Shown here one piece after another: positions 1 through 64,000 of a stretch of DNA of 64,000 bases. The stretch covers positions 1,116,001-1,180,000 of the forward strand of contig NC_014923.1 in the NCBI RefSeq assembly GCF_000185905.1. The letters run 5' to 3'. The notes under the pieces were generated by a model. It worked only from the letters and a program-made list of their open reading frames with translations. It did no database searches and had not been told where the DNA came from. The stretch comes from Mesorhizobium ciceri biovar biserrulae WSM1271. GTDB lineage: Bacteria; Pseudomonadota; Alphaproteobacteria; Rhizobiales; Rhizobiaceae. Both the position numbers and the translations under genes were made by a program. Within the stretch, counting starts at the first letter, position 1, and each line of letters opens with the position of its first letter.

Positions 1-2
1 GC

Positions 3-593
3 ATCCCGCCGATCATCGCCACGCTATCGGCCAGCTTCATCATCCAGTCGATCGACATCAGCTATGGCCGCGGGCTGCAGATCAAGCCGCCGCCGGGCTT
101 CGCCGATTTCGCCAACTGGCAGGTGCTGGGCATTCCGGTGCTGGCGATCCTCACGGTATTGTTCACCGTCGGCGCGGCCATCGCGCTGCAGCGTATGATC
201 TATGGCCGCTCGGTGCTGGCGATCGGCCAGAACATTCGCGCGGCGTGGCTGGCCGGTGTCAATGTCGGCCGCATCCGCTTCCTCACCTACACGCTGTCGG
301 GCGCGCTCGGCGGCATCGACGGCGCGCTGCTCGCCGGCTATTTCCGCGGCGCCAATGTCGACATTGGCAACGAATACCTGCTGGCCTCGATCGCCGTCGT
401 CGTCATCGGCGGCACGTCGGTCGCCGGCGGCAAGGCCAATGTCCCCGGCGTCTGGGGCGCGGCTTTGTTCCTGGTGCTGCTTTTGACCATGCTCAACACG
501 TTTGGGGTGAGCGCCGGGGTGCGGTTGCTGCTGACGGGGCTGATCATTGTCGGGGTGATCACGGCGGCGGGCGGGCAGAAGGCGCTGCGGTAG
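3..593 (+). CDS. ABC transporter permease, RbsC-like (5' end outside window)
   Basis: C-terminal 196 residues of an inner-membrane permease of the branched-chain/ribose (BPD_transp_2) family. The reading frame is open from base 3. Several hydrophobic helices are visible, plus the family-typical segment with AGVNVGRIRF followed by GALGGIDGALLAGYFRGANV and a late VVVIGGTSVAGGKANVPG loop. Such permeases import sugars or related polyols with a periplasmic binding protein and a double-domain ATPase, which would lie upstream of this window. The substrate cannot be read from this fragment. The stop is at 591-593, and a 137-bp gap separates it from the next gene. Confidence 0.88.
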   Translation: MPPIIATLSASFIIQSIDISYGRGLQIKPPPGFADFANWQVLGIPVLAILTVLFTVGAAIALQRMIYGRSVLAIGQNIRAAWLAGVNVGRIRFLTYTLSGALGGIDGALLAGYFRGANVDIGNEYLLASIAVVVIGGTSVAGGKANVPGVWGAALFLVLLLTMLNTFGVSAGVRLLLTGLIIVGVITAAGGQKALR

Positions 594-730
594 CCTCCGC
601 CTTCGTCGTCCCAGACACCTTCAAGGCCTGTAATCATTGTGCCAGGCCGACATCCGGTTCCCTTCGACGTTATGGCGCTGTAAATCCCGTTCGCGTGGCC
701 ACGGCCGCTGAATAATGCTGGGAGGTTTGC

Positions 731-2797
731 GTGTCCGATTTTGTGAAGGTCAGCCGCGACGGCGACGTTGCCGTCGTCACCATCGACAATCCGCCGGTCA
801 ACGCGCTGAGCTTCCATGTCCGCGAACCGCTGATGCAGGCGCTGGTCGAATTGCGCGACGATGCGTCGGTTGCCGCCATCGTCATTGCATGCGCCGGCCG
901 GACCTTTGTCGCCGGCGCCGACATCACCGAGTTCGGCAAGCCGATGCAGCAGCCCGAACTGCGCGCCATCGTGGCGACGCTGGAAACCATCGCCAAGCCG
1001 ACGGTCGCAGCCATCCACGGCACCGCGCTCGGTGGCGGGCTGGAGCTGGCGCTGGGCTGCCATTTCCGTGTTGCCGATGCCGGCGCCAAGCTCGGCCTGC
1101 CGGAAGTCAAACTCGGCCTGCTGCCGGGTGGCGGTGGCACGGTACGGCTGCCGCGCCTTGTCGGCGCGGTGAAGGCGTTGAAGATGATCGTCTCAGGTGC
1201 GCCGATCGGCGCGACCGAGGCGCACGCCGCCGGTCTCGTCGATGCCGTCTTCGAAGGCGATCTGACCACGCATGCCGTGAACTTCGCTGGGGAAATCGCC
1301 CGCAAGGGTGGTCCCTTCACGCCGGTGCGTGATCGCAATGAAGGACTCAAGCAGGCCGACCTCGCGGCGTTCGACGTCGAGGCTGCGGATCTTGCCAGGA
1401 AAGCGCGCGGGCTCGAGGCACCGATCGCTTGTGCGCAGTCGGTGCGCAATGCCGTCACGCTGCCCTTCGATGCGGCGCTGGCGGCGGAGCGTGCGCTGTT
1501 CGTCAAGCTGGTCGCCAGCGACCAGTCGCGGGCGCAGCGCCATCTGTTCTTCGCCGAACGTGAGGCGGCAAAGCTTCCAGGAAAAGACATCGTCAAGCGC
1601 AGGATCGCTCGCGTCGGCGTCATCGGCGCCGGCACGATGGGCGGCGGCATCGCCATGGCCTTCGCCAATGGCGGCTATTCCGTGATTTTGCTGGAAACCA
1701 GCCACGAGGCCCTGCAACGCGGCTTGGCGACCATCGACAGGAACTACTCGGTGTCCGTCACGCGCGGTTCGCTCAGCGAGGACGCCAAGCGGCAACGGCT
1801 CGCCCAGTTCAAGGGCTCCACCGACTATGTCGATCTCGCCGATTGCGACCTGATCGTCGAGGCGGTGTTCGAGGACATGGCGGTCAAGAAGGAAGTGTTC
1901 GGCAAGCTCGAAGCCGTGGCCAAGCCCGGCGCGATCCTCGCCACCAACACCTCCTATCTCGACATCAACGAAATCGCCGGCTCGACCTCGCGGCCGCAGG
2001 ATGTGCTCGGCCTGCATTTCTTTTCGCCGGCCAATGTCATGAAGCTCTTGGAGATCGTGCGCGCCGAGAAGACCGCGCCCGATGCGCTGGCGACATCAGT
2101 CGACCTGGCGAGGCGGATCGGCAAGGTGGCCGTCGTGGTCGGCGTCTGCCACGGCTTCGTCGGCAACCGCATGCTTGCCGCGCGGGGCTCGGAATCGGAA
2201 GCGCTTCTTCTGGAAGGCGCAACGCCCAGCCAGATCGACCAGGTGTTCACCGATTTCGGCTGGCCGATGGGGCCGTTCCAGATGGGCGATCTCGCCGGCC
2301 TCGACATTGGCTGGCGCAACCGCAAGGCACGCGGCCAGAAAGCCGTGATCGCCGACACGCTGTGCGAACAAGGACGTTTCGGCCAGAAGACCGGCCGGGG
2401 TTTTTACCTCTATGAGGCTGGCGCGCGCACGCCAGTGCCGGATCCCGAGGTTGAAGCGCTGATCCGCGACAAGGCCGCCGAGAACGGTATCGCACCGCGT
2501 GCGATCAGTGCGGAGGAAATCGTAGAGCGCACGCTTTACCCCCTGATCAACGAGGGCGCCAAGATCCTGGAGGAAGGCATAGCGGCCCGTGCGTCCGACA
2601 TCGATGTCGTCTGGGTCAATGGCTACGGCTTTCCCATCGGCAAGGGCGGACCGATGTTCTGGGTTGGCCTTGAAGGTCCGGCCAGGATCATCGAGCGGCT
2701 CGAATACTGGCATCAACGGACGGGCAAGGATGTGTTCAAGCCGGCGCCGTTGCTGAAGCGGATGGCCGAGACCGGGTCCTGGGAAGCCGGCGGTTAG
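731..2797 (+). CDS. bifunctional enoyl-CoA hydratase / 3-hydroxyacyl-CoA dehydrogenase
   Basis: A 688-residue fatty-acid beta-oxidation multifunctional protein (FadJ/FadB alpha-subunit type), cytosolic. Residues 1-190 are a crotonase fold with the oxyanion-hole segments AGADI (61-65) and GTALGGG (97-103) and both catalytic glutamates (E105 and E125). A Rossmann domain begins at GVIGAGTMGGG (about 296-306). The dehydrogenase catalytic residues N406, H429 and E441 lie in TNTSY, GLHFFSP and KLLEIV. The C-terminal 3HCDH domains follow. The start is GTG at 731, behind GGGAGG with good spacing. No thiolase partner lies next to it; the only thiolase in the window is pcaF, far downstream. It may instead serve aromatic-acid or branched-acid degradation. 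It stops 5 bp before the end of the convergent LuxR gene. Confidence 0.93.
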   Translation: MSDFVKVSRDGDVAVVTIDNPPVNALSFHVREPLMQALVELRDDASVAAIVIACAGRTFVAGADITEFGKPMQQPELRAIVATLETIAKPTVAAIHGTALGGGLELALGCHFRVADAGAKLGLPEVKLGLLPGGGGTVRLPRLVGAVKALKMIVSGAPIGATEAHAAGLVDAVFEGDLTTHAVNFAGEIARKGGPFTPVRDRNEGLKQADLAAFDVEAADLARKARGLEAPIACAQSVRNAVTLPFDAALAAERALFVKLVASDQSRAQRHLFFAEREAAKLPGKDIVKRRIARVGVIGAGTMGGGIAMAFANGGYSVILLETSHEALQRGLATIDRNYSVSVTRGSLSEDAKRQRLAQFKGSTDYVDLADCDLIVEAVFEDMAVKKEVFGKLEAVAKPGAILATNTSYLDINEIAGSTSRPQDVLGLHFFSPANVMKLLEIVRAEKTAPDALATSVDLARRIGKVAVVVGVCHGFVGNRMLAARGSESEALLLEGATPSQIDQVFTDFGWPMGPFQMGDLAGLDIGWRNRKARGQKAVIADTLCEQGRFGQKTGRGFYLYEAGARTPVPDPEVEALIRDKAAENGIAPRAISAEEIVERTLYPLINEGAKILEEGIAARASDIDVVWVNGYGFPIGKGGPMFWVGLEGPARIIERLEYWHQRTGKDVFKPAPLLKRMAETGSWEAGG

Positions 2798-2802
2798 AGA
2801 GC

Positions 2803-3609
2803 CTACCGGATCCGTGCATCGATGATCTCGACGAAGCGCGCGAACAGGCCGGCCTGCGACTTGATCTTGAGCTTGCGGTAGATGTTGCGGCGATGGACCT
2901 TCACGGTTCCCGGCACGATGCGCATGGCGCGGGCGATCGACTCCGTCGAATGCCCCTGCAACACCAGGTCGACGACATGCTTTTCGCGCGGCGTCAGCGA
3001 CAGGCTCTGCCAGATATGGGCGCGGTCGAACTCGTTGACCATAGCGGCCGTCTCGTCCTGCTTCGCTTCCGCCGTTTCGTCGGCCGGAAGAGCAGGCCAG
3101 CGCAACCTGATGAAGCTGATCACCGCGGGAGCCATGTCGCGCAGCAATCTGGCATCGGCGGTGCCGAAAGGGCCTGAAGCGCGCAGCCGCATCAGCGACA
3201 ACACCAGCGCATCCTTGCCCGGCAGCGGCACGAAGAAGCCGACTTCCTCGGCCAGCCTGGTCTGGCTGTAATAGGAGCGGAAATACTCGCTGGCATAGAA
3301 ACGGTCCGGCGCCAGCTCGCGCATGCGCCAGAACCCTTCCTTGCGCTCGACCGCAGCGTGATGGAACGGATCGAGCAGATACGGCCCTTCCTGATAGAGC
3401 GCGACGAACACATGGCTCTCGGTGGGCGAGAAGGTCTCGAACAGCAGCGGCGGGCGCGAGGCGCCGCGATAGCCGAAGATCACGCAGTGGTCGAATCTAA
3501 CGTGCTGCCGCAGCCACTCGACCAGCGCCTGGCCAAAGAGATCGCCGCTGGTCTCCCGCGTCGTCGCGAGGAGCGTGGCGAGCCGGCCGTATTCGTCGCT
3601 GCGGGACAA
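2803..3609 (-). CDS. LuxR-family transcriptional regulator
   Basis: A 268-residue regulator. The last ~65 residues form a GerE/LuxR helix-turn-helix beginning LTPREKHVVDLVLQGHS, with the recognition helix around GTVKVHRRNIYRKL. The N-terminal ~180 residues resemble a GAF-like or autoinducer-binding-like sensor, but I do not see a clear acyl-homoserine-lactone binding signature, and no luxI gene is in the window. It diverges from the polyamine-type ABC operon starting at 3723. The 113-bp gap contains a clean inverted repeat (3641-3662), so it probably controls that operon, perhaps in response to the transported compound. Its ligand is unknown. Confidence 0.85.
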   Translation of the reverse strand: MSRSDEYGRLATLLATTRETSGDLFGQALVEWLRQHVRFDHCVIFGYRGASRPPLLFETFSPTESHVFVALYQEGPYLLDPFHHAAVERKEGFWRMRELAPDRFYASEYFRSYYSQTRLAEEVGFFVPLPGKDALVLSLMRLRASGPFGTADARLLRDMAPAVISFIRLRWPALPADETAEAKQDETAAMVNEFDRAHIWQSLSLTPREKHVVDLVLQGHSTESIARAMRIVPGTVKVHRRNIYRKLKIKSQAGLFARFVEIIDARIR

Positions 3610-3640
3610 TGCTACCCCCTTAAACGAGAAAATAGACCAG

Positions 3641-3662
3641 ATATACCACCTGAGAGGTATAT
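3641..3662. promoter_or_regulatory. inverted repeat in the luxR/ABC-operon divergent promoter
   Basis: ATATACC-N8-GGTATAT is a perfect 7-bp inverted repeat. Nested in it is ACCT-GAG-AGGT. It lies 32 bp from the luxR-type start and about 60 bp from the ABC operon start, where an operator for the divergent regulator would be expected. A related single half-site (ATATACCAC) occurs at 8573-8581, just after the end of the operon. That it is a LuxR-protein site is inferred from position and symmetry. Confidence 0.5.
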
Positions 3663-3722
3663 ACTAGCCGCCATTGGCTCTGGTAGCGTTCCGATATTGC
3701 CCTGTTGCTGGAGCCATCAGCC

Positions 3723-4859
3723 TTGACCGCAGTGCCCGACATCGAGTTTCGCGGCGTCACCAAGCGCTATGGCGCGGTGACCGCGGTCAGCGGCATCGAT
3801 CTCGCTGTCCCGCCCTCCGCCTTTGTCGCGCTGCTCGGTCCCTCCGGCTGCGGCAAGACCACCTGCCTGCGCATGATCGGTGGCTTCGAACAGCCGAGCG
3901 AAGGCCAGGTGTTCATTCGCGGCCAGGACATGGCCGGCACGCCGCCCTACCGGCGGCCGGTCAACATGGTGTTCCAGCAATACGCGCTGTTTCCGCATCT
4001 CGATGTCGAGGACAATGTCGCCTATGGGCTGCGCCAGGCGCGGCCAAGGCTGTCTTCGCGCGAGATCGCCTCGAGGGCGGGCGAGGCGCTCGAAATGGTG
4101 CGGCTCGCCGGCTATGGCCGCCGCAAGATCCACGAACTGTCGGGCGGCCAGCAGCAGCGTGTGGCGCTTGCCCGCGCCCTGGTCAACAAGCCGGCGGTGC
4201 TCTTGCTCGATGAGCCGCTGGCGGCGCTCGACAAGAAGCTGCGCACCGACATGCAGATCGAGCTGCAGAACCTGCAGCGCGAGATCGGCATCACCTTCGT
4301 GCTGGTCACGCACGACCAGGAGGAAGCGCTGTCGATGAGCGATTTCGTCTGCGTCATGAATGGCGGTCGCATCGTCCAGCTCGGGCAGCCGAGCGAGATC
4401 TATGACGAACCGGCCGACCTGTTTGTTGCCGATTTCGTCGGCAAGACCAATCTCTTGAGCGGTACTGTCGCCGGGCATTCGGGCGATCTGGTGGAGGTGG
4501 CGCTTGCCGACGGCACCGTCATTGCGGCGCGCAAACGGACCGCTTTGCAGCAGGGCGAGGTCGTTTCGGTCAGCCTGCGTCCTGAATCGCTCAGTCTCGG
4601 CGCCCAGGCAAGCGGCCCATTCAAGGGCATCGTCCGCAACCGGATATTCCTGGGCTCGACGGCGGAATACGCGATCGAGGTCAAGGGCATCGGAACGCTG
4701 CTGGCCAAAGCCGATCACCTGATCGGTCACGGCAATCTCTTCAAGCCGGGTGAACCCGTCGCCATCGGCTTTGCCTCCGGAACGCCGCTGGCGTTTGCGG
4801 AGACCAAGAACAACGGGGCCAACCAGAGGGTAGATAAACATGTCGAAATCATATCGTGA
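3723..4859 (+). CDS. polyamine-type ABC transporter, ATP-binding subunit (PotA-like)
   Basis: A 378-residue ATPase of the spermidine/putrescine (PotA/FbpC) class, cytoplasmic face of the inner membrane. Walker A GPSGCGKTT, signature LSGGQQQR, Walker B LLLDEPL and the H-loop VTHDQEEAL are all intact. A C-terminal TOBE-like regulatory domain occupies the last ~110 residues. I prefer the TTG at 3723, which has GGAG nine bases upstream. An in-frame TTG at 3705 would add six residues and lacks a ribosome site. It overlaps the next gene by 20 bp and is the first gene of a five-gene operon (ATPase, binding protein, two permeases, SDR). Confidence 0.9.
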   Translation: MTAVPDIEFRGVTKRYGAVTAVSGIDLAVPPSAFVALLGPSGCGKTTCLRMIGGFEQPSEGQVFIRGQDMAGTPPYRRPVNMVFQQYALFPHLDVEDNVAYGLRQARPRLSSREIASRAGEALEMVRLAGYGRRKIHELSGGQQQRVALARALVNKPAVLLLDEPLAALDKKLRTDMQIELQNLQREIGITFVLVTHDQEEALSMSDFVCVMNGGRIVQLGQPSEIYDEPADLFVADFVGKTNLLSGTVAGHSGDLVEVALADGTVIAARKRTALQQGEVVSVSLRPESLSLGAQASGPFKGIVRNRIFLGSTAEYAIEVKGIGTLLAKADHLIGHGNLFKPGEPVAIGFASGTPLAFAETKNNGANQRVDKHVEIIS

Positions 4860-6003
4860 CGGACTGCCGATAAGCCCCGAGAATTTCGTCGACCAGCTGA
4901 TGCGTTTGAAGCGCGGCTCGATCGGCCGCCGCGACTTCCTCGGCCTCACTGGCCTTGGCATTGCCACGGCGGTGATGGCGCGCGAGATCGGCATCATGCC
5001 GACACCGGCCTTTGCCGCGGAAAGCCTTGGCGATCGCATGTCGATCGCCACCTGGCCGAACTATCATGACCCGGCGACCTTCGAGAACTTCAAGAAGGAC
5101 ACCGGCGTCGCCGTCGAGGTCAACGTGTTCGGCTCCAATGAGGAGATGCTGGCCAAGCTGCAGGCCGGCGCCTCGGGCTGGAGCCTGTTCGTGCCGACCA
5201 ATTACACGATCTCGACCTACAAGAAGCTCGGCATCATCGAGCCGCTGGAAATGGCGAAGCTGCCGAATTTCGACGGCTCGCAAGAGGATCCGCGCTTCAC
5301 TGGGGAAGGTACGATCGATGGGACGATCTACGCCGTGCCGAAGAACTGGGGCACCACCGGCTTTGCCGTCAACACCAAGAAGCTGACCAAGCCGATGACG
5401 AGCTGGAAGGAGTTCTGGGACACCGCCATGGCCGAAGGCGACAGCCGCACCATGGTGCATGACTACCAGCTGACCACGATCGGCAATGCGCTGAAATATT
5501 ACGGCTACTCGTTCAATTCGCTCAAGCAGGACGAACTGGCCAAGGCGGAGGAACTGCTGCTGAAGGTCAAGCCGCATCTGTTCGCGGTCTCCTCCGACTA
5601 CCAGCCGGGGATGCGCGCCGGCGACGCGTGGATGACCATGTGCTGGACGAATGACGGCGCGCAGCTGCATCGCGACATTCCCGAGATCGCCTATGTGCTG
5701 GGCAAGGAAGGCGGCGAGATCTGGACCGATTTCTATGCCATTCCGAAAGACGCGCCGAACAAGCCCGCCGGTTGCGCGCTGCTCAACTACCTGATGAATC
5801 CGCAGGTGGCGGTGAAGGAGCATTTGGCCAATGGTGCGCCGTCGACCGATGCGCGCGTCAACAAGCTGCTGCCCAAGGAGGTGCTCGACAACCCGATCCT
5901 CTATCCGGCAGCCGACCTGTTGACGCCGCTGGAATTCGGCGCGGCGGCAACGTTGACCGACCCCGGCCGTGCCGAACTGATGGCGCGCTTCAAGTCGGCC
6001 TGA
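4840..6003 (+). CDS. ABC transporter substrate-binding protein (PotD-like)
   Basis: A 387-residue periplasmic solute-binding protein of the PotD/PotF type. A twin-arginine export signal is visible (RRDFLGLTG, residues 30-38), followed by a hydrophobic stretch and an AFA-A cleavage site near residue 59. The mature protein opens with the typical IATWPNYHDPATFENF segment. Family members bind putrescine, spermidine or other amines. The acidic binding-pocket residues cannot be assigned by eye, so the substrate is open. The start codon lies inside the end of the ATPase gene, indicating translational coupling. A stable hairpin follows the gene (6039-6060). Confidence 0.9.
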   Translation: MSKSYRDGLPISPENFVDQLMRLKRGSIGRRDFLGLTGLGIATAVMAREIGIMPTPAFAAESLGDRMSIATWPNYHDPATFENFKKDTGVAVEVNVFGSNEEMLAKLQAGASGWSLFVPTNYTISTYKKLGIIEPLEMAKLPNFDGSQEDPRFTGEGTIDGTIYAVPKNWGTTGFAVNTKKLTKPMTSWKEFWDTAMAEGDSRTMVHDYQLTTIGNALKYYGYSFNSLKQDELAKAEELLLKVKPHLFAVSSDYQPGMRAGDAWMTMCWTNDGAQLHRDIPEIAYVLGKEGGEIWTDFYAIPKDAPNKPAGCALLNYLMNPQVAVKEHLANGAPSTDARVNKLLPKEVLDNPILYPAADLLTPLEFGAAATLTDPGRAELMARFKSA

Positions 6004-6038
6004 GCCAGGCGGCCTCAAATTCGACTCAGATAATTTGA

Positions 6039-6060
6039 CCGGCGGGTTTATGCCCGCCGG
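6039..6060 (+). promoter_or_regulatory. intercistronic hairpin after the binding-protein gene
   Basis: CCGGCGGG-TTTATG-CCCGCCGG is a perfect 8-bp GC stem with a 6-base loop between the binding-protein stop (6003) and the first permease start (6079). No T-run follows, so it is not a classic terminator. In this position such structures usually protect the upstream mRNA 3' end and keep the binding protein more abundant than the permeases (known for maltose-type operons; inferred here). Confidence 0.6.
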
Positions 6061-6078
6061 CACCGGGGCAATCTTTCC

Positions 6079-6942
6079 ATGCACGGCAGCCGTCTTCGCA
6101 GGAATTTTCTGACCGCCATGCTGCTCGGTCCGGCGACCGCGTGGCTGGTGGTGTTCCTGGTGCTGCCGTTCATCGCCATCGCCGTGTTCAGCGTCGGCGA
6201 ACGCGCACCGGAAGGCGGCTATCAGGCCGCCTTTACGCTGGCGCAATATGCCAATCTTCCGGCGCGGGCGACCGCCTTCTGGAACACCATGGTGCTGGCG
6301 CCGGTGGGAGCGCTCGCCTGCCTGCTCGTCGCTTATCCCGTTGCCTACTATCTCGCCTTGCGCGCGCCGCAGCGCTGGCGGCTGATCCTGCTGGCGCTGG
6401 TCGTCATTCCGTTCTGGACCAGCCTGCTGATGCGGACCTATGCCTGGATGTACATTCTGGGCGGGCGCGGCATTCCGGCGCTGCTCGCCTTTGTCGGCAT
6501 CGAGGATGTCAGGCTGATCAACACGCCGGGCGCGGTGCTGCTCGGCATCGTCTATGGCTACCTGCCGCTGATGATCCTGCCGATCTATGTCAGCCTCGAA
6601 CGGCTTGACCGCAGGCTGCTGGAAGCCTCCGCCGATCTCGGCGCCACGCCATTATCGACTTTCCTGGGCGTGACCCTGAAACTGTCGTTGCCGGGCGTCA
6701 TGACCGGCTTCTCGCTGGTCATGATCCTGCTGCTCGGCGAATATCTGATCCCGACGCTGCTTGGCGGCGGCAAGGTGTTCTTCATCGGCAATGCGCTGGT
6801 CGACCTGTTCCTGCAATCGCGCAACTGGCCGTTCGGATCGGCCATCGCCATCACGCTGGTGCTGGTCTCGGTGGTGGTGCTGATTGCCGCCAACCGCATC
6901 TCGACCCGGGTTTCGGGCGCGCGCCGGGTGGATCTGATCTGA
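6079..6942 (+). CDS. ABC transporter permease (PotB-like)
   Basis: A 287-residue inner-membrane permease with six predicted hydrophobic helices. The cytoplasmic EAA-type loop reads LEASADLGATPLSTFLGVTLKLSLPG (start and end of the motif around residues 180-205), which docks to the ATPase. The order and length match PotB/PotH of polyamine importers. It overlaps the next permease by one base at 6942 (stop TGA overlapping ATG), indicating coupled translation. Confidence 0.9.
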   Translation: MHGSRLRRNFLTAMLLGPATAWLVVFLVLPFIAIAVFSVGERAPEGGYQAAFTLAQYANLPARATAFWNTMVLAPVGALACLLVAYPVAYYLALRAPQRWRLILLALVVIPFWTSLLMRTYAWMYILGGRGIPALLAFVGIEDVRLINTPGAVLLGIVYGYLPLMILPIYVSLERLDRRLLEASADLGATPLSTFLGVTLKLSLPGVMTGFSLVMILLLGEYLIPTLLGGGKVFFIGNALVDLFLQSRNWPFGSAIAITLVLVSVVVLIAANRISTRVSGARRVDLI

Positions 6943-7754
6943 TGCGGGCTTTCGTCATTGCCGTGTTCGCTTTCCTCTATCTGCCGATCGCGCTGGTGGT
7001 GCTGTTCTCCTTCAACGCCGGCCACCATGCCAGCGAGTTCACCGGCTTTTCGGTGCAATGGTACGGCAAGGCACTGGCGAACCCGTTCCTGGTCGAAGCG
7101 CTGAAGAACAGCCTGTTCATCGCCACCACCAGCGCCTTGCTGGCGGCGCTGTGCGGCACCGCGGCGGCACTCGGCCTGGCGCGCGTCGGCGTGCGGACCC
7201 GCGCGGTCTTCGACGCACTTCTGGGCGCCGCGATCGTCGTTCCGGGCGTCGTCATCGGCATTTCGACTCTGGTCGCGCTCGTCCAATTGTTCACCGTCGT
7301 CAATCCGTTCCTCGCCTCGATCTGGCCGGACGATCAGCCGCCGCGGCTGGCGCTCGGCTACGGTTCGATTATCGCGGCGCACGGGCTGTTCTCGATGGCG
7401 CTGGTGACGATGATCGTCGGCACGCGGCTCGGCAGCCTCGACCGCAATCTGGTCGAGGCGTCGAGCGATCTCTACGCGACGCCGTTGACGACGTTCCGCT
7501 CGATCGTGCTGCCGCAGATCATGCCGGCGGTCGTTGCCGGCTTCCTGCTCGCCTTCACCTTCTCCTTCGACGATTTCGTCATCGCCTTCTTCGTCGCCGG
7601 CGCGCAGACGACGCTGCCGATCTATGTCTTCGCGTCGATCCGGCGCGGCGTGACGCCGGAGATCAACGCCATCGCGACAATCGTGCTCGTCGCTTCCGTG
7701 CTGCTCGTGGTGCTTGCCCAATGGCAGTTGCGCCAGCGCAAGCCGTCGAACTGA
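6942..7754 (+). CDS. ABC transporter permease (PotC-like)
   Basis: A 270-residue second permease of the same importer (PotC/PotI class). It has an N-terminal hydrophobic helix, then further membrane segments, and an EAA loop with EASSDLYATPLTTFRSIVLP. The later FSFDDFVIAFFVAG segment is characteristic of PotC-type subunits. It follows the first permease without a gap and precedes the SDR gene by 10 bp. Confidence 0.9.
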   Translation: MRAFVIAVFAFLYLPIALVVLFSFNAGHHASEFTGFSVQWYGKALANPFLVEALKNSLFIATTSALLAALCGTAAALGLARVGVRTRAVFDALLGAAIVVPGVVIGISTLVALVQLFTVVNPFLASIWPDDQPPRLALGYGSIIAAHGLFSMALVTMIVGTRLGSLDRNLVEASSDLYATPLTTFRSIVLPQIMPAVVAGFLLAFTFSFDDFVIAFFVAGAQTTLPIYVFASIRRGVTPEINAIATIVLVASVLLVVLAQWQLRQRKPSN

Positions 7755-7764
7755 AAGCCGCATC

Positions 7765-8526
7765 ATGATCCTCAAAGACCGCATCGCCGTGGTGACAGGC
7801 GCCGGCTCCGGCATCGGGCGCGCCGGCGCCATGATCATGGGCAGGGAAGGCGCGGTGGTCGTCATCGCCGACAGGGACCAGGCCGCCGGCGAAGCAACGG
7901 CTTCGGACATTCGGGCAGCGGGTGGACGGGCCGAGGCGATCAAGACCGATGTCGCTGATGATGCGGCGGTCGAACAGCTCATTGCCGGCACGCTCGACAG
8001 GCATGGGCGCATCGACATCCTGCACAATCACGCCGGCATCCAGGTCGGCGGCACGCTGACCGAAGTGGAGGTCGGCGGCATGGATGCCTCGTGGCGGGTC
8101 AATGTGCGGGCGCAGTTCCTGGCGGCCAGGATCGTCATGCCATCGATGATCGCACGAGGCGGCGGCGTCATCCTCAACACCGCCTCCAATTCGGGCGTGT
8201 TCTACGACCGCGAGATGATCGCCTACGCAACCTCCAAACATGCGGTGGTGGCGATGACACGGCAGATGTCGCTCGACTATGCCCGTCATAATGTCCGCAT
8301 CAACGCGCTCTGTCCGGGCTGGGTCGACACGCCGTTCAACGAACCGTTCATCGCCCAGATGGGCGGACGCGGGGCGATCGAAACCTATGTCCGCACCAAG
8401 ATCCCGATGGGCCGCTGGGCCAGCGCCGATGAGATCGCCGAAGCGATCCTGTTCCTTGTCTCCGACCGTTCATCCTTCATGACCGGCCAGGCGCTGGTAA
8501 TCGACGGCGGTGAAAGTATCGGCTGA
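7765..8526 (+). CDS. SDR-family NAD(P)-dependent oxidoreductase
   Basis: A 253-residue classical short-chain dehydrogenase, cytosolic. Nucleotide-binding motif TGAGSGIG near residues 12-19, an NHAG motif, a Ser/Tyr/Lys catalytic set with YATSK in the active site, and a C-terminal SSFMTGQALVIDGG segment. The ATG at 7765 is 10 bp after the permease stop and is the natural start; frame extension upstream runs into the permease gene. As the last gene of the transporter operon it probably oxidises or reduces an imported alcohol or keto compound. The substrate is not deducible. Confidence 0.9.
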   Translation: MILKDRIAVVTGAGSGIGRAGAMIMGREGAVVVIADRDQAAGEATASDIRAAGGRAEAIKTDVADDAAVEQLIAGTLDRHGRIDILHNHAGIQVGGTLTEVEVGGMDASWRVNVRAQFLAARIVMPSMIARGGGVILNTASNSGVFYDREMIAYATSKHAVVAMTRQMSLDYARHNVRINALCPGWVDTPFNEPFIAQMGGRGAIETYVRTKIPMGRWASADEIAEAILFLVSDRSSFMTGQALVIDGGESIG

Positions 8527-8827
8527 GCCTTTTGCTTTCGCTATCAACTCCCCTGTTTTCAAAGCTTGTCCGATATACCACGCAAAGACTTTCACCCATG
8601 CCGCTGCTTGCCGGCAGGACTATAGTCCTGCCGGCATGGGACTTCAGTGCCATGGCCGTCCAAGAGCGTGAATTTGTGTTTGATATCAGTCGGTTAAGTT
8701 TCTGGCCGGGTGCCAGATCGCGTATTGAGACAGCATTTGTCTAAAGTTTACTCTGCACTATTAGCAATTCCTCATAGGACGGTCGCTTAGCGGTCGGGCC
8801 AGGGCGACGATTCCCGAGGAGATTACC
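8527..8827. other. intergenic region without a supported gene
   Basis: About 300 bp between the SDR gene and the secreted-protein gene. It holds one perfect 28-bp palindrome (8609-8636) and a somewhat AT-richer stretch (8690-8770) where the promoter of the downstream gene probably lies. A short open frame at 8532-8744 has no ribosome site or recognisable content, and I do not call it. Confidence 0.5.
8609..8636. repeat. perfect 28-bp palindrome
   Basis: TGCCGGCAGGAC-TATA-GTCCTGCCGGCA is fully self-complementary (12-bp arms around TATA). It lies 83 bp after the SDR stop and 192 bp before the next start. No T-run follows. It could be a factor-dependent terminator hairpin of the upstream operon or a protein-binding palindrome. 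The sequence alone does not decide. Confidence 0.7.
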
Positions 8828-9535
8828 ATGACAAACCGGAAAACTCTGCTGGCGGCGCTTGCTGCATTGGCGCTCCTGGCATCTCCGGCGCTCGCCGGCA
8901 ATGGGCACGGCGGTGGCGGTGGCAATGCCGGAGGCAACGGGCACGGCAACGGCGGTAGCAATGGCAACGGCGGCAATGGCAAGAGCGGCGCTTCGCACGG
9001 CAAGTCGTCGTCGGCCCCCGGCCAGGTGGCCAAAGCGGACGACACCACGGTCGACAAGACCACCAAGGTCTCGTCCGTGCCCAAAGGCAAGAACATCCAC
9101 GCCAAGCTTGGCCGGGTGAGCTCGCTGAAGCGCAACATCAATGCCTATATGAACTCGAAGAGCAAGAAATTCGCCGCCCTTCAGGCATTCGTGACGCAGT
9201 CCGCCAAAGCCAAGGTCGCTCAGGCCGCCGCCGACGCAGCACAGGCTAAGCTGGATGCGCTGACGTCCCTGACACCCGATCAGATTGCCGCGATGTCGCC
9301 CGAAGATCAGGCGGCCCTGCCTGGGAAGATAGCTGCTCTGCAGGCCGAGGTCGCTGCCGACAACGCTGCTGCTGCTGCGGCCGCGGTCGGCACCGATGAT
9401 GCATCGCTCGACGCGGCATTGGCGGATATGGCCAACAAGCCCGTCGACGCTGCGGTCACGTCCTGGGCTCAAGACGTCCTTGCCGGCAAGATCGACCAGA
9501 CGGCTGCCGCGATGCAGACGGAAACGACGCCGTAA
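8828..9535 (+). CDS. secreted protein with Gly/Asn/His-rich N-terminal region, unknown function
   Basis: A 235-residue protein with a clear Sec signal peptide (positively charged MTNRK, an Ala/Leu-rich core, cleavage after PALA near residue 23). Residues 24-55 are low-complexity repeats of Gly, Asn, His and Ser. A Lys/Ser/Val segment follows, then two Ala-rich segments likely to form helices (about 115-205) with many Asp/Gln/Ala. No catalytic motif is visible, and I do not recognise the family. It has a good ribosome site (GAGGAG) before the ATG and is followed by a strong terminator, so it is probably a single-gene transcript of the cell envelope or extracellular matrix. Confidence 0.75.
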   Translation: MTNRKTLLAALAALALLASPALAGNGHGGGGGNAGGNGHGNGGSNGNGGNGKSGASHGKSSSAPGQVAKADDTTVDKTTKVSSVPKGKNIHAKLGRVSSLKRNINAYMNSKSKKFAALQAFVTQSAKAKVAQAAADAAQAKLDALTSLTPDQIAAMSPEDQAALPGKIAALQAEVAADNAAAAAAAVGTDDASLDAALADMANKPVDAAVTSWAQDVLAGKIDQTAAAMQTETTP

Positions 9536-9566
9536 CGAACCGCCGCCGAAACGGTAGTGGTCAGTC

Positions 9567-9607
9567 AAAGGCAATGCCGCCGGGTTTCACTCGGCGGCAT
9601 TGCCTTT
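9567..9607. terminator. bidirectional rho-independent terminator
   Basis: A perfect 16-bp stem (AAAGGCAATGCCGCCG with its complement CGGCGGCATTGCCTTT) and a 9-base loop, with T residues at the 3' end and A residues at the 5' end. It lies between the convergent genes ending at 9535 (+) and 9683 (-) and can terminate both. Confidence 0.9.
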
Positions 9608-9625
9608 TCCCGCTCATGGTCGGGC

Positions 9626-9670
9626 TGGCTATCCAGGGATAGCCACCGAGCTGGCGTCCAGGGATAGCCA
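9626..9670. repeat. small duplicated inverted repeat
   Basis: TGGCTATCC-AG-GGATAGCCA (9626-9645) is an inverted repeat. It is followed after six bases by a near copy, TGGCGTCCAGGGATAGCCA (9652-9670). It abuts the stop of the convergent aldehyde dehydrogenase gene. It may be a second hairpin of the terminator region; no further function can be claimed. Confidence 0.5.
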
Positions 9671-9682
9671 GGCTCGAAACAC

Positions 9683-11191
9683 TCAGACATGCTTGCGGCC
9701 GCCGGTCTCGCGAAACCAGCTGTCGGGGTAGGGGTACCACCAGTCCTGGATCGCAGGCTTGTGGTCAATGATCACCATCTTGGAGCGGCGGAAAGCGTCG
9801 AGGCCCTGGCGTCCGAGTTCGCGGCCGAGGCCGGAGGCCTTCCAGCCGCCGAACGGCAGGGCGTCATTGTCGATCAGCGGGTTGTTGACCCAGACCATGC
9901 CGGCTTCGAGCCGTTCCGCCGCCTCGTGGGCTTCGGCCAGATCCGATGTGAACACCGAAGCGCCGAGCCCGAACGGGCTGTCATTGGCAAGCCGGATCGC
10001 CTCGTCGAAATCCCTGACCCGGGAGATGGCGGCGACGGGTCCAAAACACTCTTCGCGCACGATCGCCATATCAGGGGTGACGCCGGTCAGGATCGTCGGT
10101 TCGTAGAACCAGCCGACATTGTACGCAGGCGGGATACGCCCGCCGGTGACTGCGACGGCGCCATGAGCGATCGCATCGTCGACAAGGCGCATGACTTTGG
10201 TCCGCGCGCTTTCGCTGACCAGCGGGCCGATCTCGGTCTTGTCCATGCCGTTGCCGATGCGCAGCGCCCGCGTCCTTTCGGCGAACAGCGCGACGAAGCG
10301 GTCGTGCACGGAATCGACGACGAAGAAGCGCTCGGCCGAAGTGCAGACCTGGCCGGTGAGGTGGAAGGCGGCGGTGACGCTGCCGGCCGCCGCGATCTCG
10401 AGCGGCGCGTGCTCGCTTATGATCAGCGGGTCGCTGCCGCCGGCCTCGATGACGCACGGCTTCATGCGTTCGGCGCAGGCCACCGCCACCGCCTTGCCTG
10501 CGGCGACCGAGCCGGTGAAGGCAACGGCATGGGTGCGGTCGGAGGCGATCAGCGCCTGCGCTGTGGCCGCTCCGCCGGGCAGGCAGGAGACCAGCCCCTC
10601 TGGCAGCGAGCGGAACACGGTCATATAGTCCAGCGTCGAGAGCGTCGTCGCCTCGGCCGGCTTGATGATGCAGGCATTGCCGGCGGCGAGCGATGCGGCG
10701 ACCGTCCAGCACATCAGCAGGATCGGGAAATTGTAGGGCATGATGTGTACGGAGACGCCGTAAGGTTCGTAGCGCGCATACTGGAACGAACCGGCCTGCG
10801 TCGTGCCGGCGATCTTGCCGGCATCGTCGCGCGCCATCTCGGCATAGTAGCGGAAGATCGGCGCGCAATTGGCGATCTCGCCGATCGCTTCGGGGTAGGG
10901 TTTGCCCATCTCGCGCACCATCAGCTCGGCGCAACGCGTGAAGTCCGCCGCCTCGATGGCGTTGGCGACGGCATGCAGATGCTTGGCCCGGCTCTTGGCA
11001 TCGAGCTTCTTCCAGGCGGCCTGCGCCCTGGTTGCCGCCGTGAGCACAGCGTCGATCTCGCCGTCGCTGGCGGCGGCAATGGCGCCGACGGTTTCCAGCG
11101 TCGCCGGATCGATCACCGGTTTTGCCGCGCCGGCCATCGACCGGTAGTCCGGATTGACGAAGAAGGTTGGCCGGTCAGGAGAGAAATCCAT
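9683..11191 (-). CDS. NAD(P)-dependent aldehyde dehydrogenase
   Basis: A 502-residue aldehyde dehydrogenase superfamily enzyme, cytosolic. Catalytic residues are in place: N154 in MPYNFP, E249 in VIEAGG and the nucleophile C283 in GQVCTSAERFF. The cofactor loop is FTGSVAAG (225-232). Relatives include succinate-semialdehyde and gamma-aminobutyraldehyde dehydrogenases, which would fit the amine-catabolic context, but the substrate is inferred. I chose the ATG at 11191 because GGAGAAGGA lies just upstream. An ATG five codons earlier (11206) overlaps that ribosome site. It is the last gene of the long minus-strand operon that begins with the binding protein at 17581. Confidence 0.92.
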   Translation of the reverse strand: MDFSPDRPTFFVNPDYRSMAGAAKPVIDPATLETVGAIAAASDGEIDAVLTAATRAQAAWKKLDAKSRAKHLHAVANAIEAADFTRCAELMVREMGKPYPEAIGEIANCAPIFRYYAEMARDDAGKIAGTTQAGSFQYARYEPYGVSVHIMPYNFPILLMCWTVAASLAAGNACIIKPAEATTLSTLDYMTVFRSLPEGLVSCLPGGAATAQALIASDRTHAVAFTGSVAAGKAVAVACAERMKPCVIEAGGSDPLIISEHAPLEIAAAGSVTAAFHLTGQVCTSAERFFVVDSVHDRFVALFAERTRALRIGNGMDKTEIGPLVSESARTKVMRLVDDAIAHGAVAVTGGRIPPAYNVGWFYEPTILTGVTPDMAIVREECFGPVAAISRVRDFDEAIRLANDSPFGLGASVFTSDLAEAHEAAERLEAGMVWVNNPLIDNDALPFGGWKASGLGRELGRQGLDAFRRSKMVIIDHKPAIQDWWYPYPDSWFRETGGRKHV

Positions 11192-11351
11192 TTTGTCCTT
11201 CTCCATTTATGGAGCCTTTTTGAGAATTCGTCCTGCCGAGGCAGATGGCGTGGCTTTCGAGAACCGGAGCGCAGCGGACATTTAGTCCGTGAGCACCGGA
11301 AGCCCAGAAAGCCGCGTCAGGTGTCCGGCAGGGCAGAATTATCGAGAAGGC

Positions 11352-11696
11352 TCAGCGGATCATGTAGACCTTCTTGATTGTCTCATGGACGGTGCAGACG
11401 CCCTTCCAGTCCTGCGGGAAGAACGCTGCCGTATCCGGCTCGATCTCGATGACCTCGCCGGATTCATGCACATAGGTGCAGCGCCCTTCGAGGAAGTGGC
11501 AGAACTCGTCGCGGGTGACATGGCAGTGCCATTTGCCCGGAGTGCAGACCCAAAGCCCGCATTCGGAGCGGCCTTCCGGCCCCTTGTACAGCAGCTTGCC
11601 CGAGGTATGGGATTGGCCCTCGATCATGGTCGGGATGACGCCCCAGTCGACGAGGTCGGTAATGGTAAGCGGGGATTTCATGATGGGGGTTGTCAT
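11352..11696 (-). CDS. cupin-domain protein (cupin_3 type), third of three tandem copies
   Basis: A 114-residue single-domain cupin. It shares with its two upstream neighbours the pattern DLVDWGV, SGK(L/V)L, SECGLW.CTPG, DEFCHFL.GR..Y and a C-terminal HET.KKVYM. The family (DUF861/cupin_3, as in ureidoglycine aminohydrolase and EutQ-like proteins) usually binds a metal or a small ligand. The His and Glu residues in HCH and DEFCHF are candidate ligands. The start is at 11696 behind AAGGA with six-base spacing. The three copies evidently arose by duplication, and their role in the operon is unknown. Confidence 0.85.
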   Translation of the reverse strand: MTTPIMKSPLTITDLVDWGVIPTMIEGQSHTSGKLLYKGPEGRSECGLWVCTPGKWHCHVTRDEFCHFLEGRCTYVHESGEVIEIEPDTAAFFPQDWKGVCTVHETIKKVYMIR

Positions 11697-11719
11697 ATCG
11701 ATTCCTTGGAAATGAGTGC

Positions 11720-12061
11720 TCAGCGGCACATGAAGGCCTTGGTCAGCGTTTGCGTGATGATGGAGATGCCGGTCCAGCCGGCGGGGAAGAATACCAGCGT
11801 GTCGGCCTCGACCGCGATCTCCTCGCCGTCGTCATGGACATAGCTGCCGCGTCCCGACAGGAAGTGGCAGAATTCGTCGGCGCCAAAGGTGACCTTGCGC
11901 GTGCCCGGCGTGCACGCCCACAGGCCGCATTCGCTCGATCCGTCCGGGTTCTGCGCCAGGACCTTGCCCGAAGCGCGCGGCGAACCGGCGAGCGTGTTGC
12001 TGCCCGCGCCCCAGTCTTCCAATTCCACGGCCGAAGCCTTCGGCCAGTGCGGTGTCGACAT
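11720..12061 (-). CDS. cupin-domain protein (cupin_3 type), second of three tandem copies
   Basis: A 113-residue cupin paralogous to the genes on both sides, with LEDWGAGSN, SGKVLAQNPDGSSECGLWAC and ADEFCHFLSGRGSYVHDDGE. It differs most in its N-terminal third, where the DLVDWGV box is altered. The ATG at 12061 has GGAG nine bases upstream. An in-frame GTG seven codons earlier is less likely. The gene lies 17 bp after the first cupin and 23 bp before the third, so the three are co-transcribed. Confidence 0.85.
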   Translation of the reverse strand: MSTPHWPKASAVELEDWGAGSNTLAGSPRASGKVLAQNPDGSSECGLWACTPGTRKVTFGADEFCHFLSGRGSYVHDDGEEIAVEADTLVFFPAGWTGISIITQTLTKAFMCR

Positions 12062-12078
12062 GTCATCAAGCTCCGTGG

Positions 12079-12429
12079 TCACGCCAGCATGTAGACGTTG
12101 CGCATCGTCTCATGCACGGTGCATTCGCCTCTCCAGCCGGCAGGGAACATGACCACGGTGCCGGTGGAGACTTCTATCATCTCACCGACATCCGACCGGT
12201 AGGTCGCGCGGCCGGCGACGAAATGGCACAATTCGTCGTGCGGGATACTGAGGCGCCAGCGGCCTGGCGTGCAGACCCAAATGCCGGATTCCGGCTGGTT
12301 GTTTGGCCCTTTGTGCACGAGCCTGCCGGTGGAGCGCGAAGCGCCGTCCAGGGCGTCAGGTTGGACGCCCCAGTCGACGAGGTCGGTTCGGGTGGAGGCC
12401 TGGTGGAGGTGTGGGGCGGAGGAGGTCAC
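12079..12429 (-). CDS. cupin-domain protein (cupin_3 type), first of three tandem copies
   Basis: A 116-residue cupin with DLVDWGVQPDALDG, SGIWVCTPGRW, HDELCHFVAGRATY and a terminal HETMRNVYML. The start is GTG at 12429, which overlaps the stop of the upstream glycosyltransferase (GTGA), indicating translational coupling. A longer in-frame reading upstream lies wholly within the glycosyltransferase gene in another frame and is rejected. Possible roles are a small-molecule isomerase or aminohydrolase, or a ligand sensor; none is proven. Confidence 0.85.
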   Translation of the reverse strand: MTSSAPHLHQASTRTDLVDWGVQPDALDGASRSTGRLVHKGPNNQPESGIWVCTPGRWRLSIPHDELCHFVAGRATYRSDVGEMIEVSTGTVVMFPAGWRGECTVHETMRNVYMLA

Positions 12430-13700
12430 AGCAACCCCTCCAGCAATCCTGCCGCCTTCTCCGGGCCATTCTGCGCGTGCATCTGCGCCGATGTCTTCGC
12501 CAGCTTGGCTTTCATCGCCGGGTCGGTCAGGCAGGTCTCGATCCTGGCAACCAGCTCGGCATCGGTCCAGTCGTAGCGCGGCATGCCGAAGCCGTGGCCA
12601 GTTTCCTCGACGCGGGTGGCGTTGTCGTGGCCGTCCCAGACATAGGGCATGATGATGGCCGGTTTGCCGAAATAGAGGCACTCGGTGAACGAGTTGTTGC
12701 CGCCATGGTGGATGACGGCATCGACCTGCGGGATGACCGAGGGCTGCGGAAACCAGCTGTCGACAATGACGTTGCCGGGCACGTCCGTGTACTGGTCCTT
12801 GTAGCCGCCGACATTGACCAGAGCCCTGTAGCGCGTCTTGCCCAATGTCGCGATGATGCGCTTCAGCAGCTCGACATCGCCGGCGCCCAGGCTGCCGAAG
12901 GAGACGTAGAGCAGCGGCCCGTCATTGTTCCTGGAGAAGGTCGGCACCGTGTACGGCTTTTCGTGCCGCACGCAGCCTTCGAGATACTGGAATTTTGCCG
13001 GGTCGAGCGGATGGCGGCGCTTGAATTTTGCCGCCTCGGGGTAGAGCAGCAGGTTCAAATGGGGCGAGGCTTCGAAGAACTGGCCGACCGGATAGGGCGC
13101 CTCGTGGTTGGCGGTGAGAAAGCCGTTGAAGTCGTCATGGATCGGCTTGATCACCGCATTGAAGTGGTCGCGGTAGCGCTGGTGGCCGGCATGGTCGTTC
13201 TCGCCGCAGCCGGAGAGATGGGGCGGGATGTCCTCGTCCTCGATCTCGTTTTCCGAGCAGGAGATGACGCGCACCCACGGCTTGCCGTACTGCTTGATGG
13301 CCGGGAACAGGATGACGTTGTCGACGCAGATCACATCCGGCTTGATGGCTGAGAGAACGCGCGGCAGATCCTTCTGCGCCCATTTGGCGCTGTCGACGAT
13401 CGCCGTCCAGCAATCCTTGACGTAGTTGTCGACCTGGTCGTAGGGCGATTTGCGGAAGTTCGGGATATGGCCGTTGATGAAATCTTCCCAGAATTTCGCC
13501 ATCTGCTCGGGCGGCATCGGCTCCGACAGGTTCACCGGATGCGCCTCGAAGCCGTAGCCCTTGTAGACATCGACGAAGCCGGGGTCGGACAGGAACACCG
13601 CCTTGTGGCCGCGCGCTTCGACTGCCTGGGCGATGCCGACGGAATTGAGCGCCGGGCCGTAGGCGGCTTCTGGAAAAAACGCGATCGTCTTCTGCGCCAT
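12426..13700 (-). CDS. MGT/UGT-like glycosyltransferase (GT1 family), first paralogue
   Basis: A 424-residue GT-B-fold glycosyltransferase of the macrolide/UDP-glucuronosyl type. The N-terminal acceptor half starts with IAFFPEAAYGPALN. The C-terminal nucleotide-sugar half carries the diagnostic block WFPQPSV...IHHGGNNSF.E...FGKP.I.MPY..DGHDNA, including the His-Gly-Gly motif and the closing acidic/Asn residues. It probably glycosylates a small molecule in the cytoplasm. The ATG at 13700 has AGGAG eight bases upstream; longer frames upstream enter the ATPase gene. It sits between a polyamine-type ABC transporter and three cupins, and a clear paralogue lies in the divergent arm at 18769. Confidence 0.9.
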   Translation of the reverse strand: MAQKTIAFFPEAAYGPALNSVGIAQAVEARGHKAVFLSDPGFVDVYKGYGFEAHPVNLSEPMPPEQMAKFWEDFINGHIPNFRKSPYDQVDNYVKDCWTAIVDSAKWAQKDLPRVLSAIKPDVICVDNVILFPAIKQYGKPWVRVISCSENEIEDEDIPPHLSGCGENDHAGHQRYRDHFNAVIKPIHDDFNGFLTANHEAPYPVGQFFEASPHLNLLLYPEAAKFKRRHPLDPAKFQYLEGCVRHEKPYTVPTFSRNNDGPLLYVSFGSLGAGDVELLKRIIATLGKTRYRALVNVGGYKDQYTDVPGNVIVDSWFPQPSVIPQVDAVIHHGGNNSFTECLYFGKPAIIMPYVWDGHDNATRVEETGHGFGMPRYDWTDAELVARIETCLTDPAMKAKLAKTSAQMHAQNGPEKAAGLLEGLL

Positions 13701-13713
13701 CAGGCTTCTCCTG

Positions 13714-14787
13714 TCATTCTGCGAAAATTCTGACATCGGCGGCATCCCAGCCGAGTTCGACCTGGTCGCCCGACGAGACCGGCCGGCGGTCGGCGGCATC
13801 TGCGGTGACGCGCACCAGGAACGGCTTTGGCGACAGGGGCGTGCGGACATGCAGCTGCAGGTCAAGCCCGTGATAGGCCAGCGCGTCGACCGTGCCGGTG
13901 ATGCGGTTGGCGGTTTCCACCGATGGGAATAGCCGGATGCGCTCAGGGCGCACCGAAGCGACAGCGGATGCGCCGGGCGAGAGCGTTGCCGGAACCTTGC
14001 CTGATATGCGTGCGCCATTCGTGGCCACAACGCCATCGGCGGCGGCTTGGCCCGGCACGAAATTCATCACGCCGATGAAGTCGGCGACGAAGCGATCGGC
14101 GGGGTGTTCGTAGATCGCGTGCGGCGTGTCGCATTGCAGCAATCTGCCGTCTTTCAGCACCGCCATGCGGTCGGCCATGACGAGCGATTCCTCCTGGTCA
14201 TGGGTGACGATGACGAAGGTGATGCCGACCTCGTGCTGCAGGCGCTTCAATTCCAGCTGCATGGCGCCGCGCAGTTTCTTGTCGAGCGCGCCGAGCGGCT
14301 CGTCGAGCAGCAGCAGGCGAGGCCGCTTGACCAGCGCGCGGGCAAGCGCGACGCGCTGCTTCTGGCCGCCCGACAATTGCTCCGGCTTGCGGTCGGCGAA
14401 GGGGACGAGCTCGGTCGTCGCCAGGATGGCATCGACGCGGGAGCGGATTTCAGCTGCCGGCAAACGTTCCATCTCCAGGCCGTAGGAGACATTGGCGCGA
14501 ACGCTCATATGCGGAAACAGCGCATAGGATTGGAACATGAGATTGACCGGCCGCTTGTTGGGCGGGGTTTTGGCGATGTCGCGTCCGTCGAGCAGGATGC
14601 GCCCGTCATTGGGCGTCTCGAAACCGGCCAGCATGCGCAAGAGCGTGGTCTTGCCGCAGCCGGACGGGCCGAGCAAAGCGAAGAACTCGTTCTCGCGGAT
14701 GTCGAGCGAGATGCCGTCGACAGCCGTCACCCTGCCGAAATTCTTCGACACATGATCGATGGCCAGCAGAGTGCGGGGTTCGCTCAT
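13714..14787 (-). CDS. polyamine-type ABC transporter, ATP-binding subunit (PotA/PotG-like)
   Basis: A 357-residue ATPase with Walker A GPSGCGKTT, signature LSGGQKQR, Walker B LLLDEPLGAL and H-loop VTHDQEES, followed by a TOBE-like C-terminal domain. The start ATG at 14787 overlaps the upstream permease stop by four bases (ATGA). It is the fourth gene of the minus-strand operon: binding protein, permease, permease, ATPase. It belongs to the same family as the ATPase at 3723. Confidence 0.91.
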   Translation of the reverse strand: MSEPRTLLAIDHVSKNFGRVTAVDGISLDIRENEFFALLGPSGCGKTTLLRMLAGFETPNDGRILLDGRDIAKTPPNKRPVNLMFQSYALFPHMSVRANVSYGLEMERLPAAEIRSRVDAILATTELVPFADRKPEQLSGGQKQRVALARALVKRPRLLLLDEPLGALDKKLRGAMQLELKRLQHEVGITFVIVTHDQEESLVMADRMAVLKDGRLLQCDTPHAIYEHPADRFVADFIGVMNFVPGQAAADGVVATNGARISGKVPATLSPGASAVASVRPERIRLFPSVETANRITGTVDALAYHGLDLQLHVRTPLSPKPFLVRVTADAADRRPVSSGDQVELGWDAADVRIFAE

Positions 14788-15578
14788 TGGCCGATGATCC
14801 CACGGTTGAGCCGCTGCGACAGGGTCAGCGCGGTGATCGAGACCGCCATGACGATGGTCGCCAGCGCGTTGATCTCCGGCGTGATGCCGAAGCGGATCAT
14901 GGCGTAGATCTGCATCGGCAGCGTCGTCGAGGCGCGGCCGGCGCCAGCGGTGAAGAAGGCGATGATGAACTCGTCGACCGAGAGCGTGAAGGCGAGCAGC
15001 GCCCCTGCAATCACCGCCGGCGCGATGACCGGCAATGTCACCCGCCGGAAGGTGGTGAGCGCGGAGGCGCCGAGATCGGCGGAGGCCTCGACGATCGACC
15101 AGTCGAAACTCTTCAGCCGCGCGCGCACCACCGAGCAGACGAAGGCGAGGTTGAAGACGACATGGGCGAGGATGATGGTGTGCAGGCCCATCGTCAGGTT
15201 GAGCATGGAGAAGAACGAGAGCAGCGCGATCGCCAGCACGATGTCGGGAATGATCATCGGTGCGAAAATCAGCGCTTCGAGGGCCTTGCCGTATTGCCGG
15301 CGCATCTCGATGCCGATCGCCAGCAGCGTGCCGAGCAGAGTGGCGATCGCGGTCGAGACCAGCGCCACGATCAGCGTGTTGAGGGCCGCGGACAGGATCG
15401 CCGAATTGCCGGCCAGCGAGGCGTACCATTTCAGGGAGAAGCCCGACCACGCTGTCGGCAGCCCGCCTTCGTTGAAAGACAGCGCCACCAGCACGGCGAT
15501 CGGGATGTAGAGGAAGGCGAAGACGAGGCTGAGCACGAACCAGAGCGTACGCCGCGTGCCGGGAGAGCGCTCAGCCAT
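14784..15578 (-). CDS. ABC transporter permease (PotC/PotI-like)
   Basis: A 264-residue membrane subunit with an N-terminal helix (LWFVLSLVFAFLYIPIAVLV), further hydrophobic helices, the EAA loop EASADLGASALTTFRRVTLP and the later TLSVDEFIIAFFTAG segment seen in PotC-type proteins. It overlaps its neighbours on both sides by a few bases (15571-15578 and 14784-14787), which is typical of tightly coupled transporter genes. Confidence 0.9.
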   Translation of the reverse strand: MAERSPGTRRTLWFVLSLVFAFLYIPIAVLVALSFNEGGLPTAWSGFSLKWYASLAGNSAILSAALNTLIVALVSTAIATLLGTLLAIGIEMRRQYGKALEALIFAPMIIPDIVLAIALLSFFSMLNLTMGLHTIILAHVVFNLAFVCSVVRARLKSFDWSIVEASADLGASALTTFRRVTLPVIAPAVIAGALLAFTLSVDEFIIAFFTAGAGRASTTLPMQIYAMIRFGITPEINALATIVMAVSITALTLSQRLNRGIIGQ

Positions 15579-16461
15579 CGGTGTTACCGCCGGCTTGCGT
15601 GACGTGACCCGAGGCGCGATTGGCGGCCAGCGCTTGCGCCGTCAGTACCAGAAGCATGATGGCAATCAGCGCCATCGCCAGTGCCGCCCCGAAAGGCCAG
15701 TCGTTGGCGGTCAGGAACTGGTCGTAGACGAGGTTGCCGATCATCTGGAAGCGGCCGCCGCCGAGCAGCGCGGGCGTGACGAAATTACCGATCGACAGCA
15801 CGAAGACGAAGACCGCGCCGGCGGCGATGCCCGGTACGGTCAGCGGCAGGACGACACGACGGAACGTGGTGGCTGCCGAAGCGCCGAGATCACGCGAGGC
15901 CTCGGCGAGTTCCGGGTTGAGACGCGACAACGGTGCGTAGCAGGCGAGGATGACGAAGGGCAGGTAGTTATAGACCAGGCCGGCGATGACGGCGCCTTCG
16001 GTGTAGAGCATCGACGGCGGCTCGCCGGTGTAGCCGAACCAGCGCAGCAGCTGGGTAATCAGGCCTTCGCGGTTGAGCAGCACGATCCAGGCATAGGTGC
16101 GGATCAGATAGTTGGACCAGAACGGCAGCACGGCGAAGAACAGGAACACTGGCTGCCACCGGCGCGGTGCCGCCGATATCGCGTAGGCGGCAGCATAGCC
16201 GATCACCACCGCGATCAGGGTCGCGGTGCCGGCGATGCGCGCCGAATTGAGGAAGATGCCGGCATAGAGCGGGTCGAAGACCAGGCCGAAATTCTCCAGC
16301 GTGAAGGTGTATTCGATGCCGCCATAGATGCCACGCCGGAAGAAGGCGAGCGCCAGTACCAGCGCGCACGGCACCACCATCAAGGCCGCGAGCCAGGCCA
16401 GCGCCGGGGCCATCAGCAAGGAGGAACGAAGTCTGGTTGAGGACACGATTGGGTACCGCAT
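15571..16461 (-). CDS. ABC transporter permease (PotB/PotH-like)
   Basis: A 296-residue membrane subunit. It has a hydrophobic helix around residues 15-40, a periplasmic loop, several helices and the EAA loop EASRDLGASAATTFRRVVLP. A GC-rich hairpin (16465-16494) lies just before its start. The ATG at 16461 has no clear Shine-Dalgarno site, so a start sixteen codons downstream remains possible. Confidence 0.89.
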   Translation of the reverse strand: MRYPIVSSTRLRSSLLMAPALAWLAALMVVPCALVLALAFFRRGIYGGIEYTFTLENFGLVFDPLYAGIFLNSARIAGTATLIAVVIGYAAAYAISAAPRRWQPVFLFFAVLPFWSNYLIRTYAWIVLLNREGLITQLLRWFGYTGEPPSMLYTEGAVIAGLVYNYLPFVILACYAPLSRLNPELAEASRDLGASAATTFRRVVLPLTVPGIAAGAVFVFVLSIGNFVTPALLGGGRFQMIGNLVYDQFLTANDWPFGAALAMALIAIMLLVLTAQALAANRASGHVTQAGGNTDG

Positions 16462-16464
16462 TCA

Positions 16465-16494
16465 GCGGCCGACGGCGGAAACCCGCCGTCGGCC
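16465..16494 (-). promoter_or_regulatory. intercistronic hairpin between binding protein and permease
   Basis: CGGCCGACGGCGG-AAAC-CCGCCGTCGGCCG is a perfect 13-bp stem with a tetraloop, filling most of the gap between the binding-protein stop (16517) and the permease start (16461). There is no T-run. Like the hairpin at 6039-6060 it is likely to set the ratio of binding protein to permease. Confidence 0.65.
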
Positions 16495-16516
16495 GTGGTC
16501 TCTGATGTGCCGCCGC

Positions 16517-17581
16517 TTACTGCGCAGCCTTGATCTCGCTGACGATCTTCGAATAGTCGCGCTGGGCGTCGCCGACGTCACGCAACTGCTCGAATTTGAC
16601 GAGATCGGCCACCGGCATCGCCATGTTGGGGAATTTTGCCAGAAAATCGGCCGGCAGGCTCTCCATGGCCGGCTTGTTCGGCACCTTGTAGTCGATGTTC
16701 TGCGCCGCCCAGGCGTGGTTCTTGGCGTCGAGCATGAAGTTGATGAACTGGAAGGCGGCGTCCTTGTTGGCGGAGGCCTTCATCACCACCATCGTGTCGA
16801 CCCAGAGGTCCGAACCTTCCTTGGGAATGACGTATTTGATCTCCGGCTTTTCGGCGATGCCGTAATTGCACCAGCCGTCCCAGGCCTGCACCATCAGTGC
16901 CTCGCCGGACACCAGCTTGGAATAGAAGGTGGTGTCGTCATAGGCGAGCAGGGTCTTCTTGGCCGAGATCAGCAGATCCTTGACCTCGGCCATCTTGGCC
17001 GGGTCGGTTTCGTTGACCGAATAGCCCTTGTCGAGCTGGCCGGCGGCCAGCAGCCAGCGGTCGGTCGCCAGCATGGTGGTCTTGCCCTTCAATTCGTCGG
17101 AGGGCGCGAGCAGGTCGCTCCAGCTGGCCGGTGCGACCTTCATCAGATCCGAGCGATAGCAGAGGCCGGTGGTGCCCCAGGTGTAGGGCACCGAGAAGGC
17201 ATTGCCGACATCGTGCGGCAGCTTGGCTGCTTCCGGATAGAGGTTGGCGAGGTTGGGGATCTTGGCGTGGTCGATCGGCTCGGTCAGGCCGAGCTTGTTC
17301 AGCACCTCGGCGAAGGGTGAGGAGACAAAGACCACGTCATAGCCCTTGCCGCCGGCGGCGATCAGCTTGCCCATGATCTCTTCATTGGTGGCATGCACCA
17401 CCACTTCGCCCGAAACGCCGGTTGCGGTCTTGAAGGCGGCCATGGCGTCGAGTGCCATGTAGCCGTCCCAGTTGGAAATGACGAGGTCGGCAGCCGTCGC
17501 CGGCGCGGACAGCGCCAAGGCCAGGCCAAGTGCGATCGAAGATGTTTTCAGCGCACGGCGCCGCAGGCTGGTAGCGGTCAT
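16517..17581 (-). CDS. ABC transporter substrate-binding protein (PotD/PotF-like)
   Basis: A 354-residue periplasmic binding protein. A Sec signal is visible (an Arg-rich N-terminus MTATSLRRRALK, a hydrophobic core, cleavage after PATA near residue 30). The mature start DLVISNWDGYMALDAM is typical of polyamine binding proteins. Its family matches the one at 4840, but the proteins are distinct. It is the first gene of a nine-gene minus-strand operon reaching 9683 and diverges from the GntR gene at 17820. Confidence 0.9.
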   Translation of the reverse strand: MTATSLRRRALKTSSIALGLALALSAPATAADLVISNWDGYMALDAMAAFKTATGVSGEVVVHATNEEIMGKLIAAGGKGYDVVFVSSPFAEVLNKLGLTEPIDHAKIPNLANLYPEAAKLPHDVGNAFSVPYTWGTTGLCYRSDLMKVAPASWSDLLAPSDELKGKTTMLATDRWLLAAGQLDKGYSVNETDPAKMAEVKDLLISAKKTLLAYDDTTFYSKLVSGEALMVQAWDGWCNYGIAEKPEIKYVIPKEGSDLWVDTMVVMKASANKDAAFQFINFMLDAKNHAWAAQNIDYKVPNKPAMESLPADFLAKFPNMAMPVADLVKFEQLRDVGDAQRDYSKIVSEIKAAQ

Positions 17582-17689
17582 GACAGACTCCCATTCGGTT
17601 GATCGTCGAATTTCATTCGCCGGACCAACGCTTGCGACCCTTGCCGCTGCCTCGATCCTGTTCCCTCGGTCTTTTTCTCGCCGATTGTG

Positions 17690-17737
17690 TTGACAGTACT
17701 ATTGCAGAAAAAAGTACGTCAATCCATAATTTGTCAA
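17690..17737. promoter_or_regulatory. repeat-rich divergent promoter of the transporter and gntR arms
   Basis: Three related boxes lie in the 238-bp divergent gap: TTGACAGTAC (17690-17699), GTACGTCAA (17714-17722, a nearly complete inverse of the first) and TTGTCAA (17731-17737). The surroundings are AT-rich compared with the genes. These are candidates for GntR-type operators and a -35 element; I cannot fix -10 boxes with confidence. Confidence 0.4.
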
Positions 17738-17819
17738 ACGACCGAGGAAACTGGCCGATTGCGTCCGTTCGGGCGATCGGTCAAAGCAATGCGGTCATCC
17801 GTTTTCCGCTGGACCAGCC

Positions 17820-18758
17820 ATGCAAGCCGCAGCCAGACGACCCCGCACCAACCATCTTGATCTGGCGCAGCGCATCCTGGATGTGGCGCGCCAGCGCGGC
17901 TTCGAGCCCGGTACACGCTTGCCCGAGCAGCAGATCGCGTCGCTGTGCAATGTCTCGCGCACGCCGGTGCGGGCGGCACTCGGCCTGCTCGCGGAACGGG
18001 GCGTCGTGCGTTGGGAGGCGGAATCCGGTTATCATCTGGCCATCGACCTCACCGCGCAGGCTTCGGTCGCCACGGAATTGCCCGCTGCCGAGGAGGACGA
18101 GTTGGCCGAGGCGATCCTGCGCGACCGCTCGGCGCGGCGACTGGACCAGACGGTGACCGTCGCGGGATTGATGCGGCGCTACAGTGCCGAGCGCAAGACG
18201 GTATTAAAAGCGTTGAACAAACTGACCGAAGAGAATCTGCTGGATCGTGCGCCTGGCCAGTCCTGGCTGTTTCGGCGCACGCCCGACGATCCGGAAGCGC
18301 AAGGCGACAGCTACGAGTTCCGCTTGCTGCTCGAGCCCGCGGCCATCCTGACGCCCGGCTTCAGGCTGGACGGCGCGCGGGCGGCGACGTTGCGCCAGGC
18401 TATGGAAGCGCTGGTGACGTTGCCGGACGCCGCCTTCGACACACGCGAGTTCCAGCGATTGGACATCGATTTTCACGGCATGCTCGCCGAGGGCAGCGCC
18501 AACCGCTTCATCGCCGACGCGCTCGCCGATCACCTCAGGCTGCGCCGGCTGCCGGGCATCTATGCCGGCGTCAACGTCTTCCGATTGCGGCAATCGCTGC
18601 GCGAACACCTTGTCATACTCGACCATCTTGAAAGCCTGCAGTATGAGGTGGCTGCCGATCTGCTTCGCATTCATCTGCGGCTCTCCCGCAACCAGCGACC
18701 GCAAGCGGCCAGCCGCGGGGCTCCCGCGCTGTTCGGCACGATCAGCCGGCCGGAATGA
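17820..18758 (+). CDS. GntR-family transcriptional regulator
   Basis: A 312-residue regulator. The N-terminal winged helix covers residues ~12-75 (GTRLPEQQIASLCNVSRTPV, then AALGLLAERGVVRWEAESGY). The C-terminal portion is a helical ligand-binding domain with FRLLLEPAAI, resembling the FCD/FadR class. It is longer than usual; a second helix-turn-helix-like stretch around residues 100-140 (VAGLMRRYSAERKTVLKALNKL) is notable and may represent a duplicated DNA-binding unit. It probably controls both arms of the divergent cluster. It lies 10 bp before the second glycosyltransferase. Confidence 0.86.
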   Translation: MQAAARRPRTNHLDLAQRILDVARQRGFEPGTRLPEQQIASLCNVSRTPVRAALGLLAERGVVRWEAESGYHLAIDLTAQASVATELPAAEEDELAEAILRDRSARRLDQTVTVAGLMRRYSAERKTVLKALNKLTEENLLDRAPGQSWLFRRTPDDPEAQGDSYEFRLLLEPAAILTPGFRLDGARAATLRQAMEALVTLPDAAFDTREFQRLDIDFHGMLAEGSANRFIADALADHLRLRRLPGIYAGVNVFRLRQSLREHLVILDHLESLQYEVAADLLRIHLRLSRNQRPQAASRGAPALFGTISRPE

Positions 18759-18768
18759 CGAGGATTAA

Positions 18769-20052
18769 TTGACGCGTAAAGCCAGCCCGACCATCGCGCT
18801 GTTTCCCGAAGCAAGCTTCGGCGCGGCGTTGAATTGCGTCGGCATCGCTCAGGCTCTGCGTGCGAAAGGCGCCCGGCCCGTCTTCATCTGCCATGCCGGT
18901 TTCTCCGGCGTCTTTGCCGACTATGGTTTCCAGGAATACCAGCTGCCAACCGACGAGCCGCTGAGCGAGAGCCAACGCCAGAGCTACTGGCAGGCTTTCG
19001 TGCGCCGGCACCTGCCGCATTTCAGGCTGAGCCCGATCGACCAGCTCGAGACCTATGTCGCTCCGACCTGGCAGGCCATCGTCGACACCGCGGTCAATGC
19101 CGAGGCGCCGCTGCGCCAATTGCTGGCACGGCTCAAGCCGGATGCCGTGGTGCTCGACAATGTCATCATGTTCCCGGCGATCGCCGCCGCCGGCTGTCCG
19201 TGGGTGCGCGTCGTCTCCTGCGCCGAGACCGAGCTGCCGGACGCCAATGTGCCGCCCTATCTGTCGGGGCTTGGCGTGGACGACCCGCAACGCGCGGCGT
19301 TCGAGGCCAGGTATCTGGCGGCTTGCGCGCCGGCGCATGACCGCTTCAACCGCTTCCGGGCGGATGCCGGACTGGGGCCGCTGCCGAAGGGTCAGTTCCT
19401 CGAGACGTCGCCCGATCTCAACCTGCTGCTGACGCCGACGATCGTGCGCCGCGAGCGTGCCGAGCCGCTCGACCCCGCGCGCTTCGTCTATCTCGAGGGC
19501 TGCGTGCGTTCTGAAGGGCCGTTCGAGGTGCCGGTGTTCCCGCGCAATGGCGGGCCGCTGGTCTATGTCAGCTTCGGCAGCCTGGGTGCCATGGATGTCG
19601 GCCTGATCGAGCGCATGCTGGTGGTGTTCGACAGGCTGCCGGCGCGCTTCATCGTCAATGCCGGCGGCCTGCGCGACGCTTACCGCGCGGTGCCGGACAA
19701 TGTCTATCTCGACGCCTGGTTTCCGCAGCCCTCGGTGGTGGCGAAGTCGGATCTGTTCATCCATCACGGCGGCAACAACAGTTTTTGCGAAGCGCTGCGC
19801 TTCGGCGTGCCGTCGCTGATCATGCCCTATTGCTGGGATGGACACGACAACGCGCAACGCGCCGAAGAGACCGGCACCGGCGACCATATCGGCCGTGACG
19901 GCTGGACCGAAGGAGTGTTGGAGAAAGCCATTCTCGGCCTGCTGGCCGACGATGCCATGCGCGCCCGCCTCAAGGACAATGCAGCCCAAATGGCGCTGAA
20001 ACCCGGAACGGATGCGGCCGCGCAAGCCATACTCTCTCTGATACGGATTTGA
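18769..20052 (+). CDS. MGT/UGT-like glycosyltransferase (GT1 family), second paralogue
   Basis: A 427-residue glycosyltransferase clearly homologous over its whole length to the one at 12426-13700. Shared blocks include IA.FPEA..G.ALN.VGIAQA, VDNVI-type acceptor-domain segments, VRV.SC.E.E, LEGCVR and WFPQPSV...IHHGGNNSF. The start is TTG at 18769 behind GAGG. It overlaps the next frame at the stop (20050-20052). The pair suggests two consecutive glycosyl transfers, or two acceptors, in the same pathway. Confidence 0.9.
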   Translation: MTRKASPTIALFPEASFGAALNCVGIAQALRAKGARPVFICHAGFSGVFADYGFQEYQLPTDEPLSESQRQSYWQAFVRRHLPHFRLSPIDQLETYVAPTWQAIVDTAVNAEAPLRQLLARLKPDAVVLDNVIMFPAIAAAGCPWVRVVSCAETELPDANVPPYLSGLGVDDPQRAAFEARYLAACAPAHDRFNRFRADAGLGPLPKGQFLETSPDLNLLLTPTIVRRERAEPLDPARFVYLEGCVRSEGPFEVPVFPRNGGPLVYVSFGSLGAMDVGLIERMLVVFDRLPARFIVNAGGLRDAYRAVPDNVYLDAWFPQPSVVAKSDLFIHHGGNNSFCEALRFGVPSLIMPYCWDGHDNAQRAEETGTGDHIGRDGWTEGVLEKAILGLLADDAMRARLKDNAAQMALKPGTDAAAQAILSLIRI

Positions 20053-20057
20053 ACGAA

Positions 20058-21437
20058 ATGCCTGACAACAACACGAACATCTCGCTCTCCAGCGGCACCG
20101 ATGCCAAAGCCTGGCTGACCCGGCACGGCATCAACGAAGTCGAGTGCCTGGTGCCCGACATGAACGGCGTCCTGCGCGGCAAGGCCTTGCCGACGGCCAA
20201 ATTCCTCCAGGCGCTTGAAGACCGCGCGCTCTATCTGCCGAGCAGCGCTTTCCTGGTCAGCATCGACGGCCGCTATTCCGGCTCGATCGACGAGGGTTTT
20301 GCCTATTCGGATCCGGACATGCGCATGGTGCCCGATGTATCGACGCTCTGCCTGGCGCCGGGTGCCGCTCCCGGCAAGGCCTATGTCTTTGCCGATGCCT
20401 TCCATATGGACGACCGGCCCTGGATGGCTTCGCCGCGCCATGTGCTGCGCGCCGTGCTCGATCTCTACGCCAAGCGCGGCTGGCGGGCGGTGGTGGCGCC
20501 CGAGGTGGAATTCTATCTCACCGCGCCCAATCCGGATCCGGACCGGCCGCTGACCGCCCCGGTCGGCGCCAATGGCCGCGCCGAGACCGTGCAGCATCCC
20601 TACGATATGGCCGGGCTCGAGGAGTTCGAGCCGGTGATCCGCCGCATTTACGATTATGCGGCGGCGGCCGGCCTGCCGCTCGACACGCTGATCCATGAGT
20701 CGGGAACCGCGCAGTTGGAGATCAACTTCCTGCATGGCGATGCGCTGCCGCTGGCCGACAAGGTGCTGCTGTTCAAGCGGCTGACGCGCCAGGCCGCGCA
20801 GCAAAGCGGCATGCACGCCACCTTCATGGCCAAGCCGATCGCCGCACAGGCCGGCAGCTCCATGCATCTGCACATGTCGGTCATCGACGAGGCCGGCAGG
20901 ACTTTGTTTGCCGGCAGCGACGATGCCGACACCGCAATGTTCGGCCACTTCATCGGCGGCCTGCAGAAATATGTCCCCGAAATCATGCCGCTGTTCGCGC
21001 CCAACGTGAACTCGTTCCGCCGCATCAGGCCGAACCACAGCGCGCCGGCCAACATCGAATGGTCGCACGACAACCGCTCCTGCGGCCTGCGCGTGCCGGC
21101 CGGCGGCCGCGCCGCGCGGCGGGTGGAGAACCGGCTTCCGGGCGCGGATTCCAATCCTTACCTGGCGATCGCCGGCTCGCTGCTTGCCGGCTATCTCGGC
21201 GTCGAGCAGAAACTGGCGCGCTCGCCCGAGGCGTCGGGCAATGCCTACAAGATCAAGAGCACGCTGCCGAAGACGATGGAGGAGGCGCTCGATCGTTTCG
21301 AGGCTTGCGGCCCGGTGCGGGAACTGCTCGGCGAGGATTTCTTCCAGACTTATCTGCGCGTAAAGAGCGTCGAGCTCGACCTGTTCCAGGGCGTGGTGAC
21401 GAGCTGGGAACGCGACCACCTGCTCTTGAAGGTGTGA
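20058..21437 (+). CDS. glutamine-synthetase-family ligase (gamma-glutamylpolyamine synthetase-like)
   Basis: A 459-residue protein of the glutamine synthetase superfamily, class III/PuuA-like. It has an N-terminal beta-grasp part (VECLVPDMNGVLRGKALP) and a catalytic domain with the metal-binding glutamates in APEVEFYL and ESGTAQLEINF, then HATFMAKP, SSMHLHMS and the RVPAGGRAARRVENRLPGADSNPYLAIA block. Such enzymes ligate glutamate to putrescine, other amines or ethanolamine using ATP. The ATG at 20058 is preferred to the overlapping TTG at 20049. Next to a PuuB-like oxidase it strongly suggests a gamma-glutamylated-amine pathway. Confidence 0.88.
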   Translation: MPDNNTNISLSSGTDAKAWLTRHGINEVECLVPDMNGVLRGKALPTAKFLQALEDRALYLPSSAFLVSIDGRYSGSIDEGFAYSDPDMRMVPDVSTLCLAPGAAPGKAYVFADAFHMDDRPWMASPRHVLRAVLDLYAKRGWRAVVAPEVEFYLTAPNPDPDRPLTAPVGANGRAETVQHPYDMAGLEEFEPVIRRIYDYAAAAGLPLDTLIHESGTAQLEINFLHGDALPLADKVLLFKRLTRQAAQQSGMHATFMAKPIAAQAGSSMHLHMSVIDEAGRTLFAGSDDADTAMFGHFIGGLQKYVPEIMPLFAPNVNSFRRIRPNHSAPANIEWSHDNRSCGLRVPAGGRAARRVENRLPGADSNPYLAIAGSLLAGYLGVEQKLARSPEASGNAYKIKSTLPKTMEEALDRFEACGPVRELLGEDFFQTYLRVKSVELDLFQGVVTSWERDHLLLKV

Positions 21438-21439
21438 TC

Positions 21440-22741
21440 ATGGCTTCCAGTTCAACGGGTTTCAATTCGGGCCTCGATATCGGCAAATCCTATTATGTCG
21501 CCACCGCCAATCCGGCGCCGGACCATCCGGTGCTGGTCGGCGACGTCGAAGCCGACCTGGTGGTCGTCGGCGGCGGCTGCACCGGCCTGTCGGCCGCCCT
21601 TCACGCCGCCGAGTGCGGGTTGAAGGTGGTCCTGCTCGAAGGCGGCAAGATCGGCTGGGGGGCGTCGGGCCGCAATGGCGGCCAGATGATCCCCGGCCTG
21701 CGCAAGGGCGCCAAGGGACTGGTCAAGCTCTACGGGCCTGAGCGGGCAAAGGTGCTGTTCGATCTTGCCTTCGAGGCGCGCGGGCTGGTGCTCGACATCA
21801 TCGAGCGCCATGCCATCGATTGCGATCTCAGGCTGACCGGCCATCTGGTCGGCGCGGTCAACGGTTCCGACCTCAAGGATCTCGAGGAAGAGGTCGAGTG
21901 CCTGGCTACGGTGATGAAGTTCCCGCACGCCGAAATCCTGTCGGCGGCGGAAGCCCGAGCCAAGGTCGACACACCCTATCATGGCGCGATGTATGAGCCG
22001 CTCGGCGGCCACATGCATCCGCTGAACTACACGCTCGGCCTTGCCCGCGCGGCGATTGCTGCCGGCGTCGTCATCCATGAGAATTCGGTGGCGGTGAAGC
22101 TGGAGCGTGAGCCTTCGATCCGGATCTCGACGGCAAAGGGATCGGTGCGTGCAAAACATGTCGTGCTGGCCGGTGACGCTCTGCTCGATGGGCTGGAGCC
22201 GCGCGTCAACAGCCGCATCATGCCGGTTGGCAACTACATCGTCGCCACCGAGCCGCTGGAGGGCAAGCGCAATGTCATCCCGGCCAATGTCGCGGTGTCC
22301 GACACACGCTTCGTCGTCAACTATTACCGGATGTCGGCGGACGGCCGGCTGCTGTTCGGCGGCGGCGAGCGCTACACGCCGTCACCGCCGGCCGATATCG
22401 CCGGCTTCGTGCGGCCGCATATGGAAGCCACCTTCCCGCAACTTCAGGGCTGCCGCATCGATCACGCCTGGGGCGGGCTGGTGTCGGTGACGACATCCAG
22501 GCTGCCGCATGTCGGGCACTATGGCGAGGTCTATTTCGCGCATGGCTATTCCGGCAAGGGCGTCATCCTGTCGACGCTGTCGGGCAAGCTCCTGGCCGAG
22601 GCGATCGCCGGCGACGCCTCGCGGCTCGATCTGTTCTCGACGCTCACCCCGATGCCATTCCCCGGCGGCACGGCGCTGCGCGGTCCACTCTATGTGCTGG
22701 GCATGCTGTGGTATGCCATGCGGGATCGCATCAAGCATTGA
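21440..22741 (+). CDS. FAD-dependent oxidoreductase (PuuB-like, DAO family)
   Basis: A 433-residue flavin amine oxidase of the DAO/PuuB class. The dinucleotide-binding motif is DLVVVGGGCTGLSAALHAAE (about residues 37-56), followed by GWGASGRNGGQ, which contacts FAD, and the C-terminal YFAHGYSGKGV block. PuuB oxidises gamma-glutamylputrescine to the aldehyde. An aldehyde dehydrogenase in the same cluster (9683) could take the next step. The ATG at 21440 lies two bases after the ligase stop. It is the last gene of the plus arm, and a palindromic repeat element follows. Confidence 0.9.
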   Translation: MASSSTGFNSGLDIGKSYYVATANPAPDHPVLVGDVEADLVVVGGGCTGLSAALHAAECGLKVVLLEGGKIGWGASGRNGGQMIPGLRKGAKGLVKLYGPERAKVLFDLAFEARGLVLDIIERHAIDCDLRLTGHLVGAVNGSDLKDLEEEVECLATVMKFPHAEILSAAEARAKVDTPYHGAMYEPLGGHMHPLNYTLGLARAAIAAGVVIHENSVAVKLEREPSIRISTAKGSVRAKHVVLAGDALLDGLEPRVNSRIMPVGNYIVATEPLEGKRNVIPANVAVSDTRFVVNYYRMSADGRLLFGGGERYTPSPPADIAGFVRPHMEATFPQLQGCRIDHAWGGLVSVTTSRLPHVGHYGEVYFAHGYSGKGVILSTLSGKLLAEAIAGDASRLDLFSTLTPMPFPGGTALRGPLYVLGMLWYAMRDRIKH

Positions 22742-22786
22742 GGGTCGGCGGGGCGGCGGCGAATTGCAAAAACGCCGCGATCCTTC

Positions 22787-22946
22787 GCGCCCCCCTCAGT
22801 CCTGCCGGACATCTCCCCCTCAAGGGGGGAGATTGGCAGATTGGTGGCTTCGCCCATTCCTGCGTCGTTGGAGATTGGCGAAAGCCGGCGTGACGTCCGA
22901 TCTCCCCCCAAGAGGGGGAGATGCCCGGCAGGGCAGAGGGGGGCGC
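22787..22946. repeat. 160-bp palindromic intergenic repeat, copy A
   Basis: Terminal inverted arms GCGCCCCCCTC / GAGGGGGGCGC flank inner arms TCCTGCCGGACATCTCCCCC and GGGGGAGATGCCCGGCAGGG. A central variable part contains GGAGATTGGCGAAAGCCG. It lies between the convergent FAD oxidase and pcaR genes. The same element recurs at 27938-28091 and 63559-63717, with a reduced form at 57376-57406. Mosaic palindromic repeats of this sort are common between genes in rhizobia. No coding capacity. Confidence 0.9.
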
Positions 22947-22983
22947 TGTCCCGCCGACGGTGAAGGTTGTTGGAGAAGGCCTC

Positions 22984-23754
22984 TTAAACCACAAAAAAAT
23001 CTTCAATCCGCTGCCTGGCCTCCAGCAGCGCCGGCAGAATCTCCCGCTCCATCTCCGCGACGGAGAACCGCGCCGACTGCGTCGAGACGTTGATGGCCGC
23101 GACCGTGCGTTCTGCGCGGTCGCGGATCGGCACGGCGATCGAGCGCAGGCCGAGTTCCAGTTCCTCGTCGACGATGGCAAAGCCGTCCGCTTTCGCCTTG
23201 CCGATGGCGTTGGCTAACAAACGCCTGTCGGTGATCGTCTTCGGCGTCCGTCTCTCGATCGTCGCCTGGCCGAGGAATGCGTCCAATTCCTGAGGCGTCA
23301 GACCGGCAAGCAGGATGCGTCCCATCGAGGTGCAATAGGCCGGCAGCCTGGTGCCGACATCGAGCGACACGCTGAGGATGCGGCGGCCGGGAATACGGGC
23401 GACATAGACGACATCGGCACCCGACAGGATCGCCGCCGAACAGGCCTCGTTCAGCTGTGCGGCGACAGCGCGCATGATGGGTGCGGCGAAGGCCCAGAGC
23501 GAGGCGCCGCCGAGCCAGGTGCGGGCGATCGTCAGCAAGCGTGGCGACAGCGAGAACACGCGGCCGGCTTGCGTTGCATAGCCGGTGGCGGTGAGCGTCA
23601 GCAGAAAGCGGCGGGCGCCGGCGCGGGTCAGGCCCGCTTCCTCGGCCATTTCGGTCAGCGTCATGCCCGAGGGATGCCGAGCCAGGATCTCCATGACGGC
23701 AAGGCCGCGCTCGAGCGAGCCGACATGATCACGGGAAGCGGCTTCTTCGTCCAT
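22984..23754 (-). CDS. pcaR: IclR-family regulator of the pca genes
   Basis: A 256-residue IclR-type regulator. The N-terminal winged helix covers residues ~10-70 (SLERGLAVMEILARHPSG, TLTEMAEEAGLTRAGARRFL), and the C-terminal ligand-binding domain includes SAAILSGADVVYVAR, YCTSMGRILLA and IAVPIRDR. It diverges from pcaIJF, with a PcaR/PcaU-like operator in between, and probably activates those genes with beta-ketoadipate as effector (known for PcaR/PcaU, inferred here). The ATG at 23754 has GGAG five bases upstream. A longer reading lies opposite pcaI and is spurious. Confidence 0.88.
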   Translation of the reverse strand: MDEEAASRDHVGSLERGLAVMEILARHPSGMTLTEMAEEAGLTRAGARRFLLTLTATGYATQAGRVFSLSPRLLTIARTWLGGASLWAFAAPIMRAVAAQLNEACSAAILSGADVVYVARIPGRRILSVSLDVGTRLPAYCTSMGRILLAGLTPQELDAFLGQATIERRTPKTITDRRLLANAIGKAKADGFAIVDEELELGLRSIAVPIRDRAERTVAAINVSTQSARFSVAEMEREILPALLEARQRIEDFFVV

Positions 23755-23836
23755 CTCAACTCCGCGGAACGGCATCGACGCCAGGATTGACTCCGCGCCC
23801 TCGCCCAGCGTAGAGAGTATCACATACAAAACATAT

Positions 23837-23851
23837 GTTCGCAATACGAAC
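23837..23851. promoter_or_regulatory. PcaR/IclR-type operator
   Basis: GTTCG-CAATA-CGAAC is a perfect inverted repeat of 5-bp arms with a 5-bp spacer. It lies 24 bp before the pcaI start and 83 bp before the pcaR start. It closely resembles the published Pseudomonas putida PcaR site (GTTCGATAATCGCAC, from memory). Position and symmetry make it the likely binding site of the adjacent regulator. Confidence 0.7.
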
Positions 23852-23874
23852 TTTTTGAACCCGGAGCCGATGCG

Positions 23875-24732
23875 ATGGTCAAGTTCCTGCCGCTCAAACA
23901 GGCCGTTGCGGAGAATTTGAACGATGATGACACGGTCGCCTTCGAGGGTTTCACCCATCTGATCCCGACGGCGGCGGCGCATGAGGCGATCCGTCAGGGT
24001 TTTCGCGACCTGACCCTGGTCCGCATGACGCCGGACCTGATCTACGACCAGATGATCGGTATGGGCATGGCGAAGAAAATTGTCTTCTCCTATGTCGGCA
24101 ATCCCGGCGTCGGCCTGCTGCGGCGCGCCCGCGACGCCATCGAGAACGGTTTCCCCAGATCGATCGAGATCGAGGAGCACAGCCATGCCGGCATGGCCAA
24201 TGCCTATGAGGCGGGCGCGGCCGGTCTGCCCTGCGCGGTGTTTCGCGGCTATCGCGGTGCTGGCCTCGCGGCGGTCAATCCGAACATCAAGTCTGTCACC
24301 TGTCCGTTCACCGGCGAGGTGCTGGCGGCTGTTCCTTCGATCAGGCCTGACGTCACCTTCATCCATGCGCAGAAGGCCGACAGACAAGGCAATGTGCTGG
24401 TCGAAGGCATCATCGGCATCCAGAAGGAAGCGGTGCTGGCGGCCAAGCGAGCGGTGGTGACGGTGGAGGAAGTGGTCGACAATTTCGACGATCTGCACCC
24501 CAATCTGACCGTGCTGCCGCGCTGGACGATCGCGGCGATATCCGTCGTGCCAGGCGGCTCGCATCCGTCCTATGCGCATGGCTATTATGCACGTGACAAT
24601 GCGGCCTATCTGGAATGGGACGAGATCGCTGCCGACCGTGAAAAATTCCAGGCGTGGATGCAGGCCAATGTCTTGGAGAAGAGCGCCGGCGATTTCGCGG
24701 CCCGGGTCGAGCATTTGAGGAAAGCGGCATGA
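23875..24732 (+). CDS. pcaI: 3-oxoadipate CoA-transferase, alpha subunit
   Basis: A 285-residue family I CoA-transferase subunit, longer than the Pseudomonas PcaI and of the type found as CatI/PcaI in many Proteobacteria. Visible blocks are GFTHLIPTAAAHEAIRQG, FSYVGNPGVGLLRRARDA and EEHSHAGMANAYEAGAAGLP. With the beta subunit it transfers CoA from succinyl-CoA to 3-oxoadipate in the last-but-one step of aromatic ring degradation. The ATG at 23875 has GGAG upstream. It overlaps pcaJ by four bases (ATGA). Confidence 0.87.
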   Translation: MVKFLPLKQAVAENLNDDDTVAFEGFTHLIPTAAAHEAIRQGFRDLTLVRMTPDLIYDQMIGMGMAKKIVFSYVGNPGVGLLRRARDAIENGFPRSIEIEEHSHAGMANAYEAGAAGLPCAVFRGYRGAGLAAVNPNIKSVTCPFTGEVLAAVPSIRPDVTFIHAQKADRQGNVLVEGIIGIQKEAVLAAKRAVVTVEEVVDNFDDLHPNLTVLPRWTIAAISVVPGGSHPSYAHGYYARDNAAYLEWDEIAADREKFQAWMQANVLEKSAGDFAARVEHLRKAA

Positions 24733-25529
24733 GCGACAATCCATTGGGTTTCACCCCCAACGAGATGATGACGATCGCCGCCAGCAGGGCGCTCAGGAAT
24801 GACGATGTCTGCTTCGTCGGCATCGGCGCACCGTCCGCGGCCTGCAATGTGGCGCGGCTGACACATGCGCCTGACATCACGCTGATCTACGAGAGCGGCA
24901 CGATCGGCACCGCGCCCGATGTGCTGCCGCTGTCGATCGGCGACGGCGAATTGTGCGAGACCGCCGTCACCACCGTCGCGGTGCCGGAGATGTTCCGCTA
25001 CTGGCTGCAGGGCGGCCGCATCTCGATCGGTTTTTTGGGGGCGGCGCAGCTCGACAAGTTCGGCAACATCAACACCACGGTCATCGGCGACTATCTCCAT
25101 CCCAAGACCAGGCTGCCTGGCGGCGGCGGTGCGCCGGAGATCGCGACCTCGTCGAAGCAGATCTACATCACAATGGCGCAGACCAAGCGCGGCATGGTCG
25201 AGAAGATCGACTTCTTCACCTCCTTCGGCCATGGCGAGGGTCGCGATCATCGCAAGCGGCTTGGCATCGACACATCAGGTCCGACCTTGCTGATCACCGA
25301 TCTCGCCATCTGGAAGCCGGATCCGGTGACCAAGGAATTCACCGTCGTGTCGTTGCATCCGGGCGTCACCCGCCAGCAGGTGCAGGAGAGCTGTGGCTGG
25401 GTGGTAAAGTTCGCGGAGGCGCTTGACGAAACACCGGCGCCAAGCGAACTCGAATTGAAGACATTGCGCGACCTGCAGGCCCGCACCAAGGCGGCGCATG
25501 AGGGAACCGGAAAAGCAAAGGCTGCATGA
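24729..25529 (+). CDS. pcaJ: 3-oxoadipate CoA-transferase, beta subunit
   Basis: A 266-residue partner subunit. Blocks include NEMMTIAASRALRNDD, FVGIGAPSAACNVARL, LIYESGTIG (its Glu is the candidate catalytic residue that forms the CoA thioester), GGGGAPEIATS and HPGVTRQQVQESCGW. The start at 24729 is coupled to pcaI by a four-base overlap, and the stop lies one base before the pcaF start codon. Relation to glutaconate CoA-transferases is possible, but the thiolase and regulator next door favour beta-ketoadipate. Confidence 0.87.
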   Translation: MSDNPLGFTPNEMMTIAASRALRNDDVCFVGIGAPSAACNVARLTHAPDITLIYESGTIGTAPDVLPLSIGDGELCETAVTTVAVPEMFRYWLQGGRISIGFLGAAQLDKFGNINTTVIGDYLHPKTRLPGGGGAPEIATSSKQIYITMAQTKRGMVEKIDFFTSFGHGEGRDHRKRLGIDTSGPTLLITDLAIWKPDPVTKEFTVVSLHPGVTRQQVQESCGWVVKFAEALDETPAPSELELKTLRDLQARTKAAHEGTGKAKAA

Positions 25530-25530
25530 C

Positions 25531-26736
25531 ATGGCCGAGGCCTATATCTGCGACTACATCCGCACGCCGATCGGCCGCTTCGGCGGTTCGCTGTCTTCGG
25601 TACGATCAGACGATCTTGGCGCGATACCGCTGAGGGCGCTGGCCGAGCGCAATCCGGGCATCGACTGGCAGGCGATCGACGATGTCGTCTATGGCTGCGC
25701 CAACCAGGCCGGCGAGGACAATCGCAACGTAGCGCGCATGGCGCTGCTGCTGGCCGGGCTGCCAAAGGAGGTCCCGGGCTCCACCGTCAATCGCCTGTGC
25801 GGCTCCGGCATGGATGCGCTGACCATTGCCGCCCGAGCCATCAAGGCCGGCGAGGCGGAGCTGATGATCGCGGGCGGCGTCGAATCGATGAGCCGGGCAC
25901 CCTTCGTCATGCCCAAGGCCGACACGGCGTTCTCGCGCAATGCCGAGATTTACGACACCACCATCGGCTGGCGCTTCGTCAACCCGCTGATGAAGAAGCA
26001 GTATGGCGTCGATTCCATGCCGGAAACCGGCGAGAACGTCGCCGAGGATTTTTCGGTGTCGCGGGCCGACCAGGACGCCTTCGCAGTGCGCAGCCAGAAC
26101 AAGGCCGTCGCCGCACAAGCCAATGGAAGATTGGCGAAGGAGATCACCCCAGTGACCATCCTGCAGCGCAAGGGCGATGCGCTCATTGTCAGCAAGGATG
26201 AACACCCCCGCGCAGGCTCAACGGTCGAGGCGCTGGCCAAGCTGCCGACGCCGTTCCGGCAGGGCGGCACGGTGACGGCCGGCAATGCCTCCGGCGTCAA
26301 TGACGGCGCGGCGGCGCTGATCGTTGCCTCCGAGGCGGCGGTGAAAAAGTATGGGCTGACGCCGATCGCCCGCATCCTCGGCGGGGCTGCCGCCGGCGTG
26401 GCGCCGCGCATCATGGGCATCGGCCCGGTGCCGGCGACGCAAAAACTCTGCGCGCGGCTTGGCCTGACGCCAAAACAGTTCGACGTCATCGAGCTCAACG
26501 AGGCCTTTGCCTCGCAAGGCATCGCCGTGCTGCGCCAGCTCGGCATTGCCGAGGACGCCGAACACGTCAACCCGAATGGCGGCGCCATCGCGCTCGGCCA
26601 TCCCCTGGGCATGTCGGGCGCCCGCATATCCGGCACGGCGGCGCTGGAGCTTCGCGAGCGCGGCGGCCGGTATGCGCTTGCCACCATGTGCATCGGCGTC
26701 GGCCAGGGCATCGCGATCGCGCTGGAACGGGTCTGA
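25531..26736 (+). CDS. pcaF: beta-ketoadipyl-CoA thiolase
   Basis: A 401-residue thiolase. The catalytic triad is visible: C90 in NRLCGSGMDAL, His in GHPLGMSGAR and the C-terminal Cys in ATMCIGVGQG. It cleaves beta-ketoadipyl-CoA to acetyl-CoA and succinyl-CoA. An ATG at 25531 directly follows the pcaJ stop. The pcaI-J-F order behind an IclR-type regulator supports the PcaF assignment over a generic acetyl-CoA acetyltransferase. Confidence 0.91.
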   Translation: MAEAYICDYIRTPIGRFGGSLSSVRSDDLGAIPLRALAERNPGIDWQAIDDVVYGCANQAGEDNRNVARMALLLAGLPKEVPGSTVNRLCGSGMDALTIAARAIKAGEAELMIAGGVESMSRAPFVMPKADTAFSRNAEIYDTTIGWRFVNPLMKKQYGVDSMPETGENVAEDFSVSRADQDAFAVRSQNKAVAAQANGRLAKEITPVTILQRKGDALIVSKDEHPRAGSTVEALAKLPTPFRQGGTVTAGNASGVNDGAAALIVASEAAVKKYGLTPIARILGGAAAGVAPRIMGIGPVPATQKLCARLGLTPKQFDVIELNEAFASQGIAVLRQLGIAEDAEHVNPNGGAIALGHPLGMSGARISGTAALELRERGGRYALATMCIGVGQGIAIALERV

Positions 26737-26774
26737 TCGGCAAGTCTCTCCGGCTAACTTCGAGAATCCGGTGC

Positions 26775-26788
26775 GGTCAAATTTGACC
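26775..26788. promoter_or_regulatory. 14-bp perfect palindrome upstream of the BMP transporter operon
   Basis: GGTCAAATTTGACC is fully self-complementary, lies about 90 bp before the binding-protein start and is followed at once by a second short dyad (GGAC-AAAA-GTCC, 26793-26804). It is a plausible operator for an unidentified regulator of the operon. No regulator gene adjoins this promoter. Confidence 0.5.
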
Positions 26789-26879
26789 ACGTGGACAAAA
26801 GTCCGGACCCGTTCCATAGTTCCTCGTCTGATTTTTAGAACAGCCGGCTCGACACGGCTGTCGAACAGAGGGGAATACA

Positions 26880-27911
26880 ATGGAAAACCGAAAGAACAGA
26901 TTTCAATCCGCACGCGAAGGGCTTTCGCGACGCAATGTGCTGGAGTTGGGCGCGCTTGGCCTGGCTGCGGCAATGCTGCCGGGCGCTGCCTTCGGCAAGG
27001 ACAAGAAACTGAAGGTGGCGGCGATCTTCGCCACGCCGATCGAGGAGCCATGGGACAACCAGATCCATGTCGCCCTGCAGAAGGCCGAGAAGGAACTCGG
27101 CATCGAATACAAATGGTCGGAGAAGGTGCAGACCGCCGATTTCAGCCGCGTCATGCGCGAATACGCGCAAGGCGGCTACCAGCTGGTGCTGGGTGATGCC
27201 TTCGCCGCCGAACGTGAATCGCGCCGCACCGCCAAGCAGTTCCCGAAGACCGCCTGGCTGTTCGGCTCGGGTGCCGGGCCGGCGGAACCGAATTTCGGCG
27301 TTTTCGACAACTGGATCCATGAACCCGCCTATCTCTCAGGCATGATCGCCGGCAAGATGTCGAAGTCGGGCACGATCGGCGCCGTCGCGGCGATGGGCAT
27401 TCCGGAAGTGAACCGGCTGGTCAACGCCTTCTTCGCCGGCGCCAAGGAGGTCAACCCGAACATCAAGAAGAAGGTCGCCTTCATCGGCTCGTTCTTCGAT
27501 CCGCCCAAGGCCAAGGAAGCGGCGGTCGCGCAGATCGACGCCGGCGTCGACGTCATCTATGCCGAGCGCTTCGGTGTCATCGAAGCGGCGGTCGACAAGA
27601 AGATCCTTGCCATCTCCAACATGTCCGACCAGTCGAGTCTCGGCCCGGATACGGTCATCACCGGCCCGGTCTGGGACATGTATCCGACGGTCGAACAGGC
27701 GATCAAGCTGGTCAAGGCCGGCGTCTTCACCGCGCAGGATTATGGTGACTTCTCGCGCATGGCCAAGGGCGGCTCGCATCTGGCGCCTTACCACAAGTTC
27801 GACAAGACGCTGCCGGCTGATGTGAAGGAGCTGGTCGAAAAGAAGAAAGCCGAGATCCTCGAAGGCAATTTCCGCGTCGACGTGGACGAGAACACGCCGG
27901 TTTCGGATTGA
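26880..27911 (+). CDS. BMP-family ABC transporter substrate-binding protein (PnrA-like)
   Basis: A 343-residue binding protein of the basic-membrane-protein/PnrA family. A twin-arginine-like signal is visible (LSRRNVLELG, residues 15-24), with cleavage near GAAFG (~40). The mature part has IFATPIEEPWDNQIHVAL, then GDAFAAE and AYLSGMIAGKMSKSGTIGAVA. Family members bind purine nucleosides or related compounds. With a two-domain ATPase and two permeases downstream it forms a complete importer. The gap to the ATPase holds palindromic repeat B. Confidence 0.9.
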   Translation: MENRKNRFQSAREGLSRRNVLELGALGLAAAMLPGAAFGKDKKLKVAAIFATPIEEPWDNQIHVALQKAEKELGIEYKWSEKVQTADFSRVMREYAQGGYQLVLGDAFAAERESRRTAKQFPKTAWLFGSGAGPAEPNFGVFDNWIHEPAYLSGMIAGKMSKSGTIGAVAAMGIPEVNRLVNAFFAGAKEVNPNIKKKVAFIGSFFDPPKAKEAAVAQIDAGVDVIYAERFGVIEAAVDKKILAISNMSDQSSLGPDTVITGPVWDMYPTVEQAIKLVKAGVFTAQDYGDFSRMAKGGSHLAPYHKFDKTLPADVKELVEKKKAEILEGNFRVDVDENTPVSD

Positions 27912-27937
27912 GTTCTGGTTTGAGGGGCTGGCGCTAG

Positions 27938-28091
27938 GCGCCCCCCTCTGTCCTGCCGGACATCTCCCCCTCAAGGAGGGAGATTAGCAGTTTCGGCGAC
28001 GCGCTGTTCTTTCAAGAAAATTGGCGAAAGCCGATATGACATCCAATCTCCCCCTTGAGGGGGAGATGGCCGGCAGGCCAGAGGGGGGTGC
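27938..28091. repeat. 154-bp palindromic intergenic repeat, copy B
   Basis: The same element as copy A: arms GCGCCCCCCTC / GAGGGGGGTGC, inner CATCTCCCCCTCAAGG and CTTGAGGGGGAGATGG, and a centre with TTGGCGAAAGCCG. It occupies most of the 236-bp gap between the binding protein and ATPase genes of one operon, so it is probably transcribed and folds as a long hairpin. Confidence 0.9.
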
Positions 28092-28147
28092 AGCGTATTC
28101 CTCTCAATCAAAGCTGAATCGCAAAGCCCGTCCGTTCAGGAGCCCCC

Positions 28148-29659
28148 TTGTCCGCCCCCCTCATCGAAATGCGCGGCATCACCAAGAGCTTCGGCGCCGT
28201 CAAGGCGAACGAGGCCGTTGATCTCAGCGTCGCGCCCGGCGAAATCCTCGGGTTGCTGGGCGAGAACGGCGCCGGCAAGACGACGCTGATGAACGTGCTG
28301 TTCGGCGCCTATGCGCCCGACGCCGGCGAGATTCTCATCCAGGGCAGGCCGGTGCGGATCACAAGTTCCGCCGATGCGCTAGCCGCCGGCATCGGCATGG
28401 TGCACCAGCATTTTCATCTGGCGCCAAGGCTGACGGTGCTGGAGAACCTGCTGATAGGCATTCCCGGCAAGACAGGGCGGATCGACCGCGCCGGCGGGCT
28501 GGCGCGGCTGGCCGAGATCGGCCGCCAGCATGGGCTGACGCTTGATCCCGATCTTCCGGTCTCGGCGCTGTCGGTCGGCGAGCAGCAGCGGCTCGAAATC
28601 GTCAAGGCACTGTTTCGCGGCGCCAGGCTCTTGATCCTCGACGAGCCGACGGCGGTGCTGGCGCCGAGCGAGGTCGACGGGCTGTTTTCGGCGTTGCGGT
28701 CGATGGCGGCGCAAGGGCTCGGCATCATCTTCATCTCGCACAAGCTCAACGAGGTGCGGGCACTGACGCATCGCTGCACAGTGCTGCGGCATGGGCGCGT
28801 CGCCGGCCGCGTCGACGATCCCGCCAACACGACATCGTCCGCAATGGCGCAACTGATGTGCGGCCATGAGATCGTGCCGCCGGCGCGGGGACCATCGACG
28901 CCGGGTGCCGCTGTGCTCACCCTCAATGGCATTTCCACCTCGCGTCATTCGGGTACGGCGCTGCGCGACGTGTCGCTTGCCGTGCGTGCAGGCGAAATCC
29001 TCGGCATTGCCGGCGTGTCGGGCAATGGCCAGCGCGCGCTGGCGGAGGTCATCTCCGGCGTGCGCGTACCTGACGCCGGCCGGATGACGATCGCCGGCCA
29101 GAAAGTCTCACGCTTTTCGCCGCGCGAAGTGCAGGCGCTCGGTCTTGGCCGCATCCCGGAAGACCGTATGACGACGGGGCTGGTTACCAACCTGCCGCTC
29201 GCGGATTCGATGGTGTTGCCGCGCATCGGCACCGCCGCGTTCAGCAGCAAGGGCCTGCTCAAGCCGGATGCGATCCGCGCCTTCGCGGAAGAGCAGATCA
29301 AGGCCTATGATATCAGGTGCCCTGGGCCGATGACCCGCGCGGGAGCGCTGTCCGGCGGCAATCTGCAGAAGGCCCTTCTGGCGCGCGAACTCGCTTTCGA
29401 CCCGAAGGTTCTGATCGTCTCGCAACCGACGCGCGGGCTCGATATCGGCGCGGCGCGATTCATCCACGAAAAGTTCCTCGACATGCGGGCCAAGGGCTGC
29501 GGCATCATCGTCATCGGCGAGGATCTGGAAGAGCTGCTGGTGCTCTGCGATCGCATCGCGGTGATGTATGAGGGCCGCATTGTCGGCACGCTCGACAGCG
29601 CCGATGCAACGATCGCACAGCTCGGCCTGATGATGACCGGGGCGGAGGGGCACAGCTGA
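28148..29659 (+). CDS. ABC transporter ATP-binding protein with two nucleotide-binding domains
   Basis: A 503-residue double-domain ATPase of the type that serves BMP/nucleoside and ribose importers. The first domain has Walker A GENGAGKTT, signature LSVGEQQR and Walker B LLILDEPTAV. The second has a degenerate Walker A (GVSGNGQRAL) and signature LSGGNLQK, the asymmetry typical of this class. The start is TTG at 28148 behind AGGAG. It overlaps the next gene by one base. Confidence 0.91.
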   Translation: MSAPLIEMRGITKSFGAVKANEAVDLSVAPGEILGLLGENGAGKTTLMNVLFGAYAPDAGEILIQGRPVRITSSADALAAGIGMVHQHFHLAPRLTVLENLLIGIPGKTGRIDRAGGLARLAEIGRQHGLTLDPDLPVSALSVGEQQRLEIVKALFRGARLLILDEPTAVLAPSEVDGLFSALRSMAAQGLGIIFISHKLNEVRALTHRCTVLRHGRVAGRVDDPANTTSSAMAQLMCGHEIVPPARGPSTPGAAVLTLNGISTSRHSGTALRDVSLAVRAGEILGIAGVSGNGQRALAEVISGVRVPDAGRMTIAGQKVSRFSPREVQALGLGRIPEDRMTTGLVTNLPLADSMVLPRIGTAAFSSKGLLKPDAIRAFAEEQIKAYDIRCPGPMTRAGALSGGNLQKALLARELAFDPKVLIVSQPTRGLDIGAARFIHEKFLDMRAKGCGIIVIGEDLEELLVLCDRIAVMYEGRIVGTLDSADATIAQLGLMMTGAEGHS

Positions 29660-30714
29660 TGTTTCGCCTGGAAGTCCGCACCTCTACGCCGGCCTGGTTC
29701 AACCTCGCTTTGCCGCTGCTGGCTATCGGCGCGACGCTTGTCCTGTGCAGCGGCCTGATCGCGCTGGCCGGCGCCGGCGTGCCCGACGCGTATGGCGTGA
29801 TGTTCACGGCCTCGCTGGGCGACAGCTATGCGATCACCGAAACGATGGTGCGCGCCGCGCCGATGATCTTCACCGGACTGGCGGTGGCGGTCGCCTTCCG
29901 GGCAAAATTCTGGAACATCGGCGCCGAGGGTCAATTGCTGGCCGGCGCCGTGGCCAGCTGCTTTGTCGGCGCCATCCCGATGCCGGGACCGCTCGCTATG
30001 GTGTTGATGGCGGTCGCAGGCGCTGCGGCCGGGGCCGCGGTCGCGCTGGTGCCGGCGACCCTCAGGGTAAAATTCAAGGTCGACGATGTCGTCAGTTCGC
30101 TGCTGCTCAACTCGGTCATCTACTACGCGCTGATGGCGCTGATCGAAGGACCGTGGAAGGACTCCTTCAGCGGCTATCCGATCTCGCCGCCGATAGAGGA
30201 TTCGGCCAATTTCCCTGTGCTGATCGAAGGCACAAGGCTCCATCTCGGCGTTATCGTGGCGCTGCTGGCGGCACCGCTGATCTGGTTCCTGATCGTGCGC
30301 ACCACGCTCGGCTTCAGGATAAGGGTCACCGGCGAAAACCCGGAAGCGGCCAGATATGGCGGCATCCATGTCGAGCGCGTGCTGATCTCGACAGCGCTGC
30401 TGTCCGGCGCGCTGGCCGGACTGGCCGGCGTCGGCGAGGTCGGCGGCGTGCATTTCCAGGTGATGAGCGACATCTCGCCGGGCTACGGCTATTCCGGCAT
30501 CGTCGTGGCCATGCTGGCGCGGCTCAACCCGCTCGGCGTCGTGCCGGCGGCGATCTTCCTTGCCGCCGTGATGACCGGCGCCGAGGCGATGTCGCGGGCG
30601 ACCGGCGTGCCGGCCTTCCTCAGCGATGTCATCCAGGGCACCGCACTGCTCGCCATGCTGGTGGCGCTGCTGTTCACCGCTTATCGCATCCGCCGCGTCG
30701 GGGTTGCCCGATGA
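29659..30714 (+). CDS. ABC transporter permease (BMP/nucleoside type), first subunit
   Basis: A 351-residue inner-membrane protein with about eight to ten hydrophobic helices. Family-typical segments are AAPMIFTGLAVAVAFRAKFWNIGAEGQLLAGA and GENPEAARYGGIHVERV. It belongs to BPD_transp_2, like YufP/NupP of nucleoside importers. It overlaps the next permease by four bases (ATGA at 30711). Confidence 0.9.
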   Translation: MFRLEVRTSTPAWFNLALPLLAIGATLVLCSGLIALAGAGVPDAYGVMFTASLGDSYAITETMVRAAPMIFTGLAVAVAFRAKFWNIGAEGQLLAGAVASCFVGAIPMPGPLAMVLMAVAGAAAGAAVALVPATLRVKFKVDDVVSSLLLNSVIYYALMALIEGPWKDSFSGYPISPPIEDSANFPVLIEGTRLHLGVIVALLAAPLIWFLIVRTTLGFRIRVTGENPEAARYGGIHVERVLISTALLSGALAGLAGVGEVGGVHFQVMSDISPGYGYSGIVVAMLARLNPLGVVPAAIFLAAVMTGAEAMSRATGVPAFLSDVIQGTALLAMLVALLFTAYRIRRVGVAR

Positions 30715-31655
30715 GCGCGGTGTTCGAACAGATCTTCCAGGTCGGCTTTCTGGCCGCGATCATTCGTATTGCCACGCCGCTGGCTTTTGCAACGCTGGGC
30801 GAAATGTTCTCGGAACGGGCCGGCGTGCTCAATCTCGGCATCGAAGGCATCATGCTTTTGTCGGCGATGACAGGCTTCACTGCTGCCAGCCTCAGCGGCA
30901 GCCTGTGGCTCGGCGTGCTGGCAGCGGTGCTCACCGGCATGCTGATGGGCGCGCTGCATGCGTTGTTCACGGTGGTGCTCGGCCTCAGCCAGCATGTCTG
31001 CGGCATCGGCGTGACGCTGTTCTCGTCGGGCCTTGCCTATTTCCTCTACCGGCTGATCTTCGGCCAGCAGTCTGTGCCGCCCAACATCAATGGTTTTCAG
31101 ACGCTGCCGATCCCGATCCTCTCCGACATTCCGGTGCTCGGGCCGGCGGTGTTCAACCAGTTCGCGCTGGTCTACATGGCGATCCTGGCTATTCCGTTGG
31201 CCGCTTTCATACTCTACCGCACGCCATGGGGCCTGTCGGTGCGCATGGTCGGTGAAAATCCGCGTGCCGCGGATTCGGCCGGTGTCAGTGTCATCGCCAC
31301 ACGCTTCCAGGCGGTTGTCCTCGGCGGCGCGCTGATGGGGCTGGCCGGCGCCTTCCTGTCGATGGCGCAGTTCAACGCCTTCACCTTCGGCGTGGTGTCG
31401 GGGCGCGGCTGGGTGGCCATCGCGCTGGTCGTCTTCGGCCGCTGGGATCCATGGCGCTCGGCGGGTGCGGCACTTCTGTTCGCCTTCGTCGATGCCTTGC
31501 AGCTGCGCATGCAGGCGAGCGGGCTCGGACACATCCCCTACGAGGCGTTCCTGATGCTGCCGTTCATCTTCACCATCGTCGCCATGGCTGTGATGTCGCG
31601 CAACGCGGTGGCACCGTCGGCGCTGCTCAAGCCATTTAGACGGGAAGAGCGCTGA
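30711..31655 (+). CDS. ABC transporter permease (BMP/nucleoside type), second subunit
   Basis: A 314-residue membrane subunit of the YufQ/NupQ type: ATPLAFATLGEMFSERAGVLNLGIEGIML near the N-terminus and VGENPRAADSAGVSV in the cytoplasmic loop. The start is at 30711, inside the previous gene's stop. It is the last gene of the importer operon. The convergent SDR gene ends 27 bp away. Confidence 0.9.
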   Translation: MSAVFEQIFQVGFLAAIIRIATPLAFATLGEMFSERAGVLNLGIEGIMLLSAMTGFTAASLSGSLWLGVLAAVLTGMLMGALHALFTVVLGLSQHVCGIGVTLFSSGLAYFLYRLIFGQQSVPPNINGFQTLPIPILSDIPVLGPAVFNQFALVYMAILAIPLAAFILYRTPWGLSVRMVGENPRAADSAGVSVIATRFQAVVLGGALMGLAGAFLSMAQFNAFTFGVVSGRGWVAIALVVFGRWDPWRSAGAALLFAFVDALQLRMQASGLGHIPYEAFLMLPFIFTIVAMAVMSRNAVAPSALLKPFRREER

Positions 31656-31682
31656 CAGCCGGGCGGCTGTCGGCGTAGCTGT

Positions 31683-32450
31683 TCACATCGCGGTAAAACC
31701 GTTGTCGACGAACAGATGCGTGCCGTTGACGAAGCTCGACTCGTCGCTGGCCAGGTAAAGCGCCGCCCTCGCCACCTCTTCCGGCTCGCCGATGCGGCCC
31801 TGCTGCGCGGCCAGCGCTGCGTCCGAGACATCGACGCCGAGCCTGCCGAGGTCGGCAACCTCGCGCAGGCCGTGCGGCGTGCGGATGAAGCCCGGGCAGA
31901 CGGCGTTGCAGCGGATGTTGCGGTCGCGGAACTCGACGGCGATGGCGCGGGCGAACATGTGGCAGGCGCCCTTGGTGGTGTCGTAGAGCACTTCGTTGGG
32001 AGTAGCCGCCACCGCCGAGATGGACGAGGTGCAGACGATCGAGCCGCCGCCCGCCGCAATCATGCCGGGCAAAACGGCGCGCGTCATCAGGAACATCGAG
32101 CGCACATTGACGGCATGCAGCCAATCCCATTCCTGCACCGTGGTCTCCAGGAAGGGCTTTATCACGATGGTGCCGGCGTGGTTGAACAGCACGGTGACGG
32201 GCCCGAGTTTTTCGATAGCACCCTTCACGGCGGCTTCGACCTGTGCCTCGTCGGAGACGTCGGCGACAAAATGCTCGGCGACATGGCCGCGTGCCCTGAT
32301 TGTCGCTGCGGTTGCGGCGGCCGCCTCGCCGTTGCGGTCGATGATCGCCACCTTGGCGCCTTCAGCGGCGAACAGCTCCGAGGCTGCTCCACCCATTCCC
32401 GTCGCGCCGCCCGAAATGATGGCGACCTTGCCGGCCAGTCTTGTGCCCAT
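31683..32450 (-). CDS. SDR-family oxidoreductase
   Basis: A 255-residue short-chain dehydrogenase: cofactor motif SGGATGMGGA near residue 13, FNHAGT, a catalytic SSIS/YDTTK segment (tyrosine in LYDTTKGA) and a C-terminal SSFVNGTHLFVDNG. The cofactor-binding glycine motif is the unusual GGATGMG form, which is common in this subfamily. Its substrate is unknown. The gene stands alone, convergent with the nucleoside-type importer, and might act on an imported compound. Confidence 0.9.
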   Translation of the reverse strand: MGTRLAGKVAIISGGATGMGGAASELFAAEGAKVAIIDRNGEAAAATAATIRARGHVAEHFVADVSDEAQVEAAVKGAIEKLGPVTVLFNHAGTIVIKPFLETTVQEWDWLHAVNVRSMFLMTRAVLPGMIAAGGGSIVCTSSISAVAATPNEVLYDTTKGACHMFARAIAVEFRDRNIRCNAVCPGFIRTPHGLREVADLGRLGVDVSDAALAAQQGRIGEPEEVARAALYLASDESSFVNGTHLFVDNGFTAM

Positions 32451-32739
32451 TTTTTCTGCCCCTATGTGACGATTTCGCTTTGCTGGTTGGGCGATGCTAC
32501 CGCGCCGGCGACGGGCGGCCAATCCACGAATTGAATGCCGCGAGGGCAAGGCCATAGGTCCATTCGGACGCAGACCCGAAAACGGACGCGCCATACGGAT
32601 CGGCCGCCCGAGTGCCCCTGTAAGCAAGTGGCTACCAACTTCCCATCACCTAAGAGAAAATTATTCTAGATTTGACCGAAAAATAGCAATCGACAAAGTC
32701 TACAAGTTTTATAGATTAACCGACGAGACGGAGGTCGAT

Positions 32740-32895
32740 ATGTCCTATATCCAGAACGCCCAGACGGATCGCAGTGGTCAGCGGGCGGCCAATGCCCAGA
32801 CCTTCCGCCCGGCCTATGCCGGGGCTTTCGCCTATCTCGTCTTTGCCCTTGCGTTCGTGTTCACCGGGGCCGTTGTTCTGGGTCTTATTCCCTGA
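32740..32895 (+). CDS. small single-pass membrane protein, unknown function
   Basis: A 51-residue product. The N-terminal half is polar (Gln/Asn/Arg/Ala). The C-terminal half has one hydrophobic helix (AYLVFALAFVFTGAVVLGLI) that ends the protein. It has an excellent ribosome site (GGAGG, five-base spacing) and lies in a region that is AT-rich upstream, so it is likely to be a real gene despite its size. I do not recognise the family. Confidence 0.65.
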   Translation: MSYIQNAQTDRSGQRAANAQTFRPAYAGAFAYLVFALAFVFTGAVVLGLIP

Positions 32896-33005
32896 GTCGT
32901 CAGATCGACCGGGGTTAGCTGCCCCACCACTTACAGGCAATTGGAGTTGAATGAACCGAATCCTCGGCGTGCTTTCGCGCGCCCGACACCACGGAGGACA
33001 TGGCA

Positions 33006-33947
33006 ATGCCGATCGAGTTCACGCATATTCCCGGCAAGACCGCCGATGCCGCGGTTCCCTTTTTCTACGACTTTGCCGAGACCGCGACCAAGCTCGGGCT
33101 GATCGAGGACGGCGGCTTCCGCAAGATCGTCGTCGACGATTCGGCCGGACTGCTGACCAACATGGATCTTGCGGCCCAGGTGCTCGATCGCACCTCGTCG
33201 CTGGAAGTCGTGCTCACCCATTGGGCGGGCGTGGTCGAACCGACCGTGGCGGCCCGCCAACTGGCGTCGATCGACAGGCAAAGCGGCGGACGCCTGGCGC
33301 TGAGAATGATCAGCGAGCCGCTGAGCGATGCCGACGCCGAAACACGGCCGGTCGGGCACACCGTCATCTGGCAGCGAATAGACGAATATCTGGTGCTGCT
33401 GAAGCGGCTGTGGTCGAACGACCGGCCCTTCGACCACGAAGGAACGTTCTACAGCATCAAGGGCGGCTACGTGCCGCGCAAGGGACCGCACGGCGCCGAC
33501 CTGGTCATCCGCATGGGCGGGCAGTCCGGAACGGCGCTCAAGGTGGCCGGCCGACATGCCGATGTCTTTGAACTGGCGCCGGGCTCGATCGACGAGATCC
33601 GGCAATTGATGGAGCGGGTGCGCCGCTCCGCCGCCGAACATGGCCGGGCCGGCAAGCTGCGCTTCGCGCTTCCGGTCGGGATTCACCAAGGTGCTTCCGC
33701 CTCCGGTCACAAGGCGGTCGATGTTGCCGGGCCGCCAGCCCAGGCCGCCCTGTCGCTGCTTGCCTATGCAGCCCTCGGGATCGATGAATTCATGATTGTC
33801 GGTGTCGACACGCCACGCGAGATCGCAACGCTCGGCCGGGAAACGATCGCCCTGCTGCGCAATTCGCTGGCGCGTCGCGAACACGAGGCATTCCAGCCTG
33901 GGGCATATGCGTCTCGTGCAGGATTGGAGACGCGCGCAACGGGCTGA
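33006..33947 (+). CDS. LLM-class flavin-dependent oxidoreductase
   Basis: A 313-residue luciferase-like monooxygenase with a TIM-barrel fold: WAGVVEPTVAARQLASIDRQSGGRLALRMI near the middle, RIDEYLVLLKRLW, and a glycine-rich MGGQSGTALKVAGRHADVFEL. It resembles SsuD-type, FMNH2-dependent alkanesulfonate or related monooxygenases and would need a separate flavin reductase, not seen nearby. The ATG at 33006 is spaced eight bases from GGAGG; the ATG at 33000 is only two bases from it and unlikely. Confidence 0.87.
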   Translation: MPIEFTHIPGKTADAAVPFFYDFAETATKLGLIEDGGFRKIVVDDSAGLLTNMDLAAQVLDRTSSLEVVLTHWAGVVEPTVAARQLASIDRQSGGRLALRMISEPLSDADAETRPVGHTVIWQRIDEYLVLLKRLWSNDRPFDHEGTFYSIKGGYVPRKGPHGADLVIRMGGQSGTALKVAGRHADVFELAPGSIDEIRQLMERVRRSAAEHGRAGKLRFALPVGIHQGASASGHKAVDVAGPPAQAALSLLAYAALGIDEFMIVGVDTPREIATLGRETIALLRNSLARREHEAFQPGAYASRAGLETRATG

Positions 33948-33953
33948 AGTCCT

Positions 33954-34640
33954 TCAGCCTTTTGTTGCCTCCGGCCTGTCGCCAAGCCGCGACAGGCCTT
34001 CAATGACAGCGCCCGAATCCGCCAGCGCGCCGAAGACGCCATCTTCGACCGTCACCATATGAAGCGCGGCCTCGTGGGCTTGTTTGTCGCCGCTGGCGCA
34101 GGCGTCGGAAATCGTCAGGCATTGAAAGTTGCGGTCGCAGGCTTCGCGCAGCGTGGTGTGGACGCAGACATCCGTCGTGCATCCGGAAAACATGAGATGC
34201 GTGATGCCTTGCGCGCGGAGCACAAGCTCGAAATCCGTATAAATGAAGGCGCTGTTGCAGGTCTTGTCGACGATGATGTCGTGCGGTGCCACGTCGATCT
34301 CCGGAACGATCTGGAACCCCGTGCCCGAGCGCAGCAGGATATCGGTGCCGTCGAGACCGGAGCGCTTGCGGCGCCATTTTTCGTAAGGCGTCATATCGGC
34401 CATGTCGGCCCTATAGCCCTGCCTGGTATGGATGACCCTGACGCCGGCCTTGCGCGCGGCCGCGATCAGCCGGCTCACCGTCGGCAGGATCGCTCTCAGA
34501 GGCGACGGATCATAGCCCTGCCTGGCGAAGTAGCCCGTCGTCGACAGGAAATCCTGCTGCAGGTCGATGACGATCAGCGCGGTGTTTTCGGCCACCAGCC
34601 TGCCGTCAAAGGGAAAGTCGAAGGGCGTTGCCTTGATCAT
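33954..34640 (-). CDS. isochorismatase-family cysteine hydrolase
   Basis: A 228-residue hydrolase. The catalytic triad is recognisable: Asp in LIVIDLQQDF, Lys in VDKTCNSAF and the nucleophilic Cys in CTTDVCVHTTLREA. Size and sequence resemble ureidoacrylate (RutB) and related amidohydrolases rather than entomological isochorismatases, so a small amide is the likely substrate. It converges on the LLM monooxygenase with a 6-bp gap. The ATG at 34640 is behind GGGAG. Confidence 0.87.
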   Translation of the reverse strand: MIKATPFDFPFDGRLVAENTALIVIDLQQDFLSTTGYFARQGYDPSPLRAILPTVSRLIAAARKAGVRVIHTRQGYRADMADMTPYEKWRRKRSGLDGTDILLRSGTGFQIVPEIDVAPHDIIVDKTCNSAFIYTDFELVLRAQGITHLMFSGCTTDVCVHTTLREACDRNFQCLTISDACASGDKQAHEAALHMVTVEDGVFGALADSGAVIEGLSRLGDRPEATKG

Positions 34641-34675
34641 CCGGGGGCTCCCTGCTTGGCCGCTACCATAGTGGA

Positions 34676-36400
34676 TCAACGCGATGACACCAGATGCTGG
34701 GCGTCGTGCAGGCGTCGATAGATGCCGCCGGCACGGATCAGTTCGCTGTGCGACCCCTGCTCGACGACGCCCGACTCCGAGACGACGACGATGCGGTCGG
34801 CGCCGCGGATCGTGGCCAGCCGGTGTGCGATGACCAGCGTGGTTCGGCCTTCGGCAAGTTCGGCCAGCGATTTCTGGATTTCGCGCTCGGTCTCGGTGTC
34901 GAGCGCCGACGTCGCCTCGTCGAGGATCAGGATCGGCGGGTTCTTCAAGAACATACGAGCAATCGCCAGCCGCTGCTTCTGGCCGCCGGACAGTTTTACG
35001 CCGCGCTCGCCGATGATCGTGTCGTAACCGGCCGGCAGGCCTGATATCATGCCGTCGAGCTGCGCCCGCCGCGCGGCATCGGCGATGGCGTCGTCGGAGG
35101 CGCCGAGACGGCCATAGGCAATGTTTTCGCGGATCGAGCCGCCGAACAGGAAGACATCCTGCTGGACGATGCCGATCTGGCCGCGCAGCGAAGCGAGCGT
35201 CATGTCCCTGATATCGATGCCGTCGATGCTGATCCGCCCGGCGCTGACTTCGTAGAACCGCGGCAGCAGCGAGCATATGGTGGTCTTGCCGGCACCTGAC
35301 GGCCCGACGAAGGCGATGGTTTCGCCGGCGCGGATGGTGAGATCGATATCCTTCAGCACCGGCTTGCCGTCGCCGTAGCCGAAGCTCACACGGCGATATT
35401 CGATGGAGCCCTTGAGGCCGCTGGCGGTAACGGCACCGGGCCGGTCGGCGATGTCGGGTTCGGTGTCGAGCAACTCTGTGTAGCGGCGGAAGCCGGCAAT
35501 GCCTTTTGGATAGGTCTCGATCACCGAATTGATCTTCTCGATCGGCCGCACGAAGACGCCGACCAAAAGCAGGAAGCCGACGAAGCCGCCATTGCTCAGG
35601 CCTCCCGTGATGACGAGGTAGCTGCCGGCAATCATGACCACGAGCTGGATCAGCCTTATGCCCATGTAGTTCAGCGAATTGCTGGCCGACATGATGCGGT
35701 AGGCGTCGAGCTTGGTCTGGCGGTAGCGCTGGTTGTCATGCGCGAACAGCGTGCGCTCATGCTCCTCGTTGGCGAAGGCCTGGACGACGCGCATGCCGCC
35801 GACATTCTCCTCGATGCGGACGTTGAAATCGCCGACACGCCGGTAGAGCGCCTGCCAGTTGCGCTCCATGCGGTCGCCGTAGCGCATCGTCACCCAGGCG
35901 ATCAGAGGCACGATCACCGCCGTGATCAGCGCCAGATGCATGTTGACCGTGAACATCAGCACGAAGGCGCCGGCGAACGTCATGATGGCGATGAACAGGT
36001 CCTCGGGGCCATGATGCGCGATCTCGCCGATCTCCTCGAGATCCTTGGTGACGCGACCGACGAGATGGCCGGTCTTGTGGTTGTCGTAGAAGCGGAACGA
36101 CAGTTTCTGCAGATGATCGAAGCTCTTGCGCCGCATCTCGGTCTCGATGTTGATGCCAAGCATGTGGCCCCAATAGGTGACGACCGCCATCAGCACCGTG
36201 TTGAGTAGATAGATTACCAGCAGCCCTGCCGAGGCGATGATGATCAGCGTCCAGTCCTGCCGTGGCAGGAGCTGGTCGACGAAGGTGCGGACCGCCATGG
36301 GAAAGCCGAGTTCGAGCAGGCCGGCCAGCACCGCGCAGGAGAAGTCGAGCGCGAACAGCCCCTTCCAGGGCGCGTAATAGGACAGGAAACGTCTGATCAT
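34676..36400 (-). CDS. ABC exporter, fused membrane and ATPase domains (MsbA-like)
   Basis: A 574-residue half-transporter. Six membrane helices occupy residues ~1-310, followed by a nucleotide-binding domain with Walker A GPSGAGKTT, Q-loop GIVQQDVFLF, signature LSGGQKQR, Walker B ILILDEATSALD and an H-loop in VIAHRLAT. It is expected to act as a homodimer exporting lipids or drugs. The ATG at 36400 is taken as start; an in-frame TTG at 36415 would add five residues, and neither has a strong ribosome site. It lies next to the iron-uptake genes, but I see nothing that ties it to them. Confidence 0.9.
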   Translation of the reverse strand: MIRRFLSYYAPWKGLFALDFSCAVLAGLLELGFPMAVRTFVDQLLPRQDWTLIIIASAGLLVIYLLNTVLMAVVTYWGHMLGINIETEMRRKSFDHLQKLSFRFYDNHKTGHLVGRVTKDLEEIGEIAHHGPEDLFIAIMTFAGAFVLMFTVNMHLALITAVIVPLIAWVTMRYGDRMERNWQALYRRVGDFNVRIEENVGGMRVVQAFANEEHERTLFAHDNQRYRQTKLDAYRIMSASNSLNYMGIRLIQLVVMIAGSYLVITGGLSNGGFVGFLLLVGVFVRPIEKINSVIETYPKGIAGFRRYTELLDTEPDIADRPGAVTASGLKGSIEYRRVSFGYGDGKPVLKDIDLTIRAGETIAFVGPSGAGKTTICSLLPRFYEVSAGRISIDGIDIRDMTLASLRGQIGIVQQDVFLFGGSIRENIAYGRLGASDDAIADAARRAQLDGMISGLPAGYDTIIGERGVKLSGGQKQRLAIARMFLKNPPILILDEATSALDTETEREIQKSLAELAEGRTTLVIAHRLATIRGADRIVVVSESGVVEQGSHSELIRAGGIYRRLHDAQHLVSSR

Positions 36401-36509
36401 CGAGGTGAACCGCAAGCTGTCTTGATGGACGCGGCGAGGGCACCGGCCGCCATCGATGGGCGCTGCTTACAATCGGCAAGGCAGGGCCGGCAATATGCCA
36501 GGGCCGACT

Positions 36510-38513
36510 TCATTGCCTGCCTTTCCACATCAGCGCCATGAAATAGGGGCCGCCGACGAAGGCGGCGATGAGCCCGGCCGGCACTTGCCAGGGAAAGATC
36601 AGCGTCCGGCCTGCCCAGTCGGCGGCAACGAGGATCAGCCCGCCTGCCATGGCCGAGGCCAGAAGCTGCGGCACGGCACGGCGGAAGCCGAGCATGCGCG
36701 CGAGATGCGGCGCCATCAGGCCGACGAAGCTCAGCGGGCCGATGACCAATGTCGCGGTTGCGGTGGCCAGCGCGGTAAGTGCCAGCAGAATGGCGCGAAC
36801 CCGTCCAAGCCGCAGGCCAAGGCCACGCGCGGCAGTTTCGCCGAGCGGCACTATATCGAGCCAGCGCGCCGTCAGCGGCGCCAGCGCGAGGACGGCGACC
36901 GCGACCGCAGCGGCAGTGAAGGCATCATTGGGCGTTGCGCGATAGGTCGATCCCGATAGCCAGGCGAGCAGGAAGCCCGTGCGCGGATCGCCGCTGGCCA
37001 GAAGCAGCGCGGCGAAGGCCGACGCGACCGTCGCCACGGCGACGCCGGCAAGCAGCAGCCGCGCCGGCGACAGTGCATTGCGCCGCCCGACCAGCACGAC
37101 GATCGTCAGCGCCAGCAAGGCGCCCGCGAGTGCGGCGCCGAGCATTGCCGCGCGGTCGAAGCCGTCGCTGAGCAACAGCAGCGCCAGCACGCCGAAAGAG
37201 GCGCCGCCGGAAATGCCGAGCACTTCGGGTGCTGCCATCGGGTTGCCGGTCATGCGCTGCATCAGCGTGCCGGCGACCGCGAGCAGGACGCCCGCCGACA
37301 GGGCGACGACGACGCGAGGCGCGCGCAGGGCAAGCAGCTCGGTCAAATCCTCGGATGCGATCCAGTGCCAACCGCCTGCGCCACGGCCAAAGCCCATTGC
37401 GACGACAACCGCGAGGATGAGCGCCAGCAGGCCGGCGATCAACGGCAGGCCGTTTGTCGGCAGGCGTACGGACGACATCATATCGGCCTGCCTTTCGGGG
37501 GTGGTTCGCATTCGCGGCAACAGGAACAGCAGCAGCGGCGCGCCGAGCAAAGCGGTCGCGGTGCCGGCGGGGATTTCGCCGGCGAACGGCAGATGCTGCA
37601 CCAGACGGTCGGTGAACCAGAGCAGGGCGCCGCCGACCAGCGGCGACCAGACCAGGCGGCGGCCAAGCGTGCGCGCTCCGGCCAGCCGCGCCAGCGCCGG
37701 GGCAGCGAGCGCCACGAACCCGATGACGCCGACCTCGGCGACGACCAACGCGCCAAGCGAGACGGCGACAGCCATGCCGGCAAGGCGGATGACGGCCGGG
37801 CGGGTGCCGAGCGATGCCGCGCCGTCGTCGCTGAGATCGAGCAGGCGTAGCGGTCGCCAGAGCAGGAACGCGGCGCAGATGCCGGCCAGCAGCCACGGCG
37901 CCAGAGCAACGACGGCCGCATCGCCATTCTGCACCAGCGAGCCGCTCTGCCAGATGAACAGCTCCTCGGTGTATTCGCGGTTGAGCGCCATCAGCAGCGC
38001 GCCGGCCGAACCGAAAGTGAGGCTGACGACGAGGCCGGCGATGATGATCGACACTGGCGAAAAGCTGCGCCCGCGCGCCAGTGCGAAAACGGCTGATGTG
38101 GCGAGAGCGCCGCCAGCCAGCGCCACCCCTTCACGGCCGCCTTCCAGCAGCCATGGTGCGTAGAGGGTGGCGGCCGCCAAAGCGAGGCTTGCTCCGGCAT
38201 TGGTGCCGATCGTGGTCGGCTCGGCCAGCGGGTTGCGCAGCACATGCTGCATGACGACACCGGCGAGACCGAGCGCCGCGCCGGCCAGCACGCTGACGGC
38301 GACACGTGGCAGGAAAGCATAGCGATACAGCAACTGCACTGGATCGGATGTGTCGGGGGCGGTGAGCGCCTGCCACCACAGGTGCGTCGGCAGAACATGG
38401 ATGAGATCGAAGACGGTCAGCATCAGCGCTAGGCCCGCGGGCACGGCAACCAGCAGGATGAGCGCGCCGAGGCCGTCGCGCTGTCGCGGCAGGGACATTG
38501 CCTGAGCGATCAT
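36510..38513 (-). CDS. fhuB: fused siderophore ABC permease (FhuB-like)
   Basis: A 667-residue permease made of two tandem FecCD-type modules, as in FhuB of ferric-hydroxamate importers (about 660 residues). Module one contains RVAVSVLAGAALGLAGVVMQ and NPLAEPTTIGTNAGAS. Module two repeats this as RVVVALSAGVLLAVAGTLMQ and NPMAAPEVLGISGGAS. About twenty membrane helices. The ATG at 38513 overlaps the stop of the binding protein gene (ATGA), so translation is coupled. Confidence 0.91.
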   Translation of the reverse strand: MIAQAMSLPRQRDGLGALILLVAVPAGLALMLTVFDLIHVLPTHLWWQALTAPDTSDPVQLLYRYAFLPRVAVSVLAGAALGLAGVVMQHVLRNPLAEPTTIGTNAGASLALAAATLYAPWLLEGGREGVALAGGALATSAVFALARGRSFSPVSIIIAGLVVSLTFGSAGALLMALNREYTEELFIWQSGSLVQNGDAAVVALAPWLLAGICAAFLLWRPLRLLDLSDDGAASLGTRPAVIRLAGMAVAVSLGALVVAEVGVIGFVALAAPALARLAGARTLGRRLVWSPLVGGALLWFTDRLVQHLPFAGEIPAGTATALLGAPLLLFLLPRMRTTPERQADMMSSVRLPTNGLPLIAGLLALILAVVVAMGFGRGAGGWHWIASEDLTELLALRAPRVVVALSAGVLLAVAGTLMQRMTGNPMAAPEVLGISGGASFGVLALLLLSDGFDRAAMLGAALAGALLALTIVVLVGRRNALSPARLLLAGVAVATVASAFAALLLASGDPRTGFLLAWLSGSTYRATPNDAFTAAAVAVAVLALAPLTARWLDIVPLGETAARGLGLRLGRVRAILLALTALATATATLVIGPLSFVGLMAPHLARMLGFRRAVPQLLASAMAGGLILVAADWAGRTLIFPWQVPAGLIAAFVGGPYFMALMWKGRQ

Positions 38514-39370
38514 GCCGCTGCCATGAATTCGGCGAAACGCCCGGCGGCAGTGAGACCGCCGAACGGCCAGACTGGCGGAATGGTCCGCACTTGGCCGTTC
38601 CGGATGCAGGGCAGGTTGGCCCAGAGCGAGTTGCGGGCGATCCTGATCCTGACGTGCGGCGGGATCGGATCGAGCGAGATCAGTTGCGCCTCGCCGACGG
38701 CGACCAGTTCCTCGATGCCGACCGTCGAAAAACCCCATTCATTGGTGGCGCCGGTCCAGGCGTTGACGAGGCCGAGTCGGTCGAGGACGTCCTGCAGCAG
38801 GCTGCCGGCGCCGTAGACGCGGACATGGCGATCGTCGAACATGCTGACGACGCAGACCGGTTTTTGCACCGCCCGCTCCAGCCTGGCACGCGCTTGGGCG
38901 ATCGAGGCTTCGATGCGCCCGACAAGGTTTTCTGCTTCCGTCCCACGGCCAAGCATGTTGCCAAGCTGCAGCGTCACCTGCTGCGCCTGCGCGTAAGGTG
39001 GAGCCTTGCCGCTGTAGAACGGCACATTGAAGGTCGGCGCCAATCTGGTGAAGCTGTTCTCGTCCAAGCCATAGCCATAGGCGCCGACGATCAGGTCGGG
39101 CCGCAATTCCCGAAGCAGTTCGAGATTGGGCTCGCTGCGCGACCCCAGGTCGATGGTGGCCTGCGGCAGCGCCGGGCCCTGGACCCAGTCGCCATAACCC
39201 CTGGTGTCGCCGACGGCGAGCGGCGACACGCCGAGCGAGACCACCATTTCGGCCGATGTCCATTCCAGGCAGACGACGCGGGCAGGTGCCGCGCGTGCCG
39301 TGCCGCCCGGCAAAGCGAGACCGGTCGCGGCGAGGCCGGCAAGATACTGGCGCCGTGTCAGCGCCGCCAT
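38510..39370 (-). CDS. fhuD: siderophore ABC substrate-binding protein (FhuD-like)
   Basis: A 286-residue periplasmic binding protein of the class III (FhuD/BtuF) fold. The twin-arginine signal LTRRQYLAGLAATGLALPGG suggests Tat export, as for FhuD. The mature domain contains the helix-connected lobes with VVCLEWTSAEMVVSLG and LELLRELRPDLIVG. The start is taken as ATG at 39370; a GTG six codons upstream is possible. It is located between the receptor and the permease. Confidence 0.89.
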   Translation of the reverse strand: MAALTRRQYLAGLAATGLALPGGTARAAPARVVCLEWTSAEMVVSLGVSPLAVGDTRGYGDWVQGPALPQATIDLGSRSEPNLELLRELRPDLIVGAYGYGLDENSFTRLAPTFNVPFYSGKAPPYAQAQQVTLQLGNMLGRGTEAENLVGRIEASIAQARARLERAVQKPVCVVSMFDDRHVRVYGAGSLLQDVLDRLGLVNAWTGATNEWGFSTVGIEELVAVGEAQLISLDPIPPHVRIRIARNSLWANLPCIRNGQVRTIPPVWPFGGLTAAGRFAEFMAAA

Positions 39371-39395
39371 TTTGGGCCGGCCCGCCACATTGCTT

Positions 39396-41615
39396 CTACC
39401 ATGTGTATTTCACCGAACCGTTGATCCTGCGGCCCTCGCCGTAGAAGCAGCCGAAGCCCGAGGAGAAGCAGGAGGCGACGTAGCGTTTGTCGAACAGATT
39501 GCTGGCATTGAGGCTGAGCGTGGCGTTCTGCCAGGCGTAATGCACCGCCGCGTCGGCGAGCACGACCGACGGAACCTTGAAGCTGTTGGCGTCGTCGCCA
39601 TAGGTCGAGCCGACATAGCGGACACCGGCGCCCAGGCCGAGACCTTCGAGCTTGCCGCTCATGAAGGTGTAATTGGCCCAAAGCGATGCGGAATGGGCCG
39701 GCACGCCGAAGGGCGTGTTGCCCTCGTTGCTGACCCAGACGCCGTTGACGTCTTCGACAGCGGTCGCCCTGGTGATCTTCGTGTCGAGGTAGGTGTAGGC
39801 CGCTCTCAGATCGAGGCCCGCATCCAGGCTCGCCACGGCTTCCAGTTCCACGCCGCGCGAACGGATCTCACCGGTCTGGAACAGATCGTTGGGTGAGCCC
39901 TCATTACCGGAACGCACGACATTCTGTCGGGTCAGGTCGAAAACCGATGCCGTAATGAAGGAATTCCAGCCAGTCGGCTGGTATTTCAGCCCGATCTCGT
40001 ACTGCCTGCCGGTCTCGGGCACGAACAGATTGCCGTCGCTGTCGGCGCCGGCCACCGGCTGGAACGATTCGGAATAGCTGACATAGGGTGCCAGGCCGTT
40101 GTCTGCGAGATAGACCAGGCCGGCGCGGCTGGTGAAGGCGTTGTCCTTCTGCTCGGGAATGTGGCCGCCGGCCAGATTGTCGTAGACCTTGGCATCCGAC
40201 CAATCCTGGCGGCCGCCAAGGGTCAGCCGCCAGTTGCCGAACTTGACCTGGTCCTGGGCATAGAGACCGACCTGCTGCTGGGTGGTGTCGGTATCGGTGT
40301 AGGGCGCCAGATCGGTGATCGGGTACCCGTAAACCGGATCGAAGATGTTGAAACCGTCCTCGACGGTCCCTTCCGAGGCATAGTCGCGGTAAGTGTAGCG
40401 TTTGTAGTCGAGGCCGACGAGCAGCGTGTGGGCAAGCGGCCCGGTGCCGAAATCGGCTTGTGCCTGGTTGTCGATGGTGACGCCGCTGAGTTTGGTGCCG
40501 CCGGCATCTGCATAACGGTAGTAGTCGCCGCTTGAAGGTTCCAGGCCGTTCGAGTCCGTCAGTCCGCCACCAAAGACGCCCTCCTCGGTGTGGGTGAGGT
40601 GGACGTAGCGGGCATGCTGTCGCACCTGCCAGGTTTCGTTGAAACGGTGATCGAATTCGTAGCCGATCGAGGCCTGGTCGTTGTTGTAGGAGTCGAAGCC
40701 GGGTTCGCCGACGAACATGCTGTTCGGCAGGTACTTGCCGTCCTTGCCCGGTACGACCGTGCCGTAGGCAGGCAGGTACTGCATCGCCCATCCCGAGCGA
40801 TCGCGCTGATAGTTGGCGAGGATGGTCAGGCTGGTGTCGGCATCGGGCTGCCAGGTGATCGCCGGCGCGATGAAGATGCGATCGTCCTTGACGAAATCGG
40901 TCTGCGTGTCGCCCATATGAGCGGCACCGGTGAGGCGAAACAGCAGCGACTTGTCGGCGTTCACGGCACCGCTGAAATCGAACTTGCCGTCATAGCGATT
41001 GAAGCTGCCGCCACCGAGTTCGATCTCGCGCAGGTTTTCCTCGGTCGGCCGCTTGCTGACATAGTTGATGATGCCGCCGGGGCTAGCCTGGCCGTAGAGC
41101 ACCGACGCTGGTCCGCGCAGCACCTCGTAGCGTTCCGCCCCGTAGGAATCGAGCGCGGTGAACAGGGTGAAATTGCTCTCCTTGAGCTGCAGCCCGTCCC
41201 TGTAGAAGACGCCGCTGGCGTTCGAAATGCCGCGCAATTGCAGACCGAGGCCGCGATTGTCGGTGCCGTAGAGATCGCCGGTGGCGCCGGGCGTGTAGCG
41301 CAGAACGCCGCCGAGGTTGTCGATCGCCTGTGCTTCCATCTGGTCCTTGGTGATCACCGATATCGACTGTGGCGTCTCGATCAGCGGCGTGTCGGTCTTG
41401 GTGCCGGTGGAGCCCTTGGTGGCCACGTAGCCCTTGACCGGCCCGAAGGCGCTTTCGACACGTTCCTGGACGTTGATCGGGTCCAGGGTGGTGGTGACCG
41501 TCTCCTGGGCCAGGGCATGGCCGCAGCCAAGCAGGGCCGGCACCGACACCGCTGCGATCAGCAGGCGCTTTCGCGCCATCCGGTCCTGCCAAATCAGTCC
41601 ACGTCCCGAGATCAT
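39396..41615 (-). CDS. TonB-dependent siderophore receptor
   Basis: A 739-residue outer-membrane receptor with a signal peptide ending at ALAQ, about residue 37 (counting from 41615; an internal ATG at 41579 gives a conventional 25-residue signal). The plug domain has TPLIETPQSISVITKDQME and RGPASVLYGQASPGGIINYVSKRP. The beta-barrel ends with the aromatic terminus KYTW. The closest class is ferric-hydroxamate or related siderophore receptors. It is the first gene of the minus arm (receptor, fhuD, fhuB) and diverges from fhuC. Confidence 0.92.
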   Translation of the reverse strand: MISGRGLIWQDRMARKRLLIAAVSVPALLGCGHALAQETVTTTLDPINVQERVESAFGPVKGYVATKGSTGTKTDTPLIETPQSISVITKDQMEAQAIDNLGGVLRYTPGATGDLYGTDNRGLGLQLRGISNASGVFYRDGLQLKESNFTLFTALDSYGAERYEVLRGPASVLYGQASPGGIINYVSKRPTEENLREIELGGGSFNRYDGKFDFSGAVNADKSLLFRLTGAAHMGDTQTDFVKDDRIFIAPAITWQPDADTSLTILANYQRDRSGWAMQYLPAYGTVVPGKDGKYLPNSMFVGEPGFDSYNNDQASIGYEFDHRFNETWQVRQHARYVHLTHTEEGVFGGGLTDSNGLEPSSGDYYRYADAGGTKLSGVTIDNQAQADFGTGPLAHTLLVGLDYKRYTYRDYASEGTVEDGFNIFDPVYGYPITDLAPYTDTDTTQQQVGLYAQDQVKFGNWRLTLGGRQDWSDAKVYDNLAGGHIPEQKDNAFTSRAGLVYLADNGLAPYVSYSESFQPVAGADSDGNLFVPETGRQYEIGLKYQPTGWNSFITASVFDLTRQNVVRSGNEGSPNDLFQTGEIRSRGVELEAVASLDAGLDLRAAYTYLDTKITRATAVEDVNGVWVSNEGNTPFGVPAHSASLWANYTFMSGKLEGLGLGAGVRYVGSTYGDDANSFKVPSVVLADAAVHYAWQNATLSLNASNLFDKRYVASCFSSGFGCFYGEGRRINGSVKYTW

Positions 41616-41692
41616 CCTGCGCCCCCTTTTCCAAATTTCATGTCGATATTGCCGGTCGCGACGATTTGTTGATCGTTGCAGTCATCTTCAAT

Positions 41693-41724
41693 GTTGACTA
41701 GTAAGGTCATGTTTCATAGTCAAC
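41693..41724. promoter_or_regulatory. iron-box candidate in the receptor/fhuC divergent promoter
   Basis: GTTGACTA (41693-41700) and TAGTCAAC (41717-41724) form a perfect 8-bp inverted repeat with a 16-bp spacer. Inside it, TGA-N9-TCA (41695-41709) matches the rhizobial iron-responsive IRO box recognised by RirA. It is about 80 bp from both divergent starts. The link to RirA is inferred from the motif and the iron-uptake context. Confidence 0.5.
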
Positions 41725-41785
41725 CGGGCATGAGCCGTCGAAAGCCGGAATCTGGAAATGCGGGCGGCCGCACTGGAGAAAAGCC

Positions 41786-42583
41786 ATGAGCATGGCTGGA
41801 ATTGATGCCCAGACTGCCTTCCATATCGACGCGGTGCGCTTTGCCGTCGGCGAGCGGACGCTGCTCGGTCCGGTTTCGCTCGAACTGCAGCGCTCGCGGG
41901 TCTACGGGCTGATCGGCCACAATGGTTCGGGCAAGTCGACGCTGATCAAGCTCATGGCGCGCCAGCAGCCGGCAAGCTCTGGCGCCATCACTTTCGCCAG
42001 ACGTCCGTTGCCGCAATGGGGCGCCCGCGAATTTGCCCGCGCGCTTGCCTATCTGCCGCAGACGACGCCGGCGGCGACCGGCCTGACCGTGCGCGAACTG
42101 GCGACGCTCGGGCGCTATCCCTGGCATGGCGCGCTTGGCCGTTTCCGCGCGCAGGACAGGCAGCATGTCGAGGAGGCGCTGGCCCTGACCGACATGGAAG
42201 GTTTTGCCGACCGGCTGGTGGACGAATTGTCGGGCGGCGAGCGCCAGCGCGCCTGGCTCGCCATGCTGGTGGCGCAGAACGCCGGCGTCATGCTGCTCGA
42301 CGAGCCGATCTCGGCACTCGACATCGCCCATCAGGTCGAGGTGCTCGGGCTGGTCAAGGAACTCAGCCGCAAACGCGACCTATGTGTCGTCGTCGTGCTG
42401 CACGATCCCAACATGGCGGCGCGCTACTGCGACGAACTGATCGCGCTCAAGGACGGCAAGCTGCTGACGCGCGGCACACCCGGCGAGATCATGCGCAGCG
42501 ATGTGCTGAAAGGCATTTTCGGCGTGGAGATGGGCGTGTTCGCGCACCCCGTCACCGGCCAGCCTGTCGGCTATGTGCAGTGA
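41786..42583 (+). CDS. fhuC: siderophore ABC transporter ATP-binding protein (FhuC-like)
   Basis: A 265-residue ATPase with Walker [10 protein letters not shown], signature [10 protein letters not shown], Walker [13 protein letters not shown] and H-loop [13 protein letters not shown]. It completes the FhuBCD importer whose other parts lie on the opposite strand. The ATG at 41786 has GGAG seven bases upstream. It is followed by exbB, exbD and tonB on the same strand. Confidence 0.92.
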
Positions 42584-42648
42584 CGAGATCTGGTGCGGCG
42601 GCGGGAAATAGAAGGCGGCTGGCCGCTGTGAGAACAAGGAAGAAGCTG

Positions 42649-43620
<972 letters not shown>

Positions 43621-43624
43621 CGCC

Positions 43625-44092
43625 ATGGGAAGCAGAATCCGACAGACCATGGATGACGATCTCGAGGAAAGCCACGAGATCAACGTCACCCCGTTCATCG
43701 ATGTCATCCTGGTGTTGTTGATCATCTTCATGGTCGCGGCACCGCTGGCCACGGTGGATGTCAATGTCGACCTGCCGGGTTCGACCGCAACGCCCGCGCC
43801 GAGGCCCGAGACACCGCTGTTCCTGACGCTGAAGGACGATCTGACGCTGGCGATCGGCAATGACGGCGTGCCACGCCCGGCTTTCGCCGCGACGCTGGAC
43901 GCCAAGACCAAGGGTGACAAGCAGACGCGCATCTTCCTGCGCGCCGACAAGGCGGTCGCCTATGGCGACCTGATGGAGGCGATGAACCTGTTGCGCGGCG
44001 CCGGCTATCTGAAGATCGCGCTGGTCGGCCTGGAGACGGCTCCCGCGTCCAATGCCCCCGCGCCCACAGCCACCGGTGCGGCGGCGCCATGA
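43625..44092 (+). CDS. exbD: TonB-system protein ExbD
   Basis: A 155-residue single-pass inner-membrane protein. INVTPFIDVILVLLIIFMVA holds the transmembrane helix with the essential Asp. The rest is a periplasmic ExbD/TolR domain and a short Ala/Pro tail. The ATG is at 43625, and the stop overlaps the tonB start by four bases (ATGA). Confidence 0.92.
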   Translation: MGSRIRQTMDDDLEESHEINVTPFIDVILVLLIIFMVAAPLATVDVNVDLPGSTATPAPRPETPLFLTLKDDLTLAIGNDGVPRPAFAATLDAKTKGDKQTRIFLRADKAVAYGDLMEAMNLLRGAGYLKIALVGLETAPASNAPAPTATGAAAP

Positions 44093-45033
44093 CGCAAGCG
44101 GTCGCCGTGCCCTCGGTCCAGATGTCGCGCTTCGGCTGGCGCGACCTTGGCTTGTGGGCCGGTGCTGCCGCGCTGGTCCTCGGAGCCCATGTCGCGGTCG
44201 CCTATGCAGTGCAGAATCTCACCATGGTCACCGAAGCGGACGGCGGCCCGCCACCGGCCCAGGTGATCGAGATGGCGCCGATGGTGGTGATGCCGGCCGT
44301 ACAAGAACAGGTCGCCGCGCTGGACGCGGTGACGCCAGATCAGACCGAACCGACACCGACGACCGAGCCGACACCTGAAGAACCGGTCGAAAAGGCGGAG
44401 CCGGTTGTCGAGCCGCCGGAAGCGGTCGCGCCCGACGAGGCCGAACCCAACCGGACCGAAACGGCTGAACAGGCCGATCAGCCGCCGCCGGATGAGGTCA
44501 TCCCGGATGTTGTCGAGGCTGTCACGCCAGACGTCGTCATTCCCTTGCCGCAGCCGAAACCGGTCGAAATTGTCAAAGACAAGAAACCGGTCGAGGCCAA
44601 GGCGAAAAAACCTGTCGAGAAGCCCAAGCCGCGGCTTAAGAAGGAGAAGGCGGCTCCGCCGAAGACGGCAACCGTCGCCAGCGCCGACGCACGGCCCGCG
44701 GCCAGGACCGCCGCGCCGAAGGCAGCGGAATCGACGTCGCGCTCCGGCGACTCCAGCAAATGGGACTCCCGTCTGGGTGCCTGGATCAAGCGGCACACGC
44801 GCTATCCCAGTTCTGCCAAGGCCCGAGGCGTGGAAGGCAGGCCGTATGTCGCCTTCACGGTCGACTCGTCCGGCCGGGTCCTGTCTGCCAGGCTCTCTCG
44901 TTCCTCCGGGGATGCGGATCTGGACCGTGCGGCGCTCGCCGTGCTGCAAGGCGCCACGGTGCCGGCACCGCCGCCGGAACTCGGTTCGCGTCTGAGCCGT
45001 ACAGCGCCGTTCGTGTTCAGCCTGCGCAACTAG
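44089..45033 (+). CDS. tonB: TonB-family energy transducer
   Basis: A 314-residue TonB. It has an N-terminal membrane anchor at ~16-40 (LGLWAGAAALVLGAHVAVAY), a long periplasmic Pro/Glu/Lys/Val-rich spacer (about 60-215) and a C-terminal TonB_C fold with YPSSAKARGVEGRPYVAFTV and a repeated Leu/Arg core. It links ExbBD to the receptor at 39396. It is last in the fhuC-exbB-exbD-tonB transcript. Confidence 0.9.
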   Translation: MTQAVAVPSVQMSRFGWRDLGLWAGAAALVLGAHVAVAYAVQNLTMVTEADGGPPPAQVIEMAPMVVMPAVQEQVAALDAVTPDQTEPTPTTEPTPEEPVEKAEPVVEPPEAVAPDEAEPNRTETAEQADQPPPDEVIPDVVEAVTPDVVIPLPQPKPVEIVKDKKPVEAKAKKPVEKPKPRLKKEKAAPPKTATVASADARPAARTAAPKAAESTSRSGDSSKWDSRLGAWIKRHTRYPSSAKARGVEGRPYVAFTVDSSGRVLSARLSRSSGDADLDRAALAVLQGATVPAPPPELGSRLSRTAPFVFSLRN

Positions 45034-45058
45034 GACCGAATTTGGTCGAAGCGGCCTG

Positions 45059-45379
45059 TCAGTAGGCCAGCGACAGGCTCAGGGCCTCGACCTGTTCGAG
45101 ATAGAAACGGCATTTCGTGCGCAACAGCCCGAGGCTCGGGTCATCGGCGCCGTTGATTTCGATGGTCTGCATCATGAAGTCGAAATGGGCGTGGAAGGCG
45201 TCCACTGTACCCCAGAGACTGTCGGCCTGGCAGCTGTCGGCAATCGCCATCGAGACGAGTTGGCGGGCCTCGATCCGCGCGGCGTCAGGCGATGGCGGCC
45301 GCCTGACGATCAAGACGTCGAGCCGGCTGAAAATGCTTTCCCTGGCATCGACGCTTCTGATGTTGGCTATCATGTTCAT
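45059..45379 (-). CDS. small protein of unknown function, RiPP-like cassette
   Basis: A 106-residue, probably cytosolic and mostly helical protein. Features are an Arg-rich stretch near residue 25 (IVRRPPSPDAARIEAR), then amphipathic helices ending in YLEQVEALSLSLAY. No known domain recognised. The ATG at 45379 has GGGGGA eight bases upstream. It is the last of three small genes that follow the SagB-type dehydrogenase on the same strand, and it converges on tonB. Its relation to the cassette is inferred from strand and spacing. Confidence 0.55.
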   Translation of the reverse strand: MNMIANIRSVDARESIFSRLDVLIVRRPPSPDAARIEARQLVSMAIADSCQADSLWGTVDAFHAHFDFMMQTIEINGADDPSLGLLRTKCRFYLEQVEALSLSLAY

Positions 45380-45500
45380 GTGCAGGTCCCCCTTGGCATT
45401 CCAGACGCGCAATAGGTTCCGGTCTGAAATTGAAAAACTGGTGAGCAGAGCATTTTCAGCGGCGCCAATAAGCGCGTGGCGTTTTGGCGGGCGACATGCA

Positions 45501-45758
45501 TCAAGCTAGCGCGACCGGATGCCGGTCCTGCGGGCAGGATGCAATCAGGGCCGGGATTGCGGTTGCATCGGAGGGGTGGCCCCTGATGATGTTGGCGACC
45601 TCGGCATCTGCCTGCTCGAACCAGTAGACCATGTCGGCGCGGCGCAGGTCCGTCGCGGCTTTCTTCAGCAGCGGCAGCAGGCTTTGCAATGCGCACAGCG
45701 TCTCCCAGCGGTTTGGCCGCGAGGTCGAGCCGGCCACCGCGCATGCTGACGATTGCAT
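45501..45758 (-). CDS. small protein of unknown function, RiPP-like cassette
   Basis: An 85-residue protein. A central helical segment (RWETLCALQSLLPLLKKAATDLRRADM) and YWFEQADAEVANIIRG follow a short Ser/Ala-rich start, and the C-terminus is Pro/Ala-rich with one Cys. No family recognised. The start is ATG at 45758, four bases after the stop of the preceding small gene, so the two are probably co-translated. Confidence 0.5.
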   Translation of the reverse strand: MQSSACAVAGSTSRPNRWETLCALQSLLPLLKKAATDLRRADMVYWFEQADAEVANIIRGHPSDATAIPALIASCPQDRHPVALA

Positions 45759-45762
45759 CTCG

Positions 45763-46017
45763 TTAGGCTCTCCGTGGCTGGGCGGCGCGATTGTCTTTTG
45801 CCTGCGCCTTGGGGTGCAGCGGGTTGCCGCTGAGCTGCGCGTGCCTGGCTGGCCGTGCGCCGCGAAGAACGTCGAAGGCCTCTGCATAGGCCATGCCCAG
45901 CAGATAGGAGATCATCGGAAAACGGCTTGCTTCGGCCATTTGCACGAGCTCATTGGTCATCGACGAAATATATTGAAGACTATCGATTTCCGACTGGCGT
46001 AAGGATTGATTTGGCAC
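45763..46017 (-). CDS. small protein of unknown function, RiPP-like cassette
   Basis: An 84-residue protein: helical N-terminal two thirds (EIDSLQYISSMTNELVQMAE, then ISYLLGMAYAEAFDVLRG) and a polar Arg/Gln/Lys-rich tail. The start is GTG at 46017 with AGGAG six bases upstream, better than any ATG nearby. It follows the SagB-type gene by 66 bp. I do not recognise it; it does not show a RiPP-recognition-element pattern to my eye. Confidence 0.55.
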   Translation of the reverse strand: MPNQSLRQSEIDSLQYISSMTNELVQMAEASRFPMISYLLGMAYAEAFDVLRGARPARHAQLSGNPLHPKAQAKDNRAAQPRRA

Positions 46018-46083
46018 GTGCTGCTCCTGTCTCTGGTTATACCCTGGGAACGCGTTACTGGCCGAATACACATTGTTGGTCGA

Positions 46084-47163
46084 CTAATTGATGGATTGGC
46101 CCGCGGTGGAGGGATCTCTTTCCGGGGTCGAGAGGGTCAAGGCATAGATCGGTGCGTCGGTGAGGCTGTCGAGACCAAGCAGCCGCTTGATCGCGGAATG
46201 ACTGAGCGCGGCTGTCGGGCACGCCGACAGGCCATGATTGGTCGCCGCCAGCATGATGTTCTGGCCGATATGGCCGGCCTCGATCAGCACGACACGATAG
46301 GCGTTGGCGTCCTCATATTTCCACATCGTGCGGTCGAGCCTGGCGCAAAGCAGGATCAGGCACGGCATGGCGTCAGCCCACTCCTGTCCGCCGACCAGTT
46401 CGGAGATCTTCGGCAGATGGTTCGCGGAAATCCTGCCAAGGTCGTGGTCGGCGGCGGAATAGTGATAGACACCGGGTTCGAGGCCATCGACGCCGAGCGC
46501 GACCACATAGGCCTCATAGGGATTTCGCGCGCCGCCGGAAGGGGTCATGCCAAGCGGCAGGGTGCCGACGCAATTGGCGGTCTCACCGATGATGCCGAGC
46601 CCGGCGAACAGGCAATCGGAAAGCTGTTTGGCCGTGATGGTGGGCTGAGCCGCCGTGCGGTTGGTGCGGCGCCGCGCCATCAAGCCAAGAAGTTCGTTGT
46701 CTTCCAGTGCATTCGGCAGCTGGATGGCGCCGGCGGAATTCTTGAGCAGGAGGTCCGGCTGCGGCGTATGGCCGGCGCGTTCTATCTGCCGCTCTTCCGC
46801 TTGCTCGATGGTCATGTATTCGCTGTCCTGGACGCAGAAATGCATCAGCGCCGTCGGAAGCCCCCAACTCCATTGTCCCGAAAACTGTTCCTCCTGCTCG
46901 GCGAGAGGCGATCCGGCGGTGACCAGGGCGGAAAAATCGAGCAACTGGGGAACGACAGCTTTTAGCTCGGACTTCGACCAGCCATGGGCGCGGGCAATGT
47001 CCGCCGTCGATGCCCATTTGTCCCACGATGCGAGAAGGCCGACCATATCAGGGCTGCATTCAAATACGCTTCTGGTCAGGAAGTTGCATGCCGTGACCTT
47101 GTTCGGTCCAGGGTAGAAAACAAGCGTTTTCGAAGAGCGCATTTTCATGAAGCTGGATGCCAT
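46084..47163 (-). CDS. SagB-type flavin dehydrogenase (nitroreductase fold)
   Basis: A 359-residue protein of the SagB/ThcOx class. Residues 1-~95 form an N-terminal part resembling a winged helix. The nitroreductase-like FMN domain spans ~155-345 with RRRTNR (164-169), PSGGARNPYEAYV (208-220) and YRVVLIEAGHIGQNIMLAA (289-307), all hallmarks of SagB-type oxidases. In characterised systems such enzymes oxidise azolines to azoles in ribosomally made peptides. No YcaO or cyclodehydratase gene is visible in the window, so the real reaction is open. It lies 51 bp after the small peptide gene at 47215-47310. Confidence 0.85.
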   Translation of the reverse strand: MASSFMKMRSSKTLVFYPGPNKVTACNFLTRSVFECSPDMVGLLASWDKWASTADIARAHGWSKSELKAVVPQLLDFSALVTAGSPLAEQEEQFSGQWSWGLPTALMHFCVQDSEYMTIEQAEERQIERAGHTPQPDLLLKNSAGAIQLPNALEDNELLGLMARRRTNRTAAQPTITAKQLSDCLFAGLGIIGETANCVGTLPLGMTPSGGARNPYEAYVVALGVDGLEPGVYHYSAADHDLGRISANHLPKISELVGGQEWADAMPCLILLCARLDRTMWKYEDANAYRVVLIEAGHIGQNIMLAATNHGLSACPTAALSHSAIKRLLGLDSLTDAPIYALTLSTPERDPSTAGQSIN

Positions 47164-47214
47164 CTGCGGAGCCGAGGCGCCGACAAGCGAACCGCTCGTC
47201 GGCGCAGAACGGCT

Positions 47215-47310
47215 TCAGCGCTTGTTGTAGTGCATGCCCTGCGAAAAGAAGACGGTCTGCGTGCCGGCGGCAATCGTCAGCTTCGGAGTATTGGTCACTT
47301 TCTTGGCCAT
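47215..47310 (-). CDS. 31-residue putative RiPP precursor peptide
   Basis: A tiny gene with a strong ribosome site (AGGAAAGGG, about four bases before the ATG). The product starts MAKKVTNTPKLTIAAG and ends SQGMHYNKR. It is basic, rich in Thr and Gln, has one Ser and lacks Cys, and has no signal peptide. It stands directly upstream of a SagB-type dehydrogenase on the same strand and behind a regulator. Small size, good translation signal and position make it a likely substrate peptide. The precursor role is inferred; no leader/core boundary can be drawn. Confidence 0.6.
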   Translation of the reverse strand: MAKKVTNTPKLTIAAGTQTVFFSQGMHYNKR

Positions 47311-47576
47311 TTTTATCCCTTTCCTGACCCCAATCTGGGATCCGTTGAAGGACCCCCGGAACGGGATCCGCGCGAAGAAAGGTAAGGTCGGAAGAGTTAA
47401 TGGTTTGTTAAAATTATAGTAAAACCACGAGTCGAAGGCGGATGCGTGGATTATCTTTCTTGGTACCAAAGTGTAAAATATCGATTTTATTCAGATACAG
47501 AGTAGACAATCGTTGGCGTACGCTTTATCGGCGTACGCTTATTCTTAATTGGCGTAAGACACGGCGATCCGAGGGA
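47311..47576. promoter_or_regulatory. AT-rich promoter region of the peptide/SagB cassette
   Basis: 266 bp between the regulator stop and the peptide start, markedly AT-richer than the surrounding genes. The minus strand carries a TATAAT-like box (revcomp of 47415-47421, ATTATAG). The regulator-proximal end contains three GGCGTA repeats (47515, 47530 and 47551), two of them as the 11-mer GGCGTACGCTT with the palindromic core GCGTACGC. I interpret this as an operator/promoter for the cassette. Confidence 0.5.
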
Positions 47577-48326
47577 TTAGCCCAACCCGTCCCGGGTGAG
47601 GCTGACAACCAGTTGGTCGACGCCCGGATCGTCGAGACTGATGACATGCGCCATGCTGATGGCATCCCTTGCGTGGATGTTGGCAATGTCGCGCCGCATG
47701 ATGACGGACACGAATGCCGGGCCGGCCTCCGTCAGAAGCATGGCCTTGCCCATCAGCACCGGTTCGGAGATGGGAGCCCATTGCACGGAGATCAGCGACG
47801 GCTCTCCGGTCTGGCGGCGATTGATGCCGCTGAAATAAATCCAGTTCAGCCGCGAGATCGCCACGCCATAGTGATTGCCGCGCGCTCGTGCCCAGGTCGA
47901 TCCCCGGCGCTCCGACCACCCGGTGACCCGTCGAAAGGTGACCAGTTCGGCTTCCCGCCGCACGAAGGTCACCGAGCGCACCAGGAGGTCGAGGCGGCCC
48001 GGGATCGAGAAATAGGTGAAATAGGTGCCGCCCGCGATCGAAGGGCTGGGAGGGCGGATCATCTGGTTGAACAGGCTCTCGGACACCGGCGGCAGGCCGC
48101 GCATCACTGGCTCGGGTGTGCCGGGATCCTGGTACAGTTCCGCCTCGTCGATGCGAAAGTAGTCGCATATCAGCTTGGCTGTGGCCTTGTTGGGAACGGT
48201 CTGCCCTTGCAGGTAGCGTTCGAACTGGGTGCGATTGATGTGCAGCTCACGGCATACCGCGCTTACGGAGGCATGGTCCTTGCACAGCCGTCTAAGGTTT
48301 GCAGCGAGATTCTCGCGAATTGACAC
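47577..48326 (-). CDS. XRE-type HTH regulator with unrecognised C-terminal domain
   Basis: A 249-residue protein. Residues 1-~65 are a helix-turn-helix of the Cro/XRE type (SIRENLAANLRRLCKDHASV, CRELHINRTQFERYLQGQTVPN). The remaining ~170 residues form a domain I cannot place, with YFTYFSIPGRLDLLVRSVTF and SRLNWIYFSGINRR, possibly a ligand-binding or sensory fold. The start is GTG at 48326 with GGAAG eight bases upstream; a GTG at 48419 would add 31 residues without a ribosome site. It lies upstream of the peptide gene on the same strand and probably regulates it through the GGCGTA repeats. Confidence 0.75.
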   Translation of the reverse strand: MSIRENLAANLRRLCKDHASVSAVCRELHINRTQFERYLQGQTVPNKATAKLICDYFRIDEAELYQDPGTPEPVMRGLPPVSESLFNQMIRPPSPSIAGGTYFTYFSIPGRLDLLVRSVTFVRREAELVTFRRVTGWSERRGSTWARARGNHYGVAISRLNWIYFSGINRRQTGEPSLISVQWAPISEPVLMGKAMLLTEAGPAFVSVIMRRDIANIHARDAISMAHVISLDDPGVDQLVVSLTRDGLG

Positions 48327-48657
48327 GTCTTTGCTTCCGCAGGCGGATTTTTCATTTCGACTCGAAATCCATATAGCGTCTCCGGTCGCCCCCGCCGAAA
48401 CGCCTTGGCCACAACGCACAGAAAAAACTGATTTGGTAACGTCAATTTAGTGGGGCGGTTTGCAAAAAAAACGGAAACAATCGACGAGCGCTTCCGCCAT
48501 AAGTCCAATTGACAAAAGTCTTGCCGGAGATTGCGAAAACAGGCGGCGCGGCGCGCGGCCTTTTAGGCGCGCCGGCACGGCAAATGCCAGCCGTGGAGGC
48601 CAGCCCGGACGAGCGTCGCGGACTGCATATGGCGCGGAGAGCGAGGAATTAATCCGC
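48327..48657. other. intergenic region, no gene supported
   Basis: 331 bp between the regulator start and tRNA-Ala. It contains poly-A stretches near 48420-48475 (AAAAAAAACGG) and must hold the regulator promoter, but no -35/-10 pair stands out. A minus-strand frame at 48263-48508 crosses the regulator start in another phase and is not credible. Confidence 0.4.
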
Positions 48658-48733
<76 letters not shown>

Positions 48734-48893
48734 GTCCAGCGGATGGGCGCATTTATCGGGCGCCGCGGTTTCCTGTCAAGGCGGAGGTTTGCCGAAATCC
48801 AGTGGCCTGGCAGCCGTACCGGCGCACCGTGGCAGGCGGCCCTTGCCGGTTTCGCGTGCAATGGCTACATGTCGGCAACAATTGGAGACCGGC

Positions 48894-49184
48894 ATGCTCG
48901 CCCTCATTCAGACAATCGTCATGGCGCTCGACCTCTACTGGTGGATCATCATCGCATCGGCGATCTTTTCCTGGCTTTACGCCTTCAACGTCGTCAACTC
49001 GCGCAATCAGTTCGTCGGTTCCATCGGCAACATGCTCTATCGGCTGACCGAACCGGCGTTGCGGCCGATCCGCCGTTTCATGCCGGACCTTGGCGGCATC
49101 GACATCTCGCCGATCATCCTGCTTCTGATCCTGTTCTTCCTGCGGCAGTTCATATTGACCAGTGTGGCGCCTCTGGTCCTGTGA
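48894..49184 (+). CDS. YggT-family membrane protein
   Basis: A 96-residue protein with two membrane segments ([21 protein letters not shown] and [18 protein letters not shown]) and the typical internal [20 protein letters not shown] motif. YggT proteins are linked to cell-shape maintenance and osmotic tolerance. The ATG at 48894 has GGAG six bases upstream. It lies 13 bp before the DUF167 gene, a partnership often seen in Proteobacteria. Confidence 0.9.
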
Positions 49185-49197
49185 GGCCGATGATCGT

Positions 49198-49515
49198 ATG
49201 AGCGCGCCGTTTCGCCTGCGCGATGATGGCGTCGAGCTGTTTGTCCGGCTGACGCCGAAGGCTGCGCTGGACAGGCTCGAAGGCATCGAGACCACGGCGG
49301 ACGAGCGAAGCCATCTGAAAGCGCGCGTCCGCGCCGTGCCGGAAAACGGCGCCGCCAATCATGCGCTCGAAAAGCTGATTGCCAAGGCGATTGGCGTGCC
49401 GGGGTCCGCCGTCTCGGTTGTCGCCGGCGGCACGGCGCGGCTGAAGACCGTGCGCATTGAAGGCGATCCGGAGACGTTGGCGAAAAGCATCGAGGCGCTC
49501 GGCCATCAGGCCTGA
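49198..49515 (+). CDS. DUF167 (YggU-family) protein
   Basis: A 105-residue protein with the family pattern LFVRLTPKA near residue 14, [24 protein letters not shown] and the [11 protein letters not shown] motif. Function is unknown; it is widely conserved next to yggT. The start is ATG at 49198. Confidence 0.9.
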
Positions 49516-49531
49516 TGTCCTTGCCGGAGGG

Positions 49532-50413
49532 TCAATCCCCCAGCGGCAAACGCGGATCGTCAACTTTCAACGTGTTGACGCTCTGCTTGATGCGGCGCAG
49601 ATTTTCTAGAACCCTTGGTCCGCGCGTCTCGGCGACCGAGGTGACGATCATGTCGACGATCGACAGCAGCGCATAGCGCGACGATGTCGGCTTGTAGATA
49701 TTGCCGTCTTCCAGCGACTGGAAATGGATGACCGTGTCGGCGACCTTGGCGAGCGCGGAGTCCGGCGGGGTGATGGCGATCGTCGTGGCGCCATATTGCT
49801 GGGCGACCTGCACCGCATCGATGACCGATCGTGCATAGCCGGAGACGGAGAAGGCGATCAGCGTGGTGTCGGGGGTGGCGACGGCGGCGTACATGCGTTG
49901 CAACTGTCCGTCGATTTGCGCCAGCACCGACACGCCAAGCCTGAACAGCCGGTTCTGCATTTCGGTCGCCATCATCGACGAAATGCCACCGGAGCCGATG
50001 CACAGCACATTGCCGGAAACCGCGATGCGTGCGGCGACGGCGACCAGCGTCGTCATGTCGAGGTTTTCGCTGGCGCGCTGGATGGCCGATATCGCCGCTT
50101 CGGTGATGGCGGAAGCGATGCGCTGTTCGCGGGCATCGCGGCTCAACGGCTCCGGCGACAGATACTGGCCGCCGATGGCGATGGCTTGCGCCAGATAGAA
50201 TTTGAAGTCGCGCAGGCCCTCGCAGCCGAGGTTGCGGCAGAACCGCGTCACCGTCGGCTCGCTGACACCGACGCGCGCGGCAATTTCCGAAATCGCCGCC
50301 TTGGAAACGAAGTCGAGGTCTGCCAGCACGAAGCCGGCCAGCTTGCGATCCGACTTCGTTCCGTCCTGCGACATCAGCTGCAGGCGCGTGATGATGTCGG
50401 CCGGCGTCTTCAT
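49532..50413 (-). CDS. RpiR/MurR-family transcriptional regulator
   Basis: A 293-residue regulator. The N-terminal HTH_6 domain is at residues ~1-80 (VSKAAISEIAARVGVSEPTVTRFCRNLGCEGLRDFKF, split over the recognition helix). The C-terminal SIS domain has NVLCIGSGGISSMMA for binding a sugar phosphate. It probably controls the adjacent ABC ATPase and the divergent importer. The start is ATG at 50413, 10 bp after the ATPase stop, so the three minus-strand genes (SDR, ATPase, regulator) form an operon. Confidence 0.89.
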   Translation of the reverse strand: MKTPADIITRLQLMSQDGTKSDRKLAGFVLADLDFVSKAAISEIAARVGVSEPTVTRFCRNLGCEGLRDFKFYLAQAIAIGGQYLSPEPLSRDAREQRIASAITEAAISAIQRASENLDMTTLVAVAARIAVSGNVLCIGSGGISSMMATEMQNRLFRLGVSVLAQIDGQLQRMYAAVATPDTTLIAFSVSGYARSVIDAVQVAQQYGATTIAITPPDSALAKVADTVIHFQSLEDGNIYKPTSSRYALLSIVDMIVTSVAETRGPRVLENLRRIKQSVNTLKVDDPRLPLGD

Positions 50414-50423
50414 GCTGATATTT

Positions 50424-51491
50424 TCATAGAGGCAGGCCCGTCGCCTTGTCGAACAGATGGATGTTGCCGGGATCGACCGAGACCGGCAGCAGGTCTCCCG
50501 GCCTGACCGGCACCCTGTCACGGAACACGGCGCGTACCGTATCAGCACCGATAGCGCCATAGACATGTGTTTCGGAGCCGGTGGGCTCAACGACATCCAC
50601 CCTGATCGCCATCGCGTCGACAGCCTCGCCGATGACAAAATGCTCGGGCCGGATGCCGGCCTCCACCGCGCTGTCCGCCGGCACCTGTTTGCCGGCAAGC
50701 GCCAGCCGCCCGCCGCCGGCCGATTCGAACCAGGTTTTCTCAAGCGTCGTCTTGAGCGAACCCGAGACGAAACTCATCGACGGCGAGCCGAGGAAGGAGG
50801 CGACGAACTTGTTGGCCGGCCTGTCATAGAGCTCCAGCGGCGCCCCGACCTGCTGGATCCTGCCGCGATCCATCACGACGATGCGGTCGGCCATGGTCAT
50901 GGCCTCGATCTGGTCGTGGGTGACGTAGACGATCGTCGACTTCAGCCGCTGGTGCAGCGCCTTGATCTCGACTCGCATCTGCACGCGCAATTGTGCGTCG
51001 AGATTGGACAGCGGTTCGTCGAACAGGAACACAGACGGTTCGCGCACGATGGCGCGGCCCATGGCGACGCGCTGGCGCTGGCCGCCCGACAGCTGGCGGG
51101 GATAGCGGTCGAGATAGGAGAAGAGATTGAGGACCCCGGACGCCTTCTTGACCTTCTCATCGATTACCGTGCGCGTCTCGCCGCGTATCTTCGGGCCGAA
51201 ACCGATATTGTCTGATGCCTTCAGATGCGGAAACAGCGCATAGGACTGGAACACCATGGCGATGTTGCGCTGCTGCGGCGGCAGCGCGTTGGCGCGCACG
51301 CCGCCGATCAACAGATCGCCGGAAGTGATCGTCTCCAGGCCGGCGAGCATGCGCAGCAAGGTCGACTTGCCGCAGCCGGACGGCCCGACCAGGACGACGA
51401 ACTCGCCGCTCTTGATATCGAGGCTGATGTTCTCGAGGATCTTGTGCTGCCCGAAGGATTTCGACAGGTCGCGGAACTCGACGTCGGTCAT
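50424..51491 (-). CDS. sugar-type ABC transporter ATP-binding protein (UgpC/MalK-like)
   Basis: A 355-residue ATPase: Walker A GPSGCGKST, signature LSGGQRQRVAMGR, Walker B VFLFDEPLSNLD, H-loop VTHDQIEAM and a C-terminal OB-fold regulatory domain. It energises carbohydrate importers of the MalK/UgpC class. The matching binding protein and permeases lie on the opposite strand from 52466. The ATG at 51491 has GGGAG seven bases upstream and lies 2 bp after the SDR stop. Confidence 0.92.
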   Translation of the reverse strand: MTDVEFRDLSKSFGQHKILENISLDIKSGEFVVLVGPSGCGKSTLLRMLAGLETITSGDLLIGGVRANALPPQQRNIAMVFQSYALFPHLKASDNIGFGPKIRGETRTVIDEKVKKASGVLNLFSYLDRYPRQLSGGQRQRVAMGRAIVREPSVFLFDEPLSNLDAQLRVQMRVEIKALHQRLKSTIVYVTHDQIEAMTMADRIVVMDRGRIQQVGAPLELYDRPANKFVASFLGSPSMSFVSGSLKTTLEKTWFESAGGGRLALAGKQVPADSAVEAGIRPEHFVIGEAVDAMAIRVDVVEPTGSETHVYGAIGADTVRAVFRDRVPVRPGDLLPVSVDPGNIHLFDKATGLPL

Positions 51492-51493
51492 GC

Positions 51494-52282
51494 TCACGCT
51501 CCCAATATGTCGTCGATGAAGGGCAGGCAACCGGCGGTCAGTCCCGCGTCCACGGGCATCACCACGCCTGTTACTCCCGATGCGCGATCGGACGCAAGGA
51601 AAGCGACGGCTTCCGCCACTTCCGCAGCGTTGACGATGCGACCGAGCGGATAGAGCCGCTGCAATTTGCCGAGGATTTCGGGATCCTTGGCAAGGCGGTG
51701 GTCCCAGGCGGCGGTGCGGATCGATCCGGGGCAGACGACATTGGCGCGCAGGCCGCTGCGGCCGAGCTCGACGGCGATCGCCTTGGCATAGGCGTTGATG
51801 CCGGCCTTGGCCGCGGCATAGGCGGGATTGCCGAAATGCGCGATGGCGTTGACCGAGGAGATGAAGACGACGCTGCCAGAGCCACGGCTGGCCATCGCCT
51901 TGACCAGCGGATCGGCGAAATTCATCACGCCGGTCAGGTTGAGGTCGAGTTCCTGCTCAATCCTGTCGGGGTTGAGCGCGGGGAGCGTCTCGGCGCGCGT
52001 CCAGCCGGCATTGTTGATGAGAATGTCGGGCACACCGTCCCGGTCGAGGATGGCGGCGATCGCCGTGGCTATCGACGCCTTGTCGAGAAGATCGAAGACG
52101 TGGCGGGCGGCAAAATGCGGGCTCTTCAACGCCTCGCTCGACTGGTCGCAGCCTACGACCCTGGCGCCCCTTTGCGCCATCAGCGCCACGATGGCCGTGC
52201 CGAGGCCGCCGCCCGCACCCGTCACAACGACAGTCTTGCCCTCGAATTCGGCCCTGCCTTCGAGTTCCGTTTGCGAAACCAC
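51494..52282 (-). CDS. SDR-family oxidoreductase
   Basis: A 262-residue short-chain dehydrogenase: TGAGGGLGTA near residue 21, NNAGW, catalytic SSVNAIAHFGNPAYAAAKAG and a C-terminal GVTGVVMPVDAG. The start GTG at 52282 lies 11 bases after GGAGG. It is the first gene of the minus arm, opposite the importer, and might oxidise the imported sugar alcohol. Confidence 0.88.
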   Translation of the reverse strand: MVSQTELEGRAEFEGKTVVVTGAGGGLGTAIVALMAQRGARVVGCDQSSEALKSPHFAARHVFDLLDKASIATAIAAILDRDGVPDILINNAGWTRAETLPALNPDRIEQELDLNLTGVMNFADPLVKAMASRGSGSVVFISSVNAIAHFGNPAYAAAKAGINAYAKAIAVELGRSGLRANVVCPGSIRTAAWDHRLAKDPEILGKLQRLYPLGRIVNAAEVAEAVAFLASDRASGVTGVVMPVDAGLTAGCLPFIDDILGA

Positions 52283-52465
52283 CGTGCGTCATCCTCCGGG
52301 ATCTTCGACAGGTCGGATCAGGCCTAGTCCACAAAATGTAATTAAGCAACAGAATAATCTGCTTGCAAGCCTTCAAATCCTCGATAATGTAGGAAAGTCA
52401 CATAAATCTTCTGCTTGGGTAACGAAGAGGCGCGCAGGCGCAAAAATCAAAATGGGAGAGTTCAA

Positions 52466-53698
52466 ATGAGTCTTGCAAAATGGACTGTCGGCCTGATGGC
52501 CGGAATGAGCATGCTGGCAATTGCGGCGCAGGCGGATGCGGGCGAGGTGCGGGTCACCGTGGCCGAGTACAGCGCCAAGACTGGCCCATATTTCGACAGC
52601 GTCAAGAAGGAATTCGAGGCGGCGAACCCCGGCATCACGGTCAAGTTCGAAGTGGTGCCGTGGGATGTGCTGCTGCAGAAGCTGACCACCGACATCACCG
52701 CCGGCACCAATGCCGATCTGTCGATCATCGGCACGCGCTGGCTGATCGACTTCGTCCAGCAGGATGTCGCCGAGCCGCTCGACGGCTACATCAAGCCCGA
52801 CTTCAAGGACCGCTTCATCGACACCTTCCTGTCGCCCTCGATCATGGATGGCAAGACCTACGGCCTGCCGATCGCTGCCTCGGCGCGCGCCATGTACTAC
52901 AACAAGGAGCTGTTCGAGAAGGCCGGCATCGCCAAGCCACCGGCAAACTGGACCGAGTTGCAGGAAGATGCGCGCAAGATCAAGGCTCTGGGGTCCGGCA
53001 CGTTCGGCTTCGGCCTGCAGGGCAAGGAGATCGAGACCGACGTTTATTACTACTATGCGATGTGGTCCTACGGCACGGAAATCCTCAACAAGGACGGCAC
53101 TTCGGGCCTGAGCACGCCCGGCGCGCTTGAAGCCGCCAAACTCTACAAGTCGATGATCGACGAAGGCCTGACCGAACCCGGCGTCACCTCCAACAACCGC
53201 GAGGACGTGCAGAACCTTTTCAAGCAGGGCAAGGTCGGCATGATGATCACCGCACCCTTCCTGTCCAACCAGATCAAGGACGAGGCGCCGAACCTGAAAT
53301 ACGGCGTTGCGGCCATTCCCGCTGGACCGACCGGCGCGCGCGGCACCTATGGCGTCACCGATTCCATCATCATGTTCAAGAACTCCAAGAACAAGGACGA
53401 GGCCTGGAAGCTGCTCGATTTCCTGTTCACCACGGAGCAGCGTGCCAAGTTCACACAGGGCGAAGGCTTCCTGCCGGTGAACAAGGAAGAGGCCAAGATG
53501 GACTACTACGTCAACAATGCCGATCTGGCCGCGTTCACCGCTCTGCTGCCCGACGCCCGCTTCGCGCCGGTCATCCCGGGCTGGGAAGAGGTCGCCCAGA
53601 TCACGTCGGACGCCATGCAGAAGATCTATCTCGGCGGCGACCCCGAGGCCGGTTTGAAAGACGCAGCCGCCAAGGCCAATGCGGTGCTGAAGAAGTAG
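52466..53698 (+). CDS. sugar ABC transporter substrate-binding protein (family 1)
   Basis: A 410-residue periplasmic binding protein. It has a Sec signal (a hydrophobic core in GLMAGMSMLAIAAQADAGEV, cleavage after ADA near residue 23). The mature domain has VKKEFEAANPGITVKFEVVPWDVLLQKL and GLPIAASARAMYYNKELFEKAG, typical of MalE/UgpB-type carbohydrate binders. The ATG at 52466 is behind GGGAGAG. A strong hairpin and a palindromic element separate it from the permeases. Confidence 0.91.
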   Translation: MSLAKWTVGLMAGMSMLAIAAQADAGEVRVTVAEYSAKTGPYFDSVKKEFEAANPGITVKFEVVPWDVLLQKLTTDITAGTNADLSIIGTRWLIDFVQQDVAEPLDGYIKPDFKDRFIDTFLSPSIMDGKTYGLPIAASARAMYYNKELFEKAGIAKPPANWTELQEDARKIKALGSGTFGFGLQGKEIETDVYYYYAMWSYGTEILNKDGTSGLSTPGALEAAKLYKSMIDEGLTEPGVTSNNREDVQNLFKQGKVGMMITAPFLSNQIKDEAPNLKYGVAAIPAGPTGARGTYGVTDSIIMFKNSKNKDEAWKLLDFLFTTEQRAKFTQGEGFLPVNKEEAKMDYYVNNADLAAFTALLPDARFAPVIPGWEEVAQITSDAMQKIYLGGDPEAGLKDAAAKANAVLKK

Positions 53699-53737
53699 GG
53701 GCAGTGCTGAAGGAATAGGGCGTATCTCCCTGCGCCC

Positions 53738-53771
53738 GTGGCGCGCCCCAGATTCAGGCGGGGCGCGCCAC
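53738..53771 (+). promoter_or_regulatory. intercistronic hairpin after the binding-protein gene
   Basis: GTGGCGCGCCCC / GGGGCGCGCCAC is a perfect 12-bp stem with a 10-base loop, 40 bp after the binding-protein stop. No T-run follows, so it is likelier a barrier to 3' exonucleases or a partial attenuator than a full terminator. Confidence 0.65.
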
Positions 53772-53825
53772 ATCTTGCAGCCTCGAGCAGAAAGATAGTT
53801 CGTCGATGTCAACGCCGCCCAGCCA

Positions 53826-54029
53826 GGCTCCTTTCCTCTCCCACCGGAGGGGGGAGAGGTGGCTCGGCGAAGCCGAGACGGAGTGGGGGAACCACCTGGC
53901 AGCCACCGCGAACGGATATAGGAAGAGCACCAGGCGCAAGCCTCGCCTTGCGCCCAAGGGGTCGACCCCCACTCCGTCGAGCTTCGCTCGACACCTCTCC
54001 CCCGATCGACGGGCGAGAGGAAAGGGGCC
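53826..54029. repeat. 204-bp palindromic element with long inverted arms
   Basis: The left arm (53826-53889, from GGCTCCTTTCCTCTCCCACC to GGAGTGGGGG) and the right arm (53966-54029) are inverse copies of about 64 bp with scattered mismatches. Each arm contains its own small dyad (GGCTCGGC-GAA-GCCGAG; GTCGAG-CTTC-GCTCGAC). A ~76-bp centre separates them. No transposase and no clear target duplication are visible. It looks like a MITE or an intergenic mosaic element inserted within an ABC operon. Confidence 0.8.
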
Positions 54030-54188
54030 CTTCCGCAACTGCTGCGGAGAACGGACGAGCAGGTGAGGGCAGCGCCGACGGTTGCAAGGAATCCTGAAGC
54101 GGTGCCCTGAGAAGAACGAGGCCGGACCAAGTCAATCTGTTAAGCCAGCGAAATCCAATCTCCTCGCAACGCGGTACAAAGCCAGCCG

Positions 54189-55058
54189 ATGCAAAATCGT
54201 TTCTTGCCCTATCTCCTGACCTTGCCCAGCCTGTTTCTGGCGGCGGTGGTCATCTTCTGGCCGGTCTGGGACCTGATCCAGATCTCGACGCATGACGTCA
54301 GCCGCTTCGGCCAGCTTCGTGACTTCAACGACCTCGCCAATTTCGCGGCACTCGCTGCCGATCCCGACTTCACGGCCGCGCTTTGGCGCACCGGCCAATG
54401 GACGGTGATGGTGGTCGGCGGCGCGCTTCTCTTGTCGATCCCGGTGGCAATGATCCTCAACACCGATTTCTATGGCCGCGGCATTGCCCGCGTCATCATC
54501 ATGCTGCCCTGGGCGGTGTCGCTGACCATGACTGCGGTGGTCTGGCGCTGGGCGCTGAGCGGCGAAAGTGGCATGCTCAATTCGGCGCTGATCGGCCTCG
54601 GCCTCATCGATCACAACATCCAGTGGCTGGCGAGTGCCGAAACCGCCTTTCCGATGCAAGTGCTGATCGGCATCCTGGTGACGGTGCCGTTCACGACGAC
54701 GATCTTCCTCGGCGGGCTGTCGTCGATCCCGGACGATCTCTACGAGGCGGCGGCGCTTGAAGGGGCGACGCCGCTGCAGCAGTTCCGCGAAATCACCTTT
54801 CCGCTCCTGAAACCGTTCATCAACATCGCCATCGTGCTCAACACCATCTACGTCTTCAATTCCTTCCCGATCATCTGGGTGATGACGCAGGGCGGGCCGG
54901 CCAACTCGACCGATATCCTGGTCACCCATCTCTACAAGCTGGCCTTCCGCATCGGCAAGCTGGGCGAAGCATCGGCGGTGTCGCTGGTGATGTTCGCCAT
55001 CTTGCTGGTCTTCACCATGATCTATGTGCGGCTGGCGATGCGGGAGCAACGCGCATGA
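54189..55058 (+). CDS. sugar ABC transporter permease (MalF/UgpA-like)
   Basis: A 289-residue membrane subunit with an N-terminal helix ([20 protein letters not shown]) and an EAA loop with [21 protein letters not shown]. It pairs with the permease that follows, which starts inside its stop (overlap 55055-55058, ATGA). A 490-bp spacer that includes a hairpin and a repeat element separates it from the binding-protein gene. Confidence 0.91.
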
Positions 55059-55879
55059 CGAGCAAGCTCAAGCGTTCGATCATCGCCTGGCTGCTGCTGG
55101 CGCCGCTGATCGTGGTGACGCTCTTTCCCTTCGCGGTGATGTTCCTGACCGCAGTTAAGCCGAGACAGGAAGTGCTGTCGCCGACCTGGTGGCCGAGCGA
55201 ATTCCGCTGGTCGAATTTTTCCGACATGTGGGTGGCGACGGGCTTCGGCCAGGCGCTGCTCAATTCGCTCTACGTGTCTGTGATCGCCACCGTCGGCGCC
55301 ATCCTGATCTCGGTTCCGGCGGCCTATGCGATGTCGCGCTTCCGCTTTGCCGGCTACGGCGCCTTGCGCCAGTTCCTGCTGATTTCGCAGATGATCTCGC
55401 CGATCGTGCTGGTGCTCGGCCTGTTCCGGCTGATGGCCGCCTGGGGCCTGGTCGAGAGCACGACGGCGCTCGGCTTCATCTACATGGCCTTCAACGTCGC
55501 CTTCACGGTGTGGATGCTGCAGAGCTATTTCGACACCATCCCCCGCGATCTCGAGGAAGCCGCCTGGATGGAGGGCGCCGGCCGCTGGCTGACCTTGCGC
55601 AAGGTGTTCCTGCCGCTCTGCCTGCCGGCGATCGCGGTGACGGCGATCTTCACCTTCATCAACGCCTGGAACGAGTTCGTCGTGGCGCTCACCATGCTGC
55701 GCAGCCAGGAAAGCTACACGCTGCCGATCCAGGTGTTCTCGCTGGTCGCCGGCCGCTACACCATCGAATGGCATCACGTCATGGCCGCGACGCTGCTGGC
55801 GACCTTGCCGGTGGCCATCCTGTTCATCTGGCTGCAGCGCTACCTCGTCAGAGGCCTGGCGCTCGGGGCGGTCAAATAG
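55055..55879 (+). CDS. sugar ABC transporter permease (MalG/UgpE-like)
   Basis: A 274-residue membrane subunit of the MalG type: [16 protein letters not shown] near the N-terminus, an EAA loop [20 protein letters not shown] and the late [14 protein letters not shown] segment. It is tightly coupled to the upstream permease and lies 24 bp before the M81 peptidase gene. Confidence 0.91.
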
Positions 55880-55903
55880 CGCCTATTCACGGACGGAGCT
55901 TTC

Positions 55904-57409
55904 ATGCGCATTTTCACCGCCTCGCTGGCGACGGAAACCAACACCTTCTCGCCGGTGCCGACCGATAGGGCTTCGTTCGAGATGGCCTTCTATGCCGGGC
56001 CAGGCAAGCATCCGGAAACGCCGACGCTGTGCTCCTCGCCGATGGTGGCGCTACGCCGGCGTGCGGTGGCCGAAGGCCTCGACGTCATCGAAGGCACCGC
56101 CACCTGGGCGGAGCCGGGCGGCCTGGTGCAGCGGCAGACCTATGAGGCTCTGCGCGACGAGATTCTGGGCCAGCTCAAGGCGGCGCTGCCGGTCGATGCT
56201 GTCATCCTCGGCCTGCATGGCGCCATGGTGGCGCAAGGCTATGACGATTGCGAAGGCGATCTGCTCGAACGGGTTCGCGCAATGGTCGGGCCGGAGGTGG
56301 TGATCGCCGTGGAACTCGATCCGCACAGCCATCTGACACCGAAGCGCGTCGCGGCCTCCGACATTCTCGCCTATTTCCTCGAATTTCCGCACACCGATTT
56401 CTACGAGCGCGGCGAACATGTCGTCGAGCTTGGCCTGGCAGCAGTGCGCGGTGAGATCAACCCTGTGATTTCGACCTTCGACTGCCGCATGATCCAGGTG
56501 CTGCCGACCAGCCGCGAGCCGATGCGGTCCTTCGTCGATCGCATCAAGGCGCTGCACGGCAAGGACGGCGTGCTGTCGGTCTCCGTCATCCACGGCTTCA
56601 TGGCGGCCGATGTGCCCGAGATGGGCACGCGCATCCTGGTCGTCACCGACAATGACAAGGCCAAGGGCGACGCGCTGGCGGAACGGCTCGGGCGGGAACT
56701 CTACGCGCTGCGCGAAAAGACGGCGATGACGATGCTGAGTGCTGCCGATGGCATCGATCGGGCGCTGGCCGTGCGCACAGAAAATCCGGGCAAGCCGGTG
56801 GTCATCGCCGATATCTGGGACAATCCCGGCGGCGGTGTGCCCGGCGACGGCACCTTCGTGCTGCGCCAGATGCTGGCGCGTGGCCTGGACAGGTTCGCCG
56901 TCGCGACCATCTGGGATCCGATTGCGGTCACCTTCTGCCTGGCGGCAGGCGAGGGCGCAATCATCGACCTGCGCTTCGGCGGCAAGGCCGGGCCGCAAGC
57001 CGGCGAGCCGATTGATGCGCGCGTGCGCGTGCTGAAGGCGGTTGCGGAGGGCTGGCAGAGTTTCGGGCCAAGCCGGGTGACGCTTGGGCCGACGGCGCTG
57101 GTCCGCCTCGAAGGCACCGAGGTCGACATCATCCTCAACACCAACCGCACGCAGACTTTCGAGCCGGATATCTTTTCCAACATCGGCGTCGATCCGCTAG
57201 CCAAGGACATGCTGCTGATCAAGTCGACCAATCATTTCTACGCCGGCTTCGAGCCGATCGCCGCCGAGATCATCTATGTCTCGGCGCCGAGTTCGTATCC
57301 CAGCAATCCGGCGGTGACCGATTACAAGAAGCTGACAAGGCCGGTGTGGCCGAGGGTGACGGATCCTTGGAAGCTGCCAATCTCCCCCACGAGGGGGGAG
57401 ATTGGCTAA
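55904..57409 (+). CDS. M81-family metallopeptidase (MlrC-like)
   Basis: A 501-residue protein of the MlrC family, named after the microcystin-degrading MlrC. The N-terminal motif FTASLATETNTFSPVPTD contains a conserved Glu, and DPHSHLTPKR and HTDFYERG contain candidate metal ligands. The C-terminal domain includes DIWDNPGGGVPGDGTF. Its job with a sugar-type importer is unknown; family members often accompany such operons. The last ~10 residues (PISPTRGEIG) are encoded by a palindromic repeat (57376-57406), which also places the stop codon, so the natural tail was probably altered. Confidence 0.87.
   Translation: MRIFTASLATETNTFSPVPTDRASFEMAFYAGPGKHPETPTLCSSPMVALRRRAVAEGLDVIEGTATWAEPGGLVQRQTYEALRDEILGQLKAALPVDAVILGLHGAMVAQGYDDCEGDLLERVRAMVGPEVVIAVELDPHSHLTPKRVAASDILAYFLEFPHTDFYERGEHVVELGLAAVRGEINPVISTFDCRMIQVLPTSREPMRSFVDRIKALHGKDGVLSVSVIHGFMAADVPEMGTRILVVTDNDKAKGDALAERLGRELYALREKTAMTMLSAADGIDRALAVRTENPGKPVVIADIWDNPGGGVPGDGTFVLRQMLARGLDRFAVATIWDPIAVTFCLAAGEGAIIDLRFGGKAGPQAGEPIDARVRVLKAVAEGWQSFGPSRVTLGPTALVRLEGTEVDIILNTNRTQTFEPDIFSNIGVDPLAKDMLLIKSTNHFYAGFEPIAAEIIYVSAPSSYPSNPAVTDYKKLTRPVWPRVTDPWKLPISPTRGEIG
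57376..57406. repeat. short palindromic repeat overlapping the M81 3' end
   Basis: GCCAATCTCCCCC and GGGGGAGATTGGC are perfect inverse arms (13 bp) around a 5-base centre. The core CAATCTCCCCC...GGGGAGATTG is the inner arm of the long repeat copies A-C, so this is a reduced copy, here inside a gene end. Confidence 0.8.
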
Positions 57410-59464
57410 TCACACCAACCCGCGCTTGGCCATCATCGCTTCCGGCGACGGCATCTTGCCGCGGAAGGCGGTGTAGAGTTCTTCCGGATCCTTCGACCCG
57501 CCGGCCGCGTAGATGTTCTTGCGCAACCGCTCGGCGAGTGCCGGGTTGAAGGGGTCGCCGGTTTCCTCGAAGGCGGCAAAAGCATCGGCATCGAGCACTT
57601 CCGACCACATGTAGGAATAGTAGCCGGCCGAATAGCCTTCGCCGGAAAAGACATGGCCGAAATGCGGGGTGCGGTGACGCATGGCTATGGTGTCCGGCAT
57701 ATGCAGTTCTGCAAGCGTTTCGGCTTCGAAACGAAGCGGCGCTTCAGGCGCCTCCGCCCGCGCGTGATAGGCCATGTCCATCAAGGCGGAGGCGGTGAAT
57801 TCGACCGTGGCGAAGCCGGCGCCGAAGGTGCGCGCGGCCAGCATCTTGTCGAGCAGCGCCTTGGGCATCGGCTTGCCGGTCTTGACGTGCAGCGCGTGCT
57901 TCTCCAGCACTGCCGGCACGGTCAGCCAGTGCTCGTAGAGCTGCGAAGGCAGTTCGACGAAATCGCGGCTGACCGAAGTGCCCGAAACCGAGGGCCAGGT
58001 GACGTCGGTCAGCATGCCGTGCAAAGCATGGCCGAACTCGTGGAACAGCGTTTTGGCCTCGTCGACCGACAGCAGAGCCGGCTCGCCCACCGGCGGCTTG
58101 GCGAAGTTCATGATGTTGTAGATGACCGGGCTCGCACCGTGGCCGAGCCTGTAGCCGGATTGCAACGCGCTCATCCAGGCGCCGGATCGCTTTGACGGCC
58201 GGGCGAAATAGTCGGCCAGGAAAAGGCCGCGCTCGCTGCCGTCGGCATTCTTCACCACGAAGACGCGGGCGTCCGGATGCCAGGCCGCGATGTCCTTTTT
58301 CTCTTCGAAGGTGATGCCGAACAGCCGTGTCGCCACGTCGAAGCAAGCGTCGATGATCCGGTCGAGCTGCAGATAGGGTTTCAGTTCCGCCTCGTCGAAG
58401 GCGAATTTCTCCGCGCGCAGCTTCTCCTGGTAGAAGCGCCAGTCCCAGGCAGCGAATTTTTCGTTGCTGCCGGCTGCGGTGGCCAGCCGTTGCAATTCGA
58501 TCTGGTCGCTTGCTGCCTTCTCAAGCGCCTTTTCCCACACCGGATCGAGCAGCGCGTGCACGGCCTTCGGCGTCTTGGCCATGGTGTCATCGAGCTTCAG
58601 CGCGGCGAAAGAGGCATAGCCGAGCAGCTTTGCCTTTTCGGCCCGCAGGCGCAGCATGTCGCGCACCACGTTCGTGTTGTCGGTGGCGCCGCCATTCTGG
58701 CCGCGCATGGTGAAGGCGCGGAAGGCGATCTCGCGCAGATCGCGGCGTTCGGAGAAGGTCGAGAACGGCTCATAGATCGAGCGCGACAGAGTGACGGCAT
58801 AGCGGCCCTTCTGGCCGCGTATCTCGGCCGCTTCGGCCATGGAACTTTTCACGAAGTCCGGCAGGCCGGCAAGGTCGGCTTCATCGAGGAACAGCGCCCA
58901 GTCGCGCTCGTCGGCCAGAACATTCTGGCCGAAAGCTGTGCCGAGCGAGGACAATTCCTCGCTGATGCTTGCCAGCCGCTTCTTGCCGTCGGCGTCGAGC
59001 TTGGCGCCGGAACGGACGAAGCCCTTCCAGGTCTTTTCCAGCACCCGCAAGGTCTCGGCGTCGAGCTTCAGGCTCTCACGGCGCTGGTAGAGATCGTCGA
59101 TGCGGGCAAACAGCCGCTCATTCATTGAAATCGCCGAGAAATGCCTGGACATTTTCGGCGAGATGTCGCGCTCTAGCGCCTGGATCGTCTCATTGGTGTA
59201 GGCGCCGGCGCGGCACCAGAAGATCGACGAGACACGATCGAGCGCTTCGCCGCCGAGTTCCAGCGCGGCAAGCGTGTTCTCGACGGTCGGCGCATCCTTG
59301 TTGCCGGCGATCGCCTCGATCTCGGCCTCGTGCGCCTTCAGCGCCGCGTCGAAGACCGGGGAGAAGTCGCCGTCGCCAATGCGCGTGAAATCGGGCAGGC
59401 CGAGCGGCCCCTGCCACGCGGTCAGCGGATGGGCGGCGAGGTCGACGGCTTTCGTGGAAGGCAT
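57410..59464 (-). CDS. M3-family metallopeptidase (oligopeptidase A/Dcp-like)
   Basis: A 684-residue zinc oligopeptidase, cytosolic (no signal). The zinc site HEFGH is at residues 475-479, with the third ligand expected in the following helix. The length matches oligopeptidase A and dipeptidyl carboxypeptidase (about 680). It degrades short peptides, including cleaved signal peptides. The start is ATG at 59464. Its stop abuts the M81 stop, convergently. Confidence 0.93.
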   Translation of the reverse strand: MPSTKAVDLAAHPLTAWQGPLGLPDFTRIGDGDFSPVFDAALKAHEAEIEAIAGNKDAPTVENTLAALELGGEALDRVSSIFWCRAGAYTNETIQALERDISPKMSRHFSAISMNERLFARIDDLYQRRESLKLDAETLRVLEKTWKGFVRSGAKLDADGKKRLASISEELSSLGTAFGQNVLADERDWALFLDEADLAGLPDFVKSSMAEAAEIRGQKGRYAVTLSRSIYEPFSTFSERRDLREIAFRAFTMRGQNGGATDNTNVVRDMLRLRAEKAKLLGYASFAALKLDDTMAKTPKAVHALLDPVWEKALEKAASDQIELQRLATAAGSNEKFAAWDWRFYQEKLRAEKFAFDEAELKPYLQLDRIIDACFDVATRLFGITFEEKKDIAAWHPDARVFVVKNADGSERGLFLADYFARPSKRSGAWMSALQSGYRLGHGASPVIYNIMNFAKPPVGEPALLSVDEAKTLFHEFGHALHGMLTDVTWPSVSGTSVSRDFVELPSQLYEHWLTVPAVLEKHALHVKTGKPMPKALLDKMLAARTFGAGFATVEFTASALMDMAYHARAEAPEAPLRFEAETLAELHMPDTIAMRHRTPHFGHVFSGEGYSAGYYSYMWSEVLDADAFAAFEETGDPFNPALAERLRKNIYAAGGSKDPEELYTAFRGKMPSPEAMMAKRGLV

Positions 59465-59560
59465 GGACAGTCTTTCGTTGGTGAAGCAGGCAGGTGGGTC
59501 GTACCCGATGTAGGGCGCGGCCGGCGGACCCGCAATATGCGGATTTGGCCGATATCGCCC

Positions 59561-59995
59561 TCAAAAGCCGTCGCAGTTTTCGGCGATCGCCGCTTGTGAA
59601 CTGGCGGTGATGCGGTTGTCGGTGACCGCGAAAGTTTCCTGCATCAGCATGTCGTTGTTGGGGAAATCGTAGCAGGCGACCACCGTGGTGACGCCGCCTT
59701 CGCTTTTCTCGATCCGGTGCCGGATCGCAGCACCGGCAACGGCACCTTTCCATTCGTCGATCGAAGCGATGAATTCCTGCTTGCTTTGCACGATGCCGAG
59801 GTCGTCCAGCTTGATGCGGACATCGTCGGCGAGCAGGTCGGACAGTTCCGTGCGGTCGGCGACCAGCAGCGCCGAATACCAGCGGCTGATGAGGGCACGA
59901 TCATCGGCGCGGGCGGCAATAATCGCCAGCAGCAGTGCGGCCGCCACAAAAGCGACCGACCTGATGTTCACCAGCTTGCGCGCCGCCGCGTTCAT
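59561..59995 (-). CDS. exported NTF2/SnoaL-like protein, unknown function
   Basis: A 144-residue protein with an N-terminal hydrophobic signal (SVAFVAAALLLAIIAARA), then a cone-shaped SnoaL/NTF2-like domain (ALISRWYSALLVADRTEL, LLADDVRIKLDDLG). The function is not predictable. Its ATG overlaps the carbonic anhydrase stop by ATGA, so the two are translationally coupled, and both may act on small acids in different compartments. Confidence 0.7.
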   Translation of the reverse strand: MNAAARKLVNIRSVAFVAAALLLAIIAARADDRALISRWYSALLVADRTELSDLLADDVRIKLDDLGIVQSKQEFIASIDEWKGAVAGAAIRHRIEKSEGGVTTVVACYDFPNNDMLMQETFAVTDNRITASSQAAIAENCDGF

Positions 59996-60636
59996 CCCAG
60001 CTCCGGCCGTTCGAAATCGCCAGTCTCCTTGTTCATCGTCCAGAGTTCGCCGGTCGAGATATCGAACCAGGCCCCATGCAGCGACAGCCGTCCCTTGCCT
60101 TCGAGAATCGAGACGCAGGGAAAGGTTCTGAGGTTGGCGATGGAATAGCGGATCGAGATGCGCTCCAGCGCGGTCTGGCGCTCCGAAGCGGTCATGAAGG
60201 TGCTGGAGGAGACGGTTTCGGCCGCCGGCGCGATCAGGCTCATCCACTTGCCGATGAAGTCGCCCGGCGACAGCGGCGTGGAATTGGTGTCGAGCGCGGC
60301 CCGGATGCCGCCACAGCGGCCATGGCCCATGACGACGATGTTCTTGACCTTGAGGCTCTGCACGGCGAATTCAAGCGCCGCCGAGGTCGAATGGAACTCG
60401 CCGTCGGGTGCATAGGGCGGCACCAGATTGCCGACATTGCGCAGCACGAAGAGTTCGCCCGGCCCAGCGTCGAAGATCGCCTCGGGCGCCGAACGCGAAT
60501 CGCAGCAGGCGACGATCATCGTCTCCGGCGCCTGGCCTTCGCGAGCGAGATCGCGATAGCGCCCGCTCTCGGTGAGATAGCGGCCATTCATGAAATTGCG
60601 ATAGCCGGCGAGAAGATGTTCAGGGAGATGGGACAT
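59992..60636 (-). CDS. beta-class carbonic anhydrase
   Basis: A 214-residue beta-carbonic anhydrase. Zinc ligands C44 (in ACCDSR), H105 and C108 (in GHGRCGG) are present, and the D46-S47-R48 dyad is intact. It interconverts CO2 and bicarbonate in the cytosol. The start is ATG at 60636. The gene is followed by a coupled small exported protein. Confidence 0.93.
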   Translation of the reverse strand: MSHLPEHLLAGYRNFMNGRYLTESGRYRDLAREGQAPETMIVACCDSRSAPEAIFDAGPGELFVLRNVGNLVPPYAPDGEFHSTSAALEFAVQSLKVKNIVVMGHGRCGGIRAALDTNSTPLSPGDFIGKWMSLIAPAAETVSSSTFMTASERQTALERISIRYSIANLRTFPCVSILEGKGRLSLHGAWFDISTGELWTMNKETGDFERPELG

Positions 60637-60784
60637 GGGCGGCGTCTGGAGCCTTTCCGAGTTGGATGCGGCAGCTCGTTGCGGTCTAGAGAGGCTCTAG
60701 CGGCAAAAGCCGGTCGCGAGCAATGCAGAATTATGAGGGCTGGCTAGAAATGCCATGCATCCAGCGCAACCGTGGCCAACAGCG

Positions 60785-61555
60785 TCACGCCCAGATGGCG
60801 ACGGGAATGCCAAAGCTATCGCGGCCCGGCGGGTCGGGAAACGGCCGCGCCTCGCCGCTGGCGATGCGACCGGCGATCAGCGTCATCGCGGCTGCGTCGA
60901 GGAAGTCATCAGCGGCGGCACCGCGGGGCGGCGGCTGGTCGAGAAAGCCCTTATCATAGCCGAGCCGGCAGAGCAGCGCCTTGCGTTCCGCCATGCCGGC
61001 CGGATTGATGCTGCCCTTGATCTTCTTCGGCAGTTGCATGGCTTGATCGCCGTTCAAGCGGCAGAAAGCGACTTCCGGATGGGATTCGAACACGCGGCCG
61101 CGCAAATCGGGCCGCGCGATCAGCAGGGCGTCGATCTCGCGGATCTTGGCAAAAATGCCGAACGCCTGGATCGAGACGCCGCGCGGCGGATCGGATGTGG
61201 TCAGGGCCACCGCGCTTGCCCTGATGTGCGCGGCATACCAGGCTTCGATGGTGGTGAAGCCGTTGGTGTCGGCATAGAGCGCGGCACGGGACGGGATCGA
61301 GAAGACACTGGACTGGCGTGCCCCGAGCAGCGGCCGCACCAGGGCTTCGGGGCCGCGCCCGCCCTTGCCCGAAAAGCCGGGCAGGCCGATCGGCATGTCG
61401 ACGGCGATGACAGCGTCTTCGGGAAGGGATGCGAGCAGGGCAGTGAAGGTTGCAAAGACACCGACCGACGGTGCCATGCCAAAAGTTCGTCGGACGGCGA
61501 TCCAGCCGGCCTTGCAGCCATCGACGCCGACAAGTACGGCCTCAGTCGATGTCAC
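60785..61555 (-). CDS. DUF429-domain protein
   Basis: A 256-residue protein starting VLVGVDGCKAGWIAV, with AVDMPIGLPG, ESHPEVAFCRLNGD and a C-terminal AAADDFLDAAAMTLIAGR. These blocks define DUF429, an RNase H-like fold of unknown function. The GTG start at 61555 overlaps the pdxY stop (GTGA), so the two are co-translated. Confidence 0.87.
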   Translation of the reverse strand: MTSTEAVLVGVDGCKAGWIAVRRTFGMAPSVGVFATFTALLASLPEDAVIAVDMPIGLPGFSGKGGRGPEALVRPLLGARQSSVFSIPSRAALYADTNGFTTIEAWYAAHIRASAVALTTSDPPRGVSIQAFGIFAKIREIDALLIARPDLRGRVFESHPEVAFCRLNGDQAMQLPKKIKGSINPAGMAERKALLCRLGYDKGFLDQPPPRGAAADDFLDAAAMTLIAGRIASGEARPFPDPPGRDSFGIPVAIWA

Positions 61556-62436
61556 GCCCGGCGGCCCCGCCCTGGATGTGTGAGGTGGCGAAGCTGGACC
61601 ATCGCCATCGGATGCGACAGGCTCTGCGCATCGGTTTCTAGCTGCAGTTCGTCGCCGCCGCGCTTGGCAGTGCGTGCCAGGATCTCGTAGACCGCCGCCG
61701 TCGTCGATTGCAGCGCCTTGATCGGTGGCTGGCCGGACAGGATGCGTGCCAGGTAGACGGCCGCCGTCAGATCGCCCAGGCCGTTCGGCGGCTTGTCGAT
61801 CAGGCGGTGTTCGGCGAGCAGCGCCTGGCTGCTATCGAGCAGGAGGTTGCCGGTGCCGCCCGTCATCATCGACGGCGCCGAGGTGACCAGCATGGTCGAT
61901 GGCCCGGCATGCAGCGTCGCCGCGATCACCGATTTCATGTCTGGCAACGCGGCGCCGGCCATCCATTCCAGTTCGTAGCGGTTAGGGGTGGCTATGTCGG
62001 CGATCGGCATCAGCCGATCGCGCATGGCGATGGCGGTCGGTTCGGGCACATAGAGGCCGCCCGAATCACCCATCACCGGATCGCAGATATAGACGGCGCC
62101 GGGCGTCCTTGCCTTGACCGCGGCGACCAGCGAGGCGACGGCCTCGGCCTGGCCCGCCTCGCCGAGATAGCCGGACAGCACGGCGCCGACCTCACCCAGC
62201 CATGGCGCCCGCTCGAGATCGGCCATCAGAGCCTTGAACTCGTCGAGCGGCGGCACGATGCGCGTCGCGCGCCCATGGCCGGGATGCCAGGGCAAGATGA
62301 CGGTCGGCACCGCCCAGACCGGGAACCCCAGGGTCTCCAGCGCAAAGACGGCGGCACGGTTGCCGACCGAGCCACGCGCGACATGGCTGGAAATGACGAT
62401 GACCGCACGCGGCGCGTCGGTTTGTTCGGCGCTCAT
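61552..62436 (-). CDS. pdxY: pyridoxal kinase
   Basis: A 294-residue kinase of the PdxY/PdxK branch of the ribokinase superfamily. VVISSHVARGSVGNRAAVFALE binds pyridoxal, DPVMGDSGGLYVP forms the metal and phosphate site, and the catalytic GLGD loop is present (usual form GTGD). It phosphorylates pyridoxal for salvage to pyridoxal 5'-phosphate. The start is ATG at 62436, 13 bp after the small membrane-protein stop. Confidence 0.91.
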   Translation of the reverse strand: MSAEQTDAPRAVIVISSHVARGSVGNRAAVFALETLGFPVWAVPTVILPWHPGHGRATRIVPPLDEFKALMADLERAPWLGEVGAVLSGYLGEAGQAEAVASLVAAVKARTPGAVYICDPVMGDSGGLYVPEPTAIAMRDRLMPIADIATPNRYELEWMAGAALPDMKSVIAATLHAGPSTMLVTSAPSMMTGGTGNLLLDSSQALLAEHRLIDKPPNGLGDLTAAVYLARILSGQPPIKALQSTTAAVYEILARTAKRGGDELQLETDAQSLSHPMAMVQLRHLTHPGRGRRA

Positions 62437-62449
62437 TGTCGTTTGATTC

Positions 62450-62701
62450 CTAACTGCCCCGGATGACGTAAAGCACGAGCCAGACCATCAGGCCCAGCGC
62501 CAGCAGCAGGCCCAGCGTGCGGCCAAAGCGGGTGCCCCAGACTTCGATCGGATCGGCACGATCGGCATCGGCCGCGGTGACGTGATCGTGCATGCCTTTC
62601 GCTGCCCGCGCTACAAACGAGTTGCCGGCCGGATCCGTCTCGCGCGCAATGCGCTCGAGGATACGGCGCGATTCCTTGTCGCTGTCCTGGCGTTCCGCCA
62701 T
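62450..62701 (-). CDS. small membrane protein, unknown function
   Basis: An 83-residue protein: an N-terminal charged cytosolic part (DSDKESRRILERIARETD) and one C-terminal membrane helix (TLGLLLALGLMVWLVLYVI). No family recognised. ATG at 62701. It precedes pdxY by 13 bp on the same strand and is probably in the same transcript. Confidence 0.75.
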   Translation of the reverse strand: MAERQDSDKESRRILERIARETDPAGNSFVARAAKGMHDHVTAADADRADPIEVWGTRFGRTLGLLLALGLMVWLVLYVIRGS

Positions 62702-62864
62702 GATGATGTCCCGTTTTGCCGGACCTTATCGCGTTCGCACGGCCAATCACAGAGCCTTGCAGCGGCACCGGGCGTGCCAGGCGAGGGGCTGCCGGCGCGG
62801 GCGGTTTTCTTGCGCGCTGATTGTGGTAATGCTTCGCGTGCAACTTCTACCGAGGGACCCCATC

Positions 62865-63503
62865 ATGTTTGCCCAGCGCCTTGCCTTGCCGTCCACGTTC
62901 CGCACGCTGCCCGCCTTCCTGATGATGGCGATCGTGCTGCCGCTGCTTGCAGGCTGCGGCTATAACACCATCCCGACGGCGGAAGAAAATGCCAGGGCGG
63001 CATGGAGCGAGGTGCTGAACCAGTATCAGCGCCGCGCCGACCTCATCCCCAACCTGGTCGAGACGGTCAAGGGCTATGCCTCGCATGAAAAGGATACGCT
63101 CGACGCGGTGGTCGAGGCGCGCGCCAAGGCAACGCAGATCACGGTAACACCGGAAACGCTGAAGGATCCCGAAGCCCTCAAGAAGTTTCAGGATGCCCAG
63201 GCGGGGCTGACCAGCGCGCTGTCGCGGCTGATCGCGGTCTCGGAGGCCTATCCCGACCTCAAGGCCAATCAGAACTTCCTGGCGCTGCAGGCGCAGCTCG
63301 AAGGCACCGAGAACCGCATCGCGGTGTCGCGGCGCGATTACATCCAGGCGGTCAGGGACTACAATCTGACGCTGAGGACGTTCCCCTCGATGCTGTGGGC
63401 GACCTTCTGGTTCCGCGGCAACGAGCCCTTCGCCAATTTCACCGTCGCCGAAGACAAGATGCAGCCGCCGAAGGTCGATTTCGGCACGAAGCAGGGCGGG
63501 TGA
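62865..63503 (+). CDS. lemA: LemA-family lipoprotein
   Basis: A 212-residue LemA protein with a lipobox (LPLLAGC, Cys31), so it is probably anchored to a membrane by a lipid. The LemA helical domain follows (AWSEVLNQYQRRADLIPNLV, KDTLDAVVEARAKA). It is followed after a palindromic repeat by a TPM-domain gene, the usual partner in LemA-TPM pairs. ATG at 62865. Confidence 0.9.
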   Translation: MFAQRLALPSTFRTLPAFLMMAIVLPLLAGCGYNTIPTAEENARAAWSEVLNQYQRRADLIPNLVETVKGYASHEKDTLDAVVEARAKATQITVTPETLKDPEALKKFQDAQAGLTSALSRLIAVSEAYPDLKANQNFLALQAQLEGTENRIAVSRRDYIQAVRDYNLTLRTFPSMLWATFWFRGNEPFANFTVAEDKMQPPKVDFGTKQGG

Positions 63504-63558
63504 ACGTCCACTGTCATCGGAATAAATCCCCCGAAATGACGGGCTGCTGGCGTGCAAA

Positions 63559-63717
63559 CACCCCCCTCTGTCCTACCGGACATCTCCCCCTCAAGGGGGG
63601 AGATTGGCAGCTTCGGCGCTGACGCCCATCTTGCGACGTTGAAAATTGGTGAAAGTGGAGATGGCGGCCAATCTCCCCACTTGAGGGGGAGATGCCCGGC
63701 AGGGCAGAGGGGGGCGC
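63559..63717. repeat. palindromic intergenic repeat, copy C
   Basis: Arms CACCCCCCTC / GAGGGGGGCGC, with inner CATCTCCCCCTCAAGGGG and CTTGAGGGGGAGATGCCC, as in copies A and B. It fills the lemA-TPM gap, and its right arm abuts the start of the TPM reading frame. Confidence 0.88.
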
Positions 63718-64000
63718 TCCGGAACGCAAGCCTAGGGTTCCTTTTCGCTCTTCTAAGCCTCCTCTTCCTCCCCTTCACCGCCCTCGCGGCCGATCTCCCG
63801 GCGCTGACCGGCCGTGTCGTCGACAATGCCGGCATCATCGACGCCGCGACCAGGGCGGCGCTGACCCAAAAACTCGCCGATTTCGAGACAAAAGGCTCCG
63901 ACCAGATCGTCGTCGCGACGATTCCCAGCCTCGATGGCGAGGAGATCGAGCCTTACGCCAACCGGCTGTTCCGCTTCTGGAAGCTCGGCCAGGCGAAGGA
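63681..64000 (+). CDS. TPM-domain protein (3' end outside window)
   Basis: The frame continues beyond the window. The visible part has a signal-like hydrophobic segment (LGFLFALLSLLFLPFTALA) followed by the TPM-domain start LTGRVVDNAGIIDAATRAAL and VVATIPSLDGEEIEPYANRLFR. TPM proteins are found next to LemA. The start is uncertain: no ATG or GTG precedes the signal segment in frame, and the only nearby in-frame start is TTG at 63681, inside repeat C. The native start may have been lost when the repeat inserted. Confidence 0.7.
   Translation, partial: MRGRCPAGQRGALRNASLGFLFALLSLLFLPFTALAADLPALTGRVVDNAGIIDAATRAALTQKLADFETKGSDQIVVATIPSLDGEEIEPYANRLFRFWKLGQAK

Follow-up and report, generated by a model that had tools for sequence, protein, structure and literature searches.

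Layout of the cassette

Enzymes of the SagB family normally work with a YcaO partner enzyme. The locus described here raises the question of what such an enzyme does when its immediate neighbours are a regulator and a 31-residue peptide. The window analysed is a stretch of 64,000 nucleotides from Mesorhizobium ciceri biovar biserrulae WSM1271, and all positions refer to it. On the minus strand, an XRE-type HTH regulator (48326-47577, GTG start) is followed by the peptide gene (47310-47215), which encodes MAKKVTNTPKLTIAAGTQTVFFSQGMHYNKR from an ATG start preceded by AGGAAAGGG, and then by a SagB-type FMN dehydrogenase (47163-46084). For the latter, 47148 is an alternative start, since some homologues start no earlier than residue 6. 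Three small genes, S1 (46017-45763), S2 (45758-45501) and S3 (45379-45059), lie on the same strand. All six open reading frames were thus found where the initial annotation had placed them.

When positions 44900-48900 were scanned against Rfam, tRNA-Ala was the sole match, and a riboswitch or other Rfam RNA was rejected. In the Mesorhizobium genomes examined for it, TonB is next to the site of the cassette, with the exception of G065 and L141; a functional tie to the convergent ExbB/ExbD/TonB-like genes (42-45 kb) was rejected, these genes being absent from the clusters that recur in distant loci. Among the open-licence PMC papers listed by literature searches, none was on this cassette. The peptide and its flavin enzyme recur side by side, in most cases preceded by a regulator of their own, and the pair appears to be among the smallest peptide-modification systems in soil and root bacteria.

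A conserved putative precursor peptide

All 31 close Mesorhizobium loci have the peptide ahead of sagB; in 27 of the 32 loci that are more distant, sagB is preceded by a related peptide bearing a shared C-terminal motif (FNKR, YNKV and FRPE, for example). The conservation next to SagB for which the initial annotation had asked was thus observed. Among 29 distinct copies of the peptide gene, pN/pS was 0.23. An automatic rule for a motif peptide before sagB, with a motif derived from the very loci scored, was passed by 26 of 31 loci. By comparison, 34 of 441 control ORFs (at least 200 aa, six frames, shadow ORFs included) were preceded by any such small ORF and none by one carrying the motif. 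Among five sagB loci found later, which were not copies of earlier ones, the motif was present in three, nearly so in one and missing in one. The peptide ORF is a real gene by these comparisons, and the arrangement that defines a RiPP locus, a conserved precursor gene beside a modifying enzyme, is found here. A Pfam search of the peptide gave no convincing match.

Across the family, the precursors are 25-42 residues long and mostly basic. A constant residue sits four from the C-terminus (three in two peptides); it is aromatic in 25 of 28 precursors and Leu in three, and corresponds to Tyr28 in WSM1271. Cys is present in only 3 of the 28, and the last eight residues are devoid of Ser, Thr and Cys in 17. 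This composition, together with the nature of the constant residue, speaks against Thr/Ser as the target, which had been suggested at first. We propose that the peptide is divided into a leader part, PKLTIAA, and a core, GMHYNKR, with Tyr28 as the target. The leader motif occurs in 17 of 28 precursors, against a mean of 7.7 and a maximum of 16 in 2000 shuffles, a modest excess defined post hoc.

Directly 3' of the peptide stop codon lies a strong hairpin of 12-13 bp (47177..47205, minus strand). Of 29 loci tested, 25 have a comparable stem, and a longer search span revealed one in two further loci; a T-run follows the stem in part of the loci (L042, L037 and L064, for example).

The SagB-type enzyme

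The SagB identity was confirmed by a score of 102.5 bits against NCBIfam TIGR03605, above the cut-off of 78.4, and the enzyme also matches the Pfam nitroreductase family. Its W-K-Y motif (281-283) aligns with WKY of ThcOx; over 58 enzymes, W281 and Y283 are invariant and K282 occurs in at least 90%. We take the K-Y pair to be catalytic.

In the model of the whole enzyme (46084..47163, minus strand), a predicted N-terminal beta-alpha domain precedes the nitroreductase domain. Its residues 7-82 form four strands, then three helices, an RRE-like order; the RRE fold order is given as beta3-alpha3 in PMC12710340. At the sequence level, the search for an RRE was negative: comparison of the domain by hhalign with 23 PqqD sequences (two of 25 loci were left out, their translation lacking the expected pattern) gave a probability of 0.7%, within the span of three shuffled-column controls (0.3-1.7%), and PF05402 (PqqD) was not among the families matched by the 58 enzymes at E up to 1. 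Since the PqqD profile comparison was negative, it is the fold order that suggests a docking domain. On structure comparison, the catalytic domain is matched by plain nitroreductases with scores as high as that of BmdC (8cqs 20.4, 3hoi 19.9), and the extra N-terminal domain is common to BmdC/ThcOx-type oxidases. The fold matches also included 8uc3 and 9exv, presumably entries of the cyclodipeptide oxidase AlbAB.

The regulator, its upstream elements and the small genes

The initial annotation had recognised an HTH regulator and left its C-terminal domain unplaced. The first part stands (HTH, residues 1-70; 47577..48326, minus strand), and the C-terminal domain is now predicted to fold as an 8-stranded beta-barrel (residues ~98-214), which may sense the product. 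Calycin/avidin-like barrels, antiparallel and likewise 8-stranded, are possible relatives of this domain. A regulator homologue is present in 27 of the 32 distant sagB loci, exactly the 27 with the peptide and none of the other five; the linkage of peptide, enzyme and regulator is thus evident from sequence.

Upstream of the regulator, the TGTCAATTGGACTTAT element (48499..48514, minus strand), a candidate promoter/operator, shows strong conservation when 31 Mesorhizobium sequences are aligned (10 of the 31 rows displayed). The 16-mer occurs just once in the genome at up to 1 mismatch and is absent around the HTH paralogue (up to 3 mismatches), and an operator common to the cassette and the paralogue was rejected on these grounds. 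The intergenic stretch ahead of the peptide gene (47311..47576, minus strand), conserved in part, is another candidate promoter/operator, in which the inverted half-sites TTACGC...GCGTA and TACTC...GAGTA were read by eye.

The three small genes had been counted as part of the cassette, a view that the wider comparison did not sustain. S1 is kept in all eight genomes seen with the cassette site but without sagB, while S3 and a clear, separate S2 are found in Mesorhizobium only, S2 being missed in some members of the genus. Twelve of the 32 distant loci contain S1, a small helical-looking protein that neighbours the regulator in part of the family; it had a single match in the WSM1271 genome at E up to 1, and a general paralogous family was discarded. 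S2 is weakly S1-like, with weak matches outside Mesorhizobium (E 0.011 in L050, 0.044 to the S1 of L042). A Pfam search of S1-S3 gave no convincing match. As S1 always, and the regulator often, persist where sagB is lost, both have some other role too.

Proposed reaction and alternatives

The explanation that we favour, to which sequence and analogy lend slightly better than even odds, is a minimal RiPP cassette in which SagB desaturates the constant C-terminal residue, here Tyr28. The small, mostly basic peptide would be the substrate of SagB. Its N-terminal part, a Leu/Val-rich strand-like stretch, would dock on the N-terminal domain of the enzyme, and the FMN domain would take two hydrogens from the constant hydrophobic residue, which is Tyr28 of GMHYNKR here and Phe, Tyr or Leu in other loci. 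No cyclodehydratase would take part, and the outcome would be an alpha,beta-dehydro residue (-2 Da). The hairpin 3' of the peptide gene may set a high peptide:enzyme ratio, and the most plausible candidate for a product sensor is the HTH/beta-barrel regulator. Neither a dedicated protease nor a dedicated exporter is a recurring neighbour in the family, so that the product probably acts in the cell. Of 36 neighbourhoods, five contain a permease-like gene, an identity assigned by eye, and seven an ABC ATPase-like gene at scattered distances, so that the product may nevertheless be exported. More tentatively, and with some doubt, the family could be a new Hyphomicrobiales-wide RiPP class, in which a lone SagB desaturates a C-terminal aromatic residue or Leu and the product stays intracellular as ligand of the HTH/beta-barrel regulator, a regulatory signal and not an antibiotic.

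The same precursor-enzyme pair could carry out other chemistry: another site or the Tyr ring would be oxidised, or the C-terminal piece would, after trimming, serve as a small redox cofactor or signal. PQQ and mycofactocin are Tyr-derived, and a short peptide with a constant C-terminal aromatic residue, as well as the RRE-like domain order of SagB, would suit such a route. However, Leu replaces the aromatic residue in 3 of 28 precursors, unlike ring chemistry, and inspection by eye of the gene clusters recurring in at least 5 of 36 neighbourhoods revealed no additional peptide-modifying enzyme; we consider this route unlikely, but a serious competitor.

Less probable still is a role of the ORF as a regulatory leader peptide (arrest or attenuator), whose translation would, together with the hairpin, control sagB, with SagB acting on something else. 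The shortness of the ORF, its position 10-137 nt ahead of sagB in the distant loci, its conserved C-terminus and the T-run behind part of the hairpins are what such an element would display. Yet within Mesorhizobium residues 1-5 and 9-11 vary as little as the C-terminus, the C-terminal residues change type between genera (RID, RPE, NKV, SR), the spacing to sagB is variable, and SagB belongs to a peptide-modifying family.

The cassette does not require YcaO

The absence of YcaO noted by the initial annotation is correct for the locus, and a single YcaO lies 1.56 Mb away in the same genome. In a genus-wide PF02624 search, YcaO was absent from 15 of 44 sagB-bearing Mesorhizobium genomes; where both are present, comparison of the tables by eye placed them on separate contigs or no closer than 90 kb. 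When the WSM1271 YcaO was used as sole query, no relative was found in 64 loci, including the 32 distant sagB loci. YcaO is somewhat commoner in genomes with sagB (29/44 vs 43/102, p 0.011, kinship ignored). As judged from sequence, YcaO is not needed by the cassette, and the original idea of a reduced, different SagB-based peptide-modifying system is upheld by this and by the peptide-SagB linkage.

That SagB completes azoles begun by a YcaO encoded elsewhere would agree with the one YcaO of WSM1271 and with this enrichment, but the genomes without YcaO, its distance in the others, the single-query result and the precursor composition given above (Cys in 3/28; no Ser/Thr/Cys near the C-terminus in 17/28) leave it very improbable, and the azole reading was discarded on YcaO distribution and core composition. 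A general nitroreductase with an incidental peptide would account for the fold and for the good match of plain nitroreductases to the catalytic domain, but is scarcely credible in view of the TIGR03605 score, the SagB-peptide linkage across Hyphomicrobiales and the extra N-terminal domain.

The favoured desaturation cassette would be a compact two-gene system whose substrate motif is clear; dozens of variants occur in nature, and genomes that have lost sagB are a natural experiment, so that one peptide and one enzyme suffice to test its reaction. Should the product bind to the barrel regulator, rhizobia would have a sensor dedicated to a modified ribosomal peptide.

Comparison with known systems

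TOMM/LAP systems (SagABCD, McbABCD) likewise place a SagB/McbC-type FMN dehydrogenase beside a small precursor, but the WSM1271 cassette has neither their YcaO cyclodehydratase in the cluster nor their Cys/Ser/Thr-rich core. BmdC and ThcOx, which oxidise thiazolines, have a nearly full-length architecture in common with SagB, and ThcOx also its W-K-Y motif. The nearest named family is TIGR04511 (SagB_rel_DH_2, putative peptide maturation dehydrogenase), matched by 58 of 58 aligned enzymes; membership was rejected, WSM1271 SagB scoring 152.3 bits, far below the 240-bit cut-off. The TIGR04511 neighbourhood includes a cyclase partner, and in seven loci above the cut-off (L143-L149, ~4 kb) neither an HTH regulator nor a motif peptide was found within about 1.5 kb. 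The reaction proposed for WSM1271 SagB resembles that of the cyclodipeptide oxidase AlbAB, a flavin-dependent alpha,beta-dehydrogenation of aromatic or Leu residues.

In the ATP-grasp loci described in PMC8939145, a SagB-like nitroreductase also stands beside a predicted precursor outside classical azole clusters; these loci have an ATP-grasp ligase, and none was noticed at the WSM1271 cassette. According to PMC12636437, nitroreductases without YcaO are rare and functionally uncharacterised in RiPP clusters, and a YcaO-free nitroreductase domain converts Phe to Z-dehydroPhe. In PflA/PflD and Os17 (pos) of Pseudomonas, a SagB-type/nitroreductase enzyme also acts on a ribosomal peptide without YcaO (PMC12636437, PMC7726476); there, the nitroreductase is fused to an MNIO and accompanied by a HEXXH enzyme, a GNAT, transporters and an NHLP leader. 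In contrast, the WSM1271 cassette combines a lone enzyme with a precursor of the short family described above and a dedicated HTH-barrel regulator.

The peptide is a conserved gene preceding sagB

The initial annotation had proposed a peptide-modifying cassette, and the positions that it gave for all six minus-strand ORFs were confirmed. The host genome measures 6.69 Mb and has its closest relatives in Mesorhizobium; a tRNA-Ala (CGC) gene lies directly upstream of the cassette (48658-48733, minus strand). The enzyme (47163-46084) scored above the SagB family cut-off, and 995 homologues were counted among 8000 scored candidates of a protein collection.

The enzyme was used to scan one genome per species (84,980 species), which yielded 120 loci, the best 80 being kept. 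Upstream regions were examined in 63 of these, leaving out L061, which begins within the gene, and 16 remote matches (L066-L081). The peptide (47310-47215) precedes sagB in every one of the 31 close Mesorhizobium loci (L002-L030, L034, L054), and a related peptide does so in 27 of the 32 others (L031-L033, L035-L053, L055, L056, L058, L060, L064). In these 27 loci, which include the near duplicates L039/L040 and L037/L064, an ATG ORF of 25-42 residues carries at its extreme C-terminus [F/Y/L]-[N/D/R/S/T/Q]-[K/P/I/R]-x or FSR. An automatic rule including the ribosome site was passed by 26 of 31 loci, L056 standing outside this set as its match has no N-terminus. Upstream of control ORFs (at least 200 residues, same loci, six frames, shadow ORFs included), any such ORF occurred in 34/441 cases and one with the motif in 0/441, the motif having been derived from the loci on which it was scored. 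No motif peptide was found in the upstream regions of L059, L062 and L065. In L057 and L063, YNKA is internal to a longer upstream ORF, with a further tail behind it.

A later search returned 13 matches from 397 genomes of the order and 2 from 385 of the class, the window's own genome being in both. Four of nine later loci (L124-L132) were copies of earlier ones; among the other five, the motif was present in L129, L130 and L131, the L127 peptide ends in QYRNS, and no motif peptide was detected in L132.

Within Mesorhizobium, 29 distinct DNA copies gave a pN/pS of 0.23, and residues 1-5, 9-11, 15-17, 21 and 25-31 (GMHYNKR) are invariant. Across 28 precursors, 25 have F or Y and three have L at -4 from the C-terminus, the third residue from the end being taken for two Nitratireductor peptides among the 25; Gly stands at -7 in 20 and Lys at -2 in 21. 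Net charge is at least +3 in 26/28; Cys is present in three, and in 17 the last eight residues lack Ser, Thr and Cys. A strand-like leader motif, picked after inspection, occurs in 17/28 versus a shuffled mean of 7.7. Judged from these sequence comparisons, the 31-residue ORF is a gene.

Several other short ORFs were observed. In L150, L155, L156 and L157 (one genus of the phylum sample), a different ORF of 21-23 residues, e.g. MKSISLESKKIANLACLAAAKSR, immediately precedes a SagB-family enzyme, possibly a second minimal precursor-SagB type; in the two loci of this type viewed further (L162, L163), a transporter-like ORF, recognized by eye, comes next. About -197 to -41 before the SagB homologue gene of L065 (Caulobacteraceae), an ORF with three RMLWATGSAQSN-like repeats could be a multi-core precursor. 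The YNKA ORFs of L057 (Mucilaginibacter-labelled contig) and L063 (Polaribacter-labelled contig) may be variants with a C-terminal extension, or the contigs may be mis-binned. L116 holds, without sagB, a 70% identical paralogue of the HTH-barrel regulator (7102-7908, minus strand) and, about 2.3 kb upstream of it, a short ORF MKKIYEKPMLLKRQKLSAVTAQ... (10189-10308, minus strand) that looks like another small precursor.

A hairpin follows the peptide gene

In RiPP operons, a hairpin after the precursor gene often fixes the precursor:enzyme ratio, and attenuators resemble such hairpins. In the 50 bases past the peptide stop codon, a stem run of at least 9 was found in 25/29 loci and z < -2 in 25/29, both together in 24/29; a stem run of this kind follows 67/386 control ORF ends (at least 250 aa, six frames). 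When a longer stretch was taken, L037 and L064 showed a 13 bp stem followed by a T-run and L058 an interrupted stem; L045 had no stem, longer stretch included. The Mesorhizobium stem is 97.9% paired, versus 31-56% at slid positions. Double changes in the stem (15 cells) are confined to 2 of 12 pairs, and 227 of 500 shuffles reached this number.

Extent of the cassette and loss of sagB

Among ORF clusters recurring in at least 5 of 36 loci, sagB and the regulator alone are found in most, shadow ORFs aside. Of the other neighbours, named by eye, ABC ATPase-like and SDR-like proteins occur in 7/36 loci each, their distances being scattered; there are also a small XRE protein (6/36), a penicillin-binding-like protein (5/36) and a permease-like protein (5/36, directly behind sagB in three).

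The inclusion of three small genes in the cassette was not borne out as regards its core. S1 (46017-45763) occurs in 12/32 distant loci; in Mesorhizobium and Nitratireductor its place is downstream of sagB, and in Rhizobium, Phyllobacterium and others it sits on the opposite strand, between regulator and peptide. S2 (45758-45501) resembles S1 weakly and is clear in Mesorhizobium only, where all matches to S3 (45379-45059) were also found. Because of this distribution, S1-S3 were excluded from the core.

Eight genomes keep the site without sagB. In G020, G044 and G048 a common junction leads from peptide residue 24 to about SagB residue 296; the junctions of G005 and G103 differ from it, and in G043 and G093 the regulator and S1 are all that is left. 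G053 retains an open peptide ORF with Tyr28 changed to Asp and Gly25 to Ala. Four of the eight (G005, G043, G053, G093) have an intact regulator; in G020 its end is changed, in G044 and G048 it has decayed, and in G103 none was found. G065, G118 and G121 have a broken sagB and an intact peptide. S1 is kept in 8/8 genomes without sagB, and since its core showed a pN of 0-0.04 versus a pS of 0.25-0.54 in the seven measured, it is under selection there.

A common deletion in L134, L137 and L138 joins peptide residues 1-24 to the final part of sagB; two of these loci keep the reading frame, giving an open fused ORF. In S1 (window copy, L134, L136-L138, L164-L166), a 54-residue core is nearly constant in protein and diverged in DNA, even with peptide and sagB deleted.

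YcaO and comparison with known systems

Near full-length sagB was present in 44 Mesorhizobium genomes (including G065, with its in-frame TAG), of which 29 have a YcaO and 15 none, versus 43/102 with YcaO outside this set (p 0.011, kinship ignored). Where both occur, tables compared by eye show the two genes either on separate contigs or with 90 kb or more between them, the nearest being in G023. With the YcaO of the window's genome as query (E 0.01), no relative was detected in loci L002-L065, a single query that could miss remote YcaOs. A separate SagB, 33% identical, adjoins YcaO in G013 and G040, which is the ordinary arrangement in this genus.

On comparative grounds, the cassette is a real, conserved and very small unit of predicted precursor, enzyme and regulator, belonging to a known kind, the RiPPs. 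No description of this variant was found in the open-licence literature searched. PflD of Pseudomonas was shown to turn Phe of a ribosomal peptide into Z-dehydroPhe through its nitroreductase domain, with no YcaO, and the authors of that study suggest dehydroamino acids as products of other YcaO-free nitroreductases (PMC12636437). The related Os17 cluster has an enzyme annotated as SagB-type (PMC7726476). By analogy, the PflD precedent is the strongest outside support for the proposed working of the cassette, namely desaturation of Tyr28 by SagB without YcaO.
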